64,000 bases of DNA from Siniperca chuatsi (taxonomy: Eukaryota > Chordata > Actinopteri > Centrarchiformes > Sinipercidae), in NCBI RefSeq assembly GCF_020085105.1, contig NC_058053.1, positions 17,692,388-17,756,387 of the forward strand, in the 5' to 3' direction. This document shows, one piece after another, positions 1-64,000 of the stretch; positions within the stretch are counted from its first letter, which is position 1; the number at the start of each line of letters is the position of its first letter. A model generated the notes under the pieces. It was not told the origin of the DNA. It searched no databases and was given only the letters and a program-made list of their open reading frames with translations. Made by a program: the position numbers and the translations under genes.

Positions 1-1685
1 GTCCCCTCATGGAGATTACAGCGGTAATGTATTTTATTTTCAGTAATCTGCTATAAGAAAGAATACACATAGGTTTATGTATGTTCACAGTAGTTTATTT
101 GTTTGTGTTCAAGGTAACCTCTCCCTCTGTAATGCACGCAGCCTACCACGTGCACACTATTAAGCTGAAATTTTGTTGTTGTTGTTGGCCGAGGCTGGTC
201 ACACAAACCAACTGAAGACTGATTGTTGTGGGGGACATCACAACCATGGTTTAATGGCCACAGAGCGTACTAGCTTTTAAAACCACACACACAGCCACTA
301 ATGTAGTGGCAGCATCCCAGACAGCTTTCCGGAAGCATGCCATTTCCTGTGGAGCTACTGCAGGTCTCTGTCTGTAAGGCTGATGACTCCCTGGAGCAAC
401 TGGCTACTTTACGCTGCTCGTATTGACCTATCTACTGTTGCACAACCAACAACCCTGACAAACACACACACACACACTTCGTCACATGCACACATAAGCA
501 CTCACATACACATTCACACACCAGCTGACACGCAGAATGTAGACGATATTCACAGACAAGCTAGTTCATTGAGTTTGCATTATCTCGCTGTAATAGTGAT
601 TTGCATGGTTTTATCTTGACTGCATGTCAGTTTTCCATGTAGAGTCTATGCTCAGGTATTAACTTCTGTGTTTGACTTTTTCAACATACAGAGGCGCAAG
701 TACTACAATTTTCCTCTCCTCTTGATCAGTCGTTTGACAGTGAGTAGTAAAATAATAGAGATAGACAGAGAGACTAAATGACCTGCAACTTACTTTCTAT
801 TTCTTCTTTACGATTTAAATGAGATAAATTAGAGTTTTTAATTAAACTGTAGGAGCAAGTCGAGGGAGAACAGGAGCATTGAAAAGAACAGTGACAGATG
901 AGATGTGGTTTACCGAGAATATGTCCCTTTGCTCCCTAGGATTTTACTCTCTCATTAGCCTTCTAGCTTCTACATATGCTGCAGGGACAAATCTGCCTGA
1001 TGGAAGAGATCTACGTTGAGGCTATTATTCATTCCGTCCGTCAGTCAACATGTATATTTCTCTACAACCCTATCCCTTCTTTCCAGCCGTTCTCGCCCGC
1101 CCCTTTTTGGCTCACTCCATCTTTACTGCTCACATACTTAAGATTTAACCCAGCACATGCACACAAATCTAAAAGCCAACCCCTCCTCCCATCCAAACAC
1201 ATACCACTAGCCATAGTAGACAATTAGACCTATTTCTCAGCATTAATTACCATTTTAATTAGCAAGGCTGTGAGGATGAATATCCTATCATGGTGTTATT
1301 TTTTCCCTCCCAGTTCCAGGGACTGTTTCAACATGTTGGTCTAATTGCTATTGCTGGGGGTGGGGACTGGGAGCCAAGCACAGAAAAACAATAACAATGC
1401 TAATGCTGGAGGCAATGCTAGGTTAGGCCTACACCCAATTCTTGATGCACTCTTTCTCAATAGTGAGCAGGGCTTTAAAAACAAGACTGACATGGGAAAT
1501 GAAAGAGAATCAAGATATCCCTTTCCTTCCCACTTTTCTAGTGAGGGTTTTCTTAATGAAAGAGGCAGAAAACTGAATTGAAACATCTGCTCTGGCGAGT
1601 GCCTATTCAAATGAAAAATGAAAAGCTAGTGCTTGTTTGTGATGTGACGGGGAGGAGAGAGGGAGAAGAACGGAAACAGAGGCAA
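1..1685. other. Intergenic sequence downstream of irs2
   Basis: No coding exon, RNA gene or known mobile element is recognisable here. There is a CA-rich stretch near 464-512. The short open frames have no collagen, kinase, transporter or other familiar motif and no splice-site context. The stretch lies 3' of the inferred irs2 polyadenylation site. Confidence 0.5.
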
Positions 1686-1707
1686 ATGGCTTTCTTAAAT
1701 AACATCA

Positions 1708-1713
1708 TTTATT
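1708..1713 (-). promoter_or_regulatory. irs2: Candidate polyadenylation signal of irs2
   Basis: The plus strand reads TTTATT, which is AATAAA on the irs2 sense strand. The sequence beyond it stops looking like an AT-rich 3' UTR. It is the most distal good hexamer before the featureless 1-1.6 kb region, so cleavage would fall near 1685-1695. Confidence 0.5.
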
Positions 1714-4167
1714 GCATGTGTCTATAAAGAATCAATACAATCTAAAGCAATGAACTAAGTTTAAATTATCATCTCTTAGTAGCATCACAATATGCAAGAT
1801 ATGAAATATTTACAATGAAAGACACAGCAAGATAAGCCAGGGCCCATATCGTAACCTTTAGATGCTGAATAAAAATGTGAAACATTATCCAAATGCAAAA
1901 CACTGCTCAAAACATCAAGAGGCTCGATTAGCAAAAACACACAGAAAAAAGTTTTCATTTCAAATTTGGAGGAAAAAAAAAACGTACAAACAGCAAAAAT
2001 CTGATTTTAAGGTTTAACAAACATTATTAACAGTATTTATACATTTGGTACGTCTTTGTAAACTAATTTTCAAAAGTGTAAATATTGCATATATGCCATT
2101 TGTATTGTACCTAAGTAACAAGAATTAATTATGTCAAGTATTAATGATTTCTCTTAAAATCGTTTTTCAGAATTACAGCATTAGAAAATGTCCTCATAGT
2201 GGCAACCATTTCACAAGACTATACCGTGACAGTAAAAAAAAAATCAAAGCCAAACCATACTGTTTAGCATATAACTTAATTAGTGCTTTTGTTGTATCAG
2301 AAAGTTCACTCAAACACATACTATGTACAGTACAAACAACATAAGTTATTTAACTTAACATCTCTCAGAACTTCTCAGCATTCGCTTAAATGTTATTCTC
2401 TGTCACATCGCACTATTTACACCATATAGGCAAAGGTTAAGTACCAGTGAATTCAGATAAATAAAGAGATACTTCCCCTGGTTTGTATCTTTTATTCAGC
2501 TTGTATCTGTGTTGTAGTTTCCATTCAATATCTCTGCATGTTTCATTGTTGTTGTTGCAGTTGTTGTGGTGTTTGTTGGGTTGCGTGTTCCCAAGCTCGG
2601 AACACAGCATGTACTACATTCAACGTCTCTTGTGTTACAATCTAGAAAGTTTTGTAAGTGCAAGAACATGCAATAGCTCCCGCGTGTCCCGGTTGGCTCT
2701 CTCTTAGCTCAAAGTGGCAGGGGAGGCCGTGGATTCAAGCTATCGAGCGGCTCACTGACAAGCCAGTCAGACTGCGTCATGCATTCGCCACATTGCTCAG
2801 TGCTGCCCGCACCTGCCAGCCAACCATGTGGTGTGACAGAGCTTCGCAATGAGGCATCAGGTGAGAAAATGTAAGATTCTGAGCTGTGCAGATACTCTAT
2901 AAATAACTTCAAACATTCATGTTCCCGTCCCTTGTCGTGACAGGTGATAACTTGCTGCAGGATGTGTGCAGGACATCACAGGTGAACAGTGGGTGAGTAG
3001 GTAAAGTGTATAAAGGTGCTGAGACTTGGGCTCAGACAGGCCACAGATCTGGTGGTCAGGTCCAGTTGGACCTGGGTCATGCTGCAGTATTTGGATGTGT
3101 GACACCTGCATGCATGTGTGATGCAATGCAATGTCAAGTCTCTAAAGTCATCTGGGTATTACTTTAGTGTGTATTAATCCTCCATCTCAGGCATATTAAT
3201 GAATATATTACTCTGCATCTTTAATACATAATCTTGGCATAAATGCAATATGGGGAGAGAAGGAACTTAATCTCAGAGAGGCTGTCTCTCATTCGGCTCC
3301 GATGAACATTCAGTCTATAAGATGATCGGTTAAATCTTTGATATACTGCGTGTTTAGAGGTTCAAACAAAAAAAGGTCCATCAGACTGGGGCTGATAGCG
3401 AGAGTAAGGCTTTGGACTGGTGATTTTTAAAAAACATTCACCTTTGAAAATAAATATTTTATATATATTTCTACTGTGTGAATTGTTGTTGTTTCCAACC
3501 TGGTTTTTGCTGAGGTAGGTTTTTAAGCAAATGTTAACTTTGATTTTTAAATATGTTCATAAATGCCACCTCTTTTTGCAGTACAATCTGTATACAAATT
3601 CACACACACACTTCATTAAATGCATACATAATTCATACATGATAAATAAATAAATATATGTAATCTGTATGCATGAAAGTTTTTTTGCGTGTATGTGTGT
3701 GCACACTATGCTCTCCAGGTTTGGTTCACAGGTTTTCAGGTGAGAGTATCTGACAACTATTGGCTGAAGTCAAAAGAAAACCAGTTGAAAGTATATGAAT
3801 GGCAATAACAACAATAATAATCATTAACATAACAATATACTGCAGAATAGTTTTGCAGGCCTACGCACAGAGATAAATAGTTACCTATCTATAGTTAGAG
3901 TTAGAGTTAATAGTCTGTTTAAGTTCTTGTTATTTTTTTTAAGTAATCTAGTACAGCAGCAGCGATGGCGCCTGAATGTTTTGGTGCCTAGAAAAGCGGA
4001 GGGAAGATTTGGGTCAAGGGTCAAGTGTCCGTGTTGCCATGGTGATGGCCATCCCTGTGACCCCCAAAGGCAGCAAAGAGGTCAAAGGACATCGACTGCA
4101 GCGCATGGTCCAGCTGTCGCCGTGGCGACCTCATCACTTGGCTGCAGCGAAATCCTACGTTCACAAG

Positions 4168-4219
4168 AAAAGGAGGAGGAGGAGGAGGAGGAGGAGGAGG
4201 AGGAGGAGGAGGAGGGGGA
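4168..4219. repeat. (GGA)n/(TCC)n trinucleotide tract
   Basis: A run of GGA units on the plus strand reads as (UCC)n in irs2 mRNA. It starts about 15 nt after the inferred stop codon, at the very start of the 3' UTR. The polyproline, polyglutamate and polyarginine frames it creates are artefacts of the repeat. Confidence 0.9.
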
Positions 4220-4233
4220 GGACCCATCAGCCT

Positions 4234-5931
4234 TCATTCTGAAAGAAGAAAAAAAAACAAGAGTGACTTTCTTGTCATGTGATTTACAGACATGTAGTTG
4301 AATCTAACTGAATGAGATTTCATTGTCAATACTCCCTTCAGAAACTTAAGTGTGTGTACATACAGTATATGTGATTTATTACGTAGGACAGCGCAAAAGC
4401 GGAGAGGGGGAGGTCAAACGGATACCCCCACTCTGTTACCAAGTAAGGAGTATGTGCTCTTCAAGTGGCCTGCCTTTGTGTGTGCATGTGTGTGTGTGTG
4501 TATTCCTCAGCTACCAGACTCTGAAGTGGCAGGTGCTTTCACGGCAGGGGAAAAACAGAGTGGCATTTAGCACTGTGCAGCTGACACGGGGCAGTCTCCA
4601 ATGACGGCAAAAAAAACCCAGCAACAACACTCCCACTCAAACACACACCCAGGTATTCTTGATTGCATACCTACTGAAGTCAAATAAACAATAAATGTTC
4701 ACATTCATTCCCACACACCACAGCTGTGTATTTTCACACACTATAAACCCTGAGTCTTCAAGAGTGTCACTTTTCTCCCAGTGGAAAGCTGTGTTGACCC
4801 TTGCCCCGGTGTACTTGTTTGTGAGGTTTCATTTGCATGCAGAGCTATCAAATGGGAGCGGAAGTCTTGGCTGACACACATATACACACAAACACACACA
4901 GCCCCTCTCGGCGGCTGCATTTCTTTCCTCATTCGCTGTCTCCTCTCCCTCTTCCCCAGCCATGAACAAGAGCTGTTTTCACAAAGCTGGATGTGATCGT
5001 CATTCTCTAAAACAAACCTTTCATTCAGAGTCCTCACTGTTACCCCCTGCTCAACTACTCCCACCATAAACACACATACACACGTTTGTTCTCTCTCTTT
5101 GACCTATACATAGAAGCTGTAAATGGAAATCAGAGGCAAATGTCAAATCTAAAGCTTTATACACACTTGACACAACACTTACTGATGTCCAAAACATCAG
5201 AGATGGAAAGAAACACATTGAAGAGGCTGGTGCACTTCCACAGATGCTCAGGGAGATGCAAAAATATGAAACGACAGAGTTAATATAAAAAATAAAATCA
5301 CTGATTTCCCTCCTAAGGCCACCTGTGCTGGCTGGGCTCTGTCTCTTCATTGCCATGGGGGTCAGAGACAGGAGAAAATAGAAACACTGGGGTGGGAAGT
5401 GGTGGAAAAACCACAGTAACAGAATCAACCTGACAGAGAGGAACGGGAATGCAGTGAGATCATGGGACCAACGGTCCATAACAATCTGTGTGTGTGTGAG
5501 TGTGTGTGTTTCTGGAGAGGCTGGGCCAGTCAGTGGCCTGTAGAGACAGACACTTGGGTGAGAATGACTGAGATCTGCCGGGAATGAGAGTTGAATCACT
5601 AACAGCTCCGATTAGCAACTAGGTGTAGCCACGCACATGAACACTCAAAAACATTATTATTATTGTATGAACACTGTAGCAATAGGACAGTGTGGCGTAT
5701 AGGGACTCGCCACACACACTGCTATTCAAACACATGCTGATTGGAGAAAAGTGTGGGTGGGCAGAGAGATGGGGGGGTGGGGGTGGGGGGGGTGTTATTG
5801 AGAGAAGGGGACAGAGGTCCAGCGGGGGAATGAACCCAATGGCTCTTACCCCTCCTCTTTTTCAAGCACATACATACATCCTGAACCCCCAACCCCCCCC
5901 CCAACAACCCACGTCTGTGCCCCCTGTCCCA

Positions 5932-5962
<31 letters not shown>

Positions 5963-6025
5963 AGCTCTGTTCATTATTTATTTAGTTCTCACAGGCTAAA
6001 TTTAGCCGTGCTCCATTCAGGGCTA

Positions 6026-6074
<49 letters not shown>

Positions 6075-9000
6075 CATGTATTAGCAGGCTCCTCTCTGGT
6101 GCTTCAGAAGCAGAGTAAACATGTCCCCATGTCTGTTGTTGCATCGCCTGCTTGAGTAGCTCTGTGTTGCCGCAGAGCTAAATGAATGAGCTTTTAGCTT
6201 AACTGCTCCAAGTGTATTTCTGCACAGAAAGAAAGGAAGACGGTTACCAACTGCTTTTTATAATAGGTACGCTAGAAAAAGAGCTTCTGCAAACAACAAG
6301 ACTGATGTTAGGAGCAGGTTTCCTCCTACAGATAGGGAGAGATCAGCAGGCTCAGATCTGCACTGTTTACATTTCTGCCCTGCTGGCTCCTCCCTGATCT
6401 ACAGCAGTGCTCCACCAAACAAACACTGACTGACTCTTCACCTCTGACCTCCCACACCTCGGTCCGACCAACAAAACAAAAACAACAACCGCTGTTACCA
6501 CTGTTATCCTGCTGACTCATTATTACACAGTGTTGGGCAAGCTACTTGGAAAGTGTTGTGAGTTAAGCTACCAGTTACTCTACATTAAATGAAGCTTCAC
6601 TACACTGAAGCTACTACATTTTTTTTTTTACATTGAACCAACATCATTCCAAGGCAATGCTATCTCAGTGATCAATAACCTGTGCTCTCTGCTCTCCCTG
6701 CTACAAAACCAACCAGGCTTAATTTTATTAATTTTCTGCCAATAGAAAGTGAAAGAATTGTAGCTAGCTAGTGATTAGCTGTTGACAAGTTGCTGGCATC
6801 ACAATTCACTGCGATAGTTGTGAACTCAAGCTCACGTGTCTGTATTTCCCTGCAGCAGAGACGTCGTAGACATCAGCCCAAGGATTGGTGCATGATGTCA
6901 CCTCTGTCGGCTACACATACACGTATGACGGCGGCATCACATACTGATCCTTAGCAGTTTTATTGCAGACCGCTAAGCGCTTGAGCTTCAGAAATGCTTG
7001 GGGAACTGTAACAGTAGCTTGTGTGGGGGCTACCGCACTACTTGATCAATAAAACAGCTAAGCTACTGAAAAGCTATTTGATTCTGAAAACAGCGACACT
7101 ACCACCAAGCTACTGAGAAATGTAGTTAAACTAGTAACGCCGCTACTTGTAGCGCCAATACTGCCCAACACTATTACATATATTCCAGGTAACACATGTA
7201 GTTATTTTCTTCAATCTTATACAATTTTAAAATCTTTTTGCAACAATTGTGTGGCATTTCACTCCTGCTCAACCTGCTAAAGCATCAAGGGCTACAACTA
7301 ATAATTATTTTCTTTTCTTTTTCTTTTTGATTAATCGATTAAGCATTTAGTCTATAAAATGTCAAAACATTGTGAAAGAAGCCAAGTGCAGTTTTCCAAT
7401 GCCAAAGCTGACAAATTAAAATGCCTTGTTTACAGTATAAAACACAAATATTTTCAATTTACTATCGCATATGACAAAGAAAAGCAAATTCTCACAGCTG
7501 AGAGCCTGGAACTAAGTAATGTTTGGCTACTTTTGCTTAAAAATTGACTTAAACGATTCATTGTTTGTCAAAATAGTTGCAAATTAATTTTCTGTCGACT
7601 ATTTGATTCATCGACTAACTGTTTCAGCTATAAAAGGATCATAAGTAACAGCTTGATGATTTTTGCAGGCTACCAAACATGGTCAGATTCCACAAGATAC
7701 AACAATTATCACCACAAGCAAAATCCAGATTAAATCAAGAAGCCATTGCTACATAATTATATGATTAACTATATAATACACCTCTATTGAGAAGCATTAA
7801 CACAGCATTGGGGTCCAGAGAGATTCAGAAGAGTTTATGATGAGCTGGACTGTTCAGGAATGAAAAACTTCTAATCGGCCAGAAGCCAGTAGACTGAGCT
7901 TACCTGGTGTGTGTATGTGTTGTGTACTTTATCTAAGTAAGAATTATATGGCATGTGTACTCATGTCACACACAGAAGCTCTATCTCTTCTTCTACCTCT
8001 AGACAAAACAAGCTACTCAGCGATGTCTAATCCTGAAGTTAATGTAATCCTTCTTACCTCCAAGCAAAATTGAGGATGTAGTAGGTGGACTTTGTTTTTA
8101 TCTAGTGCTGGAACATCCTGTCCTATTTTACTCAAAGAGTTATGTATCAGACGGCCAGGAGCACTGTGTATGTGCGTCTGAAAGGGAGGGGTGCACAGGA
8201 CAGGTGAGGACAAAGACTGTATGTTCCTCAAAAAACTGTATGTAATCAAATAATCAAGTGGAGGCATTGTCTGGTAGTTAAATGTTCTAGGCTTAAAATA
8301 GACTGAGTATATTAGTTAACTAGAAAAGTGCACTTTCTACAGCATATGATGTTACGTGCACAAACTCACAGCATTCATGAGTTATGCTGAATAAATATAA
8401 ATATCAAACCTGAAAGACAAATATGTGAATTCACCTCCCTCTGGCATTAAAAAGGTTATTGTTTAGCAGACGGCTCTTGATTCTCAGATGTCAAACTTTC
8501 CCATCAGCTCATGAACACACCAACAACAAAAGACACTTTTAGAGCTGCATCTATTATTAATATATATTATATATTATTATATTATTTTCATTTTCGATTA
8601 ATCTGATGAATATTTTCTCGATTAATCGACTAATTGTTTTGTATACAAACTAGTGAAAAATACCTGTTATAATTTACCAGAACCCAAAAGGCTGACCAAA
8701 ACAACACAATGATATAAACCAACAACAAGCAACATATCCTCACATTTGTGGAGCTGGAACAAGAGAAAGTTTGGCATTTTTGCTTGAAAAATTACTGAAA
8801 TGATAAATCCATTATCAAAATTGCTGCTGATCAATTTTCTGTTGATCGACTAATCCAACTACTTGCTGCAGCTTTACATTTCGAATGAATCCTTCAAACC
8901 AGTTGGCCATTAGTTGTCTGTTATTGTTGTTTGCAGTGTGAGATAAACCCAGCAGCAAGAGGAGTAAGAGCCTTGTTAGAGGCACTGATCAGATATGATT

Positions 9001-12000
9001 AGCTAATTGCTTAATGCAGCGTTAGACAATCCTCTATGGCCTCTCGTGTGAAAAGCCAATCAGAGACAGTCCACTGAGGTCAGATAACAACAGAAAAACA
9101 CAAGGCTCAAACGCACCGGTGTGGAGAAGGTGTGTGTGTGTGTGGGGATCACATGATTTCTGAAAAACAGAAACCAATGATGCCTGGAGAGATGAAGAGG
9201 AGAAACGATGGAAGGGTTTTAGGTTGGTATATGGCTTCTTGAAACTGCCTCGCCACACCCCCCACCTTCTCCCTGTTGTTGTTGTGGCAGATGGTGGCCA
9301 GTCATTAGCGTATTGTCACTCTCCTCTGACAGGCCAGATAACCAGTGAGCACTGCTTGGCGGGGCAGGTGCAAAACCCCTGACAACCCCACCACCACCAC
9401 CACCACCACCACCACCACCACCACCATCTGCTGATGGCTGTGTATATGTACTCACACAGGAGAGGAAGACACACAGACAAAGTGGAAATGGGGGGGGGGC
9501 ATGTTTGGTGGGGGCAGGCTGGCACCACAAATGAAAGGCAATGAGAGTGTGAGTCAGTTTTCTCCTCTGTCTGCACCCATACAAGACTGCTTTTCAGCCA
9601 GAGAGAGAAACATTAGATAAACAAGGACAGACGTGGGAAAAGAAGATGACAGGAGGCTGATAAAGAAGCGTTTATGGAGAAAAGAGAAGTGGCAGGAGAG
9701 GTGTACTCTAAAAGGAGAGGTAAGCGCCAAACAATGAGAGTAACAAGTTGTAAAAATAGTACACACACCTCCCTGTTTTGTTTCCGCCACAGATATGGTG
9801 GCGGTGTGGATTTCTGGCAATAGACTCTCCCAGAGCTAAGAGTCTCTAACACACAGTGCTAGTTCAAAGGTCAAGATACTGACAATGTCTGCAGGGCCAG
9901 AAGGCGTGCACTGAAAGCTAAACAGCCCCCTCCTCAGCTCCATCACCTACCCTCTCTCTGCACATCATGTCAGGGCCAAAACTCAAACAACAACAGTGTA
10001 ACCTATCAACTAACGGACTCAACCATTCCTCACTGAGCCACGTGAAACCTCTATATACTGAGAGCCAGGATATTTGCATGTTTGTTGAGCTGAGGAGCAA
10101 TGTCTGCCTGCCGCTCCATCTACCCCTTACACTGCAATAACTTCAGATTCCAATTGCGGACAGGTGATCTGATTTCCTGATCTAGCAGTTTCAAATTGAT
10201 GTACTGCAGGGAATGCAAACTATGTTTCACTCAGTGATAACAAGAGAATGTGATAGAGCCTGTCATCTTGTAGTAAACAGCCTTGCCCTCTTTTTCTCCT
10301 TCACACACACACAAGCAACAGAAGAGTTTTTGTATTTTGATGAGAGTATTGATGACTTACCAAACTGGTCACATCCCTGATCAGAGCTGAGTCATTCACT
10401 ATTATGTACAAGGATATTTGTTTGTGAGGAAAGGCTTATATAACCAAGATACAGTAGCAAAGGCAAACTCTTGACACTGATCTCTATCTCTTTCTGCGTT
10501 TCTTCTCTTCCTTTTCTGGTTATTCCTCCCCCTCATTCTCTCTCCCTCCCTTCAGCCAAGAGCTCAACTGTCTATTTTGTTGGACATGAAAAACAAAACA
10601 AGTCATCCATCCTTCACCATTGTTCCTCCACCTCCCTCTTTCCTCCACCCCTGCTATCACAGACTTGGACAAACGTCTCCACTAAAGTACAAAATTCAAT
10701 ATTTGGGCCCTGTCCTCTGAAATACAAAAGCACCAGGACACAATGAAGTGATGTAACAGTGGGAGGTTCACAATAGGTGTGAGATTGCACATGACTGGTA
10801 AAAGTCATGTGTACGTACAAAACATTAGCGAGTGCCCGCTCCTGTGTAAAACTGTTTCATTGCTGTATTTGTGAAGTTGCTCACAGTAAAAAAAAAAAAA
10901 AAAAAGAGTCAATCCCACCAGGTTGGAAAAACAAGTGAGCATTCACCTCTCCCAGCAACCTTTGCACACTGCCTGCATTCCAGTCCTGAAACCCAGTACC
11001 TGACAAGTGATAAACAACTGACTCACTTGTTTTTCTGGGGAACCCGATGACTTGCACCAAGCCCCACACTGACTGCGCTCACAGCATGAGAGCCAGCGGA
11101 GACAGAGACAAAGAGAGACAACTTGGTTGTGAAACCACAAACAGCAATTAAACTCTTGTATTTCACCATCAGGAACACTGACTCAAGCTGATCCCGACAC
11201 TGTGTATTTTCTTTTCAAACAACAGCAACTTTCAACATGCTCCTGCTAGGTCATCCATCCCTGTAAATAACCCCTGCCATTTAGAGATGCGTGAAAAGCC
11301 ATTGATGCAACGGTGAACAAAATGAGGTGAAAGGTAATATTTTAATGACACTTGTTCCTTCCCACAAAGATACGCAGTTATAAGGATTTGATAACTTATT
11401 CACACACACACACACACACACACACCAGCCGTATAAAAGCTACTTTACACAGTGTTATAAAATGAACTATAAACATGTTTGAGTTTGTTTGGGGGGTTTT
11501 TTGCCTGTTCTAGCTACTTCCACATGAGCATCATGTGTAGTGCTGCATGAATCACTGGACCAGACTAGTTTTTACTGACGTGCTATAAAACTGCGTCACT
11601 GAGGGGGGACCAGAGCAGACCATTCACACAAACACACAACAGCAGCATCAAGCCAGTCAGAATAAAATATACCAAGTCCGGCCATAGTTTTCAAAATAAA
11701 ACGGTTGCAAAATATAATCAGTTTAAGTCAAGTGAATCCTGAATTGAACTACAGTTGTTGTATTTAAGGAGACCTACAGATAAGGAGTGCAAGAGGAGAA
11801 TATGGATATATCTGTGTTGCTTTGCACTGTTTTACTCAACTTTTTATTTTTAAGCTTTTATTCGGAAAGAAACGCTCGTTTTCCGGTGCTGTTCTATATG
11901 CAATTTGAAGGAGCTCAGAGACCTAGCAAACAGCCTTCCTCAGCATCGAACAGCCTTGAGATTTGTCGATGTGTCATGGGTGTAACGAGTAGGTGACTAA

Positions 12001-15000
12001 TCCTATCTAAACATCACAGCCTACACCCAACAGCCACGTTCAATAACAGCTTCACTTCCCCCGGCTCCTGTAGCCTGCGCTTACAGACCCAAAACTGCTA
12101 TTTTAACACATAACATGTATCGGTATGTAACCATTGTTCAAGTAAAACGGACGCAACTAATAAACGCTGTTTGCATAACACTGTAGATTGTTATTTGCGA
12201 CATTGTGGAGATGGTCAGTCATGTTAATGGTCAGTGGCTTTACCTCTAATTTGAAATAAACTAAACTACAATTAAATAGTGTGATATTTAGCTAGGCTAA
12301 TATGAAACAAGATTATAACACAGCTGTCCAGAAAGAAAGAAAAACTGCTTTTAACTAGCAGTCAGCGAGTTAAATCCACAGTCAGTGTTATACACAGGCT
12401 CTACTGCAGACACACCAAAAGGCTGTTTGTTTTCAGCATGTTCTCTTAAAGATATTCATTATTCTCAACTTTGGAATGAAAATGAGAAGTGCTGCTTAGC
12501 AACGAGTAGTCTATCTCTGCAGAGTATACAGTAGCCCTGAGGCGGATCTCTATCCTGCTCAAGCCCTGACGCCACTCACTTCATGAATGAAACCCTACTG
12601 AATGAATGAGTGTGTGTGTGTGTGTGTGACATGTATGAAAACACTCACCTTTCACAGCAGCAGCAGTCTCCTTGAATCCCATGCTGGCGTAGGGGCTAGT
12701 GTTGAAACCATTCATGCCCCCCTTGCAGCCACAGGCTGTCTTGAACCGCAGGAGTCCATCACAGTCCCCTAACCTGCATCCTCCAAGGTTTCCCTCCATC
12801 AAGTTTAAGGCAATGTAGTTAAGTCCATTTTGATAACCAGCTGACATCTCCCTGCACATGGGGCTGTTGCTGCCATAGTCCTCCTCAGGTCCATCAGAGC
12901 TGCAAACAGTGTGGGATACATTCTCCACAGAGGCAGAGCTGTGCCGTTTGGTGTCATGGGCAAAGGATGGGCACACGGGTGTGACAGTGGTGGTGGAGGA
13001 GAAGGTCTCAGAACTGTGCCGCCGGCGCCCCTGAGGGTCAGCCCGGATCACTTTAGCCCCCCTGTGTGGATCCATTAGGGTGACAGATAACGAAGGACCC
13101 CCCAGGAGAAAAGAGTCCAATGGCACAGGGGGCACCCCATCCACTAAGCTGCTCTCGAGGCTGAGTCTCTGGACACAGGCAGTGGGGCTGGTGGGGAGGG
13201 GAGCAGCATCAGTGGTGCAGAGAGCAGGTAGAGGGGCAGGAGGACTGAAAGTCATCTCAGTGTAGTCATCCTTGACTGGAGCAGGCTGACACGCCAGGCT
13301 CACCTGCTGTTGGAGAGGATATTCCTCTACCATCCCCCTCACATCTGCCTGTCCCTCTAGGCTTTTTTTCTCTTCTTTCTCCTCACCTCCCTGCATGTTC
13401 TGCTCAGTGTTCACCAGACTAGGGCAAGTCAAAACTTCAGGTGTGTGGTTTAGGCACCCTGCAGGGGGGGAACCCCCAGCTTGGTGTGAGCCAAGGTGAC
13501 CCATGGAGCTGACTTCAACATTAGCATAGTCTGAGAGTGGCAGGGATCTCCTCTCTGCACACATTAAACTCGCAGAGGACTCAGAGCTCACTGATACTGT
13601 GGTTGCCAGCAGGTCGCGGGTAGCACTACTAAAGTCTATGTTGATGTACTCTCCGGGGCTGCGTGGCTCTGAGGGAAGGGGGTGTTCGCTCATACATGGT
13701 AGTGTTCTGAGGGATTCTAGAGCCAGGCGGGTGGGACGACACACCCTACCCCGGTGTACCAGACCTCCATCTACCCGAGCCACTCTGAGAGGAGATGGTG
13801 CAGAGGAAGGGGTGCCTGGTGTCCCCGGAGAGCTGCTGGTCACAGAGTCTCCTGGAGAGACAGGACAATAGTTGGACTCCTCTTCTATCCGCTGTCTCTG
13901 TAAACTCATCACCACATACTGGTCTGTGTCTGTGGACCCATTGCGCTGCAACTGGACTTGAAGTGAGCGTGGTAGAGAGCTGTGAAAATAAGCCTGTCTG
14001 TAATGTTGCTGGGGTTGGGGATCTCCTCCTGAAGGACTGAGGATGTAATCTGGGGGTGTGAGACACACCAGAGGGTCAACAGGAGACATGTTCAGGTACT
14101 CTCCATTGGTGAGCTTTCCATCAGTGCTCTCCACTGACATCTTGGTTCCGCACCACATCCGCATGTAGCCACTGTCCTCCAGAGAAACACTCCCGGGGGA
14201 GTCTGTGCATGGGGCCAGTCCCGCTGAAGAGGAGTGTGAACGGGGATTGATGATCTGCTTTGGAGCAGAAACACACATGGGGCTCATGGGCATGTAGAGG
14301 TCATCCTTGGACCCTGGTGCCTGAGGTGCTACACCTGGCATCATGGGCATATAGCCACTGTCACCTTGGAGACTGCTAGTGCCAATCTGAACATCCCTGT
14401 AATCCTCAGGATAGATCCCTTTAGGGGAGGCAGTGTGACACCTGCGAGAAGACTGGCTTGCACTGGTGTAAGTGGCTCTCATAAGAGTATACTCATCCAG
14501 GGAAGCTGAAGATACTTGGGGGGGACCCCTCTGCTGGCGGGGGGTAGTGAGGGAGTATGTACGTTTTCGATAAGCCTTGTCCAACTCCGATAACCGGCGA
14601 TAACCATTTTGATTCTTCCGCTCCATCAGCATGTAGCCATCAAGCTCACTGCTGTCTCGAGAGGGGGGAGTGTCAGCTTTGAGAGACTCTGGAGTGTTGC
14701 TACGGAGGGTGAGTGGTAGCCTCAGATCCCGTGTGTCTGCAGGGCTAGAGCCATACTCCTCACACGATATAAAACCAGCATCACTGAGGGAGCCTGAGAA
14801 GGAGGCACTGCAGCTGGAGGGGCGAGGGGCACTGCTGTCTGGGCAGGAGGACAGATTTCCTAGGCTAGGGGTGGCCATGGGCGGGGAATGAGACAGAGGC
14901 ATAGACATGGACTTACTGTGCTGGAGGGAAGAAGATTCAAATGTCCGACAAGGGCGCGTTGTAATGGTGTGAGATCTGCTCAGGAGGGTCCTGTGGACCC

Positions 15001-16024
15001 CTGGGCTAAGGGGGCTGCCAGTCACTGACATGGGACGTGTCATGGTGCCATCGCCCTCGCTGGCCGTGCGTATTCGACAGGAGGAAAATTTGCTCACAGG
15101 AGAGGTCGCAGCCATGCTATCAGTGCGTGACCGCCGGGGAAGCCCGGTCTGGCTGGGGGGGAGATTGTTCAGGTGCCTCCGTGTGGGAACAGATATGGGG
15201 TTTGTACCAGATGACTGGCTTTTACTGCGCGGACGGAATTCCGACAGCTCCTTCATGGCCTTCATCGCCTCCAAGATAGTTTCGTGGATATTTTGCGCCA
15301 CCACAGAGTCATCCGCCTGCATCCATAACTCCCCGGGACCCGTGGCTGCAGATCGACCAACCTCAATGAAGAAAAAGCTGTCAGAGTGGCCGCACCTCCG
15401 GATATTCATCAGCTGTAAAATGACGGAGGCAACCTCTGAGTTCAGCTTGACAAAGCTGATAGTCCGGCCGGAGAGACAGAGTCTGTACACTCCGGTCAAA
15501 TTTCTGCTTTGCCCCAGGCCTTTGGATTTCAGATTTACTTGCCATATCTCCTTGTAGGCGGCGATTACCGGCGTTATTACACCGTAGCTCGCCTCGTCAA
15601 AGCCAACCAGCGAGGACGCAGAGTTGGACGCTGAGCCGTCGTATACTTTCCCCTCTGCCATTAAATCCATCAGCACCCGGTACCAGCTCTCCTGTTCCTG
15701 CTCGTTTTCTGCCGCCACGGCAAAATACTCGTCCTTGGTATAAAGAGCGATAAGATATTTGTATTTTGCGTCCGCTCTCTTGTTGATATTGAGACAGCAG
15801 TCCAGAGGAATAACTCTCTTCGCGGCCGATTTGTTTTTCCATTTCTTCTCGCTCTCGTAGTACTCCAGCCGGGCAGGGAAACCTTCGCTTGGGTCTTTTA
15901 GAACGAAAAAGCGCTTGTGTCCGTGTTTCTGCTTCTTCAGATATCCGCATTTCTTGATAGTGTTGTTCACGTTCGTATTACCGGGCAATAACGGCTGATC
16001 TCCCGTGTTTGGCGGACTCGCCAT
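4234..16024 (-). CDS. irs2: Insulin receptor substrate 2 (two-exon CDS)
   Basis: The CDS is complement(join(4234-4238, 12649-16024)), 1126 residues. The product is a cytoplasmic adaptor that docks on insulin and IGF1 receptors and recruits PI3K, GRB2 and SHP2. Visible in the protein: a PH domain at about residues 22-125 (KKCGYLKKQKHGHKRFFVL start), a PTB domain at about 155-265 (RRCGHSDSFFFIEVGRSA core), then a long disordered tail. Tail YxxM motifs lie at Y464, Y512, Y558, Y577, Y620, Y643, Y703 and Y921, with a GRB2-type YINI at Y793 and a SHP2-type YIAL at Y1070. The N-terminal MASPP and many tail blocks match IRS2, not IRS1 or IRS4, as I remember them. The start is the ATG at 16024-16022, with A at -3 and G at +4; the frame runs further upstream but only from a TTG. 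Exon 1 ends AAA G|GTGAGT; exon 2 supplies AA plus TGA, giving the family's ...VKE end. Whether this is the a or b teleost copy cannot be told. Confidence 0.93.
5936..6072. repeat. Two (CA)n microsatellites
   Basis: CA dinucleotide runs at about 5936-5962 and 6028-6072, separated by 65 bases, within the irs2 intron. They explain the CVCVCV and THTHTH peptides in translated frames. Confidence 0.95.
6528..7171. mobile_element. hAT-like non-autonomous DNA transposon (MITE)
   Basis: The left end reads CAGTGTTGGGCAAGCTACTT and the right end is its imperfect inverse (AGTATTGCCCAACAC on the opposite strand). Both are rich in the AGCTAC/GTAGCT words typical of teleost hAT MITEs. Flanks share TATTACA (6521-6527 and 7172-7178), close to an 8-bp target duplication with one mismatch (TATTACAC against TATTACAT). 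There is no transposase ORF. Confidence 0.75.
7288..7634 (+). mobile_element. AT-rich MITE, copy 1 (GATTAATCGATTA family)
   Basis: It starts AGGGCTACAACTAATAATTA and ends with the partly inverse GACTAACTGTTTCAGCT. The core carries the GATTAATCGATTA and ATAAAATGTCA words of a very common teleost repeat. It has no coding capacity; the 62-residue open frame inside is fortuitous. Confidence 0.7.
8541..8876 (+). mobile_element. AT-rich MITE, copy 2 (GATTAATCGATTA family)
   Basis: A second, diverged copy of the family at 7288-7634, in the same orientation. It starts AGAGCTGCATCTATTATTA, contains CTCGATTAATCGACTAAT, and ends ACTAATCCAACTACTTGCTGCAGCTTT. Shared order of motifs identifies the relationship; no protein is encoded. 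Confidence 0.7.
9385..9426. repeat. (CCA)n trinucleotide tract
   Basis: About 13 consecutive CAC units on the plus strand in the irs2 intron. The poly-Gly and poly-Trp open frames across it are repeat artefacts. Confidence 0.95.
11401..11425. repeat. (CA)n microsatellite
   Basis: An uninterrupted CA run in the irs2 intron. Confidence 0.95.
12649..16024 (-). CDS. irs2: irs2 coding exon 1 (all but the last residue)
   Basis: A single 3376-nt exon encodes residues 1-1125 and the first base of codon 1126. The reading frame is open throughout. It runs past 12649 into the intron for 22 more codons that include a CA repeat (CHTHTHT), and that extension is clearly intron because a consensus donor (AAAG|GTGAGT) stands at 12649/12648. 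A giant first coding exon is the known gene structure of IRS1 and IRS2. No frameshift or internal stop is present, so the gene looks functional. Confidence 0.95.
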
Positions 16025-16330
16025 TCTCGTGTCCTTCGCTATCAGACACAATGCTTCCTTCCCTCGAGTTGCTAAAGAAACGACGTGCTTTATTTTAATC
16101 CTCTATTTCCAGAGCCGGTTGTGCGTGCGTTCGTCTTCTCCCAAAGCTGAGCAATAAATAACACATGTCTGCTAGTGTCCGGACTGATGAGGGGAAACAA
16201 CATGTGACGATCTACACATCCAGCTCTGGTTTAAAAAAAATAAAAAGAGGGGAAAGGAGAAGAAAAAAATACACACACCGACAGTGGGCGGTGCGCACTC
16301 AGCTCATTGGGCTTATTGGTGGAAACGGGA
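16025..16330 (-). promoter_or_regulatory. irs2: irs2 5' UTR and probable promoter
   Basis: Upstream of the irs2 ATG, two CCAAT boxes occur on the minus strand (plus-strand ATTGG at 16306-16310 and 16315-16319), with a GGGCGG GC box at 16286-16291 between them and the gene. Two closely spaced CCAAT boxes plus a GC box fit an NF-Y/Sp-type TATA-less promoter, placing transcription start roughly between 16200 and 16260. The start site itself cannot be read from sequence. Confidence 0.5.
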
Positions 16331-19300
16331 TGAATGCTGGAGTGAGGTGGACCCGTTCAAAGGAGAGAGAGAAGGAAAAAGCCCTCCTACTATCACTCTG
16401 CCCTCTTCCGACTCATTTGAGCGTAGTTAGTGAGGACTGGAGCTTTATTTATCTCTAGTCCTGTGATCCAACACTTGACTACTGAGAAGATTTTTTATCA
16501 ATCTAAATATACCAAACTAGATGTGCCTGACCTATAAAGCCTACATTTGCGTCATTTAAGGAGTTTGGGTGGATTATAAAACATATTAGAATAAATAGCA
16601 ACCTGAATATATGGTTAGGCTATAAGCAATGCGTAATAGAGCAAAGCATAATGAATCATTTGTAAAGGCTTATTTTATTATTTATGTTATTGTTTTATTC
16701 CCACTGATGTTTTTCACAAACCCTTGACCATGTTTAAACGTGTCTGTAGGGGGAGTCCTTCCAGTCCGGTCCTCCTCTCCAACTGGTAAACAAGCATCAC
16801 CTGGTCGAGACTGCAGCTCTGTCACAGGAATTTAATATTCCCTCTGCGTCGCCCAGCCAGAATACATTTACGGCTTAAACGGGATATTCCAGCCCCTCTT
16901 CCTCTTTCAGAATAGCAGATATAGTGCAGTGTGCTTTATTGCGTAACGCGGTCGCTTACTGCTTTATTCATGTTTGCCTGGAGCCCCCAGGATAGCTGCT
17001 CAGTTTAAATCCGTTTCCGACTGCTTTATCTGTATACTTGTCTTCCCATTCAGAAACAGTGTATGACGGCGCGACAGATATAATTCAGGATGACATCATA
17101 TGCCCAATAGCCTATATTTAAGGTTACAGTACGTTAACGTTTAATCTACAAAAAATAGACCCCCCCCACCCCTTTCAGCGAAACAGAGGAATGGCCCATA
17201 TAAGGTTATAGTTTAAAAAATAAATAAATAAATCAGTGATCATGATGACGCAAAAAAAATTCTCCTGATCTCGATGCGTCAGTGTCTGGTACTGTGCGTA
17301 ATGATGAACACCACCACCACCACCATGGAGTGGTGGTGCTGAGACTATGTAACTGACAGCCAATAGCCTGTCTTTACTTCCTGAGGGAATGAGATTCACC
17401 TCTTCCTGTCCAACAGAGGGATGGTGCTGTTTCACTGATGAAAATAGGCTGTACAGTTATGTGTGCAGGTCAAATGTAGACACAGCAAACAGACAGCCTT
17501 GCAAATCTAACTTAGTCCTGAACTGTAATTAAGTGGGGTTTAATCTACATTCCCAGTGCCACTCAAAGTAGCCTACATTAGCTGTCAATAATCAGTCACT
17601 TTTTTACAGTCACATGTCCCATGATGATAACATGTTGAAGACAACCCCCCACCTTATATCCCCATTTTCCTTCAGATTCCACAGTGCTGGCTCAGCACCA
17701 AACCACCCTGTCCTCAGCAGCAAGGTCAATTACCATGTCCCGTGCAGGTCAATTATGCCACCAGAAGCAATGATTTGACTATTGCACAATGGAAAAAGAA
17801 TCAAATCAGGCAACAACCTCTTGTGAGCCGTCCCTCAAATAACCTTTAGCTTTCAGATTTGGTCCACAGGCAGTGATGCAGTTGTTTTCTTTTCATTGAG
17901 TGACTGTACCTCAGCCTTGCCTAAAGTGCTATGAAGGCATATAGATATAAATAGATCTAGAGCTGGCTGCCTAAACCTCCAAGGCTCAGATATCTCCCTG
18001 TAGGATAAGGAGGGTTCCCTGTCTGTTGATATTAGGTTTCTACATGACAGATATGGGCTTGGATCCGATGTTTCACACTCTGATACCAAACAACTACAGC
18101 AGAATTACTATACTGTGAATATGCTGCTTTATGTAATATTTATCTGTAGTTGCCTAAAACTCTGATAAATTATGAATAGACTGTCCCTGTAAGAAGCATT
18201 GGAAGTCCACGACAGCTCGCCTTGTATAATATCGTGACCTGACACTGGCATAGCATAAACAATAACTGAGTGGGGGTAGTGTGAAGTGAAAGCAGGTGCA
18301 GAAGGAGTGACTCTTTCTTTTTGCATAACCCATGAAGAATAAGAAATGCAAATCAGCTGTCTATAAAATACCAATAAGGTGGACAATTGTACCATAAACT
18401 GTGTTGCTCCCAAACCCAATCTGTTTGTGTCTGTGATACGTCCTTGCCTTTTTCTTAGGAAACTACATGAATATTTAATACCCTCCAATTGTGCATTAAT
18501 TCACAAGTTAATTAAACAGCCAGACAAACCTGATTTACAAGGCTCTAAATGGGCCCTCTCATCTCCTCATCTCCTCGTCTCCTGGTATGAACCCATTAGG
18601 TCTTTGTAGGTTTATTTATTTAGGTTAAGAATAGGGGTGTGGCTTTAAGGGTGCACCCTCTTAAAATAGATCGGTCCTCCTTACTCTCTAGATTTATTTA
18701 CTTTTCAGGTGCAAACCATATTAATTCTAGAATTTAAATGTGAGCAAACAATCAAATAGGGTTAAATAAACAAAATATTATAGATTGTCTAAGTTCACTC
18801 AGTAGCCTGTAGCTTTGAAGACCTAATCTTCTTTAGGCTCTTTAGGCTGGCCTTCAAATATAAACAGCCTCGCTTGCCCCATTTGCTAAGTCACAAGCAC
18901 ATAATGTCTCGGTCACCTACTGCACTGTCATTGTGTGCAACGATTAGTTTCATAAGCTTTCATAAAGCAGATTAGAATAGCCGATCTGATGAGATAAGAT
19001 TAAGGACAAGCAGGAGGAGAGTAAAGATTAGGCTCAGTCATACTCCATTCACTGCCACACAAGACCCCATCAAATGAACAGCACAAACATTGTATTGTTG
19101 GCATCCAAACATCACACACACACTCTTCACCCAACCTTTGCCTCATCTCATTAGTAGAAGGCCAAATAGATTATAACTGAAGCCTGGGGTTTCTGATTCG
19201 TATTGTAGCAGTGTTGTTTTTATGTTTTGGATCTGAATATCATCCTGTTGTTATTTATTGTCCTGAGCAGGGGATATTTTTGTGGGGGGTTTTCAGGACT

Positions 19301-21843
19301 GTTGTGTCAGAGACTGAATTTAATAGATTAATCTTTTATTCAGCTAACCCTGATGTTCTGTTAGGGGTCCCAGAGACCCCCAGGCCCTCTTTAATAGCTC
19401 AAACAACATTCTTAACATTGTTTTATAAGCTTGATAATTCATTACCTTTACTAATTTTATGAGAATTGCTAAAAAACATAATTTTTAACTGATGACATGT
19501 TTCAGAAGTCTACTACAGAGAACCTAACTGTAAAACATGGTTAAATACAATGGATTTTTGTAAGTTGAATATATATAATCTGTGTTGATCGTAGTTTTAA
19601 TACAGCTGTACCACTCCCAACATCCCAAATAGCCCTTTTTTTTCTTCTGTTATTGGAGTTTTATAGCAGTTTTATAGCAAGAGGTCAGTTAGATCTTTCT
19701 GGAATCTGACCCCAAACATAAGTAATGTCATTATAGAATAACATACTGTACATTTCTTTGTCTGTGAATGACTTTTTGGCAAACAAAATTAATTTATTTT
19801 TTATACATAACCAATATAACATATAAAACATGAAGTATTTCCTTATTTGGAGTAATATCAATGCTTTATTCTCATTTTTATATTTTGTTACCTTCATCAT
19901 ATGCAAATTGAGTTTGTGGCAAAGGAAAAGGTCAATGCTTTTCTACATCTGGAGTTTTAATGGGGTCAGAAGACAAGAAAAAAATGTGCAAAAAAAGGAT
20001 AGATTTTGCAATTATTATTAATATTTTAGCACACAGCAGTAGTCTATGTGACACCAAACAATGAGGACGTAAAGCTAATGTCAGCAAAACGCAAGGGTTA
20101 AAACTGCACAATGTGGAAAACATGGCTGGATATGTATAACAATCTGTTCGGGTTTTCTTTATTATTAAATTAATACATTTATAGGTGGAAGCATTACAGG
20201 TCAAGATTTAAGCGTGTCCTGTTTTATTTCTTTGAACATTTAAACATCGTTCCCTACTAAACCTGTAATTTCTTAATCCCAATATTGTAACCAGGTAATG
20301 ATAATGGAGGCTGTTTTCTGTGCTCTTGCGCACATACAATATAGATTTCTCCATTCAATCTCATGTTGTCACCCATAATTGACTCGATTCTCTAATCAAT
20401 ACAGCAAACGTGAAATTGAAATTTCTCTTCTAGTTAATTTTTGTGCTGATTGATCACAGGCGGGCTGACCTGGAGGAAGGACAGCATGCGCCAATGGAGA
20501 TCCTTGTGTTATTGGACATGACTGCACACGCCTGTATTGAGCCACAGCACAAGTGATTACAGTTTTGATTACTTCAGTTAACCAACTCAGTGGAATGGAC
20601 ATAATCTATTTTTGATTGATCTGCAAATTGGACACAGGGTATGCACAGTTGTGTAGAATGGTACTAGAAAGACAATTATAGTGGTTGTTATGTTGCATTC
20701 AGTGCCCAAACTACATTGTGTAAGAATGGTTGTGCATGTTTGACGAAGAACTGTGGCGCTGCAGAGATGTTTTTTACCCATGCCATTTTGTTAAGATCTT
20801 TCTGCACTATGAAAAATTCACTCCTTACTGTTATCCCTACCTTATCTCCTCATAATGCCACCACCTCTAATTATTTGTTGTACAGACTCAAAATGACTTG
20901 GGTTTTTCTCATTTCACAGGTCACTGAGACAGTTATTTATTTGATATGCTCATTAGAAGAGACAGGAGACATATAAGGCAGATGCAGCCTTAGCATGCTT
21001 ATTTGACCAGAAGAGAAACCAATTACAAACATACATACATAGACAACGTATTTCTTCATGAGCACGTCTTACCCCAACAAATGACTCTCCTGGCCACACA
21101 GAGAGATGTAACAGCAGCCTGCCATCTGAAATCTTAACTCTCTGTAGCTTTGATTAAACAGACATGAATGCATATGATATTCAGGCTCCATAATACCATC
21201 ATCAGTCATTCGTCATAGTTATCGTTATCTGCAGTCACGTGATTTGATATAAATGACAATGATACATGAGACCCCTCTCTGCCTCGGTCAGAACGGGGGG
21301 AATCTTTTGACTTTGACAGAAAGAGTGCATGATAAATGAATCTCAAGTGTGTCTATGCTCAAGCAGAATGACTTTATAGTTAACATTTTAAAAACAACAG
21401 TTTACATTTGGACATCTGAGGCTATCACAGGACTCAAGCAAGCTCCTAATGACTGATAATATATGGCAGTTTACTGATTATAGGGGAAATTGTTGCAATG
21501 TTTGGATCATGGCAGTGATAGTTGTATTTTTGTCCACTGCAGCATAGCGTGTCATGAATCAGTGAATCAGTGTGTAGATGTTGTTCCTTAGAGTTAATCA
21601 CACAGTCCACACTTAGAACAGCGCATCTACAGTATTTGAAGTGGAACTGATCTAAGTAGGAGTGTGTAGGAAGTTACCCATTCCTGCTTGTGTGTGTGTG
21701 TGTGTAGTTTAAGCGTACATTGATTTTTGCTGTGACTTAGCCTCAACTGACCCGCTGATCTAATATTCATTCCCTCCTCCAAACCACACACATTCTCTCT
21801 TGTTCTGGCTCTCACACAAACACGTGCACACACACATACACAA

Positions 21844-21891
<48 letters not shown>

Positions 21892-24560
21892 AAGCAAATG
21901 CAGTAGTATTCATCACTGTTTTGTGCTTTTGAGCGTCTGGCACTGATAAGTAAACCAAATTAAGCCAGTGGAGGGTAAATTAGGTAAATAATGTAGATAC
22001 TAGTCCCTTTGAAGAACCACATTTTCTCAAGTAATATTTCTGGCTTCTCCCTGTTTCTCCTCTACATTCCAGCGTTTCTTAATAAATACCTCAGCTGAGT
22101 AGAAATACCCACCACAGATTAACAAACAATGTAACTCATAGTAGAGGGAAAAATAAAGAGCACTGGAATGTAACCTTTATTTAATAGGGTAAGACTGAGA
22201 TTTAAGAGTTTCAAGGGAGACCTGCGTACAAAAACATTTGTAACTTAAGATTGGGTAGGTAATGTATTTCAGAAACATTTTTGTTATATTTGTTGGAATT
22301 TTTTTTACATCCCGAAAGGCTCAGCAATCAATAAATGAAATGCTCTGGGAGAAAAAATGAAAAACATCCGGTATCTGTGGCTGTTGCAGGCCTGTAATAA
22401 GCCCAGTCAATCATTTCATTTGGCCCGAATGCCTGTCTACCTACCTGCGCACACTCTGCCTGTGCACTCTGTGCATGAAAATGTGTCCTCGGGAGTGGCT
22501 TTGGAGGGAGACCTGACGGGAGGGGGTGGGATTTTTTCAGTTGGATACTTTCAAAATCTAGCTGTCTCTTACTAGTTTCTCCAACGTTACCTACCCTAGC
22601 TTTAAGAAAATGTAATTTAAAAATGTATAATCTAGCAAGATACTGAAGAACAATAATATACATTAAAACACAGTAAAAAAAAACCCCAGCAAGGTATAAA
22701 AAAAACAAAAAGCACAATGAATTACTTATGAGACATAAAGTAATTAAAAAACAGGTTAAACAATAAGACAAAAACAGGTACATTCTACAATATTGAGAAA
22801 ACTACAAAGGCATTCACAATTTGCACTAAAATGCATCTTGGGTGTTCAGATCAGATTACAGGAGGACAGATACAGCTGTGATTGTACCTAAAAGTAGACA
22901 GTAACATGTTTGAATAAGGGCCTGGGGTGGGACCAGCCCCCCTATAAATTTGGTTGAGCACAATATGTCTTTTTTTTCTCTTTAGCAGCAATATTCCCAG
23001 TTTCCCACAGATAAAATCAAGTGGGAGCAGGGAAGCAAAATCCAATTACCAATGGTCACTTGAGACACATTTGATGTGCATTTCCCTTCCAGAAGTGAAC
23101 TATAATCCACCTTAACTGGCTGTAGAAACAATCTGAATGAATATATTGGTACAGGACACTAGATCTGAAGGATTTATAGAGGAAACTATGATTCAGGTCT
23201 CACTGTTAGGGAACACATTAGAGGGTATATTACACGTCTTCCTACTACTTCTTAACCATATGCCAGTTTCCATAAATCAGGCAGACATGGACAGACACAA
23301 AAACATCAAAAAACTAGAAGGACATTAGGAGAGTGCAGACCTCCGCTAAGGCCAATAGTCGAGTCTTCTATAATATGCAAATCTGCAAGCGCAAATATGA
23401 CTGGATATATTTCCAAACTATTAGAATTCCAGTATGTCAAAATATGGTTGTGCCTAGCCGAAGCCTCATCATCTCAGCTGTGCATTTATTATATACTTCT
23501 AAATGTGAAATATTTCACATGCGCTTGTGAAACCAGAAAACACTTATCATGTACATATGTACAAATATCAAATGCTTAGACTGAAATAACATCATGAACA
23601 TGGCAGCTTGTTATCAAAAACAGTTGTTATGAAAAACGTAACAATTCGCTATTAGCTTATCAAGAGCGATGTGGTTGTAACAACAACAACTGCGGACAAA
23701 GCAGGTAGAAATATCGCTCTTCTATTTTTTATTCAAGTTGACGACAACTCGAGTAAAACGTTACCTTCACTTCACCTGGTTCGCTGACCCCACCGCGGCT
23801 TCTCTGCTCTGCTGTCTGCTGTTTGCGTATGTGTAGGAGCTGAGCCCCACCCTCCGTCAATCCCACAGAGGTGAATGCAGAGAAGCTCACACAACCATAA
23901 AATATTTTTTTAAGGTTGAAGACAGAGGAGCTAGCGCAACCATAAAAAATGTTTATGGATCCACACGATTCACGTGGGTCACATTTTCAGGAAAAATCCG
24001 GATCTCCAGATTAATCCAGAAAAATCACATCCCTGATTGCTTATTTCCTACATACCTGCTGCATTTGTTTCTACAGTGATGTCTGAGGTGGCTGTTATGT
24101 TTTTTTGTAGCCTATGTTTAGTCATGGCACACCATTCACTTTAATTGCGACAGGTTTGCACATGCGCGACCAATTCAGTTAATTTTGCCGTGGATCCGCT
24201 CCAGGACAGCCTGTTTTAAAAAGGACACACTGGAAACCTGGTAAGATAAACACAACACTGGTTAAGGATGATCTCAGCTTTTGGGATCACATGTTAAAGG
24301 TCGGGGTTTTTAACCTCACTACCAGATGCTTTAGAATGACTGTTGGATGGCTTAGCACAGCCTCACCTGTTTTCGCAACTACGTCTCATCAAAGGTTGGA
24401 TGTTTAATGAGAAAGATTAATAAAGATGGCACAAACAGACAAAGAAGACAGGAAATAGAGAATGACATAAAGGTTTGTCATTTATTAGGTTTATTGTTCC
24501 TCCTAGTAGTCCTCACCTTTCCAAACTGAAATTTAGCCATGGTAATGACAACAAACATTA
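16331..24560. other. Intergenic region upstream of irs2
   Basis: No gene is recognisable. Contents are AT-rich unique-looking sequence, a CCACCA/TGGTGG hairpin near 17309-17339, and the CA/GA microsatellites at 21690-21890. Sequence at about 23620-24040 has a different texture and may be an old transposon fragment, but no ends could be set. All translated frames are short and lack family motifs. Confidence 0.5.
21820..21888. repeat. Compound (CA)n-(GA)n microsatellite
   Basis: An interrupted CA run is followed by an uninterrupted GA run from about 21852 to 21888. It explains the LSLSLSL/VCVCVC frame on the minus strand. Confidence 0.95.
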
Positions 24561-24687
24561 CACATTTTGGTAGCACTTTATAATATGGCCCACAGTGTAC
24601 AGCGTAATTCTGCCCAATATACCGTGTAATTATTTGTACTTATGGTGTACCAGTACAGTACATACCAATACATACATACAAGGGAAC

Positions 24688-25243
24688 TGTGGTAGTCTGC
24701 CACCATTGCCTCTTTAGCCCTGTGTTCTCTGTTGTTTTCCCCTTCCTGGTGTTTCCTGTGTGTCCCCTACTTGTCTGTAGGTGTGTGTGTATGTGTGTAT
24801 GTCACCGGCTCCATGAATCCTCACCTGCTGCTGATCACCGGCACACCTGTCCTCTATCTACTCATCAGTCTCCACAGCTTATATGCCAGACTCTTCCACT
24901 ACACCGACGCCAGATCGTCCCCGTACACTGTACGACCACTATGTCAAGGCTCTGCTAAGAAATACGCAGCTAAGTACTTTGCAAGTATATTTTGTTTCCT
25001 CGTGTTTTTGATCCTGTCTTCTGCTCTGCCCAAAGGATTATCCTGTGCTGGTGATCAGCTCCTGTTGTTCTCTGGATTCCTGTCTGCCTGTCTGCCTGCC
25101 TCTTCAGCCATCTCCACCTTGCTTGTTCTCCACTGCTACACCCCGGTCCAATATCCATGCTTGTTATAATAAAGTCTGAATCAAGTGACTAAGCTACCTT
25201 GTGGTTCTGCATTTTTGTGGGTTCGAAGATCCTACATACGACA
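24688..25243 (+). mobile_element. Solo LTR of an LTR retrotransposon
   Basis: A 556-bp block begins TGTGGTAGTC and ends TACATACGACA (5'-TG...CA-3'). It is flanked by the direct repeat GGAAC (24683-24687 and 25244-25248), a 5-bp target duplication as expected for LTR integration. An AATAAA hexamer at 25168-25173 followed by a short R/U5-like tail fits LTR architecture. No gag or pol sequence is adjacent, so it is a solo LTR left by LTR-LTR recombination. The family is probably Ty3/Gypsy-like but this is not certain. Confidence 0.7.
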
Positions 25244-25363
25244 GGAACAAGATGTGTTAGACGTTGATGTTGTAAGACGTTAGGGAATAACAATCTGGGA
25301 ACTTATATAAATAATTATACTAGGTATTTTCTAACTAACAGGTACCTATTCTAATACCATGGG

Positions 25364-25482
25364 GTACAGTATGACCTATTGAACAACTATCTGGCATTTG
25401 GATTGTCAAGGCACCTGTTCTCACTGTGCCTGTGTGGGTTCCTCCCAAACGCCAGATTGTTGGTCAGTGGGTCATACTGTAC
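25364..25482. repeat. Long imperfect inverted repeat (hairpin)
   Basis: The left arm 25364-25402 and right arm 25443-25482 are inverse complements over about 39 bases with few mismatches; the outer 13 bases (GTACAGTATGACC) pair perfectly. The loop is about 40 bases. It could be the palindromic end of a MITE. Confidence 0.75.
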
Positions 25483-26562
25483 TTTAAGTTGCAAGTATTA
25501 GGGGCAATGCAACTATCTCTCTAAACAAGCAATATGTATATACTGTATGTGTGTGTCTGTTTTAATTCCTATAATGGTGCTACTGTATCAATTTGTGAGA
25601 TGATGGTGTTACAGTGCAGTAAATTCCAGCATACATGTGTTCAGGAGTGTGTGGGTGGTGCTAATCTTAATGAATACAGAAAAGAGAGCTAGAGAGGTCA
25701 CAAAGTTAAATTATGCATGTAGTGTAATTAGTCAATCAAGTGTTTAAATTAGATGTTGATGTCTCTTTGCCACAAATGAGAAGACGACACTCCCTCAGGT
25801 CAAAGAGGGCTTTCCCCAACGAAAAGAACATTACCAGCGACAAGAAGCACAATTATATGTGCTTTGTGTACAAACATGTTAATTACTGCTCACAAAAACT
25901 CCCGGTTTATGATGTCTGGCTGTTTGTGTGTTCATCTACAATCAGACTTCATATTTATTTGTTTTCTAATGATGCCATTAGTAGGTTATTAGCTTATCTG
26001 ATATATGGCTTTAATTACATCCTCATCACATCCTGTACTGCTATTGTATCCAGCAATTTAGAACCCACACTTACATTTTTAATGTCCATCATTACACTTC
26101 TGGTGTAGTCACAAAAGCAAAATGTGATCATAATGTGCTATTTAGCTCTTAATTTCTTTTTCATTATCACCTTTGATTTCCAGGATTTTCTCAGTCTTCA
26201 GCACAGTACACACAATGGCAACATTCTTAATGAAGATGAAACTTACTGGCCCTACAGATATTTTTATTCCTAAATTAATCTGTCTTGTTTTGTAATGGTA
26301 TTAAAATCTTATTAGTCAGGATACATAAGCTTCAAATAACATAAATAATTTGTTGAATGCCACTCACATATACACTCACAACACATATAATCACATTTAT
26401 TTGAAGCTCAACATTTTACGAGTTGAGACATAATATTGAATAAATTGGACGTTGATAGGGGTTGTAATGAAAATCTATATGGAGAGATAGGGACACACAT
26501 GAACATGCACACAGATACACAGATACATACACACATATACAGACGAGTCCATGCATGCACAC

Positions 26563-26810
26563 AGTTCAATTAAATTTCAATTCAAATGTATTTATATTAG
26601 TGCCAACAGAAGTTATCTCGTTGCACTTTTTCTATAGAGCAGGTCTAGACCGTACTCTTTATAATATTATTTACAGAGTCCCAGCAAATCCCACCATGAG
26701 CAAGCACTTGGCGACAGTGGCAAGGAAAAACCTCATGCAGAACCAGACTCAGGGTAGGCAGTAATCTGCCGCTGCCGGTTGGGTTTGAGAGAGAGGCTCA
26801 CACAGGCTCT
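26563..26810 (+). repeat. Teleost dispersed repeat (retroposon-like)
   Basis: Sequence such as TTCAATTCAAATGTATTTAT, AGCAGGTCTAGACCGTACTC and ATGAGCAAGCACTTGGCGAC matches a repeat I recognise as abundant across teleost genomes, in its usual order. The 69-residue open frame across it is not a gene. Its exact class (SINE or LINE fragment) is not something I can assign. Confidence 0.65.
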
Positions 26811-28173
26811 GCTAATAAAAGAATCAGCCATAAAAGAATATCCCAGGCACACTTACATACATAAATACATTCATCCAACACTCCAGAGAGAGCGTTCAAG
26901 CAAAAAATTTGAAAAATGAGAATATTTGCTTTAATGTATTATTAGAATTATTGATATGAGCCCACCCTCTCTTAGCCATGTGCAATTAAAGTGGAAGTAA
27001 TAGGTAATATGTATGATCACTGGCTGCACTGCACACACACACACACACACATATAATGGTTGCACCATCACATGAATATGAAATTCGAATGATGGAGTTT
27101 TATATCGTTCTACCCTTCCTTCCTTCATCTTTCTCACTTTCAGTCCTCCTCCCCCATCCTCATTTCTCCTCCCTCTCTTCTATTGGTCAGAGGCCTGAAG
27201 CTTTGAAATATTTAACATTTCAGAATGATCTGCGTCCATCTTCCTCTTTTATGGTGAATCAGACAGCTTTGCTTGAACCCAGGCTTTCCATATTGAGAAA
27301 AAAGCTGTTCTTGTAGGTTATCTTCATATAGTCTGTAAGATTCAGTGGTGTTTCTCTCTCAACATGTTTGAGCTGGTGATGGGATCACAGAAGATCACAT
27401 GTGTATTACGTAGTGGGGTAAAATACTCTGTCTGCTTGCACATTCATCAGTCAGAGGCTGACTGTGTGAGTAGTGGCTAGAGGAGTGGTGGAGTGGTTTT
27501 GGCAACCACGGGGGTAGGAGGATGTGAGGAGGTGGACTGATTGCCAGAGAACACAGGAAACGTCCTCCTCAGGCACTGGACAACCCCTGTGGGATAGACA
27601 GCTATGATTGTCTGCATCCTGAATCAACAATATTGGAACAAAACATCTTCACACAACGAGCCATCTTCAACTGTAGCAAAATATCCATTTAAGGCTTAGG
27701 GAGAAGTTCATCTCTCATTCCTTAAAATCTGTAAGGAATGGGGGTTCATCCTTAACTTACTGCTACAAGTTAGTCAATAAATGAAATTTTATTCAGTAAA
27801 GTAGAATTTTTATTTTGTTAAGCTTTAGTTCAATGCACCAAAATGTGAATGAATCCACCGAAACACTGACATTAAATGATAGGTCTGGTGATATTCAACA
27901 TTTTCCTTATTGCCAACAAATCCCATGAAAAGACCAAAACCAGCAATGACCTGATCCTACTAACAAGTACTTTTGTGTAGCTGAAGACTGATATACAGGT
28001 AACTTATTCCTCTGTGCCATAGAGCTCCATTGTTGTCTAAAAAACCTCTAAGAACATACATGAGCTACAATGTTGCACTGGGTCTCTCTTAACATGGGCA
28101 CTCATGTTGAGTCATTTTCACGTAAACAGCAGTGATATCGCAAATACTCACTAGAGCACCAAATGTGTATTAA

Positions 28174-28400
28174 TCCCAGTCGTGGAAAGTAATTAAGTAC
28201 AATTTTGAGGTACTTGTAATTTACTTGAGTATTTCCATTTAATGCCACTTTATACTTCTACTCCACTACATTTTGGAGGCGAATATTATACTTTTTATTT
28301 CACTGCATTTATTTCCACAGCTTTAGTTACTAGTTACTATGCAGATTTAGATTATTAATACAAAATATAAATCAACTAATACATTACGATGTGTATTCTC
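28174..28400 (+). repeat. Teleost dispersed MITE fragment (GTACTTGTA.. family)
   Basis: The stretch GTGGAAAGTAATTAAGTAC...TTGAGGTACTTG...CTTCTACTCCACTACATTT follows the consensus of a very common teleost non-autonomous element. No terminal repeats or target duplication could be set for this copy. Confidence 0.65.
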
Positions 28401-31400
28401 ATAGGTTAAGATACACAGACAGGGTAGGGTGGTCGGAAAGTAAAGAGACTAACGTGTCTCTTGCGGTGTATGTCTTTTCATTGGATTTGTTGACAACTAC
28501 AAAAATATAGAACATTGCCAGTTTTAACATTAAATACACTCTCTTCAACACAACACACTTTCTTCCAAGTCTAAATAAAACATGTACAAGATGACTGGGC
28601 AACAGGTAATATATCATTTTATATATTTTTAAAATACTTTTTAAACACATTATACATCCAGAAGTGTGGCAAATACGAACATGGTATAGAGATTAATTAA
28701 CATCTTGATCATTAACTCAATAATGAATACTTGGTTTAATTTAGATGACCATAATTGATTGATGGGGCCTAATTGTGCATACATTAAGCACAATTCCGAA
28801 TTTAAAATATAATGATTTTGTTTGAGAATTAAGAGATGAGCACACTGAACAATGAAATTGCCATCTGAGAGTTTGACTTGAGGGGGCAGGGAGCCTGAGG
28901 ACCATGGCACTGAGGTTTTCTTCCTGTCGCAATACAGAAAATGGCTGTCGCTATTCAGTGTGACTGACGCTGTAACTGAGCTCTTCATTTACATACATTT
29001 ACATACCAACATTTCACTCGTTTCATTTTCTATTTAATGGGGTTTCAACTAAATGGTAAGAGTGGGGACCTTATAGGTACAAACATTGTGTTACTGTGCA
29101 GGATAACACGGTGTATGTTTAGATATGTTCATGTGTATATGGGTGAGGGAATGTATATTTGCACATACTGTACAGTATATATTGTATGCATGTGATTAGT
29201 AGACTTCAAAGTGAGTTCAAACACATGAATTTGCTAAAGATGTTCTGGCAAGACATGACCTATATGACATTAAATTCCAAACGAGAATAATCAAAAGACC
29301 AATAGCAGTGGAAATGCTAACAGCTTTAGGTGACAGAAGATTAAAACCTCCAGAAGTATAGTATAGAGGAGAGACATTTGGTCAACACATGGCTATCCTT
29401 GTGTACAAAATAAATTATATAATGAAAGCATATATAGGGGAGAGTCAATAGATACACATTTGCATTTGGAGGCCTTTGGGATCTGAGAAATAGTGGTCTT
29501 GCAGGTTGCAGCCTAATGAGATAGGCCTTTACAGTGATAGCATGTGAGAGGAGCTTTGATATGCAAGGAATTGGGTGGTTGACGGTCTAAGCTTTCATGT
29601 GTGACGGTACTGAAATAAGAGGATTTACCAACGCCTTCCACAGTTTCACTTGTCTTCATCAGCAGCAATGCCTTTTCTTTAGTTACACGCTGTCAACCTT
29701 TAATAAATACAGACTAGACACAGCATGGGTCTGTCAGCATTAATTCAGATCATTTGGGAACTTTCAGTCAGGAAAAGCTCACAGCTAATAATCAGGTCTC
29801 ACGTGCACTGGCAACTATAAAGCTGAGTCTTGCTAAATATAATAATATGATCCTCTAATTAAGATTAAAGGATCAGACATCTCTTCCACACCTCCATTTA
29901 TAACAGAGACATAATAGGAGATGATTATGATGATAAGCCTGACCTGTTAATATGTCCACAATAAATGCTGCAGATCAGAGAAGACCGAGACTGTGACAAA
30001 GGACAAAAATGGACACATGAGGAGACAAACAGATCGACATAAATGAACAAAAAACTGCCAGCAGCAGAAGACAAACAAATCTGCAACAAAAAAAATATAA
30101 GTGTAAAACTGCAGCATTTAATTAATCGTTTGCTTATTACCTACTGTAATAACCTAGCATTACATCCAAAGCCAAGCAGCATAACATTAGCTAATTTCTT
30201 TATTTTGTGGGGTTACAGTTATGTAGCCCTGTTCGGAACTGACGCATTTGCTGTGTGGGAGATGGTCCTGGATACTTCTATATCAGAGTTTACGTTAACG
30301 CTAGCGGTTGCGTCCTTCTCTTTATTTGGTTTGTGGACGTTTACACTTCAGCACCCCCAGCCAAACTTAGCTTTACGTTTCCCAAACTCACTGGTCTCAA
30401 AGTCTTTTCTCTTGTAAAAGTGGCACAGAAAGTCTAACCTCTGTGTTAGACTTTCTTATTATGTTAGATCGGATAACATTTTAATTCTATTTTTGTTTAT
30501 AATACTGTGCTATAATACTAGGGCTAAGCAGCTCTACCCTCCAATACAAGAACAATGTTGATCTTTATTTACATGTCTTCTACTTAAATCAGCTTGTGAG
30601 GATGCTAACTTTTGGCCTAGGACATGTAGCTATAGCCTCAGTCTTTTAGCATTTTATCATGTATGTAGCCATCAGATGTTAAAGACCTGGTAGCAGGGTT
30701 TTCATTTTAAAATGAATAAGCTGAAACCAATAAAAATTTGCATTAATTTGCTAGCTAGCTACAGCTGATAAAATTTGCCAGTGTCAGTCATCATTGTGGC
30801 TGCTTTTGTTTACTCCGGAATTAAATCAAAGACCTGTTGTTTTAAAAAAATTACCATGAATTTGTAAGGTAAATCTGCCATCGCTATCACTGGAAATTGC
30901 ATACGTGCAGTACTAGAATGGAAAGCTTGAGAGCCATAGCAACAGTAATCGATGGATCAGTTTAATGAATGTTCAAGTAGCTCTTCAGTGAATTTAAATT
31001 AAAAAGTGACCTGTAGTGTTTGCAGGGTAATGTTTGTGAATGTGCATATTATTGTTTGAAAAAACTTGCTGTAGGTTGTAAGAAAGAAAAAAAAGTCTTC
31101 ATTAGGAGCAGGTGTGTGTTTGTACATGTGTGAGAGTGAAATGATATGGGTGACTGAGTCAGCGAGTGACTCAAATACTGGCAAACCATGTTGTTGCCAC
31201 TATGTTGCTTTACGTAACAGTTTGTCAGCTGATAGAGGAGCAGAGGAGTCAGTGATGGAGACTGTAAACATGGAAGTTTCCAGAGAGCAAAAGGTCAAAG
31301 GCGTCTGTTATCTCTCTGGAGGGATTCACAGTTACAGTTCACTCTTTATAGCTTTGCCCTTGTTGCCCATGTTGATGGAAAATACTCATGGCACATAAAT

Positions 31401-33435
31401 ATAAATGGCTGGAAATACACATGCATACACAAACAGAAGGTAACCAAAAAAAGCAAAGTCTCTCCGTTACATCCTTCACACATGCTGTCGCCGTAAGGCT
31501 CCATGTATGTAATTTTATGTTTAATCTGGAGTCTCCTGAGACATTGAAGGACAGCCACGCTCCATAATGTTGTTGAGCCAGCATGTGTTGCTATGGTGTG
31601 AGCACATTTTCTGACATGTTCAGACCACTGCTGAAAAACAAGTAACTCCCATGAGGGTCTCCCCCACAATAACTGTGTGACAGCATTTGTGTCTGTGAGC
31701 GTGTGTACATGTGCATGTGTTTTTGTTGATGTAGGTGTTACTCTGGCCTTCACAAAGGCTAATGGTAGGGTCCATTAACACCAGAACAACCCTAATAGTA
31801 CTGTAAATACTTGGTCTGCTGGTGTGATGATAGCTTTGTTCAATAATTCAGCAGCTGCTGAGAAAATCAACAATCTTGTTTTCTAAAAGAGCAAACAACA
31901 TTGGAGACAATGTCATCTGATAACCAGGAGCACAACTCACATAGGGCACAATAGATTATGTGCAGTATGTATGGCTCTACTCAGATGTTCAGCCTGATTC
32001 AGTGTACAATATATAAAGTGAAATGGTTTTATTTTACCCACTTTTTTGGTCTTTTGTTGACAACATCACCATCCACTTAGTTGTTGAGCATTCTCAGCGT
32101 TAGTAGCTGTAACTGGTTAGCTTCAGCATGCGTGGCCCTTTTATCTATTGTAATTGGACTTCTTTCAGTGGGAGCACATTTGTTAATGGTGCTTGAGGTA
32201 AGTGATGACTTCATTCAGTGTGCAAATGAAGCAGCCAAGGCGGTGAGAGATTCCTGCATCCAGCTTGTAATATTAACCGAGATAATTTAGCAGGAAACAC
32301 GGTAAAAGGTTATTTACGATATGCTGTTATGGATTTGTCTGCTGAGTAAATTAGAATGTAAGTTACAGTGTAGTTACTTAAACACAGCCGATGTGTACTG
32401 TGCAGTGAGCCAAGAGCTCTCCACCAACCCTTTACACAATGAAGTGACATTAAGACAGATGGCAGTGTCATGCATAATCAATTGTGCATTTCTTTTCAAC
32501 ACATAGTTTAACAATCATTAGTTGGTCACTTACATTCTGATGTGACAAGACCATAAAAGCTGAAGAAAGTGTTGCCATCAGTTTGGTCCATCGTGACTGA
32601 AATACTGGATATATTTCAGTCCTTGATATAATATAGATAATTTTCAACTAATCATATGTGTTCTTTATTGACATGTCTGGTTAATTACAAGAAGGAAAAG
32701 TTGTGCTGTACTGAAAATGTAATTTTAACTATGAGTCTTCACACCCTTGGCTGCTAATGTTCACACAACACCCACAATCTCTCAGAAAGAACAGTACCTA
32801 ATCACTATTCCTCATTGGTGTGAAGACTGGACCGTACAGAGTGTACCTTTTTTTTCTCCGTGGTTTAACACTGCAAACATGAACTGCATGTAAAACTAAA
32901 GAATAACTCCTGTGCTGCTCTCCCTGTCTGAAAGGCCCTTGTCAAAGAACAGATGCTCTGTGCAGATAAATGGATACATTTATGGCTCACCAGATATCCA
33001 CAAACAAACATTACTGCTCTGCTTTCTCCACATATTAATCAGCTGTTTGATTTCTGCATGTGTAGTTATGACAGGCAAGATGTCAGTGCCAGGTAGCAAT
33101 GGGATGGAATGTAATCTCACACAGTGTAATTCATGACCTTTTCACCCTCTCTTCGTCTGGCAGTTCCGCCTCCCTTTCTGTGGACGGTTTCTATGGTTCC
33201 CTTTTTGCCTGACTTCCACACACACCATGTCCCATCCTCAGTCTCAGTTTCCAGTACTAGACACGGATGGTCCATGAATGCCAACCATCTGATCGTACTA
33301 ACTGTCCAGAAGGCCCAGGCAGACCGTCCTGTGCTGACTGCCAGTCATTTTTCCACGATAATTGTTCCTAATGCTATGCTGCTTCCTGCTACGGCTTAAA
33401 TTCAGAGATTGCTGTGAATACACCTCAGTAGCTTA

Positions 33436-33950
33436 TTCAGCAACATTTTGGGAAATGTGCTTATTTGCTTTCTTACCAAGAGTTAGATGACAAGATCAAT
33501 ACCACTTTAATATCTGTCCGTTAAATATGAAGCTACAGCTAGCGGCCTGTTATCTTAGCTAAGCAGGGGGAAACAGCTAGCAGGGAGTTTCTGAAGTCTC
33601 CACTGGTTGCCTGGCAACCTCAAAGTGACGACAAGACTTTAGGAAGTCCCTGCTAAAACCCCCGTAAAAAACCACAACTTGTCAGTTTTACACTTTTGCT
33701 TTTGTACGGATTAAACAAACAAGATATAACATGTTAATTAGTGAGCTTTACAGGTGCTGGCAGGCTGATTTTGTTACCTTTGGACAGAGCCAGGCTAGTT
33801 GTTTCCCCCTGTTTCCAGTCTTTATGCTAAGCTAAGCTAACTGTCTGCTGGTTGTAGCCTTATATTTAATGGACAGACATGAGAGTGTTATCGATCTTCT
33901 CATCTAACTATCGGCAAGAAAGCAAATAAGTGGAATATCAAACTATTTGA
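33436..33950. mobile_element. Foldback-type MITE with long terminal inverted repeats
   Basis: The left arm (from about 33446: GTGCTTATTTGCTTTCTTAC..) and the right arm (..GGCAAGAAAGCAAATAAG at about 33913) are inverse complements. The match continues inward for about 150 bases on each side, through AGTTAGATGA, TAAATATGAAG, AGCTAGC and GGGGGAAACA. The unit looks like a very common teleost foldback element. No ORF is present. Confidence 0.75.
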
Positions 33951-36900
33951 AGAATTAGTATGATAATTTGAAAGGCATTTGTTTGCTGTCAGCAAATGAC
34001 ATTGTTTCTCTTTTCTTTTTGTGTGTCTCCCTGCGAGCGATAATCCAGCATCTCTTTAGTGGAATCTTCCTCCCTGTTGAGGTCTTGTCAGTAGATGGAC
34101 AAGTCACAACAAAACGAGAGGCTAGGTGAGAGAACATATTGGCTGGTGCTAATGGTGTTAATTGCAAAGCACCATTGAATGTATAGATAACAGTGCAGGG
34201 TTACAGGACAGGACATTGATTTGCCTATAAATAAAGAGAATGGTATACCGAGAGAAACATAAAGAGTTATTTAAAAGATTAAGAGTGATATATTTGAGAT
34301 GAATAAAGAGAAAAGACAGATTGAGAGTTATACTGGAAATCCTCCCACAAATTCACTCCCACTCTTCCTCTTGTGCCCACGCACTCTCTGTTACTGTGAC
34401 GTCCACTCTTCCTTTTTACTCCTCCGCTCTGCTGTGGAGGCGTTCTGTTCTCCTCTCATTCATACACTGCCACGCTATTTTCAAATTTCTGAGTGGACAC
34501 TGTGCATTGAGTTGAAATTTCTGTGGAGGAAGAGGAGGAGGAAGCACCATGTTTGGCTTCATCCGAGCACATCAGATTTCCGATCATGCTGAGATCGTGA
34601 TCAGACCTCACATGAGAGCCAAGCTCTACAGATGGAATTATGTCATCTTTCTACATGGGAAATTGAGGCAAAAACATGATTCAGTAATATTCTCTAATAT
34701 CTAGGACAGTCTCTCTAATTACAAAAATAGTATAATCTTATTTTTTCAACTAAAAAACAACTAACATTATGCATTTTAAACTTAGTTCCTCCCTCCCAGG
34801 TATTCCCAGGTTTCAAGTAATCATTCTGAGAAACAAGTATGTACGCTGTGCCACACAACTTCACTACTCACAATCAGTCTGATCTGCCAGTGCCCAAAGA
34901 GAGATTTAGAACACAGGTCTGTAAACTCAAGAGTATTATTTTCATTTTCAAGTTTAGGGAGTACTTTTACTGGGAACTGCTCAAGCTACTACAATTACAG
35001 TCTTCACCAGTGTGTTCCTAATGGTATGTTATTTATTTGTGTAATACATTGCATGTATTATATGTAACCCTTTGGTACTTGACGTGACATCTTGATTCTT
35101 CATGAACTTAATTTTTTATTGAATGTGTGAATGTGCTTCACACTCAAAACATGTCTTTATAGTATACAGTTAGGAATTTATCTTCTTAAGGTGAATTATC
35201 TGTAAATTTGTCCTTCAGTCTGTTCCTCTTTAAGGTCTTTGACAAACTTTAAGAGTTTACAGTACAACAAAACATAAACATTTGGAAGTGTTAATATCAT
35301 GACTTTGCTAAAATGGTGAAGAAACAGAAAAAGCACAAAATGTGTCACCTAAAACTGAAAAAAGTAAAATAAAATAAAAATGAATGCAAGAGAATTACTC
35401 TTTAACTAATAGTCATTGATCTGAATAGTACCTAAGCATTAAACCCCAAATCTCCTGCAAAAAAGTGTGAGGCCTTGACCACAGGATCAAGTTTGTTACT
35501 CTCCACAAAGGGGTCCAGCATGGGCCTAAGTTTGCACCATGTCCAGTCAGAGACCTCAACACATGATCCTTTACTCATAAACCAGCAGGTGGGAAAACTG
35601 GAGAGGAACCCATTTCAAAGGTGCTGCTGTGTGTCAGAGCAAGTAATGGAGCTGCAGCAGGATGGAAACAGTCAAGTAGCAAAAGAAGAAGTAAAGTGAA
35701 AATATTGCCTTTTAGTTTTTTGGGGGGTTTGCCTCTTCACCTGCTGAAGCAGCAATGCTAAATAACAAAAGAAATTAAAACCGTTAAACAATTAACATGA
35801 TAATTAGCAATATAGTAAAGTAGCATATAATTAGTGGTATAATTAGCTTAAATCCTTTCAGGATGAAAAAGCAGCAATATGTCACCACATGCTGAGACTT
35901 TGAATGCATTTTGCAACTAGCAAACCAGACTGTAGTGGAACAATAGGCTGTTTTACTGTTTTTAGGATGGTGATAGGAAAAAAAAGTAAAATTACACTGG
36001 TATTAGCCTTAAACGTAAAAACGTAAAACGTGTATTGTCCTTGTGCTGTCACATGTGTGCCCGGTCTCAGCATGTCCAGCATGTACAGGAACCATGAGCC
36101 TATAACATAAGGTCACATCAAAAGGAATCTAAACCAGAGCGATAAAAAAAGCATGAAGAAAAAAGTGTATCTGAGGAGATACATGGCATGTCTATACCTT
36201 CAACAGGTCAACGGTATAAGGTTGTTTCATATACAACTGCTAAGGTTAACCATTTAACTTACAGACTGTTGAAAATATTCAGGTTCAAGATCAATTTGTC
36301 TTAGCATCCATTAAAATAATTGCCTGTTTGGTTGATTTTATTTTATTCTTTATCAATAGAGAATGTTTCAGGTTATTAGTCAAACCTCTAGCAATACATA
36401 TACAACATTTTTGGGTAACGTACATAAAACATATACGAAGCAACAATGCTTGATTTTCTATACTGGCTTCTCTATTTCAAATACTTATTACACTTATAGT
36501 ATAGTATATATTTTCAACAGTGGCTCCAGAGTTGTAGTAATTGTTGTAATTGAAAAGTGTTTTCACTTAAGTTGCCCGATTAGACTTATTCTTAAGGTGT
36601 GGTCGCACCAGATTTCGCTGTGTGGAAGAGGGGAGATGTATTTGCTTTTTATCGCAAATTGAACAGGAGGAGGAGGACAATGATAGAGGATAATGACTGT
36701 AGCGAGTTGATAACAAGCTGTATAATTTACCACTTATGGACTGCTGTTGTTAGTCCGCTAGCCACGCTAGGGGACTGTGTGGACATGCACAAACCGCAGG
36801 AATAACATCTCCCTCACCAAGATTTGTGTAGGGGTCCAGCCAATCTATAGTTGTTAACAGCACCTGTAGTAAAACAAATACACATAAAAAATTCCTAAAT

Positions 36901-39505
36901 TAAACTAAATTCGAAATACTTCTCAGTGGCAACTGTCTGCTTACCAACAACCAATGTGACTGGTTGAGACCCTGCTGTGCTGAACCCACTAACAAACTTA
37001 ACTGTTTGCAGGTGATACAGATTCTCCAGTCACATTAACATCAGAAATATTCCTTGGTGAAATAATGGTGAATTTTGTTCATCATTTAACTGTCCTTTCA
37101 GCATGTTGTTAGTTTCATTAGGGGGGAGAATGAATCACTCCATCTAGTTTCTCTCCAATGACAGCAGCAATGATGCAGGTACCTGTAGCTGAAAGTTGAA
37201 TATGAATACTTCTCATCCTGTGTGTAAGAAAGGAAAACTTTTTCATGAAAGCTCTCACTTTACCTCTGATTGAAGCTGTTTGTGTAATCTCAGACTGATG
37301 CAAAAGTCCCTCTCTTACAGGTGTGTGTGAGTATGTTTGTAGGTGTTTGCCCTGTATGGCTTCTGTTGTGTTTTGTGCTTGCTGTGTTGCAAGCTAATCT
37401 GTATTTGGCCCAGCTGAGGTCAAGGGGGTGTGGCAGAGGTTGTGGCTTCTGTGCTTGATCCAGTCAGGAGAAAGGTCCGGGTCATACTAACCTCCTGACG
37501 TCTTCCCGCAGAAGTATCATAAACACATTCTGGAAAACATGACATATTAAGTTACGGGAACTTAGTTAAGTTCTTATTATCAGTTTGACATATATTAATG
37601 AACTCTACAAATTTCAGCAACGGTCAAGTCAACGGTCATTATGTGATGAACTTGCTGTCAGTCAGTCAGTTTGCTCTTTCCATAAACAACATTATGGACA
37701 TGTTACTGCCCTAAAGTTTTACCAGAATAATCCCCAGTTCTCTTGTGTGCAAAGGTGATTGTGACTCTTAAGTCGAGTCTCAATTTAGCAGTGTTAGCAA
37801 ACAACTGATAGGATTAATACACTTAAAGAGGTTAAAGTCTTAAACTCCAAAGCCCCTGAGCAAGGCTGAGCATCGACCCTAACCACATGGCATTAACCCT
37901 AAACCTAACCTTAACATTCTTAGGCGATGATAACAATTCATGTGGCATTGATATATGTGTTGTGATGTATATGTGTGTGATTTTTACTTATTTAATGATC
38001 ATTCTGTCTGAAGACTTCATGGCAAAGTCAACAATAAATGTGGCAAATTTCTCAAAGTGAGTTTGGTCTCTTATGATGTCAGATATATTTGGCCTACTTT
38101 TCAGTAATGCTCACTTAGTGTCATAACCCTGTTTTCTACAGATAGTACAGTTTTCACAGCAATAATCGCCATGATATTAATTTTCATAGAGGAATAGTGT
38201 TGCTGTTGATTTTATATAATACAGTTTGAATGGGACTTCTCTTCATTTTCAGAGTGTAAACCAGCTGTGAGCTACTTTTTCACTATTATAATATAACTTT
38301 GTATGTCCAACTGAGTACAGTACTTGCCATAGTTGAAAGCTTTGTAGTTTTTTAAGAACTTTTAAATTGGTTTTGTTGACTATACATGTAAGTTGATGTT
38401 TTTTTCATTTTCATTCATCCTTATTTCCAAGAAACGTTATTAACTTATAACCTTATCTGTTCTGTTTTATTGAAGCATTTCACAAGTATTATAGCTCTAT
38501 AATGTAAAATCTATAAGTGAATATCTCCAAAACTTAAATGATTCAATCTTCAAAATAATTTGTTATGAGACACAACCCACTATCAAATTGACTGACACGT
38601 GTATTAGTAAGCACCAACACCAGACAACAACTAAATACAAGTTTTGCATCAGTATTTTCTGTAAATGCAGCTGTAAAATAGGCATAATGTTTTCAATCAT
38701 CACTTGAGAAAAACAAAAATTTAGTACAAAACAAATATTGATTGGACTTTTTAAGTAAATGTGTCAACTGCCTCTGGTGTTACAGGTTATTCTTTATATA
38801 AGCAGATGAACTGTTTTCAGCCACTTGTCTTGTGAATGTAGCCTTCACCCTAACTGCAGCCATCTCAGCCTTGAAGCAAATGATCTTGATCGTGGTCATT
38901 AGGCCATTGCCCTCAGTCATACCTGGTATTTGACCATTTGGCCTTTTGGTGTGGTATGGCCATCCAGTGTCAGAGGTCAAGGCCTTGTAAGACATGTTTA
39001 TGAAGATAGCCAGGGGTCAAGGCCTCTGTTTATCCATCTGGTGACAAGACAAGGGATAGGATTCCGGTAATAGATGAAAGACGAGAGTGGAGATGAAAGG
39101 AAGGGTTATCTGGTTCTCTGTGGAGTGTATCGATCTGTTTGTGTTTTCATGGGGTGAACGGGTTTGTTGGCCACAGTCCCAGCAGAAGTGCTGAGGTATT
39201 GGCTGCATCACACTGTGGAAGTCTTGGTGCAGAGGCTGCACTTAAATTAGGGTTCAAGATAGATTTGAGGTCAGCATTTGCTGCCCATGTGTTGGGATAA
39301 TAGCCAGTGGCAGTAAAAACAAAAAACACTGAGAGCTTGTGAATCACCTGAATGGAGAGCTTTGACATCATGAATCATCAGCAACTTACCTACAAAGTGT
39401 TCTGGTGCTGCCCTCTTGTGGGCTTTTAAAAAAACTGTATTAGAGATCTTCACATCACATTTGAAACATATAAACCAAAAGGAAAAAGAACACCTATCAT
39501 AAATT
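33951..39505. other. Intergenic region between irs2 and col4a1, part 2
   Basis: AT-rich sequence with no supported exon, RNA gene or full transposon. Telomere-like CCCTAA-type words occur near 37880-37920. The short frames are neither collagenous nor otherwise recognisable. Confidence 0.5.
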
Positions 39506-39509
39506 TATA

Positions 39510-41142
39510 AGAATATTCTACAAATCACTTTATTGCAGGAATTACACAGTATGGGATCTGGAAAATATAAAATGTCAATGAAGTGTTTCTGTTTGTTAAT
39601 TAGTTACGATTTTTCCAACTGTAATCAAGTTCGTTTTATGATAGTAAACACTGCTAATACTGTATATACTTCATGGAGCATTTTATCATAACCAAGCACA
39701 ACACACAAACAAAAACAGGTTACGGTCAGTGTAGAGTAACTGCTGTAACGTTAACAGTAGAAAACGTTGCATCTTTCAATAGCTTTGAAAGGAACACAAT
39801 AACAATATGTTTGGGGTCCAAGAGGCCTTCCTCCTACTGAGCAAGACTAAAGTTATCTCCAAATACTGCATATTAAGGGATAAACAAAACACAAACCTGT
39901 TAAGACCTTTTTAAAGCATCTCAACTTGCATAGACACTTATAAATACAATCCTCCTCATCTGTCTGTGTTAGACTCGGATGTATAACAATGATGTGATGA
40001 CCCTTCAGTCTTAATGAAAAATACTTTTTGCATTAAATCAACAGGGATAATAACAGTAATTCAGTCAAGTACATGAGTAAAATAGCAAGTACATGTTATG
40101 TGTAAGTATATATACATGTGCATTTCTTTGGGATCAGAAACATTTGGTTCACGTAATGTGAGAAGAGTAAATCCTTTAACACACAGCTGTTATACACAAT
40201 GTTCTGAGAGAGTAAAGGTATAGGTAAGGTGATGTATTTGTCTATTTGTTTTTGTGGTTGTCCAACAATATATATGCAGGCATCACAAAACACGCACCTC
40301 TTCCAAGCAGCTCAAATCCATTCATATATGTACACTCACACACATACATACACACACCTGCCAATGCTATTTCAGTGCTGCTTTGTATGTCACTAAGGCG
40401 CTGTTTGTCAGACGTTGAAACACTGTTCTGATCTATGGAATCTCACATACACTCAAGTCCAACATAATCTCATAAATCTTATAAATAAAAATGGACTTAA
40501 TAACACGCAAAGTAATTCAATAATAACCTGAGGAGAGTATGTTGAACTATGTTAGTGAGGAATGCATTGTATTTACAACAGAGTGATTGTGATATATCTG
40601 TGTCGGCAACATTATGGTGATTTAGCAAATGACAAGCATCTGTAACCAGTGGTAAGTCCCATCCTTTACATTACTATGTTTAAACAACTTAAAAGGTGTG
40701 AAAATCTATAATAATATCTGGCTATATATTTGAATGCTGTGGCACTGGTAGGGAAGGGAAATAAAAAGTAAAAAATGGAATAAGGTGGATAAGTAAGATT
40801 GAATAGCACCTGACACAAACAACTCTTTCAAAAAGAACACCAGTTTACCAGTTTAGGGGGCATGTACTCAGTGCAGTGGTAAACTAGGTGCAATTCTTTA
40901 GAGACATGTTGTGATCACGTTAGATAAGTGTTCTGCATGGAAGAAAAGGCCACTTGGTCTCTGTGTTCTGGTTTGTAATGTTCAATCTCTGGTTGTTTTG
41001 CAAACCACATCTCTGTCCCTCTCCTCTCACACATGCAGGAAAATAGCACCATCCTTTGAAAGCAGGAACTAGAGCCAAGTCGAGGACGTCATTGCACGTG
41101 GTATTGCTCATAGGTTAGGAAGGAGGGCTCTGGTGTTGGGGT
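39510..41142 (-). other. col4a1: col4a1 3' untranslated region
   Basis: Non-coding AT-rich sequence from the col4a1 stop codon (41145-41143) to a minus-strand AATAAA at 39534-39529. It contains an 8-mer match to the miR-29 seed (TGGTGCTA on the sense strand, plus-strand TAGCACCA at 41044-41051), a second 7-mer site (40804-40810) and a Pumilio-type element (40109-40116). The length, about 1.6 kb, is ordinary for this gene. The 3' end is inferred only from the hexamer. Confidence 0.6.
39529..39534 (-). promoter_or_regulatory. col4a1: Candidate polyadenylation signal of col4a1
   Basis: Plus-strand TTTATT reads AATAAA on the col4a1 sense strand, about 1.6 kb after the stop codon. Cleavage is expected near 39505-39515. 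Confidence 0.5.
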
Positions 41143-43758
41143 TTATGTCCTCTTCATGCACACCTGACAGCGGCTTATATGTGTTCGGAGACTGCCTGCT
41201 TTTAGCGTTGTCGGGACAGGTTTCCTGGAAAGAGGTGGAGAGGAAAAACATCAGCTGTCCACCTATATTGCCAAGCTCATATTGTAAATGTGGAGGAAAT
41301 GTGATAATGGAAACAACTGAAAGAATAACTTAACACCAGGCTGAAAAGCATTGTTTTTCCATCCTCTCTGATTGAAAGTTTCAAGCCTTTTTCAACTCTG
41401 ACCACACACAGCATCACTGAAGGGTGTGGTTGGGTGTAGTCAAGGTGTGCTTTGTTTGTTGCACCTGCAACCACACCCAACAGTGATGTCACGGTGTCCT
41501 TGAGTACACCTGTACATCACTGCAGTAAGGTGAAAAGTTAACGCACTGGAGGTCAGCAAAAACAAGATTTTCTAGAGGTGTTAAGTTACTTTTTAATGCG
41601 AAACAAGAAACACAATATCTGAGTGTTTCTGTCTTACGTAAACATCTCATTGTCTTCAATGGTGGCAAGCCAAAAGCTGTAGGAGTTGGCGTAGTAGTTG
41701 CAGGTTCCACGACCGTGACACTCGATGAATGGAGCACTGCGGAATTCCTCCAGGCAGGAACCAGGAGAGGCCAGAGCCTGGCCTGAACCCTCAGCACCAG
41801 CACTGGTGTGCTACACAGACACACACAATGAAAACAGCTCCTTAACCAAATGAAGCTCATTTTGAAGAGCTTTTTCCTGAAATGAACAAGTTGAGCATGT
41901 GCGCATGCAAAAGGATTACTTTGGGGGGTTTTCCTACACAGACACTGTAAATCTATAGATGTGTAGATTACTATAGGTATGCTGGTGCATAGGTTTGTGC
42001 GTGGATAAACCATTAGATGTTGGGAAAATACACATGTCTGTATATTATGTTTATTTTTTTTATTTCTTGCCCATTGGTAGGGATGAAGTGTGAGAGTTTG
42101 GGGGATTGGGATGGGTATGTGTGGGGGGTTGGAATAGGACGGTTTGTGGATAGGATAAGAGAGATTTTCTGTACTTGTATTTACAGCATGATGCAATTAA
42201 GTCTTAACATTTTCTTACGTGGTATATTCACTGTTGTCCATCTACTGTACCAAGCAAAACATCAATATAGAAAACATCTCAAAACAAATTAACAAAACTT
42301 TATCATAATGTGTATGAACAATTTTGCTTGATCTACTTCCTGGATTAAAAAAAAGTCAAATACCATCAAAAACAGAGTCTGCACAATACTGGAAAATGCT
42401 TCCTAGATTTTACTGAGTCATCACAACTTGGGCTGACATATCTGTGGTTTAAGGAAGAACTGAGGTGCAAATTCACAAAGAATGGATTGCGGCCGCTGAT
42501 AGCAACATAAATTGCGCATCATTTGCAACCGCTATCTGCCCTGTTTCAAGGTCCGATTCACAAAAGATATTGCGCTAATGATATTACACCACAAACACGC
42601 CCATAAAGTTTTGTTCTGTTCTGTTAAATGTTCATCTGCAATTCTCTGTAGTGGTCCCAGTAATATTTTTACTTAAGGTGTACTGAAGTAGCATATCACA
42701 TGATATGGTTAAGTGATGTTTGAGTCAAAAAAATTTATAAATGGCAGGACAATTTATTCTAATTCTAATTATAACTATTCTAATTATATAATCACTCCCC
42801 CTACTCTTTCATTCATATCTATCTGCGGGATGTCTCTCATTTTTCTATGACTCACTCTTTATGTAGTGTTATTTGGGGTGCTTTAACTGTGCGCTCTCCC
42901 TCGTCCCTCTGGGCGCAAAAGCTGCACATTCCTTTTGTGAATTCGGCGCTCACTGTATTCTTGAGAGGACAGACTGTATATTTGCACCTTGAGACCTGAT
43001 CTTGTTTTGTCTTACCATGACAAAGGAGTAGCCAATCCATAGAGAGTCCCAGCCGTGAGGGCATGGTGGGATCATGATGGTCTGACTGTGAATTGCTATC
43101 ACCATGGCTGGGGCTTCGCACACAGCACACCTGTACACACACACATATAGGAGGAGAACATTGTGTGAGTGTCAAATGGGTATCAAATATACCTAAAATA
43201 GAACAGTTTGGATTGAAATGCTGACATACCTGCTGATGAAGGGTTTAATGCTTTCACCAGTGATAGGTGCCATGTTCATGGGCATGGGCTCCGGGGAGGT
43301 GAGCCAGTAGGAGTAGTCATTACGGGAGGCAAAGTTACACACGTTGTTGATGTTACAGAACAGGAAGGGCATGGGGCTGAACTTCCTTAGGCAGCTGCCG
43401 GCCGTACCTAAAAAACAGATCGAGGAGACATGTAATTAATTTTACATATTTTACCCTTTGTGCTTCTCCTCCTCTTTTTCTATAGCTCACTTCTTTCTTT
43501 TATTCTTTCTTTTTTTGTATTTCTTTCTCATATTGTGTTTCTCACCTAAGTCCTGTCCATGAGAGCGTTCGTTGCCTTGTACGTAGAGCAAGGAGTAGCC
43601 ATCATATATGAGCGAGGTTCCCTCAGGACATTGTGGAATCTCCACCATTTGGCTGTGACGGGTTACCAGGAACCCGTGATCCATGGAGGAGGGGCCAGGT
43701 GGACCCACTTGACCTGGAACACCATCAGGTCCTGGGGGGCCAGCGTGTCCTCTGGGTC
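41143..43758 (-). CDS. col4a1: col4a1 exons 48-52: helix end and NC1 domain
   Basis: Exons 41143-41224, 41638-41810, 43016-43130, 43230-43407 and 43546-43758 (52 down to 48). Exon 48 ends the triple helix (..[11 protein letters not shown]) and begins NC1 with FLVTRHSQ. Two tandem C4 subdomains follow with their twelve cysteines, including the paired CLRKF/CLEEF, ISRC, CAVCEAP and CQVCMKRT landmarks. The methionine (MNMAPI) and lysine (LKAGSL) that correspond to Met93 and Lys211 of the inter-trimer sulfilimine bond are both kept. The last exon, 82 nt, ends CMKRT plus TAA. Intron 51 holds a MITE copy and intron 50 another repeat. Confidence 0.95.
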
Positions 43759-46700
43759 CTAAAGACATGGAGTAATTAATGACCATGACAACAAATCTTA
43801 CCCACACCTTTCATCTCTGTGAACCTCTCACCCTGTGGCCCTGGCAGGCCAGGCTCTCCTTTGGCTCCCGGCTGTCCATGATATCCAGGAAGGCCATCTT
43901 CACCTTTTGGCCCTGGAATACCTGTCACACCTGAGAGAAAATCACAAAAAATATGAAGCAATTAGAAAAATGGATGGAGAGGATAGGTGAGCAGGAGGAA
44001 ATTGTAAGCAAAACGTCACCTTGCTGTCCTTTCTGTCCAAGGAGCCCAGGTGGCCCCTGGGGTCCCAGTAAGCCTTGAATCCCTGGGAACCCAATGTCTC
44101 CTTTGATGAAGGTGTGGGGGCCGGGTGGACCAGGGGGGCCATCAGATCCTGAAATATACAGTATCTTTAGAAGACATTTTCCAGTTGCTCATTTTGATTT
44201 TTAGCAGTTTATGAGAGACATGAGTAAGCACTGACCGAATGATATACTGTAATGATTCTAGTAAGTGAGATAGAGATAGTCTTGAATATTAATACAGTGA
44301 AGGGTTTCCCCTCCTTTTTACCCTTTTCTCCTGGGAATCCTCTGTCTCCAAATTCTCCTTTGAATCCAAAGTCCCCAACATTACCCTTTATACCTAGAGT
44401 TTGTATTCAAAAACAGTGTATTTTAATTGCCAATTATTTGAATAAAAACACATCTTTCCTCTCTTTTCGTCTCGTAAAAACACACATGAATGCATACACA
44501 CACAATCATAGACTATCACTCACCTGGGAAGCCAGGGACACCCTGCAATCCCATCTCTCCCTTCTGTCCATCAATACCTGGAAGGCCAGGTTGTCCCTGT
44601 AATACATACACACAAATACACACAGTTACACAAGGGGCTGAAGAGGACAAGATTGAACTAGAGGCACGATAATTGCACATTAGCACATCAGCTCTCTCTC
44701 TCATCAAATTACTATTACATTAACTAGTGTATAACATGTACAGTAAAAAAGTAGCCTCATGACATACAGGAAATCCAGTAACTCCAGGGTCACCCTTATG
44801 TCCCGTCTCTCCCTGGAAACCAGGGTTACCCTTGTCTCCTTTCTCTCCCTTTTGGCCGTCTCTGCCTGGCACACCAGCGAGTCCTGGTGCTCCTGGGGAT
44901 CCTGTATAATAAAGACAAGAAGAACACATAATACAGCACAGAATTTATTTCCATTTGAAAGACTCTTTACTTGTAACAGTTGCTCTATACTGTACTACGT
45001 TTCGGTGACAGGTCCTTATACACATAAGAAATTGCTGGCATGTCATGTATGTGGCATACCTCTTTCTCCGGGTTGTCCTGTTGCTCCCCTATCTCCCTTA
45101 GGGCCCTCTAGAGAGGTACCTGGGAGCCCCCTCTCTCCTGGCTCACCCTGGGGTCCCTGTGAGCCTGGCAGTCCCTTGTCGCCTTTGATACCAGGCACAC
45201 CTGGATGACCTGGAGTGCCAGGGAAGCCAGGACCACCTTTGTCACCTGGAGAGGGAAAGAGAAAGCCACATGATGAAACTCTGTTTGGCTCCAGTGACTG
45301 AGGGATTAAATGACTCAGTGATGGAAGGGCTCTAACCTTTGCTACCATGCACTCCAGGTGGCCCAGGGAAACCATGCCCAGGTAACCCTGCAGAGAAGGA
45401 CAGATAAAAAAGTATATTACAGGAAGTTTCTGTAATGTTTGGATTGATAATGAGGGGCCTGCAGATGTCAGGCATGCCTAAGAAAAAAATCTAAACCTGA
45501 AAACCTAAAGTAGATACTGCCCTGTGTCTACAGTTATTAATTGTCACTATATTTGTAAAAGGCACTGAACTGAACCCCTGATTGTAGCTGAGGGTTGGCT
45601 TTTGACTACTCAAGCCAGAGTTTGTGCCTTCCAGTATTTATGTTACAAAAAACCCATCAGAACATAAATAAAAATATTGAAATGTGCTTGTGGTGGTTGT
45701 GGTTGAGAGGGTTTGGGTGAAGGTTAATATAAGGGTCCCAAGCCACAGTGACCCTGTAGAATATATCAGGCTGAGAGGCTCACCGAACTGTAACAGCTTA
45801 TCAACAAACAAGTAAGTTCTTGCAGTGTAGTCTCCTAACTCCTCTGACACTAACCTGGGTCTCCTCTCTCCCCTGAGGTTCCAGGGATGCCGTCCACTCC
45901 GGGCTCTCCCTTCTCTCCAGGAACACCAGGAGGTCCCTGCAATCCGCCTTCACCTGGAAGAGAACAAGTTTACACACTTTGTTAGTGTTTGTTTTCTAAC
46001 AAGACTAAATAGGCAGTTGCTTGGGACAGGTGTATGAATCCTTTCTGTATCTGATTTGAGCACACCATTCCCTGAACTGTCATTGATCTTTGTGGAAAAA
46101 CATGTCAGATGATCTTGAAAGTGTCTCTGAATTTATCCACAGAAATGGGTTTCTAATTAAATTTGATGTGAGAAAAAGGCCACGCAGCTGCAGAATGCTG
46201 CTTTATTTTATACTTACAATGGCTAGTTTAAAAAGTTATCCAAGTTCAGGAGCTTTTATACAGTAAAAGTCTTTATAATTATAAATTATAATTGGCTAAA
46301 CTATGTTAAATTTTTTTTTTATTAGTTTGGTTTCCAGCTGCCTGGCTCATTCAATTCTCAGTGCATTTTTTACAGACAAAACTCTTTGTAAGATTAAGGT
46401 TGTTTTTGTGTAGTTAATGGTGCATCACAACTTGAACAAATTAATGAAACCATTGCTGATTAAATAGTGGGCATTTGTCTGACTACCTGATTAAATAATC
46501 CTGTTACTTACCAGGCCGACCGTCACGACCAGGTTCTCCTGCAGACCCTGGCAGCCCAGGGGTACCCTTCTCACCTGGTCTACCTGACTGACCTGTACAA
46601 CACACACCACAATAAGAACTCACATGGAATACCAACATGCATGATTACTATACCTAGTGTTGTAGACAAATAGGATGAATGTGAAAACACAGAAATCTGA

Positions 46701-49700
46701 AATCTGACCTGGATACCCAAGGCTTCCTTTTTCTCCCTTGGAGCCTTGCAGTCCTGGCTTGCCAGGCATACCCTCTGGCCCCGTCTGACCCTTCTCTCCT
46801 TGTGATCCTGGGATTCCTGGCTGGCCTGTCTGACCCTGTGAGAGTAGGGAAGGTACTGATGATTATTGAGAGGAACAAGTCAGAAAAAAAGATGTTGAAA
46901 GTGCAAAGACAGTAAACCCGACAGAAACGTGTCCTTTTCCATCTCTGTTGGGCGCCAGTTTACATTCTATAATCTCGACATTTTAAGTTTATCCATAGAT
47001 TTTGTTACATTAGAAACTTACCAAAAACATTGACATTTGTAATAATGCACATTAATAAACATACAGTCCTACAACAGAATTGAAACTTTGGTGATGTTAT
47101 GTTTCTCACTGCAAGCTCCTCTGAAATTAGAGTTGACTTCTCTCTCCAAGTTACCATGTACACACTCTTGCACTTTTGACTCTTGATAATGTTTTATCCT
47201 TTGTACTGATAATTTTACTTCGAGTTTCATGGCCATCCAAGCCTTGGAAGTGCTCAACCTGCCAATTTTCAGTCCACACAAGATTAGTAGTCAAGCTTAT
47301 TGAGCCACAGAAGAAGTCTCTGCTTATGTTCATAGAACTAAAACATAACCATTGTTATTGCTAGTGGATTACCTTTTCTCCTGGATGTCCTGGGAACCCA
47401 ATACCTGGCTCACCAGCTGCTCCCTTGTCTCCTTTCTGTCCATCGATGCCTCTGAATCCAGGATGTCCTGGTGTACCAATATCTCCCTTAGTACCCTGTG
47501 GACCAATCGCACCTGCACGAACACACACACAAGCAGACAAAATGCAGATAGTTACAAAAGTTGCATTTAACTTGCATTAAACAGTGTTTCTCACAATTTA
47601 ATGTGAAATGTAGGTTTTCCTTTGCTTGAAATATTCTCAATACAGGGGACTAAATGTCATGTTTCTTATACTTATAATACATGTTTTCACACACACACAC
47701 ACACTAACATTTTGTGTGTTTTATTTGTTCTTACCTGGTAGTCCCATCTCTCCTACACTGCCTTTCTGTCCAGGTGGTCCCATACTGCCAGGCTCTCCAG
47801 GAAAACCAGGGTCTCCTTTCTCTCCTGAGACACATCAGTGAGATTGAAAAATGTATATCTATTTTATTTTCCCTTCATTTTCATCAGATGATGAAGCAAG
47901 TGCAGACAATTTACTAAAATAAATAAGAGTTAAATTAAATGAATAAGACAAACAAATATGATTACCACATGTAGTCTACATGGTTTAAATATCCTACAAA
48001 AAAATCTAACACATTTTAGAATGCTGTTCATGTGGTCACCTGGTTGTCCAGGTGATCCAGGCTCTCCATTTTTGCCTGGCATTCCAGGGTCTCCAGGAAC
48101 TCCACGGTGGCCCTTCTGTCCAGTGGCCCCAGGGTTACCTGATAATGAAATTAAAAACCACACTGAGATATTTCTTAAACTATGGTTCAATATACAAAAT
48201 CACCAGTGGACTTCTTTGTTGCAAATCTTTATATGACACATGTACTCTGATTGAGCGAAAGGCCAGTATGTTGTTTTATACCTGTATCTCCGAGGTCTCC
48301 CTTCTCCCCCTTCATATGCTCCATGTCAACTTCACTCATGTTCCCAGGAGGTCCCTGAAGACCTGGCTCTCCCCTTTCTCCTTTAGATCCAGGCTCTCCA
48401 GTATCACCTCTTGGTCCAGGAATACCAGGATCACCTGAAAGAGATGGGGAAAGGGAAATTATTATTGCTGCTGAAAAATCAAAAATAAAACCCTGAAAAG
48501 TGTACACTGTATGACCAGTATGAAAGAGGCTGAAGAAAGTGAGAACTCTAAAAATAATTTTCCCAGTTTGGTCTTCCTCACCTCTCAGACCAGGAGATCC
48601 AGGTGTACCAGATGGTCCAGGAAATCCTGGTACTCCTGGTGTCCCTATGACCCCCATTTCACCTTTAGGACCTGGCAAACAAACACACACACAGTGAGAT
48701 TACTGAAATGAAAAAGAGATTAAAAAGCTAGAGGAGTCAATTATCTAAAAAAGATCATCCAATGCAGCCTCCCCAGTACTGAACCACTGGAAGCAAATTC
48801 TGAAAATGTCCCAATTATTTTCCTCCAAAAGTCAACCGTGCTCCTTCCTCATTTCAAATTCAAGGGTAGGTTGAATCCTCAACCTTATACGTACATTACT
48901 GCCACTTAGTGGTAAGAGTAATGTGTGTATTGAAAAGGCAAAAAGAAATAGACTTACAGTACCTTAACTGCAAAAACAATGAAGATATTTTAGAACATGC
49001 TTACATTATGTGATTAAATCAGGATAATGTAGCCTGGGAAACAGACAAATCTACAAGCTCATGTTTTATTTGCTCTGGGAGATGCGTCTGGCACCCCTTC
49101 CATTCAGACAGATTTCCACCTGTCCTAGATCTGGATGGGCCAATCGACTGTTTATCTAATATGAGGCAGGTTTGATACAATGACTGTCGAGGAGCGCAAC
49201 CTTATTGGCCGTTGAAGCATTTTCATGAACAACAAAGATTGCTGCCGCTGGTATGAAACTGTTTCTGTTGATTCCGCTATCACGTCAGTATTAAACGAAC
49301 TGGAAGGTATATTTTCTCTAAAAGAAGAACAAAAAGCTGCACTTATAGCTTTGTTGATAAGAAAGATGTGTTTGCCGTACTTCCGACAGGATTTGGTAAG
49401 TTTAATTTACCAATACACTACATCACACGTTTTGTTGCTCTGATTGGTTGTAGGTCTATCCAATTGCGTCCAGAGACATTTTGTTCTGCACCCGCTGATA
49501 ACGCCCCTTGGAAACCAAAAACTGAGAATCTGCCGAAATACTATGATATTGAGCGAACAACAACACAACAAGTAATGTAACTAACGTTATCTAGGTTGTG
49601 GGTTAGAGACGGTTGTGAGACGGTTTCCCAGAGCCAGCAAACCGGCTCCAGACAGTGATACTCACAACTCTCCTGCTACTATAGCTAACATCACAACAAC

Positions 49701-52201
49701 AGCATATCTTGGCAAACTAGAAAGTAAGCTGAATGTCCATGGACAAGTCATTTAACGTTACCTGCCACACAAATCATGGCTGGAATGGTGTTGTGTGGCT
49801 CAGTTGGAGCCACTTTGTTTATTTCCCATTTACGGAGCCAGGGCTGTGTACAAACACCAGAGGCTTTTTTTGAGCGCGCACACTGAACAGACAGCTAGCA
49901 GACCATGAGGAGATATTCGCTGAATTTGACAAAAAAATGTGTATTGGATTAGATCAAAGGTATTTCTAATAAAAATAGAAACCCAGAGCAGCAAAATGGT
50001 GATGACATGACTACATTGTTATACTGAATTGATTAATGCTGTAGAAATGTACATTATGTTGATTTTATTAGGGGCTGGTCTTTATTTATTTGTGCAAGTG
50101 CAACAATAACAAAACAAGAAAAAAAAAATACAAAAAACACCCACACACCCAAGGACAGTGAAGAACCCCACTTTGTTGAAAAAGTGTTCAGTTTGAGTTT
50201 TGTGTTTCTTGTGAATGTGTTTGCTGTTTGTCTGTCTCACCTTGGTTTCCAATTAGTCCGTCCCTGCCTGGTAAGCCCAATCGCCCTGGCAGTCCTTTAG
50301 GACCTGGAGGTCCTGGTAACCCGGGGGTTCCCTTCTCTCCTTGAGGCCCAGGCATGTCCAGACCAGGAGGACCTGGGTAGCCCTTTTCTCCCTTAACACC
50401 TTCCCTACCTGTTCAACATGCACACATACATATTTATTTGTTGTGATTTCCACAACAACTGACAGTCAGGTGAGGGAATTCAAGAGTATGCATCACAATC
50501 TGACAGCAGACATTTTGACTTGTCATAGTCACAGGTGTCACTAATAACATTAAAATGGCTGTGTTCTATTCAAGTGTCTATTTAAGTGTCCATGCATGTA
50601 CAATATCAGGACCCTGAAACTGAAGTAGCTAAATATATTCAACCATCATTAATCTTATTATTTACGCTTTTCCTTCTTGGATGTCAAAATGTCTTCCGTG
50701 AAAAAGTTGTTTGTGCTCACCGAATGGTCCTGGCTCTCCAGGTGGTCCTTGTGGTCCAGGAGCTCCGGGCGAGCCTTTTCCTGGAGAACCTGGTAAGCCA
50801 ACCAGTCCAGGAGGTCCTGGGGGTCCCACTTCACCTAATTTTAAAGACAAAAAATTAAGTTGTACTTGCTACAGAAGATTGGCCTTTTAACTCTGTGGCA
50901 TGGACTAAAATGAACCAAGCTTCACACCAGAGTTGTTGTAAGTGACTTGCAATACCTTTGACTCCCTGAGACCCTGGTGGTCCTGTCAGGCCTTCTCGTC
51001 CAGGAACACCAGGTAGTCCAATGTTACCCTTCTCTCCAGGGAAGCCAGTAATTCCTGGGAGGCCCTGCGAACCTTTTGGGCCTGGGAGACCCCGCCCTGG
51101 TTCACCCTACAAAGTATAAAAATAAGCACTGATTTGCATCTCAACTCTGGCAACAGTGGCAAACTGGCAAACTGACGATAGTGATTTTATATGACATTCA
51201 AATCTCCCAGTTTATCAAGTCCACAAAATTGATGATAGTATATAGTATTAATATAGTTATGGTTGTTGAAAGGTGTGCTCTAATGTTCGTAAATGAAGTC
51301 CTTGCAAATCCATATTGGAATACAGCATCCAAAGAAACAGGCATCATCCACACCAAAGCTTCAGGAAGTTGCACAGGACACTTATGTCCCATCGTCAAAA
51401 CCAGGATGCTTCAGGTCCCTTTTTGAGTCACTTCCACAGTGTATGGCAGCACATATCTACATATCTATATATATGTAATTAAATTATTAAGAGAAATACA
51501 TATGCAGAAAAATACACACTTTTTGTCCAGGTGAACCAGGTTGTCCAGTCAAGCCATCCTGTCCTGGTCTTCCTGGCTCTCCTGGTAATCCTTGAGCTCC
51601 TGGAATTCCACTGACTCCTAGAAACAGGTACGAAAAATTTCCACTGAGTTCTGTTTTGTACATGCACTGTATTATGTATAGTTTGTTTACATTTTTCTTT
51701 AGGAATCTGTAAGTATCCAATGAATGTCTGTGATGCATCCATGGAGAGGAGAAATGGGGTCAACTTACCTTTAGGACCAGTTGGGCCTGGAAATCCAATT
51801 CCAGGGGAGCCGTGTTCACCCTTCTGTCCAGGGAAACCTGGCAACCCTGGGTCTCCCGGCAGGCCTCTGTCACCTGCAGCCAACAACATGTAGGTGAAAC
51901 TTCACAATATGTTTTTTTTTGTAATTACATGATGATACTCTGTTATTTAATTGATCAAAGACAAGATCAAGTTCATGGATTAATCCTCAAGAGACAAATT
52001 TCAAATAAATATTTTTTGCAGTGGAGTTAAATGAAAACATGCTGACTATAATGTTGCTCACCTTGAAGGCCAGGTCTGCCAGTTTCTCCTTTTGATCCAG
52101 GTACTCCCTGAGGTCCAGGAGTGCTCATACCTGTACCTGGTTCACCTTTTTCACCTGTTGGACACAAGTTATATGTATGTTATCAATGAATGAATATACA
52201 G

Positions 52202-52235
<34 letters not shown>

Positions 52236-55200
52236 TGTACTTGCTGCATAGTAAGGACTGAAACACGTTTTTTACCTACAGAGCGAGGACATTTTTGGGA
52301 AGTGAGGACATGTTGGCCTAACTTCAAAGAACTGTTTGAAGGGTGAGGGTGAGGGTTAGGCATTTAGTTGTGATGGTTAAGGTTAGGGTAAGGGGCTAGG
52401 GAATGCATTATGTCAATGACAGTCCTTACAAAGATAGAAGTACAAGGATGTGTGTGCGCACAGTATCAGTGTGTATTTGATTGAGTTTCAGATGTGCCGT
52501 TTAGATAAAGTTTGATTTGACTATATGAGTGCGTCGTTTTACAGTATCTGTGGGTCTCTCTGTGTAGATCTGATGCCTACCAGGTGGTCCAGGATTTCCA
52601 GGATGGCCTGGTCTCCCCTGACTGCCCTTCTCTCCAGACTCTCCTGGTCGACCGATGCCTGGCAGACCAGGTGGACCCCTCTCTCCTGGAGTCCCAATAA
52701 GACCAGGGTCCCCATCTGGTCCACGCTCACCCTTGATACCCTCTTTGGCCTGAAAGCAAGATTAGAGGAAGGGGATGTGCAATCTACTTTGTTTTTAAGG
52801 TAGACAATAAATCAAAGAGCCTGAATAGAAACTGAGAGGGACTATGAAGTTGGGTGATAGAAATCTGTGGGTTCGTCACTACGAGCAACCCCTTTCACAT
52901 TACATGTAGTAATTTTTTCCAGTGCTAATATAACCTATACTGATTATAGCAACTTAGTACTAAGTAAACTAAGTAAATGTGAACTTTCACTTGCAGCGAA
53001 GGGTTTTTAAAGTTAAATGGCTTGTTTATTTATTTCTTCTTATTATTATTATTTCTTATGTATTAGTCTTTCAAAGCCCTCCACTATCATTTGACAGGCA
53101 CTTCAATCATTTGCACAACTAGTGGAGCTCATACTGTTCTAATATCCTGATCATTTGACTCATCAAACAAACCACACACTTACGGGTTCTCCTTTGAGGC
53201 CAGGTGTACCTGGGAGGCCATCTTTCCCTGGCTGTCCATCCAGCCCTGGCTGCCCTGGTGAACCAGGAAGACCAGGCAGACCTTTGTCCCCTTTCAGACC
53301 AGGAGCCATGAAAATGTCCCCTGGATCACCAACAGCACCAGGAGCTCCCATCAACCCAGGTGTGCCTGGAGAACCCTGCACACAGGTCAAAAAATTGATC
53401 ATGCACTGAAGAAGATATCAATGACATATTCTGACATATTTCTCTTTCTCAAATTTCCTCAATGAAATGAGGGATAAATTGCGAAAACACTGCGTAAACA
53501 AGAGTCTCAGACATTATTCTACTCACAGCTATTCCAGATTGTCCAGGAGAGCCAGCTTGACCTTTGTCTCCCTTGCTGCCTACTGGCCCAGGAGGTCCTG
53601 CCAGGTGAAAATGGACAATTGTACATCCTTGGCTCATTCAATACTCATCATAGTGGGTGTTAATAAACAGGAAGAAATGGAGGATTAAGATAATATCAAA
53701 TTCATTGTGTTTGGACAATGACAACTGGAGACTACAAATGAGGTCAGAAGCACTCAGAAGTCTCCAGCAAAAAAGCCAACTTTGACACTATAAATTTGGT
53801 GGCCAGACACTATTCACTCACCTCGATCTCCTTTAGGGCCCTGGGGGCCAGGTAATCCAGGTGGGCCGAAACTTTCACATTGAACACAGGTATCTCCTTT
53901 GTCACCTGAAAGGAGGCACAGAAACGTCAACTGAAAAAATACGATGTATGTATATATCCTTAACTTGTTGTCCAGCAGCAGTATTGATACATGTGGTACA
54001 TGTTCCCACAAAGGTACACCTCAAAGATAGAAACATGGAATTTTAATGGACTAATTAATGATGACTTGTATTGATTAGCGTTAATTGTAGACGATCTTAC
54101 CTTTCTGTCCCAATTCCCCTTGTAACCCTGGAGGTCCAGGTGGGCCAGGAGCTCCTTTCTCGATGTTACATTCATTAGGGTCAACTGTGCAGCCATGTCA
54201 TAGCGCATACACAACACATGCATCCGACACACACACACACATTAGATTATTAAAACATTTGTAGATACACACTTTATGTGGGTGTCCCATGTTGTCATTT
54301 ATTGAAATTATTCAAATATTCAAAGATAAGGCATACCCGGTGGTCCAGGTGGTCCAGGTGGTCCACTGATCCCTGGTTGTCCTGGAGGTCCAACAAGAGA
54401 CTCTCCTTCTATACCCCTGTCTCCTTTCTCACCTACATCTCCCTTCTGACCCCTCTCTCCACGAGGCCCTTCGATGTGCCGGCCTGAAGTACAAGACAAG
54501 AAAGTCAGTTAGTGCATTATTCAGGTTAGCATGTGGCTGACATATGCAGCCTTAATGTGGTGTTGTTTTATTATGTTGAAATATTTTGTTATTTTACCTG
54601 GTGGACCTGCCTCTCCCTGAGGACCAGGAAAACCTGTGGATTAAGAAGAAACCCATAAGGAAAGAAAAACAGGGATATCATGGAAACTGATCCAAGGTAT
54701 ATTATAGCCTCACTTTACCTTTTTCTCCTTGTAACCCTGGGAGACCACGAGGACCGGGAGGACCAGGAGCACCAGTAGCCTAAAATTATATAATTACAAA
54801 GATTAAGGATGCATGTCCATTTTTTAAGATTATGTTTAAGTTTCATTACACAGATCTACCTAAACTCAGATCAGTTAACTGTTGAACTCCTTACCTGCCA
54901 TCTCTCCTTCTAATGCTGACTATTGCTGCAGTACTGGTGCAAATTATTTGCATTTAAATAACTGTGAAGAAAATAATTACATTTTGGTAGGATTATATCC
55001 CTCTGACTATAATAGATTTAGCTATTATCTCTAGTTTAAAGGGGCACTCCAGCAATTTGCACTTACATAAAGTTGCCAGTCTTGAGACAGAATGATTAAC
55101 AAAATGGTCAAAATCAATGCAGCAGAGGTCAAGAAATTCTGACTTTAAAGAGTAACTTAACACCAGGCTGAAAACCAGTGACCACTCATTGCCCTCTGGT

Positions 55201-58200
55201 TTAATGTTTCTGTTGCACCTCTGACCATACCCAGCATCACTGATGGATGTGTATGGCTGTGGTCAGAAGTGTGCTCTGTTGCACCTTTAACCAAACTCAA
55301 CAGTGATGTCACAGTGGAGTACACTTCTACATCACTGTAGTGAGGTGAGAAGATAAACTGCTATCAGAATCAGAAATACTTTATTGATCCCCAAGGGGAA
55401 ACTCTTTTGTTACAGCTGCTCACTATCACGTCAGTGCACACAGGAATAGAAGTTCTAAGCAATCAAATATAATACACTATAATACAGGCAAAATAAATTA
55501 AGTACGTGGGTATAAGTATAAAAATAAAATAAGTGGAAAGTGGATTACCAATTGATGATAAGTATGTACGGTATAATAATACAATGTAATAATATAAGCA
55601 GAGGTCAACAAAAACAAAATTCGGGGGTGTTAAGTTGCTCTTTAAGTCCCTTTTATGGGTCATGCTCCCTTAATTCTGGATCCTACATTTCCCCTAATGC
55701 ACCTCAGTAGTGTCTGTTAGATCCTCCCTGCCTGGTAAATGCCCACATCATCCACAGTTTGTATTGCAGGCATTCTGTTAAAATGTGTAGTCTCTAAACC
55801 CAAACCAAGATTATTCAAGTCAAGGCCAAAGGCATGATTTTAGAAATACTGAGGTCAGAAGTCAAATTTCCCCAAGCGCAACTCAATCCATTTAATAACT
55901 GTTCTGTTATAGTTTCTGTAAATTATACCTTCCTACATGATGGTCTAAATACTATTAAGAAAGCCTTCTCCACACTGCCAGGATATGAAAATACAGAAAC
56001 ATTTTGTTATGTTTATTTAATCTTTACTTTTGACCTAAAAAATGTCAAAGTTAAAGATATTTAGTCTTAAAACCATACCATACCCACCATATGTAATTTT
56101 AAGTAGCCATAGTTTTTTTGCTGAAAGTAATTTGTGTGCAACCTCCTCCTCAGGTTGTTAAATCCCCCATATTTTCCAGAGACAATACCAGGAAAGTGAG
56201 GTAATTTGCTCAGACTAGTCAGAGAAGACACTGTACAACGGTAAAATCAGTGGATTGCCCCTTTAACATGCTCTCACATTTTAGCAGAATGAATATGTGG
56301 TGACATCTGCTGGTAGTTTTTCGAACTCATCCTCTTTGTAGCTGATGGGAAAGAGAGTGAGTGGGTGAGAGAGAAAGAAAAAGAGAAAAGAAAAAATTGG
56401 AAAAGAGGGAGGAGAGCGATCACTTACAAAACCTGGTGGTCCCCTTTCTCCCTTTTCACCCTGAAACAAGACAGAGAATTTAGTCTGTCTGACCCTAACA
56501 CCTCCAAGATCATTTAAGTTTTGGATGTAAGCCTTGAGGATGGCCAGGGTAAATATAAGGTGCATTAGTTACCTGGGAACCAGTGTATCCAGGAGCTCCA
56601 GGAAATCCCTTTTCTCCCTGTATGAAAGTATGTGCGTACTTTAGCAATAAATATTTTATAATATAAAAGAAAACAACAGTTGGGCAGCAGAGTACAATAG
56701 GTAAATAATACAGTAAGTTATTGTTACCTTCAGCCCATCCTCTCCATCCTTGCCAGGTTTACCCTAAAATTACAGAAGCAGACACTAACTTTGATTAGTT
56801 TTGTTGTCACCTGGATTGATAACATAGGGATTGTTACATAAAACTGAATCTGTATCTGCTCGAAATGGGTACAAAAAGAAACTTAGGTGAAACAAGTTAA
56901 TAGTCATTTGTAAAGCTTGTTTTCCATATTACATTCAAACTTTTGACGAATCTGCATAAAAAGCTTACAATGACAACTAATGCTGAAATTCTTCCTCCAT
57001 TTGTCATACCATTATACCATCACCATACCAGACATATTTTTAACACTTACTCTTTGTCCAGGCGGGCCGTGATCACCTTTGACACCATCATGATACGGGA
57101 TGCAATAGCCCTGTAAAGGAAATCAGGTGTCTCAAAAAAGTAGAAAGTTGAACTTAAAGATAACAAACAGCCTATGTGCACAGTAAAACAGACATACACT
57201 TCAACATCTGAAAGCAAAATACTAACTTTTTCTCCTTTGTCTCCTGGAGGTCCTCTGTTACCCTTTAGTAATAAAAAACACATTCAGGTAATAACACAAG
57301 TCATCTTTTACATATAAACAGACATTTAGCAATTGGCATTTATTTATACATGAAAATAGCACAATTTCTGTTCAGTTTTTAAAGAACGGAGTGAGTACCG
57401 GTGGTCCAGGTACATGCACTGTGGTATGTCCTTCCACTTCCAGTAATGGTCCAGGAGGGCCAGGTGGACCACGAAATCCTTGATCACCCTGCAGGGAGAC
57501 TGCAGCGATCACAACAACATCCAAAGCCAAATACATTTTCAAGAAGAAAACATATCATCAAGTGAATCTCCAAATTTGGTGATTTAGATTTTAGATAAAC
57601 TGAAGAATGAAGAGTTCCTTAATGGGTTGAGAAAATTATCTTACCACTTAAACTAAATTTTTTTTTAAAAATTTAAACTTGGATTATCTGAAAAATGCAT
57701 TGTCACAAAGCTGAAAACAGGGCTATTATTCTTAGCTTATAAAAAATGACATTTTGGAGATGCATGTTTTCACAGGACAGCAACAAAATGCAAAATCATT
57801 TTATTAATAATATTACACAGCATGTTTAACGGGGGCTACCTCAGTACCACTTTACATTACAGCTCAGTAGTAATGACGGAATGGCCAGCTAATATCATGA
57901 TAATTACAATGATAAAATATCTTTGTAATATGAGAGTTTAATTTTTGTTATAAACATTAAGGTAATGGGGAACCCAGCTCAAACTTATCATGGTAATAAC
58001 TTCACAATCACAAGAACATTCCAGGACATTGTCACAAGTAATTATCAGAAACTAATGCTGAAATTGAACCCCTCCTTGAACCGCCACCTTAACGTGGTGG
58101 AGGGGTTTGAGTACCCGAATGACCCTGGGAGCTATGTTGCCTGGGGCTGTATGCCCCTGGTAGGGTCACCCATGGCAAACAGGTCCAGGGTGACGGGTCA

Positions 58201-61200
58201 GACCAAGAGCGGTTCAGAAGACCCTTATGGATTATTTAAAATCAAGGCCAGTTACGTCGCCCGGATTGGCGCTACCGGGCCCCACCCTGGAGCCAGGCCT
58301 GGGGTGGGTGCCCGACGGCAGCGCCTGGTGGCGGGCTTTTCCCCACGGGCCCGGCCGGGCACAGCCCGAAGGAGCGGCGTGGGGCCGTCCTCCGTGGACC
58401 CACCACCCGCAGGAGGATCCGTAAGGGGCGGTGCAGAGAGATCTGGGCGGCAGTCGAAGGCAGGGGCCGGCGACCAGATCTCCGGACACAGAAACTGGCT
58501 CTAGGGACATGGAATGTCACTTCGCTGGGGAAGGAGCCTGAGCTTGTGCGGGAGGTTGAGCGTTACCGGCTAGATATAGTCGGCCTCGCCTCCACGCACA
58601 GCCTGGGCTCTGGAACCCGTCTCCTCGAGAGGGGCTGGACGCTCCATTTCTCTGGCGTTGCCCGGCGGGGAGAGGCGGCGGGCTGGTGTGGGCCTGCTCA
58701 TAGCCCCACAGCTCAGCCGTCACGTGTTGGAGTTTACCCCAGTGAGCGAGAGGGTCGCATCCCTCCGCCTCCGGGTGGGGACAGGTCTCTCACTGTTGTG
58801 GCGGCCTACGGGCCGAACAGCAGTGCAGAGTACCAGGCCTTCTTGGAGTCCCTGGGAGGGGTACTAGACAGTGCACCACCCGGGGACTCCGTTGTTCTAC
58901 TGGGGACTTCAACGCCCACGTGGGTAGCGACAGTGACACCTGGAGAGGGGTAATCGGAAGGAGCGGCCCCTGATCTGAACCCGAGCGGTGTTCAGTTGTT
59001 GGACTTCTGTGCTAGTTACAGTTTGTCCATAACTAACACCATGTTCAAGCACAAGGGTGTCCATCAGTGCACGTGGCACCAGGACACCCTAGGCGGAGGT
59101 CGATGATCGACTTTGTTGTCGTATCATCTGACCTCCGCCGCGTGTCTTGGACACTCGGGTGAAGAGAGGCGGAGCTGTCAACCGATCACCACCTGGTGGT
59201 GAGTTGGATCCGCTGGCGGGGAGGAAGCCGGACAGACTTGGCAGGCCCAAGCGTATCGTGAGGGTCTGCTGGGAGCGTCTGGCGGAGCCCTCTGTCAGCA
59301 GGGTCTACAACTCACACCTCCGGGAGAGCTTCTCCCAGATCCCGGGAGGTTGGGGACATTGAGTCCGAGTGGACCATGTTTTCCACCTCCATTGTCGATC
59401 GCATGCGCGGCTCGTAGCTGTGGTCGCAAGGTTTCTGGTGCCTGTCGCGGCGGCAATCCCGAACACGGTGGTGGATGGCGGAAGTAAGGGATGCCGTCAG
59501 GCTGAAGAAGGAGTCCTATCGGGCCTTGTTGGCTCGTGGGACTCCCGAGGCAGCTGACAGGTACCGGCAGGCTAAGCGTGCTGCAGCCCGTGCGGTCACA
59601 GAGGCAAAAACTCAGGACTGGGAGAGGTTCGAGAGGCCATGGAGGAGGACTATCGGTCGGCCTCAAAGAAATTCTGGCAAACCGTCCGGACGGCTCAGGA
59701 GGGGAAGCAGTGCTTCACCAACACCTTGTACGGTGCGGGTGGAGAGCTGTTGACCTCGACTGGGGATGTTGTCGGACGGTGGAAGGAATACTTTGAGGAT
59801 CTCCTCAATCCCGCTGTCACGTCTTCCGAAGAGGAAGCGGAGGCTGGGGACCCGAAGCGGACTCATCCATCACCCTGGCCGAAGTCACTGAGGTTGTTGG
59901 CAAGCTCCTTGGTGGCAAGGCTTGGGGGTGGATGAGATCCGTCCTGAGTATCTTAAGTCTCTGGATGTTGTGGGACTGTCTTGGCTGACACGTCTCTGCA
60001 ACATCGCGTGGCGGTCTGGGACAGTGCCTCTGGACTGGCAGACCGGGGTGGTGGTCCCTCTGTATAAGAAGGGGACCGGAGGGTGTGTTCCAATCACAGA
60101 GGATCACACTTCTCAGCCTCCCGGTAAGGTCTATTCCAGGGTACTGGAGAGAGGAGAATTCGATCCGATAGTCGAACCTCGGATTCAGGAGGAGCAGAGT
60201 GGTTTTTCGTCCCGGTCGTGGAACACTGGACCAGCTCTATACTCTCCATCGGGTGCTCGAGGGTTCATGGGAGTTTGCCCAACCAGTCCACATGTGCTTT
60301 GTGGATCTGGAGAAGGCATTCGACCGTGTGCCCCGGGCGCTTTGTGGGGAGTGCTCTGGGAGTATGGGGTCCGGGGCCCTTTGCTAAGGGCTGTCCGGTC
60401 CCTGTATAACGGAGCAGGAGCTGTGTTCGCATTGCCGGCAGTAAGTCAGACCTGTTCCCGGTGCATGTTGGACTCCGCCAGGGCTGCCCTTTGTCACCGG
60501 TTCTGTTCATAATTTATATGGACAGAATTTCTAGGCGCAGTCAGGGGGGCGGAGGGTGTCGGTTTGGGAACCACAGGATCTCATCTCTGCTGTTTGCAGA
60601 TGATGTCGTTCTGATGGCTTCTTCAAACCAGGACCTGCAGCATGCACTGGGACGGTTTGCAGCCGAGTGTGAAGCAGCTGGGATGAGAATCAGCTCTTCC
60701 AAATCTGAGGCCATGGTTCTTGACCGGAAAAAGGTGGTTTGCTCTCTTCGGCGTGGGGGGAGTCCTTGCCCCAAGTGGAGGAGTTTAAGTATCTCGGGGT
60801 CTTGTTCACGAGTGAGGGACGGATGGAGCGTGAGATTGACAGGCGGATCGGTGCAGCGTCTGCAGTGATGCGGGCGCTGTATCGGACCGTTGTGGTAAAG
60901 AAGGAGCTGAGTCGAAAGACAAAGCTCTCGATTTACCAGTCAATCCACGCTCCTGCCCTCACCTATGGTCATGAGCTTTGGGTAGTGACCAGAAAGGACA
61001 AGATCGCGGATACAAGCGGCCGAAATGGGCTTCCTCCGCCGAGTGGCTGGGCGCTCCCTTAGAGATAGGGTGAGGAGCTCAGTCACACGGGGAGCTCGGA
61101 GTAGAGCCGCTGCTCCTCCACGTCGAGAGGAGCCAGCTGAGGTGGCTAGGGCATCTGATCCGGATGCCTCCTGGACGCCTCCCTCGGGAGGTGTTCTGGG

Positions 61201-63983
61201 CATGTCCCACCGGGAGGCGGCCCCGGGGAAGACCCAGGACACGCTGGAGGGACTATGTCTCTCGGCTGGCCTGGGAACGCCTCGGGATCCCCCCGGAGGA
61301 GCTGGAGGAAGTGTCTGGGGCGAAGGAAGTCTGGGAGTCCCTGCTTAGACTGCTGCCCCCGCGACCCGGCCCCGGATAAGCGGAAGAAGATGGATGGATG
61401 GATGGATGGATAATGCTGAAATTCCTGTTCCTTTTACATTTCAAATTTTCCTCTTTTGTTTTAGGATTATGCCATCAAAACTTTTCTTGAAATGCAACAA
61501 ATTCTTACCTGAAGAAAAAAAAAACACATATGGTAAGAAAGATATTACCCCATTCTTACAGTTTTATTACTGAACTGTGAAGTGCTCCCGCTACCTCTAC
61601 AGTAAAAGCATCATATAAGAAATGCAAGAAATGCTTTATCATATATAAAACAAACTTCTCACCTTATCTCCTTTCTCGCTCTCAAATGCCAGCTTGTCAC
61701 CCTGCAGGGAAGTTTTAAAAAAGTTCTTATGACATCTCAGCTGGGTGATCAAGTCAGAGGATGGTGGACTTTGTTTTACAATTGTCAAATCTTTATGCAT
61801 GATTAGTCTTACCGCCTCTCCAGGAGGGCCAGGGAGGCCAGGATCACCCTGTCAAACAGTCGTTCAATTAGTCAAACAAACTGATAATACCAGTACTGTA
61901 TCTAACTGATGAGCATTGACAAATTATCATCAGCACCATCAGTATCTTCCAGGTTTAAAAATCTACTGAGATTATACTATAATTTGTGCTCTTTCCAGTA
62001 TGAATTGCTGTTATATTAAATGATAATCATGTGTCTCTGCATAACAAATATTCCTTATCTCTTAAAGTTTATCACTGACTCTGTAGGATGATCAACAGTC
62101 CATCACTGTACGAGTAACTCACTTTGGGTCCTTGATAGCCACGAGGTCCAGGAGGTCCACTAGGTCCAGAAGGTCCAATTGATCCCTGGGAGAGAAAGAC
62201 GTGTGTAGGAAGAACTTGGATTTGCATGAAAATTCAGATTACATTTGTCTCAGTTTTCTTTCAACACGCATAAACACAGGCATGTATGTTCACAAACACA
62301 CACACACAGACGTACAGGTAATCCAGGTGTACCAGGGAATCCTCTATCTCCTTTCAGGGGAACAATCCCAATCACACCACCAGGGTCACCCTGTAGGAGA
62401 CAAAACAAAAATAAATAATTTGGTAGAACACATGTGTCTCACCATGCTGGAAGATGGGGCATACTTGTATTGTTTGACAAAATTTACATAAAAGATGTTA
62501 ACGCTTCATAAATTTCAACTGACCTTCATTCCAGGAAGCCCTGGGATGCCCTGAGAAGAGAGGACAGTAGTGATATATCTATCTACATGTAGCATATTCT
62601 GGCAGAATGAATATTACAATTTTGAGATACTGTTAATGCATTGCTATATCTTGTTATTCTAATGTTATGGTTGTTATGTTTTAACTTCAGTTGTTTACTG
62701 CAATACAGTCCTATATGGGCTGAGGAGTCCTGCTCAAAACCAACTGGAGCATTCCTAAAAAGGTATGCCAGTCAGTTTAAAAACAATGCAGCTTTTATTG
62801 AAATGTTGATGGTTTTCATATTGTTTCCATAGAACAGTGGCAATAACTGAAATGTGTGCTGGTCAGTGGGGTGGTGGTTGATTATCATGCGAGTCACAGT
62901 TGCTTACAGGAGGTCCTTGAAGACCGGCAAAACCGGGAGTGCCATCCCTTCCTCTGTCTCCCTGAAACACACACACACAACACAGTCAGAAGGCACACAC
63001 GGTGTTAAGGTTATCTGACAAAAGAAAATATCAGGCGAGGACACAAAACCTGTGTGAACAAATCTACTTTGAAACACAACAACTTTTAGAACTGGAACTT
63101 ACTTTAGTCCCATTGCATCCTGGGATACCTGGCTGACCTGGTGGGCCATCGTTTCCATTGATGCCCTAAGAGTGGGAGTGCACAAATAGACAATATGAGA
63201 CTATTTGCAGTTACACAGTGACAAACTCTCCCCAGCTTCCTGACCATTCTACCCGGTCTTCACGACTAACCTCCCCTCAGACACCATCCAAAATTATAAT
63301 GTGGCCTAAAAAATAACAATATAATCTAAAACCGTGTTATTTAGAGGGCATTCCTTTTTAGTGGGTGATTGCATGTTAGACAACAATCTTATTGTTATGG
63401 GGTGAATTTACTGGATTGTTGCAGGACGTGAGACACTAAGGCAGATCAAAGGAACTTACTGGTAGTCCTGGGTTTCCTGGGAAACCTGGCAGACCAGGAG
63501 GACCCTGCAAGATCATAACCATATTAGCATTATTGTCTCATGACAGCACCAAAACTAAAACTAAAACAACATAAGCAATCATTTGTGGAATAGAAATCTG
63601 TCTCATATCATTGATGTAGCCACTATTGTAATTGTCCTTTTAAAACAAAACAAAAATATAATACTATATCATAATTTTGATGGTTAGTTACTTACCCGCA
63701 CTCCTTTCAGTCCAGGAGCCCCAGGTGCACCCAGATCTCCCTTAGAGAAAAACATGACATCATGATCATCATAATAGAGAAACATTTGTTCTTACGAGCC
63801 ACGAAGACCGCTCATATTTGTAATGACAAATGACACAAATTGAAATGCTGCATAACGGGTTATATTCATTATTCGGGGGGGGGGGCGACTGACCTTGGGG
63901 CCCATTGGCCCTGGAGGCCCTTCAGGTCCCTGCATCCCTGGAAATCCCATATTACCTTGAAGACCAGGAAATCCACGCTCACC
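41143..63983 (-). CDS. col4a1: Collagen type IV alpha-1 chain (5'-partial, 50 exons)
   Basis: Fifty GT-AG exons give one continuous frame of 1597 residues plus stop TAA (41145-41143), entering at a phase-0 exon boundary (63983). The product is the alpha-1(IV) chain of the basement membrane network. It is a Gly-X-Y triple helix with interruptions, followed by a C-terminal NC1 domain that directs trimer and hexamer assembly. It is alpha-1 rather than alpha-3 or alpha-5 because the NC1 reads [17 protein letters not shown] and [13 protein letters not shown], because interruption landmarks ([26 protein letters not shown], two Cys-bearing breaks) fall in the alpha-1 order, and because irs2 is the neighbour. 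Fifty exons correspond to human exons 3-52, so only the signal peptide and the cysteine-rich start of 7S are missing, off the right edge. No stop or frameshift was found. Lysine and proline in Y positions are available for hydroxylation. Confidence 0.93.
41321..41596 (+). mobile_element. MITE copy A1 in col4a1 intron 51
   Basis: It begins AAGAATAACTTAACACCAGG and ends AGGTGTTAAGTTACTTTTTA, an inverted pair. Internal text (CAGCATCACTGA, AACAGTGATGTCAC, GTACATCACTGCAGTAAGGTG) recurs in the same order at 55141-55648, proving a shared family. Confidence 0.8.
42460..42967. mobile_element. Candidate MITE in col4a1 intron 50
   Basis: The left end TGCAAATTCACAAAGAATGG and right end CATTCCTTTTGTGAATTCGG are inverse complements with few mismatches. 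The interior includes repeat-like TTGCGC words. It is non-coding. Confidence 0.55.
43832..48671 (-). CDS. col4a1: col4a1 exons 33-47: C-terminal half of the triple helix
   Basis: Exons, low to high: 43832-43930, 44020-44148, 44322-44393, 44524-44596, 44768-44901, 45060-45245, 45337-45387, 45855-45953, 46512-46592, 46709-46835, 47373-47512, 47735-47824, 48040-48138, 48282-48434, 48582-48671. All are Gly-X-Y except known-style interruptions: HTFIKGD in exon 46 (where alpha-1 chains have PYDIIKG), and [12 protein letters not shown] in exon 34. Many exons begin with split glycine codons (phase 1), as is usual in the middle and 3' part of COL4 genes. Each exon has a GT donor and AG acceptor, and the phases agree across every junction. 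Confidence 0.92.
49029..49640 (+). pseudogene. Decayed mobile fragment encoding a RecQ-like helicase start
   Basis: In col4a1 intron 32, on the opposite strand, the plus strand encodes [13 protein letters not shown] (from 49318), then in another frame [11 protein letters not shown] (about 49367-49399), then back in the first frame SLIYQ (49399). Together these are the Q-motif-like lead-in and Walker A (motif I) of a RecQ-family DNA helicase, broken by two frameshifts and cut off after motif I. Short inverse ends CTGGGAAAC (49034-49042) and GTTTCCCAG (49623-49631) bracket it. RecQ-like fragments of this kind are scattered in fish genomes. No helicase activity can be expected. Confidence 0.55.
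50241..53597 (-). CDS. col4a1: col4a1 exons 24-32: central triple helix
   Basis: Exons, low to high: 50241-50408, 50721-50834, 50956-51106, 51520-51617, 51769-51873, 52062-52154, 52581-52749, 53184-53375, 53527-53597. Exon 32 contains GLDMPGP, exon 25 the break [14 protein letters not shown], and exon 29 ends at an AAA|GTGTGT donor. The frame is conserved throughout. Intron 32 contains a decayed helicase-like mobile fragment and intron 26 a dispersed repeat. Confidence 0.92.
52201..52465 (+). repeat. (GT)n microsatellite plus dispersed repeat in col4a1 intron 26
   Basis: A GT run at 52205-52233 is followed by a common teleost repeat (GAGGACATTTTTGGGAAGTG..GGTTAGGGTAAGGGGCTAGG..ATAGAAGTACAAGGATGTG). 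It includes telomere-like TTAGGG words. Its origin class is unknown to me. Confidence 0.6.
53822..54779 (-). CDS. col4a1: col4a1 exons 19-23: helix with two cysteine-bearing interruptions
   Basis: Exons: 53822-53905, 54101-54184, 54337-54483, 54598-54633, 54719-54779. Exon 22 carries the non-helical [10 protein letters not shown] and exon 23 [11 protein letters not shown]. These correspond in position to the Cys-containing interruptions of mammalian alpha-1(IV) (VECQ.. and SCLIC..). Exon 19 (61 nt) shifts the gene from phase-0 to phase-1 exons. Confidence 0.9.
55141..55648 (+). mobile_element. MITE copy A2, inserted in the outer transposon
   Basis: The ends ACTTTAAAGAGTAACTTAAC and GTTAAGTTGCTCTTTAAGT are inverse complements. 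The body is homologous to the copy at 41321-41596 (TTAACACCAGGCTGAAAA, CAGCATCACTGATGG, AACAGTGATGTCACAGT). It is longer because it carries a further insertion at 55363-55600. Confidence 0.75.
55363..55600 (+). repeat. Retroposon-type repeat inserted in MITE copy A2
   Basis: Begins ATCAGAATCAGAAATACTTT and continues TTGATCCCCAAGGGGAAAC, the signature of a very common teleost repeat, then an AT-rich body. Copy A1 lacks this block at the equivalent place, which confirms it as a separate insertion. Confidence 0.7.
56428..57488 (-). CDS. col4a1: col4a1 exons 13-18: small N-terminal helix exons
   Basis: Exons: 56428-56460 (33 nt), 56573-56617, 56728-56763, 57051-57110, 57227-57262, 57399-57488. 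All start at phase 0 with a glycine codon. Exon 13 contains the interruption [12 protein letters not shown]; exon 15 contains GYCIPYHDG with a cysteine; exon 16 reads [12 protein letters not shown]. Very short in-frame exons are characteristic of this part of COL4 genes. Confidence 0.9.
58053..58065 (+). repeat. Left target-site duplication of the RTE element
   Basis: TAATGCTGAAATT, identical to 61411-61423. Perfect identity pins the 5' end of the element at 58066. Confidence 0.9.
58066..58216 (+). ncRNA. Candidate HDV-like ribozyme fold at the RTE 5' end
   Basis: Hand folding gives P1 58066-58072 with 58102-58108 (7 bp, opening with a G-U wobble at the first element base). P2 is 58077-58083 with 58210-58216 (7 bp). 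P3 is 58084-58088 with 58096-58100 (5 bp, 7-nt loop). P4 is 58113-58117 with 58194-58198, extended by 58122-58128 with 58185-58191. CAGA (a CNRA match for the catalytic strand) directly follows P4. This order is the HDV double pseudoknot. Against it: the P4-to-P2 joiner is 11 nt, longer than usual; one unpaired A separates P3 from P1; P1.1 is unclear. Such ribozymes are known at the 5' ends of R2 and some RTE elements. Confidence 0.45.
58501..61379 (+). pseudogene. Degenerate endonuclease-reverse transcriptase ORF of the RTE element
   Basis: Readable in order across all three frames: apurinic-type endonuclease start LGTWNVTS (58501), [19 protein letters not shown] (about 58807), DFNAHVGS (about 58908), TDHHLVVSW (about 59181). 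Then the RT domain with [10 protein letters not shown] (59925), [13 protein letters not shown] (about 60298), [10 protein letters not shown] (60470), the catalytic FADD (60593-60604), [12 protein letters not shown] (about 60784), and the C-terminal [14 protein letters not shown] before the stop near 61377. At least seven frame changes break it, so it cannot make a working protein. The catalytic motifs are individually intact. Confidence 0.85.
61411..61423 (+). repeat. Right target-site duplication of the RTE element
   Basis: TAATGCTGAAATT directly after the ATGG tandem tail, identical to 58053-58065. Confidence 0.9.
61500..61525 (-). promoter_or_regulatory. Juxtaposed acceptor and donor (candidate recursive splice site)
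   Basis: On the col4a1 sense strand a T-rich tract runs into CTTCAG (AG at 61510-61509) followed at once by GTAAGAAT (from 61508). This is a strong 3' splice site fused to a strong 5' splice site, with a zero-length exon. It lies in intron 12, between exon 12 and the RTE insertion. Confidence 0.5.
61663..63983 (-). CDS. col4a1: col4a1 exons 3-12: N-terminal helix, continues off window
   Basis: Exons: 61663-61701, 61813-61848, 62123-62185, 62316-62390, 62524-62550 (27 nt), 62908-62961, 63103-63165, 63460-63504, 63696-63740, 63894-63983. Exon 3 reads [19 protein letters not shown], the first collagenous exon after the cysteine-rich 7S start. Exon 6 has GCNGTKG (a conserved Cys plus N-glycosylation sequon). 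Exon 9 has [14 protein letters not shown]. Exons 1-2 with the signal peptide are expected beyond 64000. Confidence 0.92.
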
Positions 63984-64000
63984 CTGTGAAGCACAAACCG

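Follow-up and report, generated by a model that had tools for sequence, protein, structure and literature searches.

The DNA analyzed here (the window, 64,000 nucleotides of Siniperca chuatsi) contains a full-length retrotransposon copy with broken reading frames, flanked by the perfect target duplication (13 nt) that a sequence-only reading had noted. Judged by its tail and its reverse transcriptase, the element is a teleost Rex3, an RTE-type non-LTR retrotransposon (LINE). The reverse transcriptase matched RVT_1 at 4e-16. The tail, TAA-GCG-(GAA)2-(GATG)n, reads TAAGCGGAAGAAGATGGATGG... at 61377-61410, right behind the stop codon. In the accessible part of PMC6274825, a figure legend gives GCG (GAA)2 (GATG)n as the Rex3 tail, and the running text gives GATC. 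Collagen exons lie near this copy on the opposite strand.

Table 1. Positions in the window of the Rex3 copy, its flanks, and the predicted elements of its 5′ domain.
Feature	Positions	Strand	Basis or remark
Target site duplication, left copy, TAATGCTGAAATT, 13 nt	58053..58065	.	
GAA filler, separating the left target duplication from the element in the window copy	58066..58068	+	Copies, target duplications
Rex3, full-length copy	58069..61410	+	RVT_1, tail; copies and target duplications for the start
Target site duplication, right copy	61411..61423	.	First T alternatively readable as tail
Constrained 5′ domain, nt 1-149	58069..58217	+	Near-invariant in 16 full-length copies
P1, 5′ strand, CCCCUCC, nt 1-7	58069..58075	+	Proposed cleavage directly before C58069
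J1/2, UU	58076..58077	+	Alternatively extends P2 via U58077-A58216 and U58076-G58217
P2, 5′ strand, GAACCGCC	58078..58085	+	
P3, 5′ strand, ACC	58086..58088	+	
L3, UUAACGU, 7 nt	58089..58095	+	Fourth base differs among relatives
P3, 3′ strand, GGU	58096..58098	+	
P1, 3′ strand, GGAGGGG	58099..58105	+	Right behind P3′
Putative P1.1/P4 domain, 97 nt	58106..58202	+	Drawn from the sequence by eye; inner hairpins uncertain
J4/2, CCAA (CNRA)	58203..58206	+	C58203 is the proposed catalytic C
P2, 3′ strand, GAGCGGUUC, A58208 bulged	58207..58215	+	Frequent truncation point at 3′ edge

The first nucleotide of Rex3

The sequence-only reading had placed a possible HDV-like ribozyme precisely where this element begins, with the target duplication fixing that end and P1 starting there, at G58066. 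To compare 5′ ends, 40 of 234 candidate copies in this genome were scored, in order of their identity to nt 1-149. Matches began at base 1 of the query in 2 copies (including the window copy itself), at base 2 in 3, at base 3 in 22, and at base 4 in 13. Of the 40 copies, 33 had a target duplication next to the tail and 7 yielded none. It ended right before C58069 in 30 of the 33 (23 exactly, 7 with 1 or 2 shared bases); 1 to 3 filler bases intervened in 3, among them the window copy with its GAA. Since the duplications adjoin C58069 in 30 of 33 copies, and given where the copies start to match, nt 1 of Rex3 is C58069, 3 bases inside G58066. The start at G58066 was rejected: GAA is filler, so the G-U pair that had been drawn at the first nucleotide is refuted for the family. 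A first base at 58066 is variable among copies and does not pair with 58108; C58069 is common to them. Among 73 copies picked by downstream sequence only, 5 could not be placed, and 38 of the 68 placed 5′ ends lay at nt 1.

A proposed, corrected fold for the 5′ domain

Anchored at C58069, the sequence can adopt the nested P1-P2-P3-P3′-P1′-P4-P2′ topology of HDV-like ribozymes from nt 1 onward, with a 7-bp P1, an 8-bp P2 with one bulge, a 3-bp P3, a 7-nt L3, and CCAA before P2′. By sequence, this layout fits the HDV-like canon, in which P1 has about 6-7 bp, P3 has 3 bp, and P1′ comes right after P3′, better than the one starting at G58066. Several parts of the earlier drawing were recovered, namely, the nested order P1-P2-P3-P1′-P4-P2′ (by reading the sequence and by script), the 7-nt loop on P3, the GAACCG/CGGTTC pairing, and CAGA at 58199-58202. 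Its 7-bp P1 was kept in part: the four C-G pairs stay, and the three outer pairs, which fell in the filler, are replaced inward by U58073-A58101, C58074-G58100, and C58075-G58099. This shift removes the extra A between P3 and P1, one of the weak points conceded at first, and a 3-bp P3 with P1′ directly behind it replaces the 5-bp P3. The long joiner before P2′, another such point, would be shortened by pairing C58085 with G58207 and leaving A58208 as a bulge, which would bring CCAA directly before P2′ as the CNRA. The third, P1.1, which in HDV-like ribozymes joins L3 by one or two pairs to the strand behind P1′ and makes the second pseudoknot, stays weak, with one standard pair possible, A58091-U58106 (A23-U38), followed by a U-U opposition.

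C58069 pairs with G58105 as C-G and not G-U. In HDV-like ribozymes, nt 1 is usually a G in a G-U pair, which is usual but not defining. The U, C, and G of L3 presumably sit at the places of HDV U20, C24, and G25, and U58089, the first U of L3, is able to pair with G58094, with the spacing of HDV. The helix closing P4 is perhaps UUUGA (58106-58110)/UCAGA (58198-58202), or ACCCG/CGGGU further in; computed folds gave no single P4 structure. In the free-energy minimum, P1 was open and part of P1′ was paired elsewhere, and the minimum of nt 1-37 alone was a hairpin.

Unanchored layouts of this kind began at 11 positions on the + strand and 13 on the - strand of the window (24 in total; 5 and 6 with CNRA). 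They are not rare, so the ribozyme case depends on the independent 5′-end anchor. With the anchor at C58069, the loose layout arose in 24 of 30,000 dinucleotide shuffles, the loose layout with CNRA in 5 of 30,000, and the strict layout in 0 of 30,000. Anchored P1 plus P3 arose in 23 of 30,000 shuffles; with nt 1-37 held fixed, an 8-bp Watson-Crick P2 arose in 15 of 5,000.

No match was found up to E 10 for the Rfam HDV, twister, and hammerhead families at 57900-58500 or, at the gathering threshold, for any HDV-type covariance model of Rfam in the whole window. Rfam covariance models can miss divergent members. Searches with exact DNA patterns of the Rex3 5′ end in viral contigs, with exact 5′-end patterns in bacterial and archaeal genomes (a single hit, 18 bases long, in the archaeal MAG L001), with the 3′ tail pattern, with the reverse transcriptase protein in viral contigs, in phage and plasmid records, with Rex3 sequence strings in papers, and with a 63-residue protein query returned nothing useful, and a degenerate pattern for L3 variants had 0 matches in the fish's own genome.

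Constraint, truncation, and relatives of the 5′ domain

For diversity, 16 full-length copies were compared that had been picked by nt 150-452. The 40 copies scored for 5′ ends were left out as a set, having been sorted by how well they match nt 1-149, although some of the copies chosen by downstream sequence for diversity and for the map of truncated ends are also among them. In gap-free columns, pairwise substitutions came to 0.25% over nt 1-149, where 3 columns varied, all changes were singletons, and no variant was shared. The blocks from nt 150 to nt 880 gave 1.79, 1.27, 1.11, 1.57, and 1.00%, each with 3 to 5 shared variants (1.95, 1.32, 1.31, 1.86, and 1.16% with gapped columns included). 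This step in diversity falls at the end of P2′, and among the copies compared the P4 domain varies as little as the core.

Truncated 5′ ends, mapped in copies chosen by downstream sequence, cluster at the same place. Fourteen of the 29 ends in nt 2-157 sit in nt 143-157, the 3′ edge of P2′, where 2.8 would be expected (P = 1.1e-7; a scan test gave 1 of 100,000). No placed truncated end lies in nt 49-132.

Predicted proteins that read through the 5′ block gave a view of relatives. Ten of 33 protein rows (P0001, P0002, P0011, P0016, P0026, P0029, P0036, P0066, P0082, and P0096) were dropped because the block was incomplete or not alignable from the first codon; P0082 and P0096 may have ends near nt 8 or an altered P1. 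The 23 kept comprise 17 from fishes of eight genera and 6 others. Most have unrelated residues ahead of the block, which indicates that the same end is in use elsewhere. Four Scortum proteins (P0003, P0007, P0008, and P0009) match only from VTGQTK, with unrelated residues ahead; since the window has CAG at that place, they were taken as gene models with a splice acceptor, as judged from the window DNA, and not counted as truncations.

QTK, which fixes C135, A137, and A138, is present in all 41 frame-2 relatives, which were found partly via this word. SDK stands in 12 of 12 frame-1 relatives (11 goodeids and 1 other) in contrast to SDQ in the window copy, meaning that CNRA has C or A as its N. 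At its fourth base, L3 varies (N, I, or T codon), and this base is variable in HDV also. Other changes disrupt the layout: a C at nt 5, mismatching A33, is implied in 4 of the 23 relatives; the L3 G is lost in 3; and A18 of P3 is altered in 1 with its V codon unaltered. The P2′ codons differ in 11 of 41 frame-2 relatives (30 keep SGS) and in 4 of 12 frame-1 relatives (8 keep ERF), with no partner change seen in either; these counts take in any dead copies, whatever their share. The residues S and then E of P0023 would fit a compensatory change of C2-G36 to U-A, the S possibly coming from flanking sequence. Evidence from covariation is thus nearly absent: copies are invariant, and the translated relatives offer one double change that is compatible, next to several changes that lack compensation.

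Candidate readings and known 5′-end ribozymes

Taken together, these data suggest that Rex3 starts with a putative 149-nt HDV-like self-cleaving ribozyme, to which we assign a probability of roughly 0.7; the fold and its position make the 5′ domain a probable member of this class. The proposal of such a ribozyme at the exact 5′ end of a teleost RTE family thus survives as the best explanation for Rex3, with the start and P1 redrawn. Self-cleavage before C58069 would free an RNA starting at nt 1, whatever the host sequence upstream. Reverse transcription reaching this end would yield inserts that start exactly at C58069, and reverse transcription stalling on the folded domain would yield inserts that end at the outer edge of P2′.

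The fixed 5′ end, the constraint, and the truncation peak require structure or function, not cleavage. Rex3 could instead have its own promoter starting at C58069, with nt 1-149 conserved for a role as promoter, in translation, or in protein binding, and with a fold on which reverse transcriptase stalls. A P4 domain constrained as much as the core, a P1.1 and nt 1 atypical for HDV-like ribozymes, and uncompensated changes in many relatives would all suit such a domain. However, the ordered HDV topology, helix lengths, and CNRA exceed chance exactly at the element end, and 30 of 33 duplications adjoin C58069 without filler. The first base of a capped transcript is usually a purine, and such transcripts often leave extra G at junctions, which counts against an own promoter. 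We consider this reading unlikely.

Much less plausible is a hairpin that arose by chance where the element ends, the 5′ end itself being determined in some other way. P1 and P3 also make up one plain hairpin, in agreement with the energy minimum of nt 1-37, similar unanchored layouts occur 24 times in the window, and covariation is missing. The shuffles argue against it, both for anchored P1 plus P3 and for P2 on top, and a plain hairpin in nt 1-37 leaves unexplained why P2′ marks the end of both the constraint block and the truncation peak. Least probable of all is another self-cleaving class such as a truncated twister. Twister ribozymes cleave before an A and have an inner stem and loop between the P2 strands. 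Although GGUGGAGGGG resembles the twister 3′ core, and an accessible passage of PMC7761336 describes truncated twister versions as conserved at the 5′ end of RTE retrotransposons, twister was rejected on geometry and first base, since nt 1 is C and the 7-nt gap from CCACC to GGUGG is too short for that stem and loop; the Rfam twister search (up to E 10) also gave no match.

The preferred reading, an HDV-like ribozyme, has precedents in several retrotransposons. Ruminski et al. are said to have described in 2011 RTE elements that carry HDV-like ribozymes at their 5′ ends. CNRA before P2′ is a motif of HDV-like ribozymes common to the Rex3 layout and the RTE ribozymes, and cleavage exactly before element nt 1, expected in those, is predicted for Rex3. 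Rex3 differs in its teleost host, a P1 that opens with C-G, and a predicted P1.1 that is hardly present. Liu et al. reportedly found in 2021 twister variants at the 5′ end of Perere-3 of Schistosoma, with the target duplication adjoining the cleavage site; Perere-3 shares with Rex3 the place at the 5′ end of a non-LTR element but not the ribozyme class or sequence. Passages of PMC7936874 and PMC11620745 cite Ruminski et al. 2011 for the RTE ribozymes, and PMC11620745 also names the Perere-3 twister variants. The RTE ribozymes, including mosquito drz-Agam-2-1 (PMC4908430, in the portion available), agree with Rex3 in element kind, place, and helix order. Ribozymes of the drz-Agam-2-1 type have a large J1/2 domain, whereas Rex3 has the large P4 domain (97 nt) and a J1/2 of only 2 nt. 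According to that portion, drz-Agam-2-1 was inactive with no spacer in J1/2 and had little activity with 1 nt, so the short J1/2 counts against a ribozyme in Rex3. R2 ribozymes are double pseudoknots with which a non-LTR element begins, as proposed for Rex3; in the available sections of PMC3774820, their P1 is typically 6 to 7 bp, and only the catalytic C and four other positions are rigidly fixed. Many R2s have rDNA target sequence in P1; no part of the Rex3 P1 falls outside the element, an arrangement shared with those R2s whose cleavage site is their own 5′ end. In R2 ribozymes, P4 is highly variable but invariant in the Rex3 copies examined.

More tentatively, the Rex3 ribozymes may form an HDV-like sub-kind, with a C-G first pair, a near-absent P1.1, and a large fixed P4 domain, whose fold persists during integration; we hold this to be somewhat doubtful. 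If one fold is responsible for cutting the RNA as well as for halting reverse transcriptase at P2′, fish genomes would hold its natural footprint: one class of full-length inserts that begin at nt 1 and another that stops at the edge of P2′. In vivo folding of a retrotransposon ribozyme would then be reported by the genome itself.

A literature search, whose reach stopped short of Ruminski 2011 and Webb 2009 as possible places of mention, returned no report of a Rex3 ribozyme among the papers listed. The Rex3 retrotransposon has been mapped widely in bony fishes (PMC6274825), and the accessible part of that paper gives no account of how its RNA acquires a clean 5′ end. If the ribozyme is real, the exact 5′ ends of Rex3 would be explained without a promoter in the element, and retrotransposon ribozymes would extend to a common fish LINE. 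Through the stall peak, RNA folding during integration would become readable with nothing more than genome assemblies, an approach that could be tried on any element with a suspected 5′ ribozyme.

The 5′ end of Rex3 and its locus

A search of the Siniperca chuatsi genome (718.8 Mb) with 58066-58217 as query gave 234 candidates, and the 40 copies scored were all 100% identical to the query across the matched part. The match started at query base 3 or 4 in 35 of the 40. A target duplication adjoining the tail was found in 33 copies (34 in a looser first pass), and 30 of these duplications end immediately upstream of C58069, 23 exactly and 7 with one or two ambiguous bases. Filler separates duplication and element in 3 of the 33, including the window copy (GAA). 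Because matches begin at query base 3 or 4 and duplications end directly before C58069, this base is nt 1 of the element. The sequence-only reading had wrongly placed the start at G58066, within the window copy's filler. The register of four C-G pairs in its 7-bp P1 was correct, but the three outer pairs, including a first-base G-U, lie in the filler.

Most of the target duplication is present a third time at 56975-56990, about 1.1 kb upstream of the insertion; the 16 bases in common with the left flank (58050-58065) are AACTAATGCTGAAATT. An older repeat at this locus could account for the third copy. Within the window copy of Rex3, Pfam matched the reverse transcriptase domain and gave no match for two other pieces, and the reading frames are broken into pieces. 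The tail consists of a stop codon, then GCG, two GAA, and GATG repeats, which is the Rex3 tail in a figure legend of PMC6274825 (the running text there has GATC). Collagen-like exons, on the opposite strand to Rex3, were seen by eye beyond the copy, which probably sits in antisense orientation within or next to a collagen gene. The insulin receptor substrate gene and collagen exons in one window presumably mark the IRS2-COL4A1/COL4A2 neighborhood.

Features of the window (window positions) and parts of the proposed fold (element nt)
Feature	Position	Strand	Remarks
Single-exon insulin receptor substrate gene	12581-16102	minus	PH and IRS-type PTB domains
Collagen triple-helix sequence	48229-48699	minus	domain match; short exons at 61.8-64.0 kb by eye
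Full-length Rex3 copy	58069-61410	plus	reverse transcriptase domain and tail
P1	nt 1-7/31-37
J1/2			UU between P1 and P2
P2	nt 10-17/139-147		one bulged A
P3	nt 18-20/28-30
L3	nt 21-27		UUAACGU
P1′	nt 31-37		immediately after P3′
J4/2	nt 135-138		CCAA

Proposed fold of nt 1-149

The HDV-like layout is the known kind that suits ribozymes whose whole structure follows their own cleavage site. With nt 1 as the anchor, 24 of 30,000 dinucleotide shuffles matched a loose canonical layout, 5 of them with CNRA (the J4/2 motif with the proposed catalytic C, C58203 = C135), and none matched a strict layout, where the layouts were defined after the sequence was seen (with HDV-like values known in advance from general knowledge) and the strict one permits a bulge because the present sequence requires one. 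A first version of the test gave 4 and 2 of 20,000. When the loose layout is moved along the element, 6 of 3,144 starts fit, among them nt 1 and 2, the sole two with CNRA; in the 64-kb window, 11 plus-strand and 13 minus-strand starts fit (5 and 6 with CNRA). Since unanchored fits occur across the window, the layout by itself proves little and the anchor carries the weight. P1 and P3 taken alone arose in 23 of 30,000 shuffles, and P2 alone, with nt 1-37 held fixed, in 15 of 5,000. The nested energy minimum is 2.4 sd lower than in shuffles, of which 1 in 200 was as low; it contains P2 and P3 with an extra pair, C17-G31, and leaves P1 open. No ribozyme match was found in Rfam for the whole window at the gathering threshold or for 57900-58500 to an E of 10. 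With the start at C58069, two weak points conceded by the sequence-only reading, an extra A and a long joiner, disappear, while P1.1 is still weak.

Constraint and truncation in S. chuatsi copies

Conservation was measured in 16 full-length copies picked on nt 150-452, namely all of L050-L078 with a match starting at nt 1, the window copy excluded. Over gap-free columns, pairwise difference was 0.25% in nt 1-149, with singletons only (at 21, 58, and 61), versus 1.00 to 1.79% in every block of nt 150-880, each with 3 to 5 shared variants; with gapped columns included, the values were 0.25% and 1.16 to 1.95%. The contrast is conservative, since choice on nt 150-452 favors low divergence there. 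Shared variants first occur at nt 153, 164, and 167, and the constrained block ends where P2′ (the 3′ strand of P2) ends. The P4 domain varies as little as the core, which counts against a simple reading of the constraint.

5′ ends were mapped in 73 copies chosen by 58218-58520 and 58560-58860 (40 listed for each, 7 shared). Of the 68 placed ends, which carry an uncertainty of one or two bases where the flank happens to match, 38 lie at nt 1, 7 at nt 2-5, 14 at 143-157, and one each at nt 9, 10, 11, 16, 35, 38, 48, 133, and 279. L062, with its end at 143, is mismatched at nt 145. Three unplaced copies (L094, L101, and L109) had no match in the piece read and probably end beyond ~185; L082, which carries the 20-mer 120-139, ends upstream of it, and the copy listed as L095/L113 ends somewhere in nt 1-91. 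No placed end falls in nt 49-132, where the ends of L082 and L095/L113 could lie. Among truncated ends within nt 2-157, 14 of 29 are in 143-157 versus 2.8 expected (scan test, 1 in 100,000, which takes account of this interval having been chosen after the first ends were seen). Copies chosen by 58218-58520 cannot reveal ends much past 154, so the drop after 157 comes from the 58560-58860 set only, which has 6 ends within 133-157, a single end at 279, and three probably past 185.

A further check compared the positions of two 20-mers without fetching sequence. The 20-mer 147-166 has 143 places in total and 120-139 has 160; among the first 98 of the former, 23 lacked the latter. Eight of these 23 were read, and each ends at 143-147. 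Taken alone, this is a weak check, since nt 150-167 vary and the reverse control accordingly gave 25 of 100 places of 120-139 without 147-166. A peak at P2′ would be expected from a folded domain, because reverse transcriptase arriving from the 3′ side reaches P2′ first; the peak thus supports a predicted P2, not cleavage. At one 5′ junction (L058), roughly the first 19 bases of the element are partly repeated in front of it. Partial 5′-block repeats also occur in two goodeid proteins, P0013 and P0113, which suggests template jumping in reverse transcription.

Relatives in other fishes and overall judgment

Protein searches gave 10 matches in one case and the best 120 of 364 listed in another; a further 63-residue query gave none. 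Predicted proteins read through Rex3's non-coding 5′ end, and among the matches listed 33 were examined. A 14-residue 5′ block was readable from the first codon in 23, 17 of them named (Crenichthys, Ilyodon, Ameca, Scortum, Xenoophorus, Characodon, Xenotaenia, and Ataeniobius); the other 10 were dropped. Residues upstream of the block differ without relation from protein to protein, with at least two exceptions carrying a partial block repeat, and the 5′ end is therefore the same in these relatives. Many of these relatives may be dead copies, and codon-based inferences are weaker than DNA evidence. Codons 29-37 (end of P3′ and P1′) read V in 23/23, E in 23/23, and G in 22/23. P at codon 5-7 in 4/23 puts C5 opposite A33, and P at 17-19 in P0020 breaks A18-U30. 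P0023, with S at 2-4 and E at 35-37, fits a change of C2-G36 to U-A, but its S could be flanking sequence. L3 base 24 is variable, and the G at L3 base 26 is lost in 3/23. The J4/2 region reads QTK in 41/41 relatives in frame 2 and SDK in 12/12 in frame 1, where base 136 is A. P2′ is less fixed (SGS in 30/41 and ERF in 8/12, respectively). Many predicted Scortum proteins (Scortum barcoo P0003, P0007, P0008, P0009, and others) contain a segment that begins precisely with VTGQTKSGS from the 5′ domain. The window copy has CAG at this point, and these starts are either gene-model artifacts or real splice acceptor use within the element.

The fixed 5′ end, the layout, the limit of the constrained block, and the stall peak all suggest that nt 1-149 fold as a single unit in which P2 forms. 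We put the probability that this unit is an HDV-like ribozyme at about 0.7; weighing the P2′ codon changes that lack compensation, together with the reverse 20-mer control, left the odds the same. As PMC7936874 and PMC11620745 state, both citing Ruminski 2011, RTE elements are already known to carry HDV-like ribozymes at their 5′ ends. Atypical in its first pair and P1.1, the Rex3 candidate would add to these known ribozymes.
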